From the NCBI GenBank assembly GCA_018607725.1, contig JABBAY010000220.1:1-43116 (forward strand): DNA of 43,116 nt, given 5' to 3'. The translations under genes were made by a program, and so were the position numbers. Positions 1-43,116 of this stretch are shown one piece after another; position 1 is the stretch's first letter, and the number at the start of each line of letters is the position of its first letter. The stretch is from K189A clade bacterium (GTDB lineage Bacteria; Pseudomonadota; Gammaproteobacteria; Pseudomonadales; Azotimanducaceae). The notes under the pieces were generated by a model. It searched no databases, had not been told where the DNA came from, and saw only the letters and a program-made list of their open reading frames with translations.

Positions 1-16
1 GGGGACGCCGCCTCTC

Positions 17-79
17 GGTGTTTCGCAGGGCGAAACGCCTGCCGGCATTCGTGTTTTGCGCTGGTGGCGCAAAGCCACG
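17..79. repeat. Two adjacent hairpins downstream of the HD-domain gene
   Basis: Two inverted repeats lie side by side. The first pairs GGTGTTTCGC (17-26) with GCGAAACGCC (30-39) around a 3-nt loop, with one G-T pair. The second pairs CGTG and TTTGCGC (50-61) with GCGCAAA and CACG (67-79). No T-run follows on either strand, so a simple intrinsic terminator is not obvious. They may end the minus-strand HD gene transcript, or be REP-like elements at the window edge. Confidence 0.45.
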
Positions 80-96
80 AATTGGTTGGGGGATGC

Positions 97-1050
97 CTAG
101 TCGGCTTGCTTCCGGTTGCGCCGTCGTTCCTGGGTATTTTCCTGGGCTTTCGAAAGCGCTTGCGTGCCAAGGTCTTTGGGTTCAAGTCGAGGATCGCCTT
201 CGCTGCGGCGTTCTGGGCCATAGGCTGGGGCCTCGTGCTCTTCGGTGAAGACATTAGCGTAGAGATTAGCCACCCACGCCTGGCCTTCTTGCGTTCTGCG
301 CAGGTAACGCAGGCCTTCGTCGATAAACGGTGTCACTACGTTCCAAAAAAATCCGGGGTAGCCGGCGCGCAGATCAGCGGCGTTGGTGTAATTCATTGCT
401 GCCGCCTGACCTGTTTCTTCGAACTCGGCGAATAATGATGAAATTTTGCGGATGTACTGGGGGTCAGCCAGTTGACCGATCAGGTCCGCGGCGCGCAGCA
501 AGCCAGGAAAGTCGGCACTATCCTGGTGATCCTCTGCGGTGGGTACCGGGAAACGGGTGCGTTCAATATTTTGAGCGATGATCTCCGGATCGATGTTCGC
601 ATCACCTTTAAAGCGCTCTGTGATATAGAGTTTGCCTCGATCTACGTGGTAGGGGGTCAAGAACGCATCAGTCGAGCCGGCTGGCGGGGCGATGGTGTCG
701 TAGTTCGCATTGATCGTATATCGACCTGAGCGATCGGCGCGGCAGATACCGCGGACGTATCCAACGTCGTGATTCAATAAAGATATCACGAAGTGAACCC
801 AGTCACTGGCTGTGACATTGCCTTCGATCAAAATTTTACCGCGCAGAATTTCTGTGCCCACCATGGTCACCATGATCGTGTGATTCATATCGTGATAGGG
901 GGCGTCACTGTTCGCGATGATTTCCAAGGCATTGCGAGCATTTGACACGACCAGATGGATATTATTGTCATCGGTGCCATACATGTTGATGTATTTGCCG
1001 ACGAGTTCTTGTGCAAAGGCTTCTATCACTAGTGCGGAAGGGTTAAACAT
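97..1050 (-). CDS. HD-domain metal-dependent phosphohydrolase-like protein
   Basis: The 317-residue protein carries an HD/PDEase-like metal site. YHDMNH is at residues 52-57 (His53, Asp54, His57) and an HD pair is in LLNHDVGY (His94, Asp95). A later AADLIGQLAD segment near 187-196 fits the distal acidic ligand. Known HD proteins hydrolyse phosphate mono- or diesters, including cyclic nucleotides; the substrate here cannot be read from the sequence. The C-terminal ~45 residues are charged and rich in Arg, Glu and Gln, and look disordered. I see no signal peptide or membrane segment, so it is probably cytoplasmic. It is divergent from metR across a 212-bp gap holding a MetR box, so MetR control is possible but only inferred. 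Confidence 0.75.
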   Translation of the reverse strand: MFNPSALVIEAFAQELVGKYINMYGTDDNNIHLVVSNARNALEIIANSDAPYHDMNHTIMVTMVGTEILRGKILIEGNVTASDWVHFVISLLNHDVGYVRGICRADRSGRYTINANYDTIAPPAGSTDAFLTPYHVDRGKLYITERFKGDANIDPEIIAQNIERTRFPVPTAEDHQDSADFPGLLRAADLIGQLADPQYIRKISSLFAEFEETGQAAAMNYTNAADLRAGYPGFFWNVVTPFIDEGLRYLRRTQEGQAWVANLYANVFTEEHEAPAYGPERRSEGDPRLEPKDLGTQALSKAQENTQERRRNRKQAD

Positions 1051-1220
1051 GAAGAGTTCTCTTCTTGTGGTTCGTGAGCTTTACAGCAGACGTCATTGTG
1101 TCGAGTGAGTCTTTCGAGTCAAACTTGATTTTGACCGAATGGTATTGTTTTGCTGATCGCTGGTGATAGGGGCGAATATTTCTTATTATGAGAAGCGAGC
1201 CTGATAATAGCGTTCAGAGT

Positions 1221-1233
1221 TGAATAATTTTCA
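1221..1233. promoter_or_regulatory. Perfect MetR binding box in the metR / HD-gene intergenic region
   Basis: TGAATAATTTTCA matches the published MetR operator TGAA-N5-TTCA at every defined base. It ends 29 bp before the metR start, a position suited to autorepression, as described for metR in enterobacteria. The rest of the 1051-1262 gap is AT-rich and should hold both divergent promoters. I could not place their -35/-10 boxes with confidence. Confidence 0.65.
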
Positions 1234-1262
1234 TAAACAGGCCTTACTGGAAAGATAATTGA

Positions 1263-2183
1263 ATGATTGAATTACGGCATTTAAAAACTCTGGTCGCCTT
1301 GCGTGACACGGGCAGTCTTGTGGAGGCTGCTGATCGTCTGTTTCTGACTCAGTCCGCATTATCGCATCAGCTAAAAGACCTGGAAGAGCGCCTGAATTGC
1401 TCGTTGTTCGTTCGCAAAACCAAACCGCCGCAATTTACCAGTGCTGGGCGGCGCCTGTTGGTGCTCGCCGACGAGGCGATCCCTCAATTTAAAAATGCGG
1501 AGCGGGACCTGGCGCGGCTGGCAGGTGGCGAGGCCGGTCGGTTGCATATTTGTATAGAGTGTCATAGTTGCTTTCAATGGCTGATTCCCTGTATCGATCG
1601 CTATCGGGGCAACTGGCCTGAGGTTGAGTTGGATTTGACCGGTGGGTTCAATTTCGCACCACTACCGGCACTGGTTCGAGGCGATCTTGACTTGGTCATC
1701 ACCTCTGACCCCATCAGTCTGCCCGGCATTGAGTATGTGCCGCTGTTTCGTTATGAGGCATTGCTTGCGATAGACAAGCATCATGCTCTGGCAGATAAAG
1801 GGTTTGTCGAACCCGCCGACCTAGCCAACCAGGTCTTGATTACCTACCCTGTCGAGCGTGATCGGCTCGATGTGTTTACCGGTTTTTTGGACCCGGCAGA
1901 TGTTGATCCTCAGGAAGTGCGCACGGCAGAATTGACCCCGATGATGGTGCAGTTGGTCGCCAGTGGCCGTGGTGTTGCTTGTCTGCCTAACTGGGCGTTA
2001 ACAGAATACACGACGAATGGGACGATCTTGGCGAAAAAGATGGGCGAGACGGGTCTCTGGTCCACTCTTTATGCCGCGATTCGAGAGGACCAGCAGGAAG
2101 CGGCATTCATGGAAGATTTCCTGGCCACCGCGAGTGATACGTGCTTTACCCATTTGCAGGGTATTCGTCGGGTCAGCAAGTAG
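1263..2183 (+). CDS. metR: LysR-family transcriptional regulator MetR
   Basis: The 306-residue protein has the LysR layout. An N-terminal winged helix-turn-helix is at residues 1-60 (SLVEAADRLFLTQSALSHQ), followed by a linker helix and a periplasmic-binding-like effector domain. IECHSCFQWLIP near residues 98-109 is a segment I associate specifically with MetR, the homocysteine-responsive activator of methionine synthesis genes. The length matches the family. In enterobacteria metR is usually divergent from metE; here the divergent partner is an HD phosphohydrolase and no methionine gene lies in the window. The perfect MetR box upstream supports both the identity and autoregulation. The target genes are presumably elsewhere. 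Confidence 0.9.
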   Translation: MIELRHLKTLVALRDTGSLVEAADRLFLTQSALSHQLKDLEERLNCSLFVRKTKPPQFTSAGRRLLVLADEAIPQFKNAERDLARLAGGEAGRLHICIECHSCFQWLIPCIDRYRGNWPEVELDLTGGFNFAPLPALVRGDLDLVITSDPISLPGIEYVPLFRYEALLAIDKHHALADKGFVEPADLANQVLITYPVERDRLDVFTGFLDPADVDPQEVRTAELTPMMVQLVASGRGVACLPNWALTEYTTNGTILAKKMGETGLWSTLYAAIREDQQEAAFMEDFLATASDTCFTHLQGIRRVSK

Positions 2184-2253
2184 ATGGCGCAGTTTGATAT
2201 TCATGGTGCGCGAGCGGGCAGCTATCTTGAGTCATAAATCGTGAGTCGGAAAT

Positions 2254-2285
2254 GAAAAAGCCCTGGGAGAGATTCCCCCAGGGCT
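2254..2285 (-). terminator. Strong factor-independent terminator, minus strand
   Basis: AGCCCTGGG (2259-2267) pairs perfectly with CCCAGGGCT (2277-2285). On the minus strand the stem is followed by five T residues (complement of 2255-2259), a textbook intrinsic terminator. It closes the transcript running leftward from the PNPOx-like gene or from a promoter inside 2290-2515. On the plus strand the stem could also stop metR readthrough, but there it lacks a T-run. Confidence 0.8.
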
Positions 2286-2370
2286 TCGTCAACGTATGGA
2301 GAGCTAAACTCCGAGTTAAGTTATTGACTAAAATAACCCGAAGGCTCCCCGCATAGACTGACTGTCGATG

Positions 2371-2383
2371 GGATCACCTCCTT
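2371..2383 (-). promoter_or_regulatory. Extended Shine-Dalgarno-like sequence fully complementary to the 16S rRNA tail
   Basis: The minus strand reads AAGGAGGTGATCC, complementary over 13 consecutive bases to the known 16S rRNA 3' end GGATCACCTCCTT. Ordinary ribosome binding sites pair over 4-8 bases. It begins immediately after the stop codon of the 23-codon ORF. Seven nucleotides beyond GGAGG the codon is ATC; the nearest ATG is 22 nt away. If the ATC were used, a 13-codon ORF would run to 2328. The match is direct observation; the function is unknown. Confidence 0.6.
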
Positions 2384-2455
2384 TTACGTTTCAGGGTACC
2401 TATCGGCGTATTGGACGGTCCCCCTGGTTAGAGCGACCAATACGGTGGTAGGCAT
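2384..2455 (-). CDS. Possible 23-codon small ORF (MPTTVLVALT...) before the extended SD
   Basis: On the minus strand an ATG at 2455 opens 23 codons, starting MPTTVLVALTRGTV and ending in TAA at 2384-2386. The stop abuts the 13-nt anti-16S-tail sequence. No strong ribosome binding site precedes its own ATG. The coding stretch also overlaps a good hairpin, so it may be incidental to an RNA element. It is recorded because the order small ORF, extended SD, second mini-ORF, terminator resembles a leader-peptide arrangement. Translation is unproven. Confidence 0.25.
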   Translation of the reverse strand: MPTTVLVALTRGTVQYADRYPET

Positions 2456-2515
2456 AAAGCCTAATTCCCGACCAAGGAAAACATAACCCAGCAGCATCCT
2501 GCTGTAAAGCCTTGA

Positions 2516-3103
2516 TCAGGGCACTAAATATTTTACCGTCCAACGCCCGTCTTGCAGTGAGAAGACACGTCGATCGTGGATTCGGTCCTCCCGGTTTAAA
2601 TCGAGCATCTCAACACGGTTGGCGATGAGTTCAATACCACCGACGTCGGCGGGCGCCTGCATATCATCAACCTTGTAGGATTGCTTGAGTCGTTGGATTT
2701 CGTTGGCGAGCTGTTCTCTAGATTCAATTTCACTGCTCTGCGGTGCCATTTCCTGATAGAGATAGTCCAGGTACTTGCTGCCCTGGGGCCGGCGTTGCCA
2801 GGTTTGTTTAACGATTTCCGGGTCGAGGGGCTGCATCGTGCCCTGGATTCGATACTGGCGTTGCATGCTGGCATACCAGAGCAGCAACTCGTAATTGGCA
2901 CCTTGCTGGAACAGTTGCCATTTGGGACTTGTGCGATTCAGGAACAACACCACGTGGCGGTCGGTGATCTCACGCAGCACCAGGGTGCGAACGGATGCCT
3001 GTCCATCCTTATCCGCCAGCGCCAGGAAACAGGTGTCGGCGTTACTATCGCCTTGTTTACGAGCCTCTGCGCGGTCGTTCATGATATTCGTTAGTGGATT
3101 CAC
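2516..3103 (-). CDS. Pyridoxamine 5'-phosphate oxidase (PdxH)-like flavoprotein
   Basis: The protein follows the PNPOx plan: an N-terminal strand with DGQASVRTLVLREI, then SPKWQL, RQYRIQGTMQPL, RRPQGSKYLDYLYQE, a PNPOx C-terminal dimerisation segment with RIHDRRVFS, and W-x5-P at the end. RxHDR is the family hallmark, here IHDRR. PdxH oxidises pyridoxamine or pyridoxine phosphate to pyridoxal phosphate with FMN. Many bases are changed from classical PdxH, so another flavin-linked role is possible. I chose the GTG at 3103 (VNPLTNIM, about 195 residues) because AGAGG lies 7 nt upstream; the longer reading from 3217 adds an uncharacteristic basic tail. The VOC gene lies upstream on the same strand. 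Confidence 0.7.
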   Translation of the reverse strand: MNPLTNIMNDRAEARKQGDSNADTCFLALADKDGQASVRTLVLREITDRHVVLFLNRTSPKWQLFQQGANYELLLWYASMQRQYRIQGTMQPLDPEIVKQTWQRRPQGSKYLDYLYQEMAPQSSEIESREQLANEIQRLKQSYKVDDMQAPADVGGIELIANRVEMLDLNREDRIHDRRVFSLQDGRWTVKYLVP

Positions 3104-3218
3104 GGTTGGCCTCTGGTTGATGATATTGCAGTGTTTTGATCGAGCAGGTCGTGTCAAATTTTTAGTTCGGCGTCCGGCGCCCGATGTGGGGTGCTGTGCG
3201 CGCGGCTCAAGTTTCATC

Positions 3219-3911
3219 TTATGGGGTCTGGTTCGGCTCCAGTGTCCCCGTCAGAGAGGCGCGCTGGGACACCTCAATCCAGTTTTGATCAGGATCCATA
3301 ATAAAGGAAATTCTGGCGGTAGTGCCCAAGGTCGTCGGCGGTCGAGCCTCCACGCCGCCACGAGCTAGGAAGTCCGTGTGTTCTTGATCGACGTTCCAGA
3401 CCTGAACCGTGATATAGCGGTAGCCTAAGCCTTGCATGCCTGTGGCGGGGACATGCTGCGGATTCTCGACCAGAAAGAGCAGTGTGGTACCCCATCGAAA
3501 ACAATCATCGCTGATTTGCTCGATTTGCAGTACATCCCGGTAAAACGTCGAGAACCGTAAGATTGAGGTGACTTCCAGGCGGATACCGATATGTGTGATG
3601 CCTTGATAGCCTGCAGGCACCAAAATTACTTGATTGCCATCCGGATCTTGGAGCTGAGTCGGCTCACTCATGCCCTCGCGAGCGATTAGCAACGTCTGAT
3701 AACCAGAGGGCAGTGCGTCAGTTATTGGATTGCGACTGTGATTGAGTTTGAAAATAGAGCCGTTCAGGCTGTGACGATGCTGTTGGCTGCCGCCGCCGAG
3801 TTTCAACAGCTCCTCAAAGGGCAGGCCAACCTGATGCTGCCAGAAATCTAGCTGGTCCTCTCTGTTATTGGTATAGATGCCGATATCAATACAGGGTTTG
3901 GCTAGGTTCAT
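3219..3911 (-). CDS. VOC (glyoxalase/bleomycin-resistance/dioxygenase) superfamily protein
   Basis: The 230-residue protein has two betaalphabetabetabeta modules typical of vicinal-oxygen-chelate proteins. The first is about residues 5-100 (IDIGIYTNNREDQLDFWQHQVGLPFEE to LQDPDGNQVILV). The second is about 105-218 (ITHIGIRLEVTSILRFSTFYRDVL to IMDPDQNWIEVSQ). The DPDGN and DPDQNWIE motifs are the usual C-terminal strands carrying a metal-binding Glu. Members include lactoylglutathione lyases, extradiol dioxygenases and epimerases; the substrate cannot be assigned. The gene is upstream of the PNPOx-like gene on the same strand and may be co-transcribed with it. Confidence 0.75.
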   Translation of the reverse strand: MNLAKPCIDIGIYTNNREDQLDFWQHQVGLPFEELLKLGGGSQQHRHSLNGSIFKLNHSRNPITDALPSGYQTLLIAREGMSEPTQLQDPDGNQVILVPAGYQGITHIGIRLEVTSILRFSTFYRDVLQIEQISDDCFRWGTTLLFLVENPQHVPATGMQGLGYRYITVQVWNVDQEHTDFLARGGVEARPPTTLGTTARISFIMDPDQNWIEVSQRASLTGTLEPNQTP

Positions 3912-3964
3912 GGGCGTCCTTTGGTATCAATTTTTGTTGTTGGTCTTTGGGTCGTCAAAGGCCG

Positions 3965-4276
3965 TCAGGTTGTCCTGGGTAGCGTCAGGCTGGTCAGTTC
4001 GACATTGCTCGCAAGCAGTCGGGCAGTAATGGTTTCAGGCTGGTACGCGATAACAGCTTCTATGTATTCGTGCCACTCATAATCAGTTTGGACCGTACTG
4101 CTGAGCCTCAGCGTAATCGGATCCTGTGGACTACTGGCGCTATCTCTGAGCAGGCCATTGATGCGCAGCTCCGCACTGGGCTGGCTGTTAGACTTCGATT
4201 CGGCAGCGGCGGTCATGGTTGAGAATGTTAGGGTCAGCTGAGCGCCCTGATAGTCTATCTGTATCTGTTCCTGCAT
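3965..4276 (-). CDS. Hypothetical protein, 103 residues
   Basis: I do not recognise a family. The product begins MQEQIQIDYQGAQLTLTFS and alternates hydrophobic and polar residues, suggesting a mostly beta small domain. It has no signal peptide, no membrane segment and no cysteine. It lies 53 bp upstream of the VOC gene on the same strand, so these and the PNPOx-like gene may form one transcription unit. The bacterial-looking composition and the good ATG support a real gene, but nothing points to a function. Confidence 0.5.
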   Translation of the reverse strand: MQEQIQIDYQGAQLTLTFSTMTAAAESKSNSQPSAELRINGLLRDSASSPQDPITLRLSSTVQTDYEWHEYIEAVIAYQPETITARLLASNVELTSLTLPRTT

Positions 4277-4302
4277 GGTGTTGGCACGTCTTGATGGATG
4301 TT

Positions 4303-4316
4303 CATCCCGCGGGATG
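4303..4316. promoter_or_regulatory. 14-bp perfect palindrome CATCCCGCGGGATG
   Basis: CATCCCG is followed directly by its reverse complement CGGGATG, 26 bp upstream of the minus-strand 103-residue ORF start. A perfect palindrome without a loop suits a dimeric repressor operator better than an RNA hairpin. It lies in the divergent gap (4277-4483) between that gene and the plus-strand 56-residue gene. No regulator was identified. Confidence 0.3.
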
Positions 4317-4483
4317 GTGACCTAGGTGCCCCTTCGTCGAGGCATTTGGATATCATAGCGTATTCGACGCGGGCTATGTCAGGGGGTTGATGCTGCCGGT
4401 TAATCCGGTGATTCTCAGGGCTTATGGCTATAAACCTGTAGGCCTTTACAGTATGATTGCCGCGCAAGTTTATGGAGCAGGTT

Positions 4484-4654
4484 ATGAGTCAAAAAGACGA
4501 TATGAAAGCCAATGCAGTAGAGCTACAGAAGGGTTTGAAGAAACTCGGTAATCAGCGGGTTGTGGCCTTGTCTGTGCACAAGTCGAAGGAATTGATTGCG
4601 GAACTGGAGGTCAAAGTCGCCAAACTCGTAGAGCAGATCGACGCTTTGAGCTAG
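4484..4654 (+). CDS. Small charged helical protein, 56 residues
   Basis: The ATG at 4484 has GGAG six bases upstream, a better start than the in-frame codon at 4457. The product (starting MSQKDDMKANAVEL) is rich in Lys, Glu, Val and Leu. Its second half, from SKELIAELEVKV to QIDALS, shows a heptad-like pattern typical of a short coiled coil. No signal peptide or cysteine is present. The convincing ribosome site and ordered amphipathic composition argue for a real small protein. I do not recognise the family; a small dimeric adaptor or nucleoid-associated protein would fit, but this is inference. Confidence 0.55.
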   Translation: MSQKDDMKANAVELQKGLKKLGNQRVVALSVHKSKELIAELEVKVAKLVEQIDALS

Positions 4655-4791
4655 CGCTTCAATTAGCGCGCTTGAATAAATCAGCTTTGACAACGCTTAG
4701 CGGCTGCGTTTAATGATTGATAGGATCAGGAAGTGGTGCCTGAGACATAAGTCTTGGCGTTTGTGCTGGAACACAGTGGAGATACTGAACG

Positions 4792-5616
4792 ATGCTGGAA
4801 CTGACACCTGTTGCCGGAGCGTTAGGCGCCGAGGTTAAGGGAATTGATTTGTGCGGACCGCTGGATCAAAGCCACCATAACGCGTTGAATGAGGCCTTGC
4901 AGACCTATGAGGTATTGTTTTTTCGCGATCAGGCCATGTCACCGGCCCAGCATGTGGCGTTGGCTAACTTGTTTGGCTCCCCTCAGCTCCATCAAGCCTA
5001 CCCGCACGTAGATGGCTATCCACAGCTGACGATCCTCGAGAACGACGAGGCCAATCCGTCAAAGATTGAGAAGTGGCACACGGATATGACGTTCCGCGCC
5101 AAGCCGCCATTGGGTTCAATTTTACATGGTGTTGTCATTCCGGCAAAAGGCGGCGATACCTTATTCGCCAGCATGTCAGCAGCCTATGAGGGATTGTCAG
5201 ACAAGCTACAGCATTTTCTTGGTGGTTTGACAGCGATTCATGATTTTAGCTACGGCTTCAAAGAGAGTCTCGAAGAGCCCGGCGGCCGAGAACGGCTGGC
5301 CGGAATGGTCCTGGATAATCCTCCCCAAGAACATCCCGTTATCCGCACGCATCCGCTATCGGGAAAGAAGGGACTGTTTGTAAACGGCTTGTTCACTTCG
5401 GCCATCAAGGATATGAAGCCGCGAGAAAGTCGTGCGCTCCTTGATTTTCTGATCACCCATATGGAAAGCCCTGAATACAGCTGCCGTATGGACTGGCGAG
5501 TCAATTCTGTGGCATTTTGGGATAATCGAATCACGCAACATCGGCCCATCAACGATTACTGGCCGCAGCATCGTAAGATGCAGCGCATCACGATTGATGG
5601 TGACCGACCGTTCTAA
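4792..5616 (+). CDS. TauD/TfdA-family Fe(II)/2-oxoglutarate dioxygenase
   Basis: The 274-residue enzyme matches the TauD family in length and motif order. The iron facial triad is His96 and Asp98 in KWHTDMTF and the distal His250 in FWDNRITQH. The 2-oxoglutarate-binding Arg lies in HRKMQRITIDGD near the C-terminus. Family members hydroxylate taurine, alkyl sulfates, 2,4-D or carnitine-type substrates, releasing sulfite, sulfate or phenol by decomposition. After the distal His the usual HxA is HRP here, which may reflect a different substrate pocket. No sulfonate transporter is adjacent, so substrate is unknown. The gene converges on the alpha/beta hydrolase at 5627 with a 10-bp gap. Confidence 0.85.
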   Translation: MLELTPVAGALGAEVKGIDLCGPLDQSHHNALNEALQTYEVLFFRDQAMSPAQHVALANLFGSPQLHQAYPHVDGYPQLTILENDEANPSKIEKWHTDMTFRAKPPLGSILHGVVIPAKGGDTLFASMSAAYEGLSDKLQHFLGGLTAIHDFSYGFKESLEEPGGRERLAGMVLDNPPQEHPVIRTHPLSGKKGLFVNGLFTSAIKDMKPRESRALLDFLITHMESPEYSCRMDWRVNSVAFWDNRITQHRPINDYWPQHRKMQRITIDGDRPF

Positions 5617-5626
5617 GTTGGTCTTG

Positions 5627-6499
5627 TCAGCGTTGGCGCATGTGCTTCAGCAGGTCTTGTAGGTCCCGAATAAATGCCAGAGGCTGATCCAGAAAAACAT
5701 GGTGATGCGCCTTCGGGACCCCTTTGATGCAGTTCGCCGGTAGCAAAGATTCGAGCAGTAGCCGCGTCTCAGCCGGGTAAAATCGACTCAACTCGCCATA
5801 GATAATCCCTACAGGACAAGTGATGGCCGCCAACATGGTCGTCGCGTCAGGCAGTGGTGGTTGCTGATCTGTCACCATCTTGGCAAATAGCGCCTGATCA
5901 AGTTTGAAACTGTAACCTGACTCGCTGGCACGCAATGAGTGTCGAGCGATATGCGCAAGAATATAGTCGTTGGCGCAGGGTTGTGGTGGCCGCAGGCGAA
6001 ATCGGCGCATGCCTTGCGCCAGTGAGGGATAGTAACGGGTTTGTGACTTGGGTGCAGGCGGTGCCTCTCGCGTTCCTCGGTGCGGGGTGATGGAAGAATC
6101 AACCAGAACCACGCCGCCCAGGACATTGCCCTGTTCAAAACCGGCAATTCGAGTCATGGTGCCACCAAAGCTGTGGCCCACTACGATAGTTCCCTCGCCA
6201 AGCGCCTGAGCGACCTTGATAATCTCAAGGGCAAAGGTGCGGGCGGAGTAGTGTTGGCGATGGTCGCTGTCGCCGGCACCACTCATATCCATGGCGGCTA
6301 CGCGATAGTCGTTGGCAAACGCCGGCGCAATAAAATCCCACCAATGACTGTGCGCACCGTACCCATGGACGAACAGCAGGCCCGGAAGTGAAGCATGGAT
6401 ATTCCATGCCCGATAAGCGATACGCGCGCCGTTGACCAAGACCTGATGTTCAGTCGTCGGGGCAGAGATATTCTCCATGAACCAGTTAGGTGCTTCCAT
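5627..6499 (-). CDS. Alpha/beta-hydrolase fold protein
   Basis: The protein shows the oxyanion segment LLFVHGYGAHSHWW, the nucleophile elbow VVGHSFGG (Ser), an acidic residue in GIIYGELSRF and a C-terminal KAHHHVFLDQP with the catalytic His. That is the plan of esterases, haloalkane dehalogenases and C-C hydrolases of the alpha/beta fold. With Ser as nucleophile it is not a haloalkane dehalogenase. I chose the ATG at 6499 (MEAPNWFMENIS, about 290 residues) rather than 6571. A perfect TATAAT lies 7 nt upstream of it on the minus strand, which would place the start of transcription at or next to the ATG. The gene is divergent from the TRAP transporter. Confidence 0.8.
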   Translation of the reverse strand: MEAPNWFMENISAPTTEHQVLVNGARIAYRAWNIHASLPGLLFVHGYGAHSHWWDFIAPAFANDYRVAAMDMSGAGDSDHRQHYSARTFALEIIKVAQALGEGTIVVGHSFGGTMTRIAGFEQGNVLGGVVLVDSSITPHRGTREAPPAPKSQTRYYPSLAQGMRRFRLRPPQPCANDYILAHIARHSLRASESGYSFKLDQALFAKMVTDQQPPLPDATTMLAAITCPVGIIYGELSRFYPAETRLLLESLLPANCIKGVPKAHHHVFLDQPLAFIRDLQDLLKHMRQR

Positions 6500-6506
6500 G
6501 GGGCGG

Positions 6507-6512
6507 ATTATA
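6507..6512 (-). promoter_or_regulatory. Consensus -10 box (TATAAT) suggesting a leaderless alpha/beta-hydrolase mRNA
   Basis: The minus strand reads TATAAT, ending 7 nt before the ATG at 6499, so transcription would begin at about the first base of the start codon. No Shine-Dalgarno sequence lies between. The -35 region is weak. If the longer reading frame from 6571 were used, this box would be inside the gene and meaningless. Confidence 0.4.
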
Positions 6513-6600
6513 GCTGAATTTGACCGAAGGTTACTTTCTCGAGCGAGGCTGGCATATACTGCGATGAACAAGTGACTCAGACAACAAGCGACTGACGCCC

Positions 6601-7716
6601 ATGCGCAAGAAGAATCCGTGGAATAACACTACTGCCTTGGTGGCGATCCTGTTTGCCTTCTTGGTGGGAATCATCGGCGCGTTAGCGCTTCGTCAGGACA
6701 CGCGAGCGGTGGTTACCCAGGCGCAGGGTTCGGAACTTGCCAAAGTTCATTGGCGGGTGCCCGTTGCGTTTGGAACCAACTTGCCGGCGTTAGGGGACAA
6801 CATTCTGCACGTAGCGACGAGCCTGGCGCGAGCCTCTGGTGAGCGGATCCAATTTCAGGTCTTTGAGCCAGGGATGCTGCTACCCGTATTCAGTATCACC
6901 GAAGGTGTGCGAGATAATAAGATCCCAGCGGGCTACACCTGGTTGGGTTACGACTCGGGCAAGATACCGGCGACGCCGCTGGTGTCGGCTGTACCGTTTG
7001 GTATGGAGCCCTGGGAGTTTACTGCCTGGTACTATGATGATGAGGGGCAGGCTTTGACTGAGGCCCTTTACGCCCCTCACCAGGTACACCCCATTCTGTG
7101 CGGTATCATCGGTCCAGAAACCGCGGGGTGGTTCAGGCATACCATCGACTCATTGGATGATTTTCGTGGGCTTAAAATTCGCTTCGCTGGACTTGGTGGG
7201 GTTGTCTTACAGAAGCTCGGTGCGTCGGTCACCATGCTGCCCGGTGGTGAAATATTCCAGGCACTGGAAAAGGGTGCCATTGACGCCACAGAATATTCGC
7301 TGCCGGTGGTTGATCAAATGCTGGGCTTCGATCGGGTAGCGAAATACAATTATTTTCCCGGCTGGCACCAGACGTTTACAGCCGCGCACCTGGTGGTGAA
7401 TCAGACGGTTTGGCATCAATTACCCGACGCGGATCAGGCGATGATCGAAATGGCTTGCACCGCCGGCGTGATTCGCAACTTGTCTCGCGGTGAAGCCCTG
7501 CAGGGTAAGGTGATGGCGGGCTTCTCGGCCAAAGGTGTGACGCCGGTGAAGTTCCCGCTGCCAATACTCAAAGAATTGCAGCTCGTGACTAACGAGGTGA
7601 TGCAGGAGGAGGCGGACAAGGATGCTGATTTCGCGATGATTTGGGCCTCGCAGAAAAAATTTCTTAAGACCTACCGGCTCTGGAAAGATAACGCCTATCT
7701 GCCGAGAGACTTTTAA
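6601..7716 (+). CDS. TRAP transporter solute-binding protein (DctP family)
   Basis: The 371-residue protein starts with a positive tail and one hydrophobic stretch (about residues 10-26), a signal peptide or membrane anchor. The binding domain follows, with the TRAP signature around LDDFRGLKIRFAGLGGVVLQKLG. The Arg of LKIR normally forms the salt bridge with the substrate carboxylate. The next conserved stretch is GGEIFQALEKGAIDATEY. It resembles the mannitol/chloroaromatic/alpha-keto-acid branch more than the C4-dicarboxylate branch, but this is from memory. It should deliver an organic acid in the periplasm to the DctQ/DctM membrane pair encoded next. No clear ribosome binding site precedes the ATG. 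Confidence 0.9.
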   Translation: MRKKNPWNNTTALVAILFAFLVGIIGALALRQDTRAVVTQAQGSELAKVHWRVPVAFGTNLPALGDNILHVATSLARASGERIQFQVFEPGMLLPVFSITEGVRDNKIPAGYTWLGYDSGKIPATPLVSAVPFGMEPWEFTAWYYDDEGQALTEALYAPHQVHPILCGIIGPETAGWFRHTIDSLDDFRGLKIRFAGLGGVVLQKLGASVTMLPGGEIFQALEKGAIDATEYSLPVVDQMLGFDRVAKYNYFPGWHQTFTAAHLVVNQTVWHQLPDADQAMIEMACTAGVIRNLSRGEALQGKVMAGFSAKGVTPVKFPLPILKELQLVTNEVMQEEADKDADFAMIWASQKKFLKTYRLWKDNAYLPRDF

Positions 7717-7719
7717 TCG

Positions 7720-8280
7720 ATGCAGCTATTGCCCCATACAAGATTTTCGCACCGAATTGATAACGCGGTGAGTCGATTTGGTCGGTACTTGTCTTTTGTC
7801 TGGCTGTTACTGCTGGTCGTGATCGTTCTGAATGTTGTCATGCGCTATCTGTTCAGCGAGGGTCGGATTGAGTTTGAAGAGATCCAGTGGCACCTGTACG
7901 CGATTGGTTTTTTATTTGGTCTGTCGGTTGCCTATAGTACTGACTCTCACATACGGGTCGATGTGGTGCGCGAACGACTCAGTCCGCAGACCCAAGCATG
8001 GGTTGAATGGTACGGTATTCTCTTGCTGTTGTTGCCATTTATCATCCTTGTGCTCTTTGCCTCTGTACCCTTGGTAGGCTATTCCTATGCCAACAGCGAG
8101 GTCTCGCAAGCGCCTGGTGGTCTAGGATATCGTTGGCTGATCAAGGCCTGTCTACCTTTGAGTTTTATGTTATTGCTGCTCACGACTATCGCCCGCTTGA
8201 GTCGGGTGAGTTGCTACTTGTTCGGCTGGCCGGGTGAGCGTCAGGCGTCTGCGGTCGCTGATGACATGGAGAGCGTTTGA
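7720..8280 (+). CDS. TRAP transporter small membrane subunit (DctQ family)
   Basis: The 186-residue protein has four predicted membrane segments, near residues 23-45, 60-75, 95-120 and 135-160. It shows the DctQ-type motif EEIQWHLYAIGFLFGLSVAY followed by HIRVDVV. DctQ pairs with DctM to form the sodium- or proton-coupled secondary transporter, and receives the substrate from the periplasmic binding protein. It starts 3 bp after the binding-protein stop and overlaps dctM by one base (TGATG), so the three are one translationally coupled operon. Length is usual for the family. Confidence 0.88.
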   Translation: MQLLPHTRFSHRIDNAVSRFGRYLSFVWLLLLVVIVLNVVMRYLFSEGRIEFEEIQWHLYAIGFLFGLSVAYSTDSHIRVDVVRERLSPQTQAWVEWYGILLLLLPFIILVLFASVPLVGYSYANSEVSQAPGGLGYRWLIKACLPLSFMLLLLTTIARLSRVSCYLFGWPGERQASAVADDMESV

Positions 8281-9647
8281 TGTCGGCGGGTGACGTTTTA
8301 TCAGTCCTAATGTTTGTGGCTTTCATCGGTTTGATATTTTCGGGTTTTCCGGTTGCTTGGGTCTTGGGGGGGCTCGCCGTTGTATTCACCGCGTTGGGCG
8401 TCATCGCCCAAGTGGATCTGGGCCTGCCTGTCTTTGTCAGCTGGGACTACAGTACACTCGTGGTGGATCGAATTTGGGACATCATGAACAACTGGGTGTT
8501 GGTGGCACTTCCCATGTTTGTTTTTATGGGCTTGATGCTCGATCGTTCGGGTGTTGCCCAGCGCTTGATGATTAATGTCGCGCGTTTGTTCGGTGGTATC
8601 CGTGGCGGTATGGCCGTGACGGTTGCGCTCATTGGCATACTGTTGGCGGCCTCAACAGGCATCATTGGTGCTTCTGTCGTATTGTTGGCCTTGCTGGGTT
8701 TGCCGCAAATGCTTGCCCTTAACTATAAGCCTGAACTCGCGGTCGGTACGGTATGTGCTGTGGGAACCCTGGGGATTTTGATTCCCCCCAGTATCATGTT
8801 GGTGTTGATGGCGGATCGATTAGCGATGCCCGTGGGAGACTTGTTTCTTGGTGCATTAATACCTGGCCTCATGCTGGGTTCACTGTTCGTGGCTTATATT
8901 CTGATTTATGCCTACATCAATGCCGATGCTGCGCCGGTGCCTAAAGATCATCAGCCGGTAAATGCGAAGTTGGTGCTGGATGTGTTTTTGGCGATCCTGC
9001 CACCAGCGGCATTGATCATCGCAGTCTTAGGCTCGATATTTTTTGGCATTGCCACGCCGACGGAAGCCGCCGGTGTTGGCGCCTGTGGCGCAACACTACT
9101 GGCCTGGTTTAATCGGCAGTTGAGTGCTCAAGTGCTGGGTCAGGTGCTGAACGAAACCACACGAACCACAGCCTATATTTTTGCCATATTCCTTGGGGCC
9201 ACGGCCTACTCCTTGGTTCTTCGAGGACTCGGTGGCGATGAGTTGATCGCCGGAGTCCTTCAAAGCTTACCCTTTGAGCCAACGGGTATCGTGATCGCGA
9301 TTCTGTTATTTACCTTCATTTTGGGGTTTTTTCTCGATTGGATCGAAATCACGTTAATTATTTTGCCGTTGGTGAGTCCTGTGGTGTCGACACTGGGCTT
9401 TGATCTGGTGTGGTTCACGGTGCTGTTTGCGGTTTGTTTGCAGACATCGTTCCTGACGCCGCCCGTGGGCTTCGCCATTTTTTACCTGAAGGGCGTGGCG
9501 CCAGCTGGTATCTCAGTGGCGACCATTTATCGGGGTGTCATACCCTTTGTCTTACTTCAGTTGCTGGGTCTTGGGCTGATTTTTGTTTGGCCAGACCTCG
9601 TAGTGTGGCTACCATCCCAAGCTTATCCGCTTGACGCGACAAAATAG
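8280..9647 (+). CDS. TRAP transporter large membrane subunit (DctM family)
   Basis: The 455-residue protein is almost entirely hydrophobic with about 12 membrane helices. It has the DctM features: FSGFPVAWVLGGLAVVF near the N-terminus, GAS-type repeats (IGILLAASTGIIGASVVLLALLG split across helices), GTLGILIPPSI, the TPTEAAGVGA loop and a second-half LTPPVGFAIF. It catalyses ion-driven solute uptake with DctP and DctQ. I prefer the ATG at 8280, which overlaps the dctQ stop by one base, to the TTG at 8277. A hairpin just after the stop may end the operon. Substrate remains unknown. Confidence 0.9.
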   Translation: MSAGDVLSVLMFVAFIGLIFSGFPVAWVLGGLAVVFTALGVIAQVDLGLPVFVSWDYSTLVVDRIWDIMNNWVLVALPMFVFMGLMLDRSGVAQRLMINVARLFGGIRGGMAVTVALIGILLAASTGIIGASVVLLALLGLPQMLALNYKPELAVGTVCAVGTLGILIPPSIMLVLMADRLAMPVGDLFLGALIPGLMLGSLFVAYILIYAYINADAAPVPKDHQPVNAKLVLDVFLAILPPAALIIAVLGSIFFGIATPTEAAGVGACGATLLAWFNRQLSAQVLGQVLNETTRTTAYIFAIFLGATAYSLVLRGLGGDELIAGVLQSLPFEPTGIVIAILLFTFILGFFLDWIEITLIILPLVSPVVSTLGFDLVWFTVLFAVCLQTSFLTPPVGFAIFYLKGVAPAGISVATIYRGVIPFVLLQLLGLGLIFVWPDLVVWLPSQAYPLDATK

Positions 9648-9683
9648 CGCACGTCTTTGGGGCATCGCCTCAAATTAGTGCGT
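9647..9683 (+). terminator. Large hairpin after the TRAP operon, probable terminator
   Basis: GCGCAC (9647-9652) pairs with GTGCGT (9678-9683), and an inner stem pairs TTGGGGC with GCCTCAA around the loop ATC. The region starts at the last base of the dctM stop codon. Only a short T-poor tail (TAACTTTAG) follows, so termination efficiency is uncertain. Confidence 0.45.
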
Positions 9684-9717
9684 TAACTTTAGCTTTCCTA
9701 GTGGCGTCAGGTTGAAC

Positions 9718-9735
9718 GCGCCCCTTAGGTGGGCG
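9718..9735. promoter_or_regulatory. Possible NtrC-type dyad upstream of amtB
   Basis: GCGCCC-CTTAG-GTGGGCG is an imperfect dyad about 75 bp upstream of the sigma-54 promoter, a distance usual for NtrC enhancer sites. The match to the NtrC consensus (GCACY-N5-RGTGC) is partial, so this is only a candidate. Confidence 0.25.
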
Positions 9736-9810
9736 ATAGTTGTCCGATATCCCCAGAGCTCATCTAATAAATCCATGTAAAACAGTGTGTTAAATATACC
9801 TTCCAGTTTT

Positions 9811-9826
9811 TGGCATCAACCTTGCT
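9811..9826 (+). promoter_or_regulatory. Sigma-54 promoter of amtB
   Basis: TGGCATCAACCTTGCT fits the sigma-54 consensus TGGCAC-N5-TTGCW with one change. The GG and GC dinucleotides are separated by exactly 10 bp, the diagnostic -24/-12 spacing. Transcription would start near 9837, leaving about a 40-nt leader before the amtB GTG. This is the expected promoter for a nitrogen-limitation gene under NtrC. Confidence 0.75.
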
Positions 9827-9876
9827 GTGTCAACGCCATCAAAGTTAATTTTTAAAAGAACCTGGAGGGGCTCATT

Positions 9877-11157
9877 GTGGATCAAACCTTAGAACTTCAA
9901 TACGCGTTAGATACGTTTTATTTCCTTGTCTGTGGCGCGCTCGTCATGTGGATGGCGGCCGGCTTTGCGATGCTTGAGGCGGGTCTGGTCCGGTCGAAAA
10001 ATACAGCGGAGATCTTGACGAAAAACGTCGCGCTATTTGCGATCTCCTGCATCATGTACCTCGTGTGTGGTTATGCCGTCATGTACGGCGGCGGATTTAT
10101 GCTGGCAGGCATTGAGCTTGATGGCGCCGCCAGCGCTGAAGTCCTGACCGAGACAGTCCTGGCTGAGTCTCGCGAAGCTGGTTTTGCCGGCGGCTCGGTC
10201 TATTCCAATGCGTCAGACTTCTTTTTCCAGGTTGTCTTTGTAGCGACTGCCATGTCGATCGTGTCGGGTGCGGTAGCAGAAAGAATGAAACTCTGGGCGT
10301 TTCTCGGATTTGCCGTAGTCATGACGGGTCTGATTTATCCACTGGAAGGCTCATGGACGTGGGGCGGCAGTTCCGTATTTGGCTTGTACACACTGGGTGA
10401 CTTGGGTTTCTCTGACTTTGCTGGATCGGGCATCGTCCACATGGCGGGTGCGGCAGCGGCCTTAGCCGGTGTTCTGGTACTGGGCGCGCGTAAGGGTAAA
10501 TACGGTAAAGACGGACAGGTGAACGCTATCCCCGGGGCTAACTTACCGCTGGCGACTTTAGGCACCTTTATTCTGTGGATGGGCTGGTTTGGTTTTAATG
10601 GTGGCTCAGTGCTTAAGCTGGGTGATATCGCCAGTGCCAACTCAGTCGCTATGGTGTTTCTGAATACTAACGCTGCGGCAGCGGGCGGGGCGATGGCTGC
10701 GCTGATTACCGCCAGATTTTTGTTTGGTAAAGCCGACCTCACCATGTTGCTCAACGGGGCGCTAGCGGGATTGGTCGCGATTACAGCGGAACCTTCGACA
10801 CCTACTGCGCTGCAGGCAACCCTGTTTGGTGGCCTCGGTGGCGTGTTAGTCGTATTTTCCATCATCGGGCTGGACAAGTTAAAAATCGATGACCCCGTCG
10901 GCGCCATCTCTGTTCACGGTACTTGTGGGTTGTTAGGTCTGCTGCTGGTACCCCTGACGAACGATGGTGCGCTCTTAAGTGGTCAATTGATTGGTGCCGC
11001 GACCATCTTCGCTTGGGTGTTTGCCATGAGTCTTGTGGTTTGGTTAATTCTTAAAGTGACTGTGGGTATTCGAGTCAGCGAAGAAGAAGAATACCAGGGT
11101 GTGGATATCGGTGAGTGTGGTGTCGAGGCCTATCCCGAGTTCGTTACCAACAGGTAG
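9877..11157 (+). CDS. amtB: Ammonium transporter AmtB
   Basis: The 426-residue protein has about eleven membrane helices in the Amt/Mep/Rh order. FAMLEAGLVRSKN is in helix 1, the phenylalanine-gate region and DFAGSGIVHMAGAAAA hold the first pore His, and AISVHGTCGLLG holds the second pore His. It conducts ammonium/ammonia across the inner membrane under nitrogen limitation. The GTG start is supported by TGGAGGGG ending 6 nt upstream. Regulation is shown by the sigma-54 promoter at 9811 and the terminator at 11183. The usual partner glnK is not adjacent: the region before is the TRAP operon and the gene after is a convergent GNAT. There is no cleaved signal peptide. Confidence 0.94.
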   Translation: MDQTLELQYALDTFYFLVCGALVMWMAAGFAMLEAGLVRSKNTAEILTKNVALFAISCIMYLVCGYAVMYGGGFMLAGIELDGAASAEVLTETVLAESREAGFAGGSVYSNASDFFFQVVFVATAMSIVSGAVAERMKLWAFLGFAVVMTGLIYPLEGSWTWGGSSVFGLYTLGDLGFSDFAGSGIVHMAGAAAALAGVLVLGARKGKYGKDGQVNAIPGANLPLATLGTFILWMGWFGFNGGSVLKLGDIASANSVAMVFLNTNAAAAGGAMAALITARFLFGKADLTMLLNGALAGLVAITAEPSTPTALQATLFGGLGGVLVVFSIIGLDKLKIDDPVGAISVHGTCGLLGLLLVPLTNDGALLSGQLIGAATIFAWVFAMSLVVWLILKVTVGIRVSEEEEYQGVDIGECGVEAYPEFVTNR

Positions 11158-11182
11158 ATATTGTTATAATCAGTCCCCTTCG

Positions 11183-11210
11183 GCGCTCTGTTTTCAGAGC
11201 GCTTTTTTTT
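11183..11210 (+). terminator. Intrinsic terminator of amtB
   Basis: GCGCTCTG (11183-11190) and CAGAGCGC (11195-11202) form a perfect 8-bp stem with a TTTT loop, followed by eight T residues (11203-11210). It sits 26 bp after the amtB stop and separates it from the convergent GNAT gene. Confidence 0.92.
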
Positions 11211-11285
11211 GGCTGAAATTTGGCTCACGGGAGCCCATTGGCAGGATGGGCTGATAACCGGCGCCAACTTCACTGTCGAGTCGCG

Positions 11286-11828
11286 CTACTTGTTGGCGCC
11301 ATTCCAGGGTTGAATTGGTGCGTCGGGCAAGTCATCAATGACGGTTTCTTCGTGAAATACCTCGAAGCCGCGAGCGAGATAATTATTGAGTGCTTGTGGA
11401 TGATCCAGAGAGCAGGTGTGCAGCCAGACTCTGCGACCGCCCAAACGCCAGGCATGGGCAATAGCATCTTCCAGCAGGGCCTTGCCAAAACCTTGGCCGA
11501 TGAAATCGGTGATCAAACCAAAATACGCGATTTCAACGCAGTCATCGGCTTGTCGTTCGAGCTCGAAATAGCCCACGGGCGTACCCTCGTCATAGGCGAC
11601 CCACGTCTCTACGCCAGGTCGTTTGAGGCTGGCGAGCCATTGGTCATAAGTCCAGGTAAGGCGCATATACCACTGCCAGGATGCGCCCACAGCGACATAA
11701 AGGAACCGATTGAATTCGGGTAAGGGTCGGTTAAGCTTTTTTAAGGAATAGGGTCTGCTGGTTGGGATGGTAGGAATGCGCGCTGCATCCTTAATCTCTA
11801 CGTGCCAGACTTTGATTGATTGTTTCAT
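11286..11828 (-). CDS. GNAT-family N-acetyltransferase
   Basis: With the start at 11828 (MKQSIKVWHVEIKD, preceded by GAGAG) the protein has about 180 residues. The GNAT core is visible: VAYDEGTPVGYFELE strand, VEIAYFGL strand, and the acetyl-CoA loop IGQGFGKALLEDA, followed by ALNNYLARGFEVF. It transfers an acetyl group from acetyl-CoA to an amine on an unknown substrate. The longer reading from 11924 would add 32 residues overlapping the upstream SDR gene and lacks a ribosome site. It is the last gene of the 11-gene minus-strand run. Confidence 0.8.
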   Translation of the reverse strand: MKQSIKVWHVEIKDAARIPTIPTSRPYSLKKLNRPLPEFNRFLYVAVGASWQWYMRLTWTYDQWLASLKRPGVETWVAYDEGTPVGYFELERQADDCVEIAYFGLITDFIGQGFGKALLEDAIAHAWRLGGRRVWLHTCSLDHPQALNNYLARGFEVFHEETVIDDLPDAPIQPWNGANK

Positions 11829-11886
11829 TGTGGGTTGCTCTCTTCGGCGGCAATGCTGGTTGTTGATGCCCGGCAGCGACGCTGCA

Positions 11887-12570
11887 TCAAGTATTCGTCG
11901 CCCAGCCACCGGCAAAGGGCACAACTTGGCCTACCATAAAATCACTGTTGTTCGACGCTAAAAACAGCGCGAGTTCAGCAGACTCCTCAGCTTTGGCGAT
12001 TCGACGAATAGGTACGTTGCGTTTCAGATGATTCTGAAAGCGCTCGGAGGCGACTAGTTCATCGGGGTAGTATTCTGGATTACTCACGTAGTTTTGAGCG
12101 ATGGCATTGATCTGCACGTTGGCCGCCGCAAACTCTAGGCCAGTGGCACGGATAAAGGCATTCTGTGCACCCCGTGCGGCACAATAGGCTGCCGACCCAG
12201 GCAAGCCTCGAAGTGGTGCGGCGCTGGTAATGGCGACGATTTTGCCGTGACCGCGCTCAGCCATCAGTGGTGCGAAATGTCTAATCAGGCGCATCAAAGG
12301 ATGCACCATGGTGTCGAACATGCCCTCCCAGTCGGCGTCTTGTATATCAGCAGTTGGACTGTTGCATGGAGCGTGGGCGAGATTGGCCACCAGGATATCG
12401 ATATCGGCGTTTTGGCTGACATATCCGGCAAATGCGTCAGCGGCGGGCACGCTGCCGGGTCGAGCATCGATCAAAGCACCTTCATGGGCAAATAGCTGGG
12501 CGATCGCCGGACCCATATAGTCACCACATTGAGTGATCAACACGCGCTTATTTTTGAGTCGATCCGACAT
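11887..12570 (-). CDS. Halohydrin dehalogenase-like SDR protein
   Basis: The 227-residue protein belongs to the short-chain dehydrogenase fold but lacks both SDR essentials. The Gly-rich nucleotide motif is replaced by T13-x4-Y18-x-G20, and the catalytic YxxxK is replaced by Tyr129-x3-Arg133, with Ser116 twelve residues before the Tyr. T-x4-F/Y-x-G plus S-x12-Y-x3-R is the published fingerprint of halohydrin dehalogenases, which convert vicinal haloalcohols to epoxides and can open epoxides with nucleophiles. NPEYYP (residues 167-172) resembles the HheC halide-loop FYP region. The length is slightly short of HheC. An epoxide hydrolase lies in the same gene run. I am confident of the fold and motifs; activity is inferred. 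Confidence 0.82.
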   Translation of the reverse strand: MSDRLKNKRVLITQCGDYMGPAIAQLFAHEGALIDARPGSVPAADAFAGYVSQNADIDILVANLAHAPCNSPTADIQDADWEGMFDTMVHPLMRLIRHFAPLMAERGHGKIVAITSAAPLRGLPGSAAYCAARGAQNAFIRATGLEFAAANVQINAIAQNYVSNPEYYPDELVASERFQNHLKRNVPIRRIAKAEESAELALFLASNNSDFMVGQVVPFAGGWATNT

Positions 12571-12595
12571 GGGCTATTTCTCCAATTTTTTCGGT

Positions 12596-12982
12596 TCAGT
12601 TGACAGTGACCGCATGGGCCTTGAGCAGTTCGATGGGCACGATGTCCAGTGCCTTGAGATGAGTGTTACGCAAGAATACTCTTGGTGCCATGCCTTTGCT
12701 CTGCGCCTGTAGCCAGCGGCTGGCGCATAAACACCAGCGATCACCGGGTCTTAATCCGGAAAAGCCCGCCTCAGGGTGGGGCGTCGAAAGATCGTTGCCG
12801 GCAAATCGAGAGTACTGCAGAAACTCTTCTGTGACTTCTACGCAGACCGTGTGTGATCCATGATCTTCGGCGCAGGTATTACAGCTGCCGTCGCGAAAAA
12901 ACCCGGTGACTGGATCATTGCTGCAGGGTTCCAGTGGTTCGCCGAAGACATTCGTGGGAGGCTCTAGTTCGAATCCAGCCAT
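12596..12982 (-). CDS. DUF2237 family protein
   Basis: The 128-residue protein matches what I know of DUF2237: NVFGEPLEPCS, TGFFRDGSCNT, EDHGSHTVC and GLRPGDRWCLCASRW. Family proteins are small and Cys-rich and have no established function. Five or more cysteines and several conserved Asp/Gly residues suggest metal binding or redox chemistry, but this is inference. It lies between the cupin gene and the halohydrin dehalogenase-like gene with short gaps, so it is probably co-transcribed with them. There is no signal peptide. Confidence 0.85.
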   Translation of the reverse strand: MAGFELEPPTNVFGEPLEPCSNDPVTGFFRDGSCNTCAEDHGSHTVCVEVTEEFLQYSRFAGNDLSTPHPEAGFSGLRPGDRWCLCASRWLQAQSKGMAPRVFLRNTHLKALDIVPIELLKAHAVTVN

Positions 12983-13003
12983 GTTAATTTTCCAGGTCAG
13001 GGG

Positions 13004-13489
13004 TTATTGGGGTACGTCGTGTATGTCGTCCCATTCGGTATATTGCTTCTTGCCGTCAACCCTGAGCATACGCCGCTTAATTCTCGGGTAGTCACAGATA
13101 TCGATCTTATTCCGCTCACCACTCATCAGATAAACCAGATCCTCAGCGTAGGGATTAGACAAATTATGGGCCAGTGAATCCACCGTAAAGCCCATGAAAT
13201 CCCCAGGGCCTACCTCATGGCGGCTGTCACCAATTTCAGCAATGCCACGACCGGAGAGGATATAAAGAAACTCTTCGTCGCAATGGTGGGTGTGGAACTG
13301 GGTTGAGTCATGACCCGGCTCAAGCCTGACCAGGTGCACGCCGATATGGCTCAGGCCGACCAGGTCGCCAAGTGAACGCGTATGGCGCACGGCATTAGGA
13401 TTAAATTGATGGGTATTAACGGTCTCGTCGAGGCCGCTAATGTCCTGTGCGGATAACAGCGGGTGCGGCGGTTTAGTGCCCACGCCCAC
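13004..13489 (-). CDS. Cupin-domain protein
   Basis: The 161-residue protein has a single cupin barrel. The first motif is FHTHHCDEEFLYILSGRG, with His ligands and a Glu. The second is GDFMGFTVDSLAHNLSN, with the third His. Such sites bind one metal ion and occur in dioxygenases, isomerases and sensory domains; the substrate is not deducible. The GTG start lies inside the 3' end of rhlB (17-bp overlap), with AAAGGA upstream. The stop is 21 bp before the DUF2237 gene. Tight packing suggests translational coupling with rhlB. Confidence 0.8.
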   Translation of the reverse strand: MGVGTKPPHPLLSAQDISGLDETVNTHQFNPNAVRHTRSLGDLVGLSHIGVHLVRLEPGHDSTQFHTHHCDEEFLYILSGRGIAEIGDSRHEVGPGDFMGFTVDSLAHNLSNPYAEDLVYLMSGERNKIDICDYPRIKRRMLRVDGKKQYTEWDDIHDVPQ

Positions 13490-14843
13490 GGTTTCCTTTG
13501 TTATTAGGTCTGGCTGGTACCATTGGCGGTTTTTCGCGTCCCTTGCGTACAGGCGCAGGGAGCGCTTTCAATAGGGCCTCAGGCGGTTGCTCGCAGCGGA
13601 ATGCCTCGCCAAGCAAGGTCTCGATAGCGGGCAGCATAAACGATTCATCTTCACAGGCGAGGCTGACGGAGGTGCCCATTGCGCCGGCTCGACCGGTTCT
13701 GCCGATGCGGTGAACATAATCTTCCGGGTCTTCGGGTAGGTTGTAATTGATCACATGGGACACACCGTCGACGTGGATACCGCGGCCCGCCACGTCGGTG
13801 GCCACCAGGACTTTAATTTCACCGGATTTGAATTGTTCGAGGGTGCGAATGCGCTTGGTTTGTACGACTTCACCGCTGAGCAGGCCTGAGTCGATGCCGT
13901 GCCGATACAGCCGGCTTTCCAGGGAACGAGTCTCGTCCCGACGATTGGCGAAAATAATGACCCGATCAACGGTGTCTAGTTGCAGCAGGTTATACAGGAC
14001 TGCGAATTTTTGGTCTGCACTTGCCAGGTAGACTAACTGTTCGACGGAGTCGACAGCGACCTGATCAGGTTCCACTTCGATGCGCACAGGATCTAGCGTC
14101 CAGCTTGCGGCCAGACGTTTGATGTCGTCACTAAAGGTTGCGCTGAACAACTGGGTCTGACGCTTTTGCTTAGCGGGTGTCTTGCTGATAATCGATTTCA
14201 CGTCTGGAATAAATCCCATGCTCAACATTCTATCAGCTTCATCAATGACCAGTGTTTCGACCCTGGATAAATTAATGACGCCGGTGCGACAAAAGTCCAG
14301 CAGGCGTCCCGGTGTTGCGATAATAATATCGATGGGGCCTTTGAGCTGGTTCTTCTGTTTCTCATAATCCATGCCACCAACTACGGATAAAACTGAGAGA
14401 TCAGTGAACAATGAAAGGCCGACCGCGTCCTCGGCGATCTGCATAACCAGTTCACGGGTCGGGGCGATAATAAGTGCAAAAGGTGTGCCCGCCGGCCGAG
14501 GATCGTACTCTGGATGTTCGAGATGATAAGTGATCACGGAAATCAAAAATGCGGCGGTCTTACCGGTACCGGTTTGGGCCTGAGCGATAATATCTCGCCC
14601 ATCCAGTGAGTAGGGCAGCACCTCTTTTTGAATGGCAGTGGAGGTGGTAAAACCCAATTTGTCGATCGCCAGGTAGAGCTCGTTCGGAAGGTCAAGCTCA
14701 AGAAAGTCGTTAACCTGGGGTTCTACGGCAGCCGCGTCGGCCAGCGCTGGATTCAGTTGATCGACAGGGTCGGTGGTTGCCGCCACAGTGGCAGGCTCTA
14801 CTGGCAGTTGATCAGTATCAGGTGACTCGTTGAGAAGCTTCAT
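13473..14843 (-). CDS. rhlB: DEAD-box ATP-dependent RNA helicase RhlB
   Basis: The 456-residue protein has all DEAD-box motifs: AQTGTGKT (Walker A), PTRELVMQIA (Ia), TPGRLLDF (Ib), VIDEADRML (II), LFSATF (III), then the second RecA domain with IIFANRRDE, ATDVAGRGIHV (V) and HRIGRTGRAG (VI). The Q motif lies in LPNELYLAIDKLGFTTSTAIQ. RhlB remodels RNA with the RNase E degradosome. A 50-residue acidic N-terminal extension rich in Asp, Pro and Ala, and a basic Arg/Gly tail, suggest RNA or partner contacts. The 3' end overlaps the cupin gene. RhlE or another DEAD-box type is an alternative. Confidence 0.9.
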   Translation of the reverse strand: MKLLNESPDTDQLPVEPATVAATTDPVDQLNPALADAAAVEPQVNDFLELDLPNELYLAIDKLGFTTSTAIQKEVLPYSLDGRDIIAQAQTGTGKTAAFLISVITYHLEHPEYDPRPAGTPFALIIAPTRELVMQIAEDAVGLSLFTDLSVLSVVGGMDYEKQKNQLKGPIDIIIATPGRLLDFCRTGVINLSRVETLVIDEADRMLSMGFIPDVKSIISKTPAKQKRQTQLFSATFSDDIKRLAASWTLDPVRIEVEPDQVAVDSVEQLVYLASADQKFAVLYNLLQLDTVDRVIIFANRRDETRSLESRLYRHGIDSGLLSGEVVQTKRIRTLEQFKSGEIKVLVATDVAGRGIHVDGVSHVINYNLPEDPEDYVHRIGRTGRAGAMGTSVSLACEDESFMLPAIETLLGEAFRCEQPPEALLKALPAPVRKGREKPPMVPARPNNKGNRGRGH

Positions 14844-14850
14844 CGTGTGG

Positions 14851-16134
14851 TTAGTCGCTCAAAAATTGGTTGACGGTCGCGAGTTGTAGACAAACTACGA
14901 ACACCTCAAGTGCGCGCTGCAGAGAATCCATAGCCGGAAACGTGGGTGCGAGCCGAATATTGCTGTTTTGTGGATCTAACCCATAGGGAAAGGTCGCGCC
15001 CGCTGGAGTTAGCTTAACACCAATTGCGGCAGCGTGTTGAATCACCTCAGAAGCCAGTCCGGGTAGGGTGTCCAGGGAAATAAAGTAGCCGCCCCGTGGC
15101 TCACTCCAGCTCGCTATGCCCTTGCCTTTGAGGTGTTCAGACAGGATTCGCAGGGTCAAATCAAACTTGGGTTGAATAATATTACGATGTTTGACCATAT
15201 GTGCAGCGATATGTTCAGCGTCTTTGAGGAAACGCACATGTCGTAGCTGGTTGACCTTATCGAAGCCAATCACTGAAGCTGACAGGTATTTCTCGAAAGC
15301 CTTGAGATTATTCGGTTCGGCCGCCAAAAATGCGATGCCAGCGCCGGCGAAGGTGATTTTGGAGGTTGAGCCAAACATTACGACACTACGTTCGTTACCC
15401 TGGCGTTTGGCCTCGGCCATCAGGTTCTTCAATACGTCAGGATTATCACTGAGATGGTGTACCGCATAGGCGTTATCCCAGAATATGGTGAAATGCTCGC
15501 CAGCGATATCCGCCAATCGGGCCATGCGGTCGACGACTGCGTCATTGTAGGTGTGACCGGTGGGGTTGGAATATTTTGGGACGCACCAGATACCTTTGAT
15601 TAAGGGATCCTGTTGGATCAGCGCCTCGACCTGACCCATGTCAGGACCGCCATCAAGCAACGGTACGTTGAGCATCTCGATGCCAAAGTGTTCGCAAATC
15701 GTAAAATGTCGATCGTAGCCAGGCACGGGACAGATAAACTTAATTTTGGCATCCGGGTTGGCTACCAAAGCTTGACGCCAGACAGGGAGCATATGATCGA
15801 TGTAAGCGTACATCAGCGACAGGCTGCTGTTACCGCCGACCAAGACCTCATCGGTGTCGACTTCGAGAAAGGTGGCGGCCAACTGCCTGGCTTCTGGTAT
15901 GCCCAGGATGCCACCGTAATTTCTGACATCCGTACCGTCTTGCAGCAGGTAGAAACCCTCGAGGATACCATCGAGTTCGTTAGATAAATCCAGCTGAGCC
16001 GGCGCCGGCTTACCTCGGGTCAAATCGAGGTTAAGGTTGGCCTGCCGAAAACCTTCATATTGCGCGCTGAGGGAGATCTGTAAAGTCCGCAATTGTTCGC
16101 GGGATAGTTGTGCAAATTCCATTGAATACTCCAA
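14851..16134 (-). CDS. PLP-dependent class I/II aminotransferase (MocR-like Asp aminotransferase family)
   Basis: The 427-residue enzyme has the class I fold. LTRGKPAPAQLDLS near the N-terminus, NYGGILGIPEARQLAA, GGNSSLSLMYAY, VPKYSNPTGHTYND and FWDNAYAVHHL (Asp/Tyr contacting PLP) are visible, as is the lysine segment VMFGSTSKITFAGAGIAF. The last Lys of STSK forms the Schiff base. RLAPTFP contains the C-terminal Arg that binds a dicarboxylate. It matches the PF12897-type aspartate aminotransferases rather than AspC. It sits 7 bp upstream of rhlB and next to argC, so arginine or aspartate nitrogen metabolism is a plausible context, though unproven. Confidence 0.87.
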   Translation of the reverse strand: MEYSMEFAQLSREQLRTLQISLSAQYEGFRQANLNLDLTRGKPAPAQLDLSNELDGILEGFYLLQDGTDVRNYGGILGIPEARQLAATFLEVDTDEVLVGGNSSLSLMYAYIDHMLPVWRQALVANPDAKIKFICPVPGYDRHFTICEHFGIEMLNVPLLDGGPDMGQVEALIQQDPLIKGIWCVPKYSNPTGHTYNDAVVDRMARLADIAGEHFTIFWDNAYAVHHLSDNPDVLKNLMAEAKRQGNERSVVMFGSTSKITFAGAGIAFLAAEPNNLKAFEKYLSASVIGFDKVNQLRHVRFLKDAEHIAAHMVKHRNIIQPKFDLTLRILSEHLKGKGIASWSEPRGGYFISLDTLPGLASEVIQHAAAIGVKLTPAGATFPYGLDPQNSNIRLAPTFPAMDSLQRALEVFVVCLQLATVNQFLSD

Positions 16135-16147
16135 TTGGAACGGATAG

Positions 16148-17101
16148 TTAGACCGTAAGACCGGTCAATTCGTGTTTGCCTAACATCAAGTTGAGATTTT
16201 GTACGGCGGCACCTGCTGCGCCCTTGCCTAAATTATCGAGACAGGAAGTCAGGAGAATTTGTTCGTCATTGCCGAACACAAACAAGTCATTGCGATTAGT
16301 GCCATTATTGCTTTGTGGCTCAAGAAACCCGTCGTCCAGTGCATTATTATCGTTAATGTCGTGAAGCCGAACACAAGGTTCGCCGGCGTAAGCTTCGGCT
16401 AACAGACTGTGAACCGCTTGAAGATTCACGTCGGCGGTGAACCAGCTTTTGGGCAACGGAACGTTGACTAGCATGCCTTGCGGAAAATGGGCAACAGACG
16501 GCATAAACATGGGCTGCAGTGCTAGGCCCGCATAGTGCTGCATCTCGTTCAGATGTTTGTGTGTCAAGCCGAGGCCATAAGGCCGCGTGTACCAAAGGTG
16601 TTCGGGCTGCTGTTGAGCGCGCTCGGCGTATTTCTCAATCATATTTCTGCCACCGCCGCTGTAGCCAGATACACCGTGGCAAATCAACGGAATGTCGGCA
16701 CGCAGCAGGCCGCTGCGGATCAGTGGTGTCACCGCCAGCAGGAATCCCGTAGCCCAACATCCTGGGTTGGAAATGAAGTGTCCCTGACGGATTTTTTCTC
16801 TTTGCTGGGGTGTGAGCTCGGCCAGGCCATAGGTCCAATCTGGCGCGACCCGATGGGCTGTGCTGGCGTCTAAAACGCGAGTATTTGGGTTTTCAATGAG
16901 AGCGACAGTCTCTCTCGCAGCATTATCTGGCAAGCATAGAATAACCACATCGGCGCTGTTGATCAGTTGCTGCTTGATTAAAGGGTTCTTTCGATCTTCA
17001 GCGGAAATTTGCAGCAGTTCAATATCGGTACGCTGACTCAATCTTTCGTGAATTTGTAGGCCGGTTGTGCCGACTTGGCCATCGATAAATACTGTATTCA
17101 T
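16148..17101 (-). CDS. argC: N-acetyl-gamma-glutamyl-phosphate reductase, short type
   Basis: The 317-residue enzyme reduces N-acetyl-glutamyl phosphate to the semialdehyde in arginine synthesis. Visible features are the N-terminal nucleotide fold FIDGQVGTTGLQIHERL, the active-site Cys115 in ISNPGCWATG, SGYSGGGRNMIE, and the histidine in SVAHFPQGM. The short length and GTTGLQ motif correspond to the type 2 ArgC. The ATG overlaps the epoxide hydrolase stop by 4 bp (ATGA), showing translational coupling. Other arginine genes are absent from the window, so the position is unusual. Confidence 0.92.
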   Translation of the reverse strand: MNTVFIDGQVGTTGLQIHERLSQRTDIELLQISAEDRKNPLIKQQLINSADVVILCLPDNAARETVALIENPNTRVLDASTAHRVAPDWTYGLAELTPQQREKIRQGHFISNPGCWATGFLLAVTPLIRSGLLRADIPLICHGVSGYSGGGRNMIEKYAERAQQQPEHLWYTRPYGLGLTHKHLNEMQHYAGLALQPMFMPSVAHFPQGMLVNVPLPKSWFTADVNLQAVHSLLAEAYAGEPCVRLHDINDNNALDDGFLEPQSNNGTNRNDLFVFGNDEQILLTSCLDNLGKGAAGAAVQNLNLMLGKHELTGLTV

Positions 17102-18270
17102 GAGCGAGCTTTATTCTCTAATAGTCTGATTTTTTGGAAAAACGTTCGTATGTCCGCGGCCAACAATTCTGGCTGCTCCAAGGCGGCAAAATGGCCGCCT
17201 GCGGGTTGCTCTGTCCAGTGCTGAATATTGTAGAGTTCCTCAGCCCAACTTCTCGGTGGTTGATAAAGTTCTGCTGGGAACATGGTGCAGCCTGTAGGCG
17301 TCGCAATTCTACCATGTTCGAATAGATTGTTGCCTACATGATTTGATTCGTAATATAGCCGGGTGGAAGACGTAATGGTGCCAGTGACCCAGTAGAGCAT
17401 GATGTTGGTGAGCAATTCGTCACGGCTCACGCTATTCTCCAGCTGGCCATGACAATCGGTCCAGAAATAGAATTTTTCGCTGATCCAGGCGGCCAGTCCA
17501 CTGGGCGAATCGTGCAAGCCGTAGCCAAGTGTCTGAGGTCTGGAACCCTGAATCGCCTGGTAACCTGTGCCGTCTGTCATCAGCTTCTGACGCTCGCTGA
17601 GTACACGCCGTTCTCGGTCTGTGACACCGGCAAATGGATCAGGCAAATGTTTCGGGTAGCCGGCAAAAACCAGGGTCAAGTGAATGCCGCAAACCTGTTT
17701 AGGGGCCAACACGGCAGTCCAACTGCTGATTGCTGAACCCCAGTCACCGCCTTGGGCGCCATACCGCTCATAGCCGAGTTCAGCCATCAGTCGCACGTGT
17801 CCTTCGGCGACACATTTCTGGTCAAACCCGGGTCTGGTGGGAGCTGTAGAAAAGCCGTAACCCGGGATAGAAGGGCAGACCACATGAAAGGCGTCAGCAG
17901 CGGTTCCACCAAACTTTTCAGGATGGGTCAACATCGGCAAAATACGACTGAATTCAACAATCGAACCTGGCCAACCGTGGGTCATGATCAACGGTAAGGC
18001 TTCGGCGTGGGGCGAGCGAGCATGAATAAAGTGGAGAGATTGGTCATCAAACTCTGCCGTAAAGTGCTCGAATTGATTCAGCTTCGCCTCTTGTTGCCGC
18101 CAATCATATTGTTCCAACCAATATTGGCACAGAGACTGTAACCATTGGCGGTCTGTACCGTACTGCCAATCCTGGCCAATCTCATCGGGCCAGCGAGTAT
18201 TGCGCAGACGCTGGTGCAAGTCATCGATGACGGCAGCGTCAATGTTGATTTTGAAGGGTGAAATTTTCAT
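17098..18270 (-). CDS. Epoxide hydrolase with N-terminal EHN domain
   Basis: The 390-residue enzyme has an EHN domain over about residues 1-110 (FKINIDAAVIDDLHQRLRNTRWPDE), then an alpha/beta-hydrolase domain. HGWPGS at 98-103 carries the oxyanion hole, and GGDWGS has Asp176 as nucleophile. An acidic residue and His360 (GGHFAALEQPE) complete the triad. YYESN near 310 supplies a lid tyrosine of the kind that activates the epoxide. This arrangement is that of microsomal-type epoxide hydrolases, which convert epoxides to vicinal diols. It is co-translated with argC (ATGA overlap) and with the upstream glycosyltransferase-like gene. Together with the halohydrin dehalogenase-like gene downstream it suggests detoxification or use of epoxides. 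Confidence 0.88.
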   Translation of the reverse strand: MKISPFKINIDAAVIDDLHQRLRNTRWPDEIGQDWQYGTDRQWLQSLCQYWLEQYDWRQQEAKLNQFEHFTAEFDDQSLHFIHARSPHAEALPLIMTHGWPGSIVEFSRILPMLTHPEKFGGTAADAFHVVCPSIPGYGFSTAPTRPGFDQKCVAEGHVRLMAELGYERYGAQGGDWGSAISSWTAVLAPKQVCGIHLTLVFAGYPKHLPDPFAGVTDRERRVLSERQKLMTDGTGYQAIQGSRPQTLGYGLHDSPSGLAAWISEKFYFWTDCHGQLENSVSRDELLTNIMLYWVTGTITSSTRLYYESNHVGNNLFEHGRIATPTGCTMFPAELYQPPRSWAEELYNIQHWTEQPAGGHFAALEQPELLAADIRTFFQKIRLLENKARS

Positions 18271-19514
18271 GAGACCGAGTCCGTTGGTTCAGTGAGCAGT
18301 CGATGCAGCCATCTTACAGAATCAATGTCGCGGATGTGTGCTTTGGGTAACACTGTGCCATCGCAAATGTGGTTGAGATTTTTTGATGGGAAGTAGTTAT
18401 CGCGCATAAAGTGAATGAATTTCAGCGTTTGAAAACCATCGAACCAGTCTCGCAGGAAGCGTTGGAAAACTCGATTAGGTGACTGCCGTTGCTGAGTCAA
18501 TAGACCGCGCAGATGCGAGTGGTTCAGCCAATTGAGAATCTCCGGCGTGTGTCCAAAGCAAGGCTCTGGATCCTGATTGTGGAGTTGGTCTGCTGAGGCC
18601 AGAAAGATTCGTAGCATGTAGAACACGCGTGGATCATAGAATTCATAATCGGTCATCGGCGCTGTCAGAGACTTAATAGTCTGCAGCGCAGGGCCTGTTC
18701 CGAATGGCGCTCGATCCGACAGTCTGGCCTGAATGCTAATGGCAGCCCCAGGGCTAATTTCGATCTGACCGGTCTTGGCCAGCTTGTTCAGGATATAGAA
18801 GTCTTCGGCTGCGTTGCGCTTTGGAAAACCGCGAACTTGCGCGTAGTGCTTGGCATTGATACGTAGTGTGCTGCCAATCGTAGGAAATGCGTAGGCGCTG
18901 CCGGCGTAATGCAAGCCGCGCACGTAGTAATTCATCGCGATGTCATACAAACGCGAGGCTAGCTCCAGTTCGGCGTCAAAATGATGGCGGAAGGGCTGCA
19001 GAATAGCCGCCGTTGTTATATCAAGTGGCGGTATATCGAAATAATTGTTCGGTAATACCACGTCGGCATCAGTGCTGTTGATCAAAGGTGAGTCGATAGC
19101 CCCTTTGCAAATTAATGCCAATGCCAGATCGGCGCCGATCTTGCGGGCCAGCCCCACCCCTTGGCGTTGGGGTATCAGTCGCCCCGCATGACATCGATCA
19201 ACAACGATCAGGTCTGGGCTGTCAGACCGGCGAATATAATGTAAATGACCAGCCTGTTGACTTGGCCCGGTAGTCAAGTTGCGAAACATCTGCTGGCTCA
19301 CAGAGTCTTCTTCAGTCCCGCTATTGACGACCAAGATCATCAGTAATTTGGGATCTGAGTGCGGCCATATCCGCAGTACCGACTCAGACTCTTCGCGGTG
19401 CGCGGGTATGACTAGGCAGTGTGCGTAACCGCTGATATCAAGATCGTCAAGGTCGCTGATCTCACTTTCAGCGTACCTCTCAAGGTATTGATGCGCGGTT
19501 TTTTCAAGAGACAT
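18267..19514 (-). CDS. Glycosyltransferase family 2-like (GT-A) protein
   Basis: The 415-residue protein begins with a GT-A-like nucleotide-binding fold: CLVIPAHREESESVLRI, MILVVNSGTEED. It has a DxD-type site INSTDADVVLPNNYF and an acceptor-side ED in RNAAEDFYILNKLAK. These match inverting GT2-type glycosyltransferases. No clear membrane helix is visible, so it is likely cytoplasmic or peripherally bound. The C-terminal 130 residues are unassigned. Its stop overlaps the epoxide hydrolase start by 4 bp. Carbohydrate targets are unknown; no other polysaccharide gene is nearby, so a small-molecule or glycolipid acceptor, or sugar-nucleotide binding without transfer, remain possible. Confidence 0.6.
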   Translation of the reverse strand: MSLEKTAHQYLERYAESEISDLDDLDISGYAHCLVIPAHREESESVLRIWPHSDPKLLMILVVNSGTEEDSVSQQMFRNLTTGPSQQAGHLHYIRRSDSPDLIVVDRCHAGRLIPQRQGVGLARKIGADLALALICKGAIDSPLINSTDADVVLPNNYFDIPPLDITTAAILQPFRHHFDAELELASRLYDIAMNYYVRGLHYAGSAYAFPTIGSTLRINAKHYAQVRGFPKRNAAEDFYILNKLAKTGQIEISPGAAISIQARLSDRAPFGTGPALQTIKSLTAPMTDYEFYDPRVFYMLRIFLASADQLHNQDPEPCFGHTPEILNWLNHSHLRGLLTQQRQSPNRVFQRFLRDWFDGFQTLKFIHFMRDNYFPSKNLNHICDGTVLPKAHIRDIDSVRWLHRLLTEPTDSVS

Positions 19515-19545
19515 AAAACTTCATTGGCGGCGGGTACGCGGTTCG

Positions 19546-20160
19546 TTAATGTAAGCGTGGACGAATTTCTAGGGCCGCCATGGCGCTGGCTTCAATGTCT
19601 AGCCATGTAACAAGGCGGTCCTCAACTGTTTGTGCGGGAAAGTAGCGCGTCGCAAGGCGAACAAATAACTGGTGATGATTAGCTTCTGAGCGTGCGAGGG
19701 TACGGTAAAAAGTTTGTACTTCTTTCGGCAGATCGGCTTCCGCCAGCAGCGAAAAGCGTTCGGCGCCTCGGGCTTCGATCACCGCCGCAGACAGCAGGCG
19801 GTCGATGAAGTAGGGGGTCGTGCCCTTGCGGACTTGCCGTAATATATCGTTGACATAGGGGTCTTTTTCGTCATCGCCGAGCCGAACGTTGCGCTGGAGC
19901 ATGAGGCGTACCACCTGACGGAAATGGTTCAGCTCTTCCAAGGCCAGGTCGATCATCGCCTCCACTAGTTCAGTCCTATCTGGGTAGTGGGCAACCATTG
20001 ACATCGCCATCGCCGACGCCTTGCGCTCGTTGGCGGCATGATCCTGTAGGAATCGATCAAAGTCGCTGAGCACTACCTGAGTCCATGCCGTCGGCGTCGG
20101 AAGCTTGAGGCCGCCGACCGAAAGAATGGTTAGGGCTTCCTCCGTCAGGGGTCGATTCAC
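19546..20160 (-). CDS. miaE: tRNA-(ms2io6A37) monooxygenase MiaE
   Basis: The 204-residue protein is a non-haem di-iron enzyme of the ferritin-like fold. Iron ligands are visible in ANERKAS (about Glu45), in ALEELNHFRQ (ExxH, residues 75-79) and in RSEANHHQLF (ExxH). MiaE hydroxylates the isopentenyl group of 2-methylthio-isopentenyladenosine at position 37 of tRNAs reading codons that start with U. Length fits the family. It overlaps the carboxylesterase stop by 4 bp and is followed by the glycosyltransferase-like gene. Oxygen dependence fits an aerobic organism. Confidence 0.88.
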   Translation of the reverse strand: MNRPLTEEALTILSVGGLKLPTPTAWTQVVLSDFDRFLQDHAANERKASAMAMSMVAHYPDRTELVEAMIDLALEELNHFRQVVRLMLQRNVRLGDDEKDPYVNDILRQVRKGTTPYFIDRLLSAAVIEARGAERFSLLAEADLPKEVQTFYRTLARSEANHHQLFVRLATRYFPAQTVEDRLVTWLDIEASAMAALEIRPRLH

Positions 20161-20816
20161 AAGACTTCTTGCAGGAAGTGAGAGACTTCCTCAATCTCTT
20201 CCAGGCACACTTGGTGACCCATGGGATAATCAGACCAGCGAACTTCATAGCCAAGCCGTTTCAGGTTCTCTCGAGAAGTAGCGGCTTGCATAACCGGTAT
20301 CATAGGGTCCTGGGTGCCGTGGATCATTAAAATTGGAATGCCAAGATTAGCGTCTGTGCGCTCTTGTTCGGTTTTTTGATAGTCGTGCAGGTAAGTTGAC
20401 AGTGCCACGACACCGGCCAGTCGCATGTCGTAGCGTAAAGCGGTATACAGTGCAATAACCCCGCCTTGGGAGAAACCGGCTAGTAGAATTTTTTCACTGG
20501 GAATGCCGCGGGCGAGTTCGCGTGCAATGAAGTCGCTGATTTGGCTGGCAGATTCGTTGATATCGTCAACTGCGCCGGATTCAGCATGGGGCACGAAATC
20601 GTACCAGGCACGCATCTCGTCACCATTGTTGATAGAGACCGAGCGAATGGGAGCGTGGGGAAAAATAAAGCGAATGGCAGAATCCGCCGGCAGATTTAAC
20701 TCCGGGACGATGGGTTCGAAATCGTGGCCGTCGGCACCGAGACCATGTAGCCAGATGACAGTGGCGGTAGCTGGGATTGCTGGCTCAATTTCGATATATT
20801 CCAGTAGTTCGCGCAT
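20157..20816 (-). CDS. Carboxylesterase / phospholipase family hydrolase
   Basis: The 219-residue alpha/beta hydrolase has VIWLHGLGADGHDFEPI, the nucleophile elbow LLAGFSQGGVIALY (Ser), GTQDPMIPV (Asp) and GHQVCLEEI (His). That is the plan of the small bacterial carboxylesterases (EstB type) that hydrolyse short acyl esters, and of lysophospholipase and acyl-protein thioesterase relatives. No signal peptide is present, so it acts in the cytoplasm. It is the first gene of the long minus-strand run, and its stop overlaps miaE by 4 bp. Upstream, 20817-21196 holds a tandem repeat and should hold the run's promoter. Confidence 0.88.
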   Translation of the reverse strand: MRELLEYIEIEPAIPATATVIWLHGLGADGHDFEPIVPELNLPADSAIRFIFPHAPIRSVSINNGDEMRAWYDFVPHAESGAVDDINESASQISDFIARELARGIPSEKILLAGFSQGGVIALYTALRYDMRLAGVVALSTYLHDYQKTEQERTDANLGIPILMIHGTQDPMIPVMQAATSRENLKRLGYEVRWSDYPMGHQVCLEEIEEVSHFLQEVL

Positions 20817-20878
20817 TTTCGTTTTCCTAGTTCGCTGGGTCTGTTTCAGGGTTGGCGGGGGGGTGCCATGAGCGCCTG

Positions 20879-20943
20879 TGAGTCTGGCTAGTGAGTCTGA
20901 CTAATGAGTCTGGCTAATGAGTCTGACTAATGAGCCCGCACAA
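20879..20943. repeat. 13-bp tandem repeat (TGAGTCTGRCTAR, four copies plus a degenerate fifth)
   Basis: Units at 20879, 20892, 20905 and 20918 read TGAGTCTGGCTAG, TGAGTCTGACTAA, TGAGTCTGGCTAA and TGAGTCTGACTAA, alternating G and A so that the true period is 26 bp. A fifth unit (20931) keeps only TGAG and AA. The array lies in the 380-bp gap 20817-21196 between the divergent carboxylesterase and racemase genes. The rest of that gap shows no gene I can support. It is non-coding (stop codons in several frames). The function may be regulatory, or it may be slippage. Confidence 0.85.
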
Positions 20944-21196
20944 ACCTGATAAAAAACGCGATGATACCGAATTTTTGCAGAAAAATATGGATTCCTTGGG
21001 CTAAGGCTCTGGTTTCACTCTGTATTGCGGTCAGGCCGGATAGAATTTGTACCCAATGCTGGCGTCTGATCGAGGGAGATGCCTCGGCGGAGGCTTCGTG
21101 GGGTCGTCCAACCTGAGTCAGTAACTTCTTGTTTGTTGCCCATAGATGCCGAATGTGACTAAATGTCAGCAAATCAATCAGGCAGGGGTATCAGCA

Positions 21197-22336
21197 GTGG
21201 GACCATTATCGGGAATTAAGATTATCGAATTGGCGGGCATCGGCCCCGGGCCATTTTGCGGCATGATGCTGGCAGATATGGGCGCAGAGGTGATCCGTGT
21301 TGATCGCGCGGGCAAAGGTGGGCGGCATGGCGTCGATGTATTGACTCGCGGACGAAAGTCCATCGCGGTCGATCTCAAGAGTGCTGAAGGCAAAGAGGTG
21401 ATACTCAAGCTTTGCGAATCGGCGGATGGCTTATTTGAGGGTTTTCGCCCAGGAGTGACCGAACGTCTGGGGTTAGGTCCTGCCGAATGTATGGCGCGCA
21501 ACCCGAAGCTAGTCTATGGGCGCATGACAGGCTGGGGGCAGGACGGTCCCATGGCGCATGCTGCCGGACATGACATCAACTACATTGCGTTGTCAGGCGC
21601 TTTGCATTCTATCGGCGCGAAAGACGGCAAGCCGGTGCCGCCACTAAACTTGGTCGGTGATTTTGGCGGTGGCGGTATGTTCCTGGCGTTCGGAATGGTT
21701 TGCGCGCTGCTCGAGGCGCAAAAGTCAGGCATGGGGCAGGTGGTCGATACCTCAATGGTAGAAGGGGCTTCGGTGCTGATGTCGATGTTCTTTACAATGC
21801 GTGCGGCGGGTGTTTGGAAGGAGGAGCGGGCGTCTAATATGTTAGATGGCGGTGCTCATTTTTATGATACCTATGAAACCAAGGACGGTAGATACATATC
21901 GTTGGGGTCCATAGAACCGCAATTCTACGCTCTATTGCTTGAGAAGGCAGGGCTTAAGGTTGAAGACTTCACGCCGCAAATGGACCAATCGCGATGGCCT
22001 GAATACAAAGCTCGCCTAACAGATGCTTTTAAGCAAAAGACTCGGGATCAGTGGACCGAGATTATGCAAGGTACTGATGTCTGTTTTGCGCCAGTGCTGG
22101 CATTGAGCGAAGTGGCCGATCATCCCCATAACAAGGCTCGTCAGTCTTTTGTTGAGGTGGATGGGGTGATTCAGCCAGCGCCTGCGCCACGATTCAGTCG
22201 AACAGCACCGGAGCTGACCGTTAGCTCTCGTAGGGCCGGCGAAGATAGCCGCCAAGTGCTGGCGGAAGCTGGCTATTCGCAAGCCGATATTGATTCTCTT
22301 GTGAGTGTTGGGGCGGTTAATTTGTCCGCGAGCTAG
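21197..22336 (+). CDS. CaiB/BaiF family CoA-transferase, alpha-methylacyl-CoA racemase type
   Basis: The 379-residue enzyme (from the GTG at 21197) reads [20 protein letters not shown], the usual start of alpha-methylacyl-CoA racemases. The longer reading from 21146 adds 17 residues without a ribosome site, while AGGGG lies 8 nt before the GTG. Active-site residues are visible: the His of [13 protein letters not shown], the Asp of GDFGGGGMF and the downstream Glu region. It epimerises 2-methylacyl-CoA esters for beta-oxidation of branched acids or sterol side chains. It is a stand-alone plus-strand gene, divergent from the long minus run, and not far from prpE, which would handle propionate released from branched chains. 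Confidence 0.9.
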
Positions 22337-22348
22337 GGATAGATGCTA

Positions 22349-22390
22349 ATGGTTAGCTGTAGTCGGGGCTCTCTCGGCTACAGCTGATCC
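22349..22390 (+). terminator. Hairpin downstream of the racemase gene
   Basis: AGCTGTAG is followed by CTACAGCT, an 8-bp perfect stem around a 15-nt loop rich in G and C, about 20 bp after the racemase stop. There is no immediate T-run, so it may be a terminator that needs help or a protective 3' hairpin. The rest of 22337-22613 is AT-rich and should hold the promoter of the next gene. Confidence 0.4.
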
Positions 22391-22613
22391 CGAAGCATAG
22401 GTAATAGAAAAAAGCGGTTAGACGCGGATTTTTTGAGTTAAACCAGCTTTATTGTCAATAAATTGTGTGCTCAGTCATTATTTATTGCCATTAATGCAGT
22501 AGAATCACCCCTTCATCGGCTCGTGTGCGGCGAGATCGTCAAAATCTGCTTCAACGGGGTAAGTGCATAGTGAATCACCCTCCCATCAACCAGATAAAAG
22601 TAGGTGCTAACAA

Positions 22614-23129
22614 ATGAGTGTAGAATTACTTGATACCACCCGGTTCCATGGATTCAGGGTCAGACGTCAAATAGCAGGAAAAACGTACCAGGAATACTTT
22701 TCCTTAAAGAAAGATAGTAAGCGTATGCGCGGTGCGGCACGTGCCGCGGTTAAACAGCAAGCTGAGGAGCGTGATGCGGTTCTTCAGAAACTGCAAGCCA
22801 AGGCCAAGGCTGAAGCGGCTAAAAATGCTTTGTTTGATAAGGATGGTAAGGTTCGAGGGATTCTGTTTCGAATGAAAACTGAAAAGAGCGGCACGCGTAC
22901 GCCGGTTTTTCAGATCGGTATTATGTCCGCTAAAGTCGGCAAAATCGTCAACACGACGGTATCCATTAATTTACACGGGCTGGAAACTGCGTGGCAGAAA
23001 GCCGTGGATTTTTATATCGACCATAAGAAGATTTCGAAGCGCGCGAAGGTCTACCAGGAATTACTGAGCGCACAGCCGTCGAAAGCGCAATTGGATGCGA
23101 TGAAACGTAAGCGACCGAAAAAAGCCTAG
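22614..23129 (+). CDS. Basic hypothetical protein with AP2-like segments, 171 residues
   Basis: I do not recognise a named family. The product is strongly basic, with a Lys/Ala/Gln-rich helix around residues 40-68 and a KRKRPKKA tail, which suggests nucleic-acid binding. Two segments look alike in plan: FHGFRVRRQIAGKTYQEYFS near the start, and RGILFRMKTEKSGTRTPVFQ followed by a strand and an amphipathic helix. Both resemble a three-strand-plus-helix AP2 or phage-integrase-arm domain. This is an impression from pattern only. The gene stands alone between the racemase and prpE, with a strong terminator after it. A ribosome site is weak (GTAGGTG). Confidence 0.55.
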   Translation: MSVELLDTTRFHGFRVRRQIAGKTYQEYFSLKKDSKRMRGAARAAVKQQAEERDAVLQKLQAKAKAEAAKNALFDKDGKVRGILFRMKTEKSGTRTPVFQIGIMSAKVGKIVNTTVSINLHGLETAWQKAVDFYIDHKKISKRAKVYQELLSAQPSKAQLDAMKRKRPKKA

Positions 23130-23145
23130 ACCGTGCTCAGAGGCG

Positions 23146-23174
23146 AAAAGGGATCTAGGTGATCCCTTTTTTTT
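23146..23174 (+). terminator. Intrinsic terminator after the basic hypothetical gene
   Basis: AAAAGGGATC (23146-23155) pairs perfectly with GATCCCTTTT (23161-23170) around a 5-nt loop, with T residues continuing to 23174. It works in both directions because of the A-run at the 5' side. It isolates the upstream gene from prpE. Confidence 0.92.
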
Positions 23175-23231
23175 GTCCTTTTTTTTCTGTAAGTGTTACT
23201 GTTTTCGCTTGTTTTCACAGGAGTATCAAAG

Positions 23232-25136
23232 GTGAGTTACGCAGTCGAGTATGCGAGGTCCCTGGCCGACCCGGTCGGGTTCTGGCGCGAACAGGCGGAG
23301 CTGATTCAATGGGATCGAGCGCCAGAGAAGATTCTCAGCAAAGATGCTAATGGTAATGATGCCTGGTATGCCGACGGTGAGTTGAATACCTGCTATCTGG
23401 CGCTGGATTACCATATAGACCAGGGCCGAGGTGAACAAACAGCGTTGATCTATGATTCGCCGGTGACCGCGACGGTGCAACACTTTAGTTATTCGCAACT
23501 GCGTGAACAAGTGGCGCTATTTGCGGGAGTGCTCCAGTCACGGGGTGTCACTAAGGGTGAACGGGTCATTATTTATATGCCGATGATTCCTGAGGCCGTG
23601 ATCGCCATGCTGGCCTGTGCGCGTATAGGCGCCGTGCATTCGGTCGTATTTGGTGGATTTGCGGCAAGGGAGCTTGCCAGCCGCATCGATGACGCCACGC
23701 CAAAATTGATTGTCGCTGCCTCGTGCGGCATCGAGTTCGCATCAGTTATTCCTTACAAACCACTATTGGACCAGGCTTTGGACCTCGCTCAACATCAAGT
23801 TGACGCTTGTATCATCCTGCAACGTCCTCAAGCTCGGGCTGCATTGCAGGCAATAGACATAGACTGGGAGGTTGCTATCGCCGCCGCTGAGCCGGCAGCT
23901 TGCGTGTCGTTGAAGGCGACTGATCCACTCTATGTGCTTTATACGTCGGGCACCACGGGCAAGCCTAAGGGTGTTGTCAGGGATAACGGAGGGCATGCCG
24001 TCGCTTTGAGATATAGCATGCAGGCGATCTACGACGTTGGACCGGGCGATGTCTTTTGGGCAGCCTCGGATGTCGGCTGGGTAGTTGGCCATTCCTACAT
24101 CGTCTATGCGCCACTGATTACCGGTTGTACCACAATCCTGTTTGAGGGTAAGCCGGTACGAACGCCGGATGCAGGGACGTTTTGGCGGGTGATTGAAGAA
24201 CATCAGGTTAAAGTATTTTTCACCGCGCCCACTGGCTTTCGCGCCATGCGCAAAGAGGATCCTGAGAGCTTGCTGCTTCGAAATTATGACATATCCTGCC
24301 TGCAAGCTTTGTTCGTTGCTGGTGAGCGAACAGATCCGCCCACTTACCACTGGCTCTGCGATATATTGAATATCCCCGTGATCGATCACTGGTGGCAGAC
24401 TGAAACCGGATGGCCAGTTGCGGCAAACTTGCGCGGAGTTGAGCCCAGGCCGACGCTGGCGGGTTCGGCAAGTTTTCCAGTGCCAGGCTTTGACGTTCAG
24501 GTGCTGGGGTCTGATCATGAACCGCTGGCGGCTGAAGAAGAGGGTGATGTCGTGATTCAGTTACCCCTGCCGCCCGGTTGTATGTCGACTGTCTGGGGTG
24601 ATCATCAGCGTTATTTAGATGCTTATATGGAGCAGCATCCCGGTTATTACCATACAGGTGATGGTGGCTATTTCGATGCTGATGGCTATTTGTACATTAT
24701 GGGACGAACTGATGATGTCATCAATGTTGCGGGTCACAGGCTCTCGACTGGAGAAATGGAAGAGATCGTTGCCGCCCACCCTGCCATTGCAGAGTGTGCG
24801 GTTGTTGGGATCGAAGATCGGGACAAAGGTCAACTGCCGGTCGGATTGTTGATACTCAAGGACGGCGTGCAGTTGCCAGCGGCGCAGCTCGAGGCAGAGC
24901 TGGTGGCGATGGTCAGGCAGACCATCGGTGCCTTCGCGAATTTCAAACGGGCGGTGGTAGTCAGTCGGCTGCCGAAGACGCGTTCAGGTAAGATCCTGCG
25001 CCAGATCATCAGGAAAATTGCTGACGACAAACCCTTCGACCCACCGGCAACCATCGATGATCCGGCTGTTCTGGTGGAGATTCGTGAGGCCCTAATGACG
25101 GCAGGAATTGGCCAGATGGCGGAGACACAAGGATGA
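23232..25136 (+). CDS. prpE: Propionyl-CoA synthetase / acyl-CoA synthetase
   Basis: The 634-residue AMP-forming ligase activates propionate (or a similar short acid) to its CoA ester with ATP. Visible motifs are YTSGTTGKPKG (phosphate loop), VKVFFTAPTGFRAMRKEDP, the DHWWQTETGWP adenylate motif, YHTGDGGYFDADGYLYIMGR (A8/hinge) and the C-terminal lysine in KTRSGKILRQ that adenylates the acid. The GTG at 23232 is favoured: AGGAG lies 8 nt upstream, whereas the reading from 23193 adds a hydrophobic tail. It overlaps the next SDR gene by 4 bp. Acetyl-CoA synthetase is the main alternative; the length, MSYAVEYARS start and AARELASRIDD segment favour PrpE. Confidence 0.88.
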   Translation: MSYAVEYARSLADPVGFWREQAELIQWDRAPEKILSKDANGNDAWYADGELNTCYLALDYHIDQGRGEQTALIYDSPVTATVQHFSYSQLREQVALFAGVLQSRGVTKGERVIIYMPMIPEAVIAMLACARIGAVHSVVFGGFAARELASRIDDATPKLIVAASCGIEFASVIPYKPLLDQALDLAQHQVDACIILQRPQARAALQAIDIDWEVAIAAAEPAACVSLKATDPLYVLYTSGTTGKPKGVVRDNGGHAVALRYSMQAIYDVGPGDVFWAASDVGWVVGHSYIVYAPLITGCTTILFEGKPVRTPDAGTFWRVIEEHQVKVFFTAPTGFRAMRKEDPESLLLRNYDISCLQALFVAGERTDPPTYHWLCDILNIPVIDHWWQTETGWPVAANLRGVEPRPTLAGSASFPVPGFDVQVLGSDHEPLAAEEEGDVVIQLPLPPGCMSTVWGDHQRYLDAYMEQHPGYYHTGDGGYFDADGYLYIMGRTDDVINVAGHRLSTGEMEEIVAAHPAIAECAVVGIEDRDKGQLPVGLLILKDGVQLPAAQLEAELVAMVRQTIGAFANFKRAVVVSRLPKTRSGKILRQIIRKIADDKPFDPPATIDDPAVLVEIREALMTAGIGQMAETQG

Positions 25137-25885
25137 ATAGCGTATTGATTACTGGTGCATCTTCGGGGTTTGGTGAAGCCTGTGCTCGAAAGTTCGCGGC
25201 GCAAGGCCTGCGGTTGGTGCTCTGCGCTCGCCGCGCGGACAGGTTGTCTGCGCTTGCTGATGAGCTCAGTCAGATCACCGAAGTGCATTCGGTGATACTC
25301 GACGTTCGCGACCGAGAGGCCGTGTTTGCACTGCCCGCATCTTTGCCAGCGGCCTTTGCGGACGTCGGCATACTCGTTAACAATGCCGGCCTGGCTTTGG
25401 GCTTGGGTGGTGCGGACGTCGCGAGTGTCGACGACTGGGAAGCCATGGTCGACACCAATATTAAAGGTGTGATGTATTTGACCCAGGCGATGCTTCCTGG
25501 GATGGTCGCTCGCGGTGGCGGACATGTGGTGAATATTGGCTCTGTCGCCGCGAGTTGGCCCTACCCGGGCGGGAACGTTTACGGCGGCACGAAAGCCTTT
25601 GTGCAGCAGTTCTCGCGCAATTTGCGTGCTGATCTGCTCGGCAAATCGATTCGAGTGTCAAACATTGAACCAGGCATGTGTGAAACAGAATTTTCAGTCG
25701 TGCGCTTTAATGGTGATGAAGAGCGGGCTAAGCAGGTCTATTCGGGCATGCAGCCCTTGACCGGTACTGATATCGCCGAAATTGTTTATTGGGTGACGGC
25801 GTTACCGCCGCATATCAATGTCAACCAGCTGGAGGTGATGCCCACGGCCCAAGCCTGGGGTCCATTCGCCGTTCATCGGGACTGA
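25133..25885 (+). CDS. Short-chain dehydrogenase/reductase (YdfG-like)
   Basis: The 250-residue protein is a classical SDR: TGASSGFGEACA for the dinucleotide, NNAGLALGLG, the catalytic Ser of NIGSVAAS and YGGTKAF with Tyr-x3-Lys. The organisation and the motif ADVASVDDWEAMVDTNIKG resemble YdfG, the NADP-dependent 3-hydroxy-acid (serine, 3-hydroxypropionate) dehydrogenase. It overlaps prpE by 4 bp (ATGA), so the two are translationally coupled. Together they could process 3-hydroxypropionate or propionate-like metabolites; this is inference. Confidence 0.85.
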   Translation: MNSVLITGASSGFGEACARKFAAQGLRLVLCARRADRLSALADELSQITEVHSVILDVRDREAVFALPASLPAAFADVGILVNNAGLALGLGGADVASVDDWEAMVDTNIKGVMYLTQAMLPGMVARGGGHVVNIGSVAASWPYPGGNVYGGTKAFVQQFSRNLRADLLGKSIRVSNIEPGMCETEFSVVRFNGDEERAKQVYSGMQPLTGTDIAEIVYWVTALPPHINVNQLEVMPTAQAWGPFAVHRD

Positions 25886-25930
25886 TGTGAGCGTGGTTGA
25901 TTTGGAGGTGTCTGGCTCTTGGAATCACGC

Positions 25931-25936
25931 TATAAT
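25931..25936 (+). promoter_or_regulatory. Consensus -10 box TATAAT before the ABM gene
   Basis: TATAAT lies about 33 bp before the ATG at 25969. No good -35 hexamer is placed 17 bp upstream, so the promoter is only a moderate candidate. Confidence 0.35.
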
Positions 25937-25968
25937 CTGTGGCTCCAAGCGAACTTGATAGCGGTAAT

Positions 25969-26355
25969 ATGATCATAGTCCACGGTAAATTCCCAATAAA
26001 GCAGGCGTTTCGAGATGAGGCGCTAAAGCTAATGCAGCGTATGTCTGTTGCCAGTCGTGAAGAATACGGTTGCATCAGTTATGAGTTTTATGTGGGTTTG
26101 TCGGATCCCAATACGCTCTTGTTGTTCCAGGAATGGGATTCAGTTGACGCCCTGCAAGACCACTTCGATACGGCGCATATGGAAGAGTTTCTGAAAGTTT
26201 TACCTGATGTGCTAGACGGTGAAGTAGCAACCCGGCGCTATGAGGTTCGAAATCCCAATGATATTCCCAGCCAGTCAAATGATGAGCAAAGAGTGCCTGC
26301 TGAGCGAGGTGACCAGTCGGCACATCGGCAGTCGAGACAGAAAATCATTCACTGA
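25969..26355 (+). CDS. Antibiotic biosynthesis monooxygenase (ABM) domain protein
   Basis: From the ATG at 25969 (MIIVHGKFPIKQAFRDEALK) the protein has about 128 residues. The first 90 show an ABM ferredoxin-like fold: an N-terminal strand, a long helix, EYGCISYEFYVGLSDPNTLLLFQEW, then HFDTAHMEEFLKVLPDVL. The HFDTAHM segment is characteristic of YgiN/ABM quinone or polyketide monooxygenases and stress proteins. The ~35 C-terminal residues are polar and unlike the family. The longer reading from 25939 has no better ribosome site. A role in quinone or aromatic metabolism is possible but not shown. Confidence 0.75.
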   Translation: MIIVHGKFPIKQAFRDEALKLMQRMSVASREEYGCISYEFYVGLSDPNTLLLFQEWDSVDALQDHFDTAHMEEFLKVLPDVLDGEVATRRYEVRNPNDIPSQSNDEQRVPAERGDQSAHRQSRQKIIH

Positions 26356-26364
26356 TACTGTCAT

Positions 26365-26388
26365 ATTACCTAGCCGCTGCTGGGTAAT
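26365..26388. terminator. Hairpin between convergent ABM and ArsC-like genes
   Basis: ATTACCTAGC (26365-26374) and GCTGGGTAAT (26379-26388) form a 10-bp stem with one G-U pair and a CGCT loop. It sits in the short gap between the convergent genes but has no T-run on either strand, so termination in both directions is only likely. Confidence 0.45.
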
Positions 26389-26414
26389 GGTGGCGAGACC
26401 TTGTGAAGTTGGGT

Positions 26415-26768
26415 CTAGGTGAGTAGCGTTAAGACGTTCTCGGGAGGGCGACCTATCACTGCGCGGTCACCGATCACAACAATCGGTCGTTCGATCAGAT
26501 GAGGGACCTTGATCATCGCGTCGATCAATGCGCTGTCAGGCAGGTTCAGGTCGTCAAGCTGCAGCGTCTTGTATTGATCTTCAGAGGTTCGCAATAACTG
26601 ACGCGGGCGCATCAATAGCTTGGTGAGCAAGTCCTTCAGCTGGTCTGCAGTCATCGGGCTTGTCAGATACAACACGATAGTCGGCGAGATACCGTGGGCT
26701 GTCAGTAACTCAAGGGTCTGGCGGGATTTAGAGCAGGCTGGGTTGTGGTAAATGGTGACAGCATTCAT
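26415..26768 (-). CDS. arsC: ArsC-family arsenate reductase-like protein
   Basis: The 117-residue protein has the thioredoxin-like ArsC fold. The signature YHNPACSKSRQTLELL carries the active-site Cys, followed by the LTSPMTADQLKDLLTKL helix. RPRQLLRTSE holds the conserved Arg, and RPIVVIGDRAVIGRPPENVL is the typical C-terminal segment. Glutaredoxin-linked ArsC reduces arsenate to arsenite; YfgD/Spx-type relatives have other or unknown roles. No ars operon gene (arsB, arsR) is adjacent, so arsenic resistance is not established. It is convergent with the ABM gene. Confidence 0.85.
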   Translation of the reverse strand: MNAVTIYHNPACSKSRQTLELLTAHGISPTIVLYLTSPMTADQLKDLLTKLLMRPRQLLRTSEDQYKTLQLDDLNLPDSALIDAMIKVPHLIERPIVVIGDRAVIGRPPENVLTLLT

Positions 26769-26870
26769 CGGATTTTGAGTTCATTTGGATGAGGCTGAAA
26801 ATTGTAGAGAGCCAGGGCTCAATCAACAAGTGCAAGATCGGCAAAATCGCGGACATCTTGGAATCTTTCG

Positions 26871-28097
26871 ATGAAAACAATCACGTTGAGCGCTGCAACC
26901 CGGCTGCCAGATTATCTTTGGGGCCTTGCAGCTCACATGCTAAAACGCTATGTTGACGATGGATGTCAGGCAACGGCGGCCGCACTGACCTACCAGACCC
27001 TGTTTGCGGTAGTCCCGCTGTTGACCGTGATGTACGCAGTGCTCAATGCGGTGGAGGCCTTCAAGGATCTATCGGCAGAAGTTGAGGGATTCCTGTTCAG
27101 TAATGTGGTGCCGGAGAACGTCGTTAATCTGCAGGATTACCTGCATGACTTCTCTACCCAAGCGCAAAGTCTGAGTGTCCCAAGTCTGGCATTTTTGGGC
27201 GTCACGGCATTCCTGATGTTGTTTACTATTGAGCGCACTTTTAACGAGATCTGGCGAGTTCGAGAGCCCAGACAGGGTTATCAGCGGTTTTTGATGTACT
27301 GGGCCTTATTGTCGCTGGGGCCGATTTTGGTGGGCATGGGGTTTGTGATCACAACCTACTTGATGGCCATGCCATTCTTGTCTGATGTTGATCAGTACAC
27401 TGGCGCGCTCGGTTATCTGCCGATTTTGCTGAGTGCTGCCATGTTGACGCTGGTTTACGTCGCGGTACCGAATTGTGCCGTGTCATTCAAACATGCGGTG
27501 GTGGGTGGCTTGCTCGTTGCGATAGCTTTTGAAATGGCCAAATATTTGTTTGGCTTTGTCATGTCGCGCTCAAGTTTTGAAGTGATTTATGGGGCGTTTG
27601 CTGCGGTCCCATTGTTCCTGTTGTGGATTTACGTTTCATGGACCATCGTTCTAATGGGTGCGGAGCTAGTCAAAGCCTTGGGTGTCTATCGCCGTGATGG
27701 TGGCAGGCAACTGGAGGCCCCATTATTTCAAATTGTCATTATCCTCGAGTTGTTTTTTCATGCGCACCAAAGAGGGGTCGTCGTGCGGGAGGAAGATATT
27801 CGAAGCCGCGGCGCTCGTATTGACCTGGAACATTGGAACGACTATCGACAGAGACTGATTGAGCTTAACCTGATTCGTAGTGTCGACAAAGGCGGGCTGG
27901 TGCTGTCGAGAGATCTGAGTGAAATATCCGTGTGGGATTTATATCAGCGATTAGGCTGGCTCCTGCCCGCGACAGTCAAAGGTACAAGCCCCTGGGAAGT
28001 GGTACTGGCAGCCGACATACAACATATTAACCAACACAATCAGGATCTGCTGAAGGTAGATCTTGAGTCCCTGTTCCGTCTAGGTAGCAAAGAATGA
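26871..28097 (+). CDS. yihY: YihY family inner-membrane protein
   Basis: The 408-residue protein has the YihY/BrkB fold: a cytoplasmic start with DDGCQATAAALTYQTLFAVVPL, then about six membrane helices to about residue 270, including FLGVTAFLMLFTIERTFNEIW and FGAFAAVPLFLLWIYVSW-like helices. The C-terminal ~130 residues are soluble and contain a winged-helix-like segment (VREEDIRSRGAR). The old name ribonuclease BN was a misassignment; the biochemical role is unknown. It overlaps the TlpA-like gene by 4 bp (ATGA). Length is long because of the soluble tail, as in many Pseudomonas homologues. Confidence 0.85.
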   Translation: MKTITLSAATRLPDYLWGLAAHMLKRYVDDGCQATAAALTYQTLFAVVPLLTVMYAVLNAVEAFKDLSAEVEGFLFSNVVPENVVNLQDYLHDFSTQAQSLSVPSLAFLGVTAFLMLFTIERTFNEIWRVREPRQGYQRFLMYWALLSLGPILVGMGFVITTYLMAMPFLSDVDQYTGALGYLPILLSAAMLTLVYVAVPNCAVSFKHAVVGGLLVAIAFEMAKYLFGFVMSRSSFEVIYGAFAAVPLFLLWIYVSWTIVLMGAELVKALGVYRRDGGRQLEAPLFQIVIILELFFHAHQRGVVVREEDIRSRGARIDLEHWNDYRQRLIELNLIRSVDKGGLVLSRDLSEISVWDLYQRLGWLLPATVKGTSPWEVVLAADIQHINQHNQDLLKVDLESLFRLGSKE

Positions 28098-28546
28098 GAA
28101 AATTTCTGATTGTAATGTTGATGTTAGGGCTCGCGGGCTGTCAGCAGCCTGAGTTTTATTCTGTGCAAGGCGGCGAGCATCAGTTTGATGATTTCAAAGG
28201 TCGGTATCTGGTTGTAAACTATTGGGCGACCTGGTGTGCGCCATGTATTCGAGAGATCCCTGAATTGAATGCGTTCGCCGACGAATTTCACGATCAAGTT
28301 GCTGTATGGGGTGTTAATTTCGATGCGCCTGAAGGTGCTGAACAACTCAGGCAAGTACAGAAAATGCAGATCACTTTTCCGGTATTTGCCTTGAATCCAA
28401 GCGCCCAGTTAGGCGTCGTCATGCCCGAGGTGCTGCCGACGACCTTGGTCTTCGACCCACAGGGAGCACTGCTCGCTACCCTGGTTGGGCCTCAGACCCG
28501 AGAGTCACTGTTGGCGATCGTAGCGTTGGAACAGCCTTCGAACTGA
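28094..28546 (+). CDS. TlpA/ResA-like thioredoxin-fold lipoprotein
   Basis: The 150-residue protein begins with a signal peptide and lipobox LGLAGCQQ, so Cys16 should be lipidated in the inner or outer membrane. The thioredoxin-like domain has VNYWATWCAPCIREIPELN with the CxxC redox pair, then VAVWGVNFD and the cis-proline loop EVLPTTLVFDPQGAL. TlpA/ResA proteins reduce disulfides in the periplasm during cytochrome c or envelope-protein maturation. It is translationally coupled to the YihY gene; partner proteins are not seen nearby. The gene converges on proS. Confidence 0.85.
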   Translation: MRKFLIVMLMLGLAGCQQPEFYSVQGGEHQFDDFKGRYLVVNYWATWCAPCIREIPELNAFADEFHDQVAVWGVNFDAPEGAEQLRQVQKMQITFPVFALNPSAQLGVVMPEVLPTTLVFDPQGALLATLVGPQTRESLLAIVALEQPSN

Positions 28547-28574
28547 CCTGCTAGGCTATCCTTCGTTGCTTGTC

Positions 28575-30299
28575 TTAGCGACCGAGTTCTTGCTCAAGCA
28601 ACACCTTGAAGTGCTGGGCGATACCTTCGACAGGTAGTTCGCTGCTCACGCCGGTCTGTCTGTTAACGTATTCCACAACCTGGGTTGCCAGGCCGCGTTC
28701 GCCGATAACGAGTCGGTGAGGTATACCAATCAGTTCGGCATCGGCGAATTTTGCGCCGGGTCTCGGGCCTTCCCGATCATCGAGCAGAACTTCGATACCG
28801 AGCTGTCGCATAGTCTGGTAAACAGACTCTGCCGTGGCAGCCACCGCCGCTGACTTATGGCTGTTGATGGGAATGATAATGACGTGGAACGGCGCGATGC
28901 AGGTCGGCCAGATCATGCCTCGATCGTCATGGTATTGTTCGATAATCGCCGCCACCAACCGCGTGACGCCCATCCCGTAGCAACCCATCTGCATCAGTGC
29001 AGCTTTGCCGTGTTCATCAAGCACCGTTGCATTCATCGACTTGGAGTACTTCTCACCTAGCTGGAAGATATGACCTACTTCAATACCCTTTTTGAGCTGC
29101 AACTGGCCCAGCCCGTCAGGGCTTGAGTCGCCTTCAACGACATTGCGCAAGTCAAATATCGCTGTCGCGGTGGCATCACGGCCCCAATTAGCATTCTGTA
29201 GGTGGATGTCATCTTTGTTGGCGCCGCAGGTGAAGTTGACGAGCGCGGCTGCGCTGCGGTCGGAGACTACCGGTATGCTCAGACCCACCGGGCCAATGGA
29301 GCCCACCGTGCAACCTAGTTCGGCTTGAATCTCTTCAGGACTCGCGAGAGTCAGTGGCGTGGCCAGCATGGCAATTTTGGCGGCCTTAATAGTGTTTATT
29401 TGATGATCGCCGCGTAATACCAGCGCGACCAATGGGGTCTCGCTGCCTTTGAATATGAGAGTCTTAACCGTTCGCGCTGGGTCAATTTTCAGAAAGTCAG
29501 CGACGTCCTCAATGGTCTTGCGGCCAGGTGTCGAGACCTCAGTCAGTACTTCGGCGGTGGTATTTTCAGCAGCCGGTGCCAGCGCCTCGGCCATTTCAAC
29601 GTTGGCGGCGTAATCACTACCAGAGCTGAACGCGATGGTGTCTTCGCCTGAGTCCGCGAGGACATGGAATTCAACGGAGGCGCTACCACCAATGCTACCG
29701 GTATCTGCCAGTACTGGGCGGAAGTCGAGATGCATTCTTTTGAGGATTCGACTGTAAGTCTCGTGCATCAGTTGGTAGGTCTCGCCCAGGCTTTCCATGG
29801 TCATATGAAAGGAGTAAGCGTCTTTCATGAGAAACTCGCGGGCTCGCAACAAGCCAAAGCGAGGCCGGGTCTCGTCTCTGAATTTCGTCTGAATTTGATA
29901 AAAATTAATGGGTAACTGCTTGTGGCTTTTGAGTTCATTGCGGGCGATATCGGTAATGACCTCTTCATGGGTTGGCCCCATACAGAAATCCCGCTTGTGC
30001 CGGTCAACAAATTTCAAGAGCAGACCATCGTCATACTCTTGCCAACGACCAGACTCGACCCACAGTTCCGCCGGTTGGACCACCGGCATCATGACTTCCA
30101 GTGCGCCGGCGTTATCCATCTCCTCACGGATAATACCCTCGACCTTATGTAGTACCCGCAAACCCAAGGGCAACCAGTTGTAAATGCCGGATGCCAGTTT
30201 GCGTATCAATCCGCCGCGTATAAGCAGCTGGTGACTGATGACCTCAGCATCGGCGGGGGTTTCCTTGAGGGTCGAAATCGAGTAGCTGGATGCTTTCAT
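28575..30299 (-). CDS. proS: Prolyl-tRNA synthetase, bacterial type with editing domain
   Basis: The 574-residue class II synthetase charges proline onto tRNA(Pro). Motif 1 and motif 2 regions are visible: [20 protein letters not shown], and [26 protein letters not shown]. The INS editing domain (about 225-385) clears misacylated Ala-tRNA, and motif 3 [17 protein letters not shown] follows. The anticodon-binding domain is VHIIPI-like, with [26 protein letters not shown]. The length equals the bacterial family. It faces the TlpA-like gene, and its own promoter lies in 30300-30470. Confidence 0.97.
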
Positions 30300-30470
30300 A
30301 ATCGCTGTCTGTGGTGACCTTTAATAATTTCGGAGTTGTAAAAAGACATATTAATCGCTGGTGCCGCTGACCTGTTGGATCGGTTCAGGTTTGCGTCTGC
30401 GAGCCTTCAGTTGTCTAGCTGCGGCTATGGCTGCTAATCACGGCGCTGATTCTAGCAAGGAGTTGAGGTG

Positions 30471-30572
30471 GTGAATACTGCAGTTGTTGTGCTGGACCGC
30501 GCCCTATCGCGTTTCGGTAAGGGAAACTCTAGAGGTCACCTAGCCTGCGGCGCTCAAAAGGGCAAATATTAA
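30471..30572 (+). CDS. Candidate 33-codon small protein gene
   Basis: A GTG at 30471 is preceded by AAGGAG eight bases upstream, and opens 33 codons that begin MNTAVVVLDRALSRFGKGNS and end in GKY before TAA. The stop is directly followed by a terminator hairpin (30575-30605). The small ORF is the only coding candidate in the 327-bp gap 30300-30626. The product is basic, with a hydrophobic start and a Gly/Lys-rich end. It is divergent from proS and convergent with the HU-like gene. I do not recognise it. The signals are better than chance, but translation is untested. Confidence 0.4.
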   Translation: MNTAVVVLDRALSRFGKGNSRGHLACGAQKGKY

Positions 30573-30574
30573 GT

Positions 30575-30605
30575 AAAAAAAAGGGCCGCTGATGCGACCC
30601 TTTTT
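30575..30605 (-). terminator. Bidirectional terminator of the HU-like gene
   Basis: The A-run and GGG at 30575-30585 pair with CCC and the T-run at 30598-30605, with an inner CGC/GCG stem around TGAT. Each strand has a long T-run at its end (the minus strand has eight T). It should end the HU-like transcript leftward and the small ORF transcript rightward. Confidence 0.88.
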
Positions 30606-30626
30606 AAGGTTGCTTAAGCCCGTGGC

Positions 30627-31040
30627 CTAAGCGAGTTCTTTCAAGCCTTTCAGTGGCAGCACTTTGACTTTCGTGCTGGCTGGCTTGGCAGCAACGTTCA
30701 TCACTTCGCCTGGGCGGAAAGGGTTAGGTACGCCCTTGCGAGCCTTGCTGGCTGGCTTCTTGACGGTCTTGATTTTAAGCAGGCCAGGTAATGTGAATTC
30801 GCCAACTGCACCTTTTTTAACGTGTCGTGCAATCAGGTCATTCAATTCTTGGAAGACCGCTGTAACCTGTTTCTTGCTGAGATCAGCATTTGCAGAAATC
30901 TCGGCAATAATCGCGCTTTTCGTGTATTTTTCCTTGATTGCCGGCAATTTCTTCGGTGCTGCAACGGGCTTGGCAACAGCTTTAGGTTTAGTTTTAGCTT
31001 TAGTCACTGTCTTTTTTGCGATTGCCTTTTTGGCTGCCAT
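30627..31040 (-). CDS. HU-like DNA-binding protein with histone-like Lys/Ala-rich tail
   Basis: I chose the ATG at 31040 (MAAKKAIAKKTVTKAKT) because AAGGA lies seven bases before it; the reading from 31064 adds eight residues. The 137-residue product starts with about 40 residues rich in Lys, Ala, Pro and Val, resembling histone H1-type tails. An HU/IHF-like domain follows: SAIIAEISANADLSKKQVTA, EFTLPGLLKIKTVKKP and PFRPGEVMNVAAKPA. HU proteins bend and compact DNA nonspecifically. Tailed HU proteins are known from several proteobacteria. It is divergent from the FmdB-type gene across 31041-31361, a region with no gene but presumably two promoters. Confidence 0.85.
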   Translation of the reverse strand: MAAKKAIAKKTVTKAKTKPKAVAKPVAAPKKLPAIKEKYTKSAIIAEISANADLSKKQVTAVFQELNDLIARHVKKGAVGEFTLPGLLKIKTVKKPASKARKGVPNPFRPGEVMNVAAKPASTKVKVLPLKGLKELA

Positions 31041-31296
31041 TCGTGAATCCTTTTTAAATTTCAATGTGATGAATAATGTGGGTTAAATGTTGCTGAGATG
31101 CAGGTTTGATGCTTGAATTTAAGTGCTTTTTGCTCTTAGCCACAATGATGGTCTTTATATATGATTGGCTTTTGGGCCGCAAGGTTTAGCCTAGGTTTTT
31201 TGCATTTCCTTCGAGTATTTTTGCGAAAGCTAGCCTTGAGGCATTTTTGCCCCGGTGAGGCGTATCGCAGACGCTCGCCATGGCGTGATATTAAGG

Positions 31297-31302
31297 TATA
31301 AT
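31297..31302 (+). promoter_or_regulatory. Consensus -10 box TATAAT for the fmdB-aspS run
   Basis: TATAAT at 31297 lies 60 bp before the FmdB-type GTG. The -35 region 17 bp upstream (CTCGCC) is poor, so an activator or extended -10 may be needed. The 31041-31361 gap is otherwise AT-rich and non-coding. Confidence 0.45.
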
Positions 31303-31361
31303 GCGCGGCCGCAGTTATCCGTAAAATTGCCCTATTGTCAGATTATAAAGGAAGGTTTGTC

Positions 31362-31754
31362 GTGCCAATCTACGAGTATCAGTGTGAAGAGTGCCAGCAT
31401 CGAATTGAGAAGCTCATGAAGCTCTCTGACGAGGCGCCTGTGATTTGTCCAAAATGTAACAAACCTGCATTGAAAAAGATGGTCTCGGCCGCTGCCTTTA
31501 GGCTCAAAGGGTCTGGCTGGTATGAGACAGACTTTAAGACCGGATCAAAGAAAAATGTGCTCCATAGTGGCAGTAGTAGTGACTCCTCGTCGGGCAGTTC
31601 GGGAAGTGGGGATTCTGGGTCAAGTAGCTCGGGGGCAAGTGAGAAGAGTTCATCCGGCGGCAAGTCGAGTGACGCTGGCAGTGCTTCCTCTGGGACTTCC
31701 TCCGGCACTTCCTCCGGCACCAGCACGTCGAGCAATAAGCCAGCGTCCAGTTAG
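31362..31754 (+). CDS. FmdB-type zinc-ribbon protein with Ser/Gly-rich tail
   Basis: From the GTG at 31362 (GGAAGG six bases upstream) the product begins MPIYEYQCEECQHRIEKLMK. It has a CxxC pair at Cys8/Cys11 and another at Cys29/Cys32, the FmdB zinc-ribbon pattern, then AAFRLKGSGWYETDF. The last ~65 residues are a low-complexity Ser/Gly/Thr region made partly of a repeated SSGTSSGTS motif. FmdB proteins were named after a putative regulator of formamidase; their real role is unknown. The gene precedes aspS as in Pseudomonas and is likely co-transcribed with it. The start from 31335 lacks a ribosome site. Confidence 0.85.
   Translation: MPIYEYQCEECQHRIEKLMKLSDEAPVICPKCNKPALKKMVSAAAFRLKGSGWYETDFKTGSKKNVLHSGSSSDSSSGSSGSGDSGSSSSGASEKSSSGGKSSDAGSASSGTSSGTSSGTSTSSNKPASS
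31683..31718. repeat. 12-bp tandem repeat in the FmdB Ser/Gly tail
   Basis: Units at 31683 (GCTTCCTCTGGG), 31695 and 31707 (ACTTCCTCCGGC twice) encode the repeating A/T-S-S-G motif. Copy number is probably polymorphic, as the unit keeps the reading frame. Confidence 0.8.
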
Positions 31755-31817
31755 GTGGCTGTTCGAGTTAATGCGCCAGTCCGGCGAAGAAGTCATTAGA
31801 TAATTGAGGTAACGAGA

Positions 31818-33581
31818 ATGCGTAGCCACTACTGTGGTCAGTTAAGGGACACACATATTGATGCAGAGGTTTCCCTGTGCGGCTGGGTTCATCGGCGCCG
31901 AGATCATGGCGGTGTAATATTTCTGGATATTCGCGATCACGAAGGCATTGTGCAGGTGGTGTTTGACCCTGATACTGCCGCCAGTTTCGCCCTTGCAGAT
32001 CAAGTGCGAAATGAGTATGTCCTGAATATTAAGGGCCGTGTCAGGCACCGTGACCAGGCCGCAATGAATCCTAAGATGGCGACTGGGATGATTGAAGTGC
32101 TGGGCAAAGAGCTCATTATTCTCAATACAGCGGATACACCGCCTTTTCAGTTGGATCAGCATTCCGACGCCGGCGAAGATGTTCGGCTGCGGTATCGCTA
32201 CATCGATTTGCGTCGGCCGGAAATGCAGGAAAAAATCCGGTTGCGGTCAAAAACTGCACATTTTGTTCGCCGTTATCTGGAAGAGCGGTCTTTTGTAGAT
32301 ATCGAAACGCCCATTTTGACCAAAGCGACGCCAGAGGGTGCCCGCGACTATCTGGTGCCGAGTCGGACTCATCCGGGACAATTTTTCGCATTGCCCCAGT
32401 CCCCACAAATCTTTAAGCAACTGTTAATGATGTCTGGTTTTGACCGTTACTACCAGATAGCCAGATGTTTTCGTGATGAAGATTTGCGTGCGGACCGTCA
32501 GCCAGAGTTTACTCAGGTAGATATCGAAACCACTTTCATGGACGAGCAGCAGATCATGACGCTGACGGAAGATCTGTTCCGAGCGCTGTTCAAGGAGATC
32601 ATCGACGTCGAACTCGAGGCGTTTCCAGTGCTGACTTACGCCGAGGCTAAGCGTAAGTATGGTAGTGACCGACCGGACCTGCGGTTTGGTCTCGAGTTTG
32701 TTGACGTGGCCGATCTCATGCAAGAGGTTGAGTTCAAGGTCTTCAGCGGCCCGGCCTGTGACCCCGAATCTCGGGTTGTAGCATTACGCCTGGAGCAGGG
32801 CGATCGGCTGACTCGAAAGATGATCGACGACTATACGAAATTTGTTGGTATTTATGGTGCCAGAGGTCTGGCCTACATTCGGGTCAACGATCTTGACGCC
32901 GGCGTCGCAGGTCTCCAATCACCGATTTTGAAGTTCTTACCGGATGAAGTGGTGTTGAATATTCTTGCCCGTGTCGGTGCGAAGGATAAGGACATTATCT
33001 TTTTTGGCGCCGACAAGGCGGATATTGTCAACGATGCGCTCGGTGCGCTGCGCAACAAGCTGGGCGAGGATTTGAATCTTTATACTCGATCCTGGGCGCC
33101 TTGCTGGATTACCGATTTTCCGATGTTTGAGGCGGACAAGACGGGTAATTGGTCAGCGACTCATCATCCGTTCACCCAGCCTGTCGGGGATATGGAAGAG
33201 ATGCTGGCTAATCCCGGCGCGACCCTTTCCAGGGCTTATGATGTGGTAATAAACGGCCACGAAGTCGGTGGGGGTTCGATTCGTGTGCACCAGACCTCGA
33301 TGCAACAGCAAATTTTCAAGGTGTTGAAATTGTCTGACGATGAAGCCAACATCAAATTTGGTTTTCTCCTTGAGGCGTTGCGCTACGGTGCGCCACCTCA
33401 TGGGGGCCTTGCCATCGGTCTTGATCGTCTGATCATGTTGCTCTGTGGATCTCATGCGATCCGAGATGTCATCGCATTTCCGAAGACCCAGACTGCGGCT
33501 TGCTTGTTGACCTCAGCACCCAGTGAAGTTGATCCGCAGCAGCTCAAGGATCTGCATGTGGCGGTTCGTAAACCCGTCTGA
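31818..33581 (+). CDS. aspS: Aspartyl-tRNA synthetase
   Basis: The 587-residue class II enzyme has an N-terminal OB anticodon-binding domain ([21 protein letters not shown]) and catalytic motif 2 around [22 protein letters not shown] split in the usual way. The GAD insertion follows, then motif 3 [18 protein letters not shown]. The length matches the bacterial type. The His in RRRDHGG corresponds to the His reported as one determinant of the non-discriminating AspRS of Pseudomonas. If so, it may also charge tRNA(Asn) with Asp, for later amidation by GatCAB. The gene lies between the FmdB-type gene and yebC. Confidence 0.97.
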
Positions 33582-33632
33582 TAGGGCATATATAAGCGGT
33601 GGATTTAAAGATACTACTGATGGAGAAAGTGG

Positions 33633-34376
33633 ATGGCGGGTCATAGCAAGTGGAGCAACATCAAGCACCGCAAGGCGGGTCAAGATGCGAAGCGGGCAAA
33701 GGTATTCACAAAAATCATTCGTGAGCTGACTGTTGCTGCTCGAGATGGTGGCGGGGTATTGGAGGATAATCCAGGCCTGCGTACGGTAGTAGACAAGGCT
33801 AAAGCCTCGCAAATGCCTAAAGACACCATGGAGCGCGCGATAGCCAGAGGTGCTGGTGGCCTCGAGGGCAGCGAATTGGTGTCTTTGACCTATGAGGGTT
33901 ATGGTCCCGGTGGTGTGGCGTTTTTGGTAGAAACGATGACCGATAACCGCAACCGAACGGTGGCGGAGGTTCGTCATGCCTTCACCAAAGCGGGGGGGAA
34001 TCTGGGCACCGATGGGTCTGTCGCCTATCTGTTTGATCGCAAAGGTCTGCTCAATTTCGCGCCTGGGCTGGATGAAGAATTAGTCATGGAGCTGGCGATT
34101 GATGCGGGTGCTGATGATGTGGACATCGCTGAAGATGGTTCTGTGGAAGTGATGACGACGCCAGAAAATTTTCTGTCCATCAAGGACGCATTAATGAGTG
34201 CAGATTTTGAGCCCGTCAATGCTGAGATAGCCATGCTGCCACAGAACTATAGTGAACTTGATGCCGATATGGCCGAAAAAGTCATTCGTCTGATGGACAA
34301 TCTGGAAGACCTGGATGATGTTCAGAACGTCTATACCAATGCCAGCTTCCCTGACAGGGATAATGAAGAGGACTAG
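33633..34376 (+). CDS. yebC: YebC/PmpR family DNA-binding protein
   Basis: The 247-residue protein starts MAGHSKWSNIKHRKAGQDAK, the hallmark of YebC. It continues with GGGVLEDNPGLRTVVDKAKA, MPKDTMERAIARG and YEGYGPGGVAFLVE, then the acidic C-terminal domain and NLEDLDDVQNVYTN. YebC proteins are proposed transcriptional regulators (PmpR of the Pseudomonas quinolone system), and newer work links the family to helping ribosomes through proline stretches; I cannot tell which applies. It precedes ruvC as in many gammaproteobacteria. Confidence 0.95.
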   Translation: MAGHSKWSNIKHRKAGQDAKRAKVFTKIIRELTVAARDGGGVLEDNPGLRTVVDKAKASQMPKDTMERAIARGAGGLEGSELVSLTYEGYGPGGVAFLVETMTDNRNRTVAEVRHAFTKAGGNLGTDGSVAYLFDRKGLLNFAPGLDEELVMELAIDAGADDVDIAEDGSVEVMTTPENFLSIKDALMSADFEPVNAEIAMLPQNYSELDADMAEKVIRLMDNLEDLDDVQNVYTNASFPDRDNEED

Positions 34377-34462
34377 GCCGGTATAGAATCTATTCCACTC
34401 CTTGCGTGTGGTAAGCTGCCTTGTGCACCCGGGAGTAGAAGAACTTTCATGACGCAGCATCG

Positions 34463-35026
34463 ATGACAATAATTCTAGGTATAGATCCGGGATCTTTGGT
34501 GACGGGGTTTGGCGTAATTGACGCGCAAGGCTCGCGCCAGGTGTATGTAGCGAGTGGCTGTATAAGAACCGCCGCAAAAGCTGATCTGGCAGGTAAGTTA
34601 GTAGAGATATTCGCTGGGATCACGGAAATTATTCAGCAGTACAGTCCGCAAGAGATGGCGATCGAGAAGGTTTTCATGGCTAAAAGCGCATCCTCTGCCT
34701 TAAAACTTGGCCAGGCGCGAGGTGCTGCTCTCGTTGCTGGGGCGAATCTGGGCTTGACCGTGTTTGAATATGAAGCGCGAAAAATTAAACAGGCAGTAGT
34801 GGGTACCGGCGCGGCGGAAAAAAGCCAGGTTCAGCATATGGTGAAGACGTTATTGAAACTCCCGGCTCAACCCCAACAGGATGCTGCCGACGCTCTGGCT
34901 ATCGCATTGTGCCACATTAATACCCAGCAAAACCTTAGCCGCATTGCGGGCGCAAACAGTTTTCGGCGAGGTCGAATGGTGAGCCTCGGACAACATTCTG
35001 GTAGCGAAGGGAAAACAGACAATTGA
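34463..35026 (+). CDS. ruvC: Holliday junction endonuclease RuvC
   Basis: The 187-residue nuclease resolves Holliday junctions. Metal-binding acidic residues are visible in [17 protein letters not shown] (Asp7), [20 protein letters not shown] (Glu, about 66) and [12 protein letters not shown] (the C-terminal Asp pair). The last ~20 residues extend beyond the usual ~170. The TGA stop overlaps the TTG of ruvA, so the two are translationally coupled. It works with RuvAB on recombination intermediates. Confidence 0.96.
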
Positions 35027-35604
35027 TCGGTAGAGTCAGGGGTAAAATTTTAGAGAAGTCCACTCATCAAGTGGTTGTGGATGTGCAGGGTCTTGGCTAT
35101 GAGGTTGATATTCCCTTGACCACCTTCTTTCAGCTCGGCGATAGCGGTGCTGAAGTGATGCTGTATACCCACCTGGTGGTTCGTGATGATGCGCACCTGC
35201 TGTTTGGGTTTTCAACGGCTTCGGAGCGCGAGCTGTTTCGTGCCCTCATTAAGGTCAATGGTGTTGGACCGAAACTTGCCGTTGCGATCCTGTCTGGTGT
35301 GGATGCCAGGGCATTCAGTCGATGTATTCAGAATAACGACGTCAAAGCACTGACAGCGCTGCCTGGTGTGGGCAAAAAAACGGCTGAAAGGCTGATCATT
35401 GAGATGCGTGACCGATTACCTGCTTTGACGGAAGGGCTTTTGCCTGCTGCTCAACGAGCCCCTGACTTGGTTGCCGATGCTGAAGCAGCGCTCATCGGTC
35501 TTGGTTATAAACCTCAGGAGGCCGCCAGGGCGCTGGGACAGATCGAAGATCAGGACGTCAGCGTTGAGCGCTTGATTCGCCAAGCATTGAAGTCCCTGGC
35601 TTAA
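35023..35604 (+). CDS. ruvA: Holliday junction DNA helicase subunit RuvA
   Basis: The 193-residue protein begins [20 protein letters not shown] (N-terminal OB fold). It has two helix-hairpin-helix motifs ([14 protein letters not shown] and [16 protein letters not shown]) and a C-terminal domain that contacts RuvB. RuvA binds the four-way junction and loads RuvB. The start codon is a TTG overlapping the ruvC stop (TTGA), which gives tight coupling and probably low translation. The length is usual. Confidence 0.96.
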
Positions 35605-35683
35605 AGTGCAGTATCTCCTGCCGAATAAGCGCTAATGTGGCAAACTGGGAGTTTCAGACCCAGTGAATGGGGACAGGCAGACA

Positions 35684-36733
35684 ATGATTGAATCGGATCG
35701 ACTGGTAACGCCAGAATCTACCCAGGGAGATTCAACTCAAGATTGGGCGATTCGCCCGAAAACCTTTGGCGAGTATCGCGGTCAGCCGCAGGTCAGTGAG
35801 CAGATGACTATCTTCATTGATGCTGCCAGACGCCGTAGTGAGCACCTCGATCATACGCTGATATTTGGTCCTCCGGGCTTGGGTAAGACAACCTTGGCCA
35901 ATATCATTGCCAATGAAATGGGGGTGCAGATCAAAACGACCTCAGGGCCGGTAATTGATAAAAAGGGCGACCTAGTTGCGGCGCTGACCAATCTTGAGGC
36001 GGGAGACGTACTGTTTATTGATGAGATTCACAGGCTTTCGCCAGCCATTGAGGAAGTGTTGTATCCCGCGATGGAAGATTTTCAGGTGGATATCACCATC
36101 GGTGAAGGTCCCGCGGCAAGAACGCTAAAACTTGATTTGCCGCCATTTACCCTCGTTGGTGCAACAACTCGAACGGGCCTGCTGACGTCGCCCCTGCGCG
36201 ACCGGTTTGGAATTATTCAGCGTCTGGAATTTTATCAGGTCGATGATCTTGCTCAAATCGTCCTGCGCTCGTCGAACCTGCTCGGTGTGCGGACTGATCA
36301 GGCGGGTGCTCAGGAGATTGCGTTGCGGTCTCGAGGTACGCCGCGAATCGCCAATCGCCTGCTTCGGCGTGTGCGTGATTTCGCCGAGGTTAAAGCGAAC
36401 GGTCATATCGACAAGGCTGTGGCTGACGACGCGCTGAATATGTTGAAAGTCGACGCTAATGGCTTTGATCATATGGATAGACGCCTGCTCATGGCATTGA
36501 TCGAGAAATTTGATGGTGGGCCGGTGGGTGTTGATAGTTTGGCGGCTGCCATTGGCGAAGAGCGTGACACCATTGAGGATGTTTATGAGCCGTTTTTGAT
36601 TCAGCAGGGCTTTATAATGCGTACGCCAAGAGGTAGGGTGGCCACTCGTCATGCCTATCTGCATTTTGGTTTGCCGATGCCTGCTGCCAGCCCGTTGCTT
36701 CAAGTTGACGATATCCCAACTGAGCGAGACTAA
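35684..36733 (+). CDS. ruvB: Holliday junction branch-migration ATPase RuvB
   Basis: The ATG at 35684 gives [15 protein letters not shown], matching the family start, with AGG six bases upstream. The reading from 35663 adds seven residues. The 349-residue AAA+ protein has [19 protein letters not shown] (Walker A), [11 protein letters not shown] (Walker B), the sensor [18 protein letters not shown] with the arginine finger, and a winged-helix C-terminal domain with a [11 protein letters not shown]-type DNA-binding segment. It drives branch migration with RuvA. It ends 12 bp before tolQ; the ybgC thioesterase gene usually found between them is absent. Confidence 0.97.
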
Positions 36734-36745
36734 AGAGTAATTGCC

Positions 36746-37426
36746 GTGAATGAGCCACTTTCGATTATCGACCTGGTAACAAATGCCAGTATTGTAGTGC
36801 AGTGTGTGATGGCCATATTGGTGCTGGCCTCGTTGGTGTCGTGGGTCATGATCTTTCAGCGTGGCTTCAGTCTGTCGTCGATCAAGCGAGAGTCGATCGC
36901 TTTTGAAGATGAGTTTTGGTCTGGTAAGGATTTGCGCAAAATTTATCTGGAAATTGAAGCCAGTGAGCGTGAACCCGTGGGCATGGAGCTTATTTTCGTC
37001 GCTGGGTTCAAGGAATTTACGCGTCTGCGCCAGCAAAAGGAGGCAGATCCCGATCGGATTATGCAGAGCGTGCAGCGAGCCATGCGGGTTGCCTTGTCGC
37101 GAGAAGAGGAACGCATGGAAACAAGCTTGCCGTTTCTGGCGACAGTGGGCTCAACCAGCCCTTACATTGGGTTGTTCGGTACCGTCTGGGGCATTATGAA
37201 TTCTTTTCGAGGTCTGGCAACAGTCAATCAAGCCAGTCTGTCTGTGGTAGCACCGGGTATTTCCGAGGCGTTGGTGGCGACTGCAATCGGTCTTTTTGCG
37301 GCCATCCCGGCGGTAATCGCCTATAATCGTTTTGCCGCCCAGGTTGAAATTATCGTAAATCGACTCGAAGCTTTTACTGATGAGTTCAGCGGTATCTTGT
37401 ACCGCGGCATTCGTCGACAGGATTAA
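36746..37426 (+). CDS. tolQ: Tol-Pal system inner-membrane protein TolQ
   Basis: The 226-residue protein has three membrane helices: one near the start (IVVQCVMAILVLASLVSWVM) and two near residues 130-150 and 165-190, within the MotA/TolQ/ExbB domain (PYIGLFGTVWGIMNSF, VAPGISEALVATAIGLFAAIPAV). The conserved Thr and Pro of that domain are present. With TolR it converts the proton gradient into TolA movement, which stabilises the outer membrane at division. The GTG start is preceded by a weak GAG site. It follows ruvB by 12 bp. Confidence 0.96.
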   Translation: MNEPLSIIDLVTNASIVVQCVMAILVLASLVSWVMIFQRGFSLSSIKRESIAFEDEFWSGKDLRKIYLEIEASEREPVGMELIFVAGFKEFTRLRQQKEADPDRIMQSVQRAMRVALSREEERMETSLPFLATVGSTSPYIGLFGTVWGIMNSFRGLATVNQASLSVVAPGISEALVATAIGLFAAIPAVIAYNRFAAQVEIIVNRLEAFTDEFSGILYRGIRRQD

Positions 37427-37428
37427 TA

Positions 37429-37848
37429 ATGGCCAAAGCAGCAAGAAGAAAGCCCATGGCTGAGATCAACGTCGTTCCTTATATCGACGTGACATTGGTA
37501 CTGTTGGTTATTTTTATGGTGACGGCGCCTATGATGACCCAGGGCATCAATGTCGACCTGCCGGATGCTGACTCAGGACCGCTGTCAGTGAGTGAAAACG
37601 AACTGACCCTGGTTGTATCGGTTAAAGCAGATTCAACCTACTACATCAATGTGGGTGATGAGGAGGAAAGTGTCGCGCTGGCGTTGATCGGTGAACGCGC
37701 AGGGAAGATCATTCAGGCAAATCCCGATATTAAGGTGCTGGTGGAGGGCGATCAGGCCCTCAACTATGGGGTTGTTGTAGGCTTGATGAATGTTCTGCAA
37801 CAGGCGGGGGCCAGGAGCGTGGGTCTGATCACGGAACCGCCGGGATAG
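37429..37848 (+). CDS. tolR: Tol-Pal system protein TolR
   Basis: The 139-residue protein starts with MAEINVVPYIDVTLVLLVIF, a single membrane helix with the conserved Asp (IDVTLVL) that takes part in the proton path with TolQ. It continues as a periplasmic domain ending in VMNVLQQAGARSVGLIT-like segments. It starts 2 bp after the tolQ stop and ends 4 bp before tolA. It belongs to the ExbD/TolR family. Confidence 0.95.
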   Translation: MAKAARRKPMAEINVVPYIDVTLVLLVIFMVTAPMMTQGINVDLPDADSGPLSVSENELTLVVSVKADSTYYINVGDEEESVALALIGERAGKIIQANPDIKVLVEGDQALNYGVVVGLMNVLQQAGARSVGLITEPPG

Positions 37849-37852
37849 CATC

Positions 37853-38632
37853 ATGAGTTCGATCAGAACCTACATTTTGCCTGCGGCATTGGCCTTGGCT
37901 GTGCATGTCGGCGTCATCGCCTTATTGTTAGTCAACTGGGATGAGTCAGTGCCAAACGCTTCTGCTGCGGTAGAGCATTACTATATTAAGGCCGCGTTAG
38001 TGGCGGAAAATCCGCATAAGGTCAAACAGCAAAAGCTGGCTGACGCTGCTCTGCAGCGGCGTCAGGCCAAGGCGCGACTGGCCAGGCAGCGAGATGCGGC
38101 ACGTCGAGCGGAATTAGATCGTGATGCCAAGGCGAAGGCCGATCTTGTGGCCAAGGCGAGTCAGGCTGCAGAATCCTCGCGTTTGGAGACGTTGCGGATC
38201 GCGGCGCAGGAGGCTGAAAAAAAGCGGATTGAAGACAAGCTAGCGCAGGCGGCCAAGGAAGCTAGCGTGGCAACGGAGCAAGATCTGGCTCGCGCGCTCA
38301 GCGAGGAACAGGACTACCGATTAGCAGTGACTGACGATGAAAAGGCCATGGCTTACGTGTCGCAGATCCAGCGTGAAATTATTCAGAACTGGTCAAGACC
38401 ACCGAGTGCGCGAAATGGCATGCAGGTCTTGCTAATGGTGTTTTTAGTGCCCACTGGGGAAGTGGTTGACGTGACGCTGAAAACGTCGAGTGGTAACGAC
38501 GCTTTTGATCGTTCAGCGATGCTGGCGGTCCGTAAAGCCGAACGCTTTATTGTGCCTGCCGATTCAGCGCAATTTGAACGTAATTTCCGCGAATTTGAGG
38601 TCATGTTCAGACCCGAAGATCTAAGACTGTAA
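37853..38632 (+). CDS. tolA: Tol-Pal system protein TolA
   Basis: The 259-residue protein has one N-terminal membrane helix (about residues 8-27, ALALAVHVGVIALLLVNW). A long Ala/Lys/Glu/Arg-rich coiled coil spans about residues 55-145. The C-terminal TonB-like domain has VSQIQREIIQNWSRPPSARNG, VVDVTLKTSSGNDAFDRSAM and EVMFRPEDLRL. TolA spans the periplasm and touches Pal and TolB. The coiled coil is short compared with the E. coli protein, which is common in non-enteric relatives. It lies 10 bp before tolB. Confidence 0.95.
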   Translation: MSSIRTYILPAALALAVHVGVIALLLVNWDESVPNASAAVEHYYIKAALVAENPHKVKQQKLADAALQRRQAKARLARQRDAARRAELDRDAKAKADLVAKASQAAESSRLETLRIAAQEAEKKRIEDKLAQAAKEASVATEQDLARALSEEQDYRLAVTDDEKAMAYVSQIQREIIQNWSRPPSARNGMQVLLMVFLVPTGEVVDVTLKTSSGNDAFDRSAMLAVRKAERFIVPADSAQFERNFREFEVMFRPEDLRL

Positions 38633-38642
38633 TAGGAATTCA

Positions 38643-39962
38643 ATGAAACTAAACGCTTACCTGATCGCTCTGCTAGTCGTCTGTATCCCCGTTAAGTCCG
38701 TGCTGGCAGATTTACGGATTGAAGTGACTCAAGGGGTTGATAATGCGGTGAGGGTGGCCGTGGTTCCGTTTGATTGGCGGGGAGGTGGCAGGCTGCCGGA
38801 AAATATTAGTGACATCATTGATGCCGACTTAGTGCTCAGCGGCCGGTTTGAAAGTTTACCTGCCAATCAGATGCTGAGTTTACCCCATGAACCTGCCGAA
38901 ATTTTCAATCGCGATTGGCGATTGCTGAACGTTGAGTATTTGGTGATAGGACATGTGTCGCCAGTGGGTGATCGTTACCGTCTGACCTACACCTTATATA
39001 ATGTCTTCAAGCAATCGGTGGAACTTCGTCAGACCATCGAGGGTGAGGCCAGCGAGATGCGAGATATGGCGCACTATGCCAGTGACAGCGTGTTTAAAGT
39101 TCTCACAGGCATTGAGGGGGCATTTTCGACCCAAATCATGTATGTGACTGCCTTGGGCCCGCTGACTGATCGCCTCTATCGCCTGAACATTGCCGATGCC
39201 GATGGCCATCGGGTCGAGACCATGCTGGAATCCAAAGAGCCGATTCTTTCTGCGAGTTGGTCGCGAGATGGCCGTTATATCGCCTATGTATCTTTCGAAG
39301 TGGACAGTCGACCGGCAATATTTTTGCGAGATGTCGTCAATGGCACTCGACAGCAATTAACAAATTTCCCTGGGCTGAATGGCGCGCCGGCATTTTCGCC
39401 TGATGGCAAGCAGTTGGCGGTGGTTTTGTCGAAAGACGGTAACCCCGATATCTACATCCTTAATATTGCCGACCGGCGGCTACGGCGGGTCACCAGGCAT
39501 TATGGTATTGATACCGAGCCGTCCTGGAGTCCAGATGGTAAGGGCATCATTTTTACCTCTAACCGGGGTGGGCAGCCGCAGATTTACCAGATTCAGCTAG
39601 GCGATCTATCGATCGAACGGCTGACCTTCGAGGGCGACTATAATGCCAAAGCCAGTGTTTTACCTGATGGCAGTGGTATCGTCATGGTGCATCGTCGGGA
39701 AGGTATATTCCATATCGCGATGCTGGATCTGATTCGCGGTCGTGTGACGGTGTTAACTGAGACAAGTCTTGATGAATCACCGAGTATTGCACCTAACGGT
39801 AGTATGTTGATTTACGCAACTCAATATGGCGGCGAGGGAATTTTGGCAGCAGTCTCTGTTGATGGCGGCGTGAAGTTTAATTTGCCTTCCAGCGAGGGTG
39901 ATGTCCGAGAACCTGCATGGTCGCCACAAAAACGGCGAATGTTTAAACCAATTCCGGAGTAG
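38643..39962 (+). CDS. tolB: Tol-Pal system periplasmic protein TolB
   Basis: The 439-residue protein starts with a signal peptide (about residues 1-22, KLNAYLIALLVVCIPVKSVLA). The N-terminal TolB domain is followed by a six-bladed beta propeller whose repeats read AYVSFEVDSRPAIFLRDV, FSPDGKQLAVVLSKDGNPDIY, SWSPDGKGIIFTSNRGGQPQIY and VLPDGSGIVMVHRREG. TolB binds Pal and TolA at the septum. The ribosome site AGGAATT precedes the ATG. A gap of 98 bp separates it from pal and may hold a separate pal promoter. Confidence 0.97.
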   Translation: MKLNAYLIALLVVCIPVKSVLADLRIEVTQGVDNAVRVAVVPFDWRGGGRLPENISDIIDADLVLSGRFESLPANQMLSLPHEPAEIFNRDWRLLNVEYLVIGHVSPVGDRYRLTYTLYNVFKQSVELRQTIEGEASEMRDMAHYASDSVFKVLTGIEGAFSTQIMYVTALGPLTDRLYRLNIADADGHRVETMLESKEPILSASWSRDGRYIAYVSFEVDSRPAIFLRDVVNGTRQQLTNFPGLNGAPAFSPDGKQLAVVLSKDGNPDIYILNIADRRLRRVTRHYGIDTEPSWSPDGKGIIFTSNRGGQPQIYQIQLGDLSIERLTFEGDYNAKASVLPDGSGIVMVHRREGIFHIAMLDLIRGRVTVLTETSLDESPSIAPNGSMLIYATQYGGEGILAAVSVDGGVKFNLPSSEGDVREPAWSPQKRRMFKPIPE

Positions 39963-40060
39963 TTCTGTTAGAATGTGGGTTCCGAATTGTGACGTGATCG
40001 TACGCTTTTCGAGTGAAAATTGTGCTTTAATCTGCTATCAGCGATTTATAGGAGCTAATT

Positions 40061-40612
40061 ATGCGAAGAATAACAACACGTGGTGTCATAGCAATCAGTT
40101 TTGCAGCTTTTGTTCTAGCTGGCTGTGCGTCGAAAACAGAGGTGGAAGAGCCTGTGGCAGAGGTGGCGCCGGTGGTAGTTGCGCCAGTAGTTGAAGCGCC
40201 TGTAGTTGTAGAGGTTAAGCGACCTATGGTCAGCGGTGGCAAGATTTCCGTGCCTGCTGCTGGTGGCATGGATGGAATGGAACAGCTGCAAGGGTTGTTC
40301 TACTTTGACTTTGATCAGACCATTGTCAAGCGTGCGGGTCATATGGAGTTAAGTAAGCATGCGATGGTATTAAAAGACGATTCGTCATTACGAGTTCGGC
40401 TTGAAGGTCATGCCGATGAGCGTGGCACTCGTGAATACAACCTTGCCTTAGGTGAGCGTCGAGCAAATGCTGTACGTGCTTACCTGGTTGCCGAAGGTGC
40501 CCCTCGTTCGCAGATCGAAGTGATTAGCTATGGTGAAGAGAAGCCGGTAGATGGTGGTCACAATGAAGCGGCTTGGGCGATGAATCGCCGAGTTGAAGTC
40601 GTTTACCGATAA
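40061..40612 (+). CDS. pal: Peptidoglycan-associated lipoprotein Pal
   Basis: The 183-residue protein has a signal peptide with lipobox FVLAGCASK (lipidated Cys22). A Val/Pro/Ala-rich linker follows, then an OmpA-type domain: LFYFDFDQTIVK, RLEGHADERGTREYNLALGERRANAVRAYL split in the usual two parts, and MNRRVEVVYR. The Asp and Arg of that domain bind diaminopimelate in peptidoglycan. Pal anchors the outer membrane to the wall and is controlled by TolB/TolA. AGGAG lies 7 nt before the ATG. Confidence 0.97.
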   Translation: MRRITTRGVIAISFAAFVLAGCASKTEVEEPVAEVAPVVVAPVVEAPVVVEVKRPMVSGGKISVPAAGGMDGMEQLQGLFYFDFDQTIVKRAGHMELSKHAMVLKDDSSLRVRLEGHADERGTREYNLALGERRANAVRAYLVAEGAPRSQIEVISYGEEKPVDGGHNEAAWAMNRRVEVVYR

Positions 40613-40634
40613 AATAAGGTTGCGGACTATTCCG

Positions 40635-41468
40635 ATGCGTAGTGTCTGCCGATTAAAAAGTGGTGTGCTGGGTCTGTTGATGCTGACTAGTGCACCATTT
40701 TTGTTTGCGGCTACCAACGATGCCATTAGGGTTGAAACGCGCAATGTGTCTGCTATCCAGCAGTTACCGTTTCAGCCGCCAATTGAAAACGTTAGTCCGT
40801 CGGTGGGTATTGATTCAGAGTATCAGTCGCAGTTGGTTGAGCAGGAAGTGCAGACCTTGCGCGGGCTGGTTGAAGATCTGCAGTATCAGCTTAAAAGAAT
40901 GAAAAAGGTTCAGGACGACCGTTACCTGGAGCTGGATAGTCGGTTTCAGGATTTGAGTAGGAGATTGGCGGCGGGCAAGCTTGGCGTTGTGGTCGACGCC
41001 GACGCGGGCAATCCGGAGGTCTTTGTCAATCCTGGCGAAGTCGCTCTAGAGGAAGCGTCTGTTGATTCTGGCCAGAGCGAAAAATCTCTCTACGACACTG
41101 CATTGGAGCTGATTCGAAATCGACAATACGGTCTTGCTATCACGCAATTACAGGCCGTGATCGACCGGTTTCCCGATGGGGCCTTTGCCCCCAATGCCTA
41201 TTACTGGATGGGTGAGGTTTATGCCGCGATGCCCACTCCCGAATATGAGAAAGCGCGTCAGGCGTTTGTTCAGGTCATTACGTTTTTCCCTGATCACCGT
41301 AAAGTGCCTGATGCCGCGTTCAAGCTGGGCAAGGTGCATCACCTAATGGGTGATTGTGACAAGGCGAAAGAGCTGCTGAGCAAGGTCGTCGAGCAATACC
41401 AGGGCAAGTCCGTTGCCAAGTTGGCGACCAGTTATTTACGCGATGGAATGGTCAACTGCCAATCGTAA
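40635..41468 (+). CDS. cpoB: Tol-Pal associated coordinator CpoB (YbgF)
   Basis: From the ATG at 40635 (MRSVCRLKSGVLGLLMLTSA) the product has about 277 residues with a signal peptide ending near AFA-like residues. A coiled-coil region (SQLVEQEVQTLRGLVEDLQY) promotes trimerisation, and three TPR-like repeats follow (YDTALELIRNRQYGLAI, PNAYYWMGEVYAAM, AAFKLGKVHHLMGDCDKA). CpoB links the Tol machine with peptidoglycan synthesis at the septum. The reading from 40593 (TTG) overlaps pal and lacks a ribosome site; the start is therefore not certain. Confidence 0.93.
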   Translation: MRSVCRLKSGVLGLLMLTSAPFLFAATNDAIRVETRNVSAIQQLPFQPPIENVSPSVGIDSEYQSQLVEQEVQTLRGLVEDLQYQLKRMKKVQDDRYLELDSRFQDLSRRLAAGKLGVVVDADAGNPEVFVNPGEVALEEASVDSGQSEKSLYDTALELIRNRQYGLAITQLQAVIDRFPDGAFAPNAYYWMGEVYAAMPTPEYEKARQAFVQVITFFPDHRKVPDAAFKLGKVHHLMGDCDKAKELLSKVVEQYQGKSVAKLATSYLRDGMVNCQS

Positions 41469-41540
41469 TCCGTCTCATCATCTGAGCAGACTTTTGCGCT
41501 GCGGCTAGATCTCAATAGATAGATTCAAAACCAACACGCT

Positions 41541-42179
41541 ATGCTAAGAATTACAGAGATATTCTACTCGCTCCAGGGTGAAGCAAGAACCAGTGGCTTG
41601 CCGACGGTGTTCGTGCGCTTGACGGGCTGTCCGTTACGCTGCCAGTACTGCGACACAGCCTATGCTTTCAGTGGCGGCACCATGACTTCGATGGAGCAAG
41701 TGCTCGAGCAGGTGGCGGGCTTTGGTGCTCGTTACGTGACGGTAACTGGCGGTGAACCATTGGCCCAGTCAGCCTGTTTGCCGTTGTTGGTGAGCCTATG
41801 CGATGCGGGTTATCAGGTGTCTCTTGAAACCAGTGGCGCACTAGATATTGCCGGCGTCGATCCAAGAGTCTCGATTGTCCTAGATCTGAAGACACCTGGT
41901 TCTGCCGAGGTGAGCCGCAATCTATACGCCAATTTGGCCTTGCTGGCGAACAAGGATCAGGTAAAGTTTGTGATTTGCGATCGGCAGGACTTCAGTTGGG
42001 CCAGTTTTAAAGTGCGCGAATATGAGCTGTTGGATCGTGTGGGCGATGTGTTGTTTTCGCCTAGTGTCGGCCAACAGGACGCTACCGAATTGGCGGAATG
42101 GATTCTCGCTGAGCGACTGCCGGTCAGATTTCAGATGCAATTGCACAAGATACTCTGGGGAGATAAGCCTGGTGTCTGA
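41541..42179 (+). CDS. queE: 7-carboxy-7-deazaguanine synthase QueE
   Basis: The 212-residue radical-SAM enzyme makes 7-carboxy-7-deazaguanine from 6-carboxytetrahydropterin, an early step in queuosine synthesis. The CxxxCxxC cluster motif is in [17 protein letters not shown], followed by [14 protein letters not shown]. The short length is that of the proteobacterial form. It overlaps queC by 8 bp, so the two genes are coupled. It is not the same enzyme as pyruvate formate-lyase activase, its nearest look-alike. Confidence 0.93.
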
Positions 42180-42879
42180 TGCGCCTACTACTCAGCCCCG
42201 AGCGGTCGTATTGTTGTCTGGTGGCCTGGACTCTGCGACAACCCTGGCGATGGCTCAGGCTGACGGTTTTGAGTGTTTTTGCCTGAGCTTTGACTATGGC
42301 CAGCGCCATTTAACGGAAATTCGTTTCGCCGGTCAGATAGCTTCAAAGCGTGCGGCTCACCATAAAGTGGTGTCGGTGGATATCGCCGGGTTTGGTGGTT
42401 CGGCACTGACAGACCGGAATATAGCGGTTCCAACTGTCGCTGCTACGGGAGATTCGTCAGACATTCCGGTGACTTATGTGCCGGCTAGGAATACAGTATT
42501 TCTGGCTTATGCTCTCGCCTATGCCGAGGTGCTAGGGGCTCTGGATATCTTTATCGGTGTCAATGCGGTTGATTACTCCGGATATCCTGATTGCCGTCCT
42601 GAATTTATCCAGGCCTTTGAGACCATGGCAAACCTGGCGACCCGTATCGGTGTCGAAGGTGGGCGTCTGCGCATTCATACGCCACTGATTGCGTTGAGTA
42701 AGGAGGCGATTATCCAGGCCGGTCTGGGTCTTGGCGTTGATTATGGACAAACTGTCTCTTGCTATCAGTTGGATGAGTCTGGTGGCGCGTGCGGAGAGTG
42801 TGATAGTTGTAGAATTCGCCGAGCAGGCTTTGAGGCGGCTGGTGCACCTGATCCTACCCGTTATTTTCTTCGAGGCTAA
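42172..42879 (+). CDS. queC: 7-cyano-7-deazaguanine synthase QueC
   Basis: The GTG at 42172 ([20 protein letters not shown]) overlaps the queE stop, with GGAG nine bases upstream; the reading from 42022 runs inside queE and is rejected. The 235-residue ATP-dependent enzyme turns 7-carboxy-7-deazaguanine into the nitrile preQ0. The PP-loop [43 protein letters not shown] and the zinc site [18 protein letters not shown] are all visible. It is the last gene in the window. Confidence 0.95.
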
Positions 42880-42974
42880 ATAGCCCTTCGGCCGCCTAGT
42901 TCAAGCTGTGGCCTTGATTCAGCGATAGAAGCACGACAACTGTGGGCAAATACGGACGTGGCGATTACCAGGAA

Positions 42975-43013
42975 AAGCTATCGACCTAAGCTATCGACCT
43001 AAGCTATCGACGG
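42975..43013. repeat. 13-bp tandem repeat AAGCTATCGACCT, three copies
   Basis: Units begin at 42975, 42988 and 43001; the first two are identical and the third differs in the last two bases (GG for CT). It lies in the 237-bp region after queC (42880-43116), which contains no gene I can support. Confidence 0.85.
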
Positions 43014-43071
43014 AAGGGTTCTTTAGTCGCGCCCATCAACGCGTTTATCCTTAGGAGAGGTAAAGCAGGCT

Positions 43072-43116
43072 GGGCAAAGGAGACTGGGCAAAGGAGACTG
43101 GGCAAAGGAGACTGGG
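43072..43116. repeat. 14-bp tandem repeat GGGCAAAGGAGACT, three copies running off the window
   Basis: Identical units start at 43072, 43086 and 43100, followed by GGG at the window edge, so the array probably continues. The unit contains AAAGGAG but no start codon follows within it. An unrelated 13-bp array lies 58 bp upstream. Confidence 0.88.

Follow-up and report, generated by a model that had tools for sequence, protein, structure and literature searches.

Halohydrin dehalogenases (HHDHs) follow a chemistry that is established for HheC, in which a Tyr/Arg pair carries out the deprotonation, a Ser holds the oxygen, and the halide is released into the former NAD(P) site. The first of them came from bacteria in enrichments with haloalcohols and epihalohydrins, and their natural role has been assumed (PMC4989007). 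HHDHs are called rare, with only 5 of the 43 known in 2014 coming from gammaproteobacteria (PMC6922532), and at the time of a 2016 review just two HHDH genes were known to share an operon with an epoxide hydrolase (PMC4989007). The fingerprint separating HHDHs from SDRs combines T-x4-F/Y-x-G with S-x12-Y-x3-R (PMC4989007; PMC11976700), and 19 enzymes chosen by the same motifs proved active in earlier work (PMC4989007).

The closest described relatives of the protein considered here, which is encoded in a stretch of 43,116 nucleotides (the window), are the D-type enzymes HheD2 (PDB 7b73; PMC9629495) and HheD8 (8xxb, described as such in the structure search entry) and the B-type enzyme HheB (4zd6). 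With the two D-type enzymes it has the fold and the Ser/Tyr/Arg triad in common, at 41% identity; their motif 1 reads TQADxFMG versus TQCGDYMG in the window protein, and their NPT-YFP loop aligns with its NPE-YYP, but the window protein falls outside their D clade. HheB shares the fold, a Tyr in motif 1 and a short halide loop (42% identity), but its place in the tree is with the proteins L079, L082 and L087, away from the window clade. HheC of Agrobacterium radiobacter AD1 (1pwx) shares the SDR fold and both fingerprints, although it is only 26% identical, has a longer halide loop and belongs to a distant clade. From the sequence and a structural model we predict, with high confidence, that the product of the window gene is an SDR-fold enzyme that works as a halohydrin dehalogenase without a cofactor, and this predicted identity holds by every computational test applied.

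The gene and its motifs

The ORF starts with an ATG at 12570 and reads down to 11887, and GGAG is found about 10 bases 5' of this ATG. The features, with motif positions reckoned from the ORF start at 12570, are as follows:

11887..12570, minus strand: HHDH-like SDR, 227 aa, based on ORF, motifs, alignment, model, tree and structure search; one copy in the genome
12511..12534, minus strand: motif 1, T13-QCGD-Y18-M-G20 (TQCGDYMG, residues 13-20), replacing the Gly-rich NAD(P) loop
12172..12225, minus strand: motif 2, S116-x12-Y129-x3-R133, the predicted catalytic triad

An earlier note on this DNA had read the protein as an SDR that lost its cofactor site, and this reading stands: the Gly-rich NAD loop is absent, T13-x4-Y18-x-G20 occupies its place in agreement with the published T-x4-[FY]-x-G, and the published S-x12-Y-x3-R is present as S116-x12-Y129-x3-R133, with Arg where SDRs have Lys. 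The likeness of NPEYYP to the halide loop of HheC was also seen correctly, as YYP aligns with FYP of HheC and with YFP of HheA2 and HheD2. None of the 30 other SDRs examined in the same genome carries both motifs together, so the match exceeds what chance would give.

In the alignment of 54 relatives, S116, Y129 and R133 are invariant, while T13, Y18 and G20 are conserved in at least 90%. The exceptions in motif 1 are L051 and L062, with S for T, and L028, with D for the last G; the latter is a natural HHDH relative (L028:2656-3333) whose motif 1 is TQDNDFMD, the conserved last glycine being replaced by aspartate. Between the window gene and its two nearest relatives, dN is 0.02 versus a dS of 0.29-0.45, which indicates purifying selection.

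Predicted structure, relatives and HHDH type

The top sequence matches in the PDB were HheD2 (7b73), HheD8 (8xxb) and HheB (4zd6), with E values from 1e-47 to 1e-51, far above any SDR. Identity over aligned residues equals 41-42% for these three, 26% for HheC, and 25% for both HheA2 and FabG, meaning that even the nearest characterised HHDHs found are only about 41-42% identical to the window protein. The AlphaFold2 model, built on the 54-row alignment, reached a mean pLDDT of 90.4 and a pTM of 0.90. When it was compared with the PDB by Foldseek, the nine best matches were all HHDHs (chains of HheD2, HheB and HheD8, E approx. 1e-23 to 1e-24), and the best NAD-dependent SDR came behind them with E of approx. 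1e-18. Structure prediction was one of the two computational checks proposed in the earlier note, and the other, a phylogeny, gave the same answer.

The maximum-likelihood tree contained 73 rows, with HHDH references of types A, B, C and D plus SDRs. All HHDHs, the window protein with HheA, HheB, HheC and HheD among them, fall on one side and the plain SDRs on the other (support 100/99). Confidence in this deepest split is lower than in the grouping with the B- and D-types, because HheA, HheC and the SDRs have long branches. The B and D clades are joined at 99/99, and beside them, inside neither, stands the window clade with 17 rows (100/100), surrounded by further groups from Halieaceae, Pseudohongiella, Burkholderiales and Chloroflexota. 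Membership in type D is ruled out, as the clade of HheD2 and HheD8 (12 rows, 100/99) excludes the window protein, and so is membership in type B, as the HheB clade (97/93) excludes it as well. L079, L082 and L087, with which HheB groups, are proteins of the window's own bacterial family.

The window protein thus belongs to a known protein family, in a clade apart from the B and D types of solved structure. This clade may correspond to the published E-type or to a sister of it. E-type HHDHs come partly from marine gammaproteobacteria.

Inheritance and surrounding genes

The rarity of HHDHs, on which the earlier note had laid weight, does not apply to this lineage, because one is present in 130 of the 207 genomes of the window's family, always as a single copy and never as two. 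In a sample taken across the order the gene was found in 37/392 genomes, and an ordinary SDR from the window's genome, used as a control, in only 19/207 family genomes (strict threshold). Judging by match scores and the tree, a given genus of the family seems to have either the window-type HHDH or another type, some of these other types being near HheB. In pairwise comparisons, the HHDH and the neighbouring genes have diverged in step (r 0.83-0.93), and together with a dN far below dS this sequence evidence supports vertical descent of the gene.

The gene belongs to a same-strand string running from 20816 to 11286, in the order esterase, MiaE-like protein, 415-aa protein, epoxide hydrolase, ArgC, aspartate aminotransferase, RhlB-like helicase, cupin, DUF2237 protein, HHDH and GNAT. 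Gaps within the string are at most 58 bases and several genes overlap; we infer that it forms one transcript. The relevant features are:

17098..18270, minus strand: EHN-type epoxide hydrolase, 390 aa (Pfam PF06441), overlapping each neighbouring ORF by 4 bases
16148..17101, minus strand: ArgC, N-acetyl-gamma-glutamyl-phosphate reductase (TIGR01851, above cut-off)
14851..16134, minus strand: aspartate aminotransferase type Ic (NF053594, above cut-off)
13473..14843, minus strand: RhlB-like DEAD-box RNA helicase (profile match)
13004..13489, minus strand: cupin-domain protein (domain search)
12596..12982, minus strand: DUF2237 protein, a conserved neighbour 25 bases upstream of the HHDH
11286..11828, minus strand: GNAT acetyltransferase, last of the string; internal ATG at 11828, the listed ORF extending to 11924
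11182..11203, no strand assigned: inverted repeat with a T tail, terminator-like by pattern match only, in the gap that separates the ammonium transporter from the last gene of the HHDH string

Promoter-like matches in the window sequence were no more frequent than expected by chance. The placement of the gene in a housekeeping cluster had been called unusual, yet the same surroundings recur: portions of the gene order are found in 23/23 loci (L009-L031), in which HHDH identity to the window protein is 66-96%.

Two other genes of the window deserve mention. The 415-aa protein (18267-19514) has no Pfam or NCBIfam match and looks glycosyltransferase-like by eye; it is kept in the clade and evolves fast (mean identity 43%). 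The ammonium transporter (9877-11157) matches the 'marine subtype' model TIGR03644 above cut-off.

Epoxide hydrolase linkage and a proposed natural role

The epoxide hydrolase at 17098-18270 has its nearest matches of solved structure among bacterial and microsomal enzymes of this kind (PDB 5f4z/4i19), and its motifs HGWP (98-101), GGDWG (174-178) and GGHF are intact, as are the catalytic motifs of the hydrolases linked to HHDHs. When HHDH positions were compared across the family with the listed positions of EHN-type hydrolases, a hydrolase was found within 20 kb of the HHDH in at least 19 genomes (a lower bound), on the same strand in all of them, versus approx. 1.4 expected by chance. The Poisson values at the genome level are overstated, because the genomes are related; counted by genus, linkage within 20 kb occurs in at least 6 genera versus at most 1.4 expected (P approx. 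0.003), so kinship weakens the linkage but leaves it standing. Among the 19 family matches of the control SDR, none shares a contig with a listed epoxide hydrolase (a small control, judged by eye). The linkage might also reflect a clustering common among catabolic genes in general.

In at least 6 of these genomes the hydrolase match starts 68-153 bp downstream of the HHDH match. In L169, L170, L171 and L172, from two genera, the two genes are directly adjacent on the same strand, with 68-153 bp between matches. Such adjacent pairs belong to sister HHDH lineages nearer HheB (genera g11 and g166) and have the hydrolase downstream, whereas in the window clade it is upstream of the HHDH, five genes away, and the linkage is looser; there are therefore at least two separate arrangements. 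The slot before ArgC is occupied by the hydrolase in genomes of four genera, and is empty in L011-L031 where readable. Possession of the hydrolase at this site is therefore no general trait of the window clade but limited to some genera.

By analogy with HheC and HheB, Y129, with its pKa lowered by R133, would remove the proton from the hydroxyl of a vicinal haloalcohol while S116 holds the substrate oxygen. The oxygen would then displace the halide to give an epoxide, and the halide would exit into the pocket that ordinary SDRs use for NAD(P), which motif 1 is predicted to line. Most likely the epoxide would be passed to the epoxide hydrolase and turned into a diol, so that the pair could detoxify or use natural haloalcohols. 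Catalysis, the direction of the reaction, the substrate and the partnership with the hydrolase are all predictions, the chemistry being deduced from membership in the HHDH family. The linkage favours a natural role in which halohydrins are turned into epoxides and these into diols, and we consider the chances that this is correct to be even. Bromo- and chlorohydrins of marine origin could plausibly be the natural substrates, though this is a guess. Slightly less assured is the broader proposal that in this marine gammaproteobacterial family one vertically inherited HHDH per genome, often linked to a hydrolase, could form a core pathway for natural halohydrins and not one for the degradation of pollutants.

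The strongest alternative retains HHDH-type chemistry but with another natural reaction, in which a small anion opens a metabolic epoxide or a leaving group other than halide is released. A vertically inherited single-copy chromosomal gene is unlike pollutant catabolism, the range of nucleophiles that HHDHs accept is wide (PMC11976700), and the 2016 review leaves room for other physiological functions (PMC4989007); however, linkage to a hydrolase suits the formation of an epoxide better than its consumption by the HHDH, and we regard this alternative as unlikely. It is far less probable that the protein is a non-catalytic one of SDR fold with a structural or regulatory role, as the loss of the cofactor loop might suggest, since Ser, Tyr and Arg are invariant in the 54 sequences and purifying selection acts on the gene. 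An ordinary NAD(P)-dependent SDR with motifs matched by chance is rejected, and given next to no probability, on motifs (no Gly-rich loop, Arg for Lys), tree and structure, where the neighbours are HHDHs, even though Pfam and NCBIfam assign the protein to the SDR superfamily only, all matches to curated NCBIfam SDR models being far below cut-off.

Kept family-wide as one copy per genome, and linked again and again to a hydrolase on the same strand, the predicted HHDH bears on the unsettled natural role of these enzymes and offers one that can be tested. HHDHs are valued biocatalysts, and the family offers many diverse enzymes for screening.

Other settings were also observed. In L038, L039, L048, L049 and L064, a related group of HHDHs lies beside a DsbA-like protein, CoA-transferase III, MaoC hydratase, acyl-CoA dehydrogenase and thiolase, possibly an acyl-CoA catabolic setting unlike that of the window. 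In L153 and L154 the HHDH adjoins a PQQ beta-propeller dehydrogenase and is also next to a divergent pyruvate dehydrogenase E1 gene.
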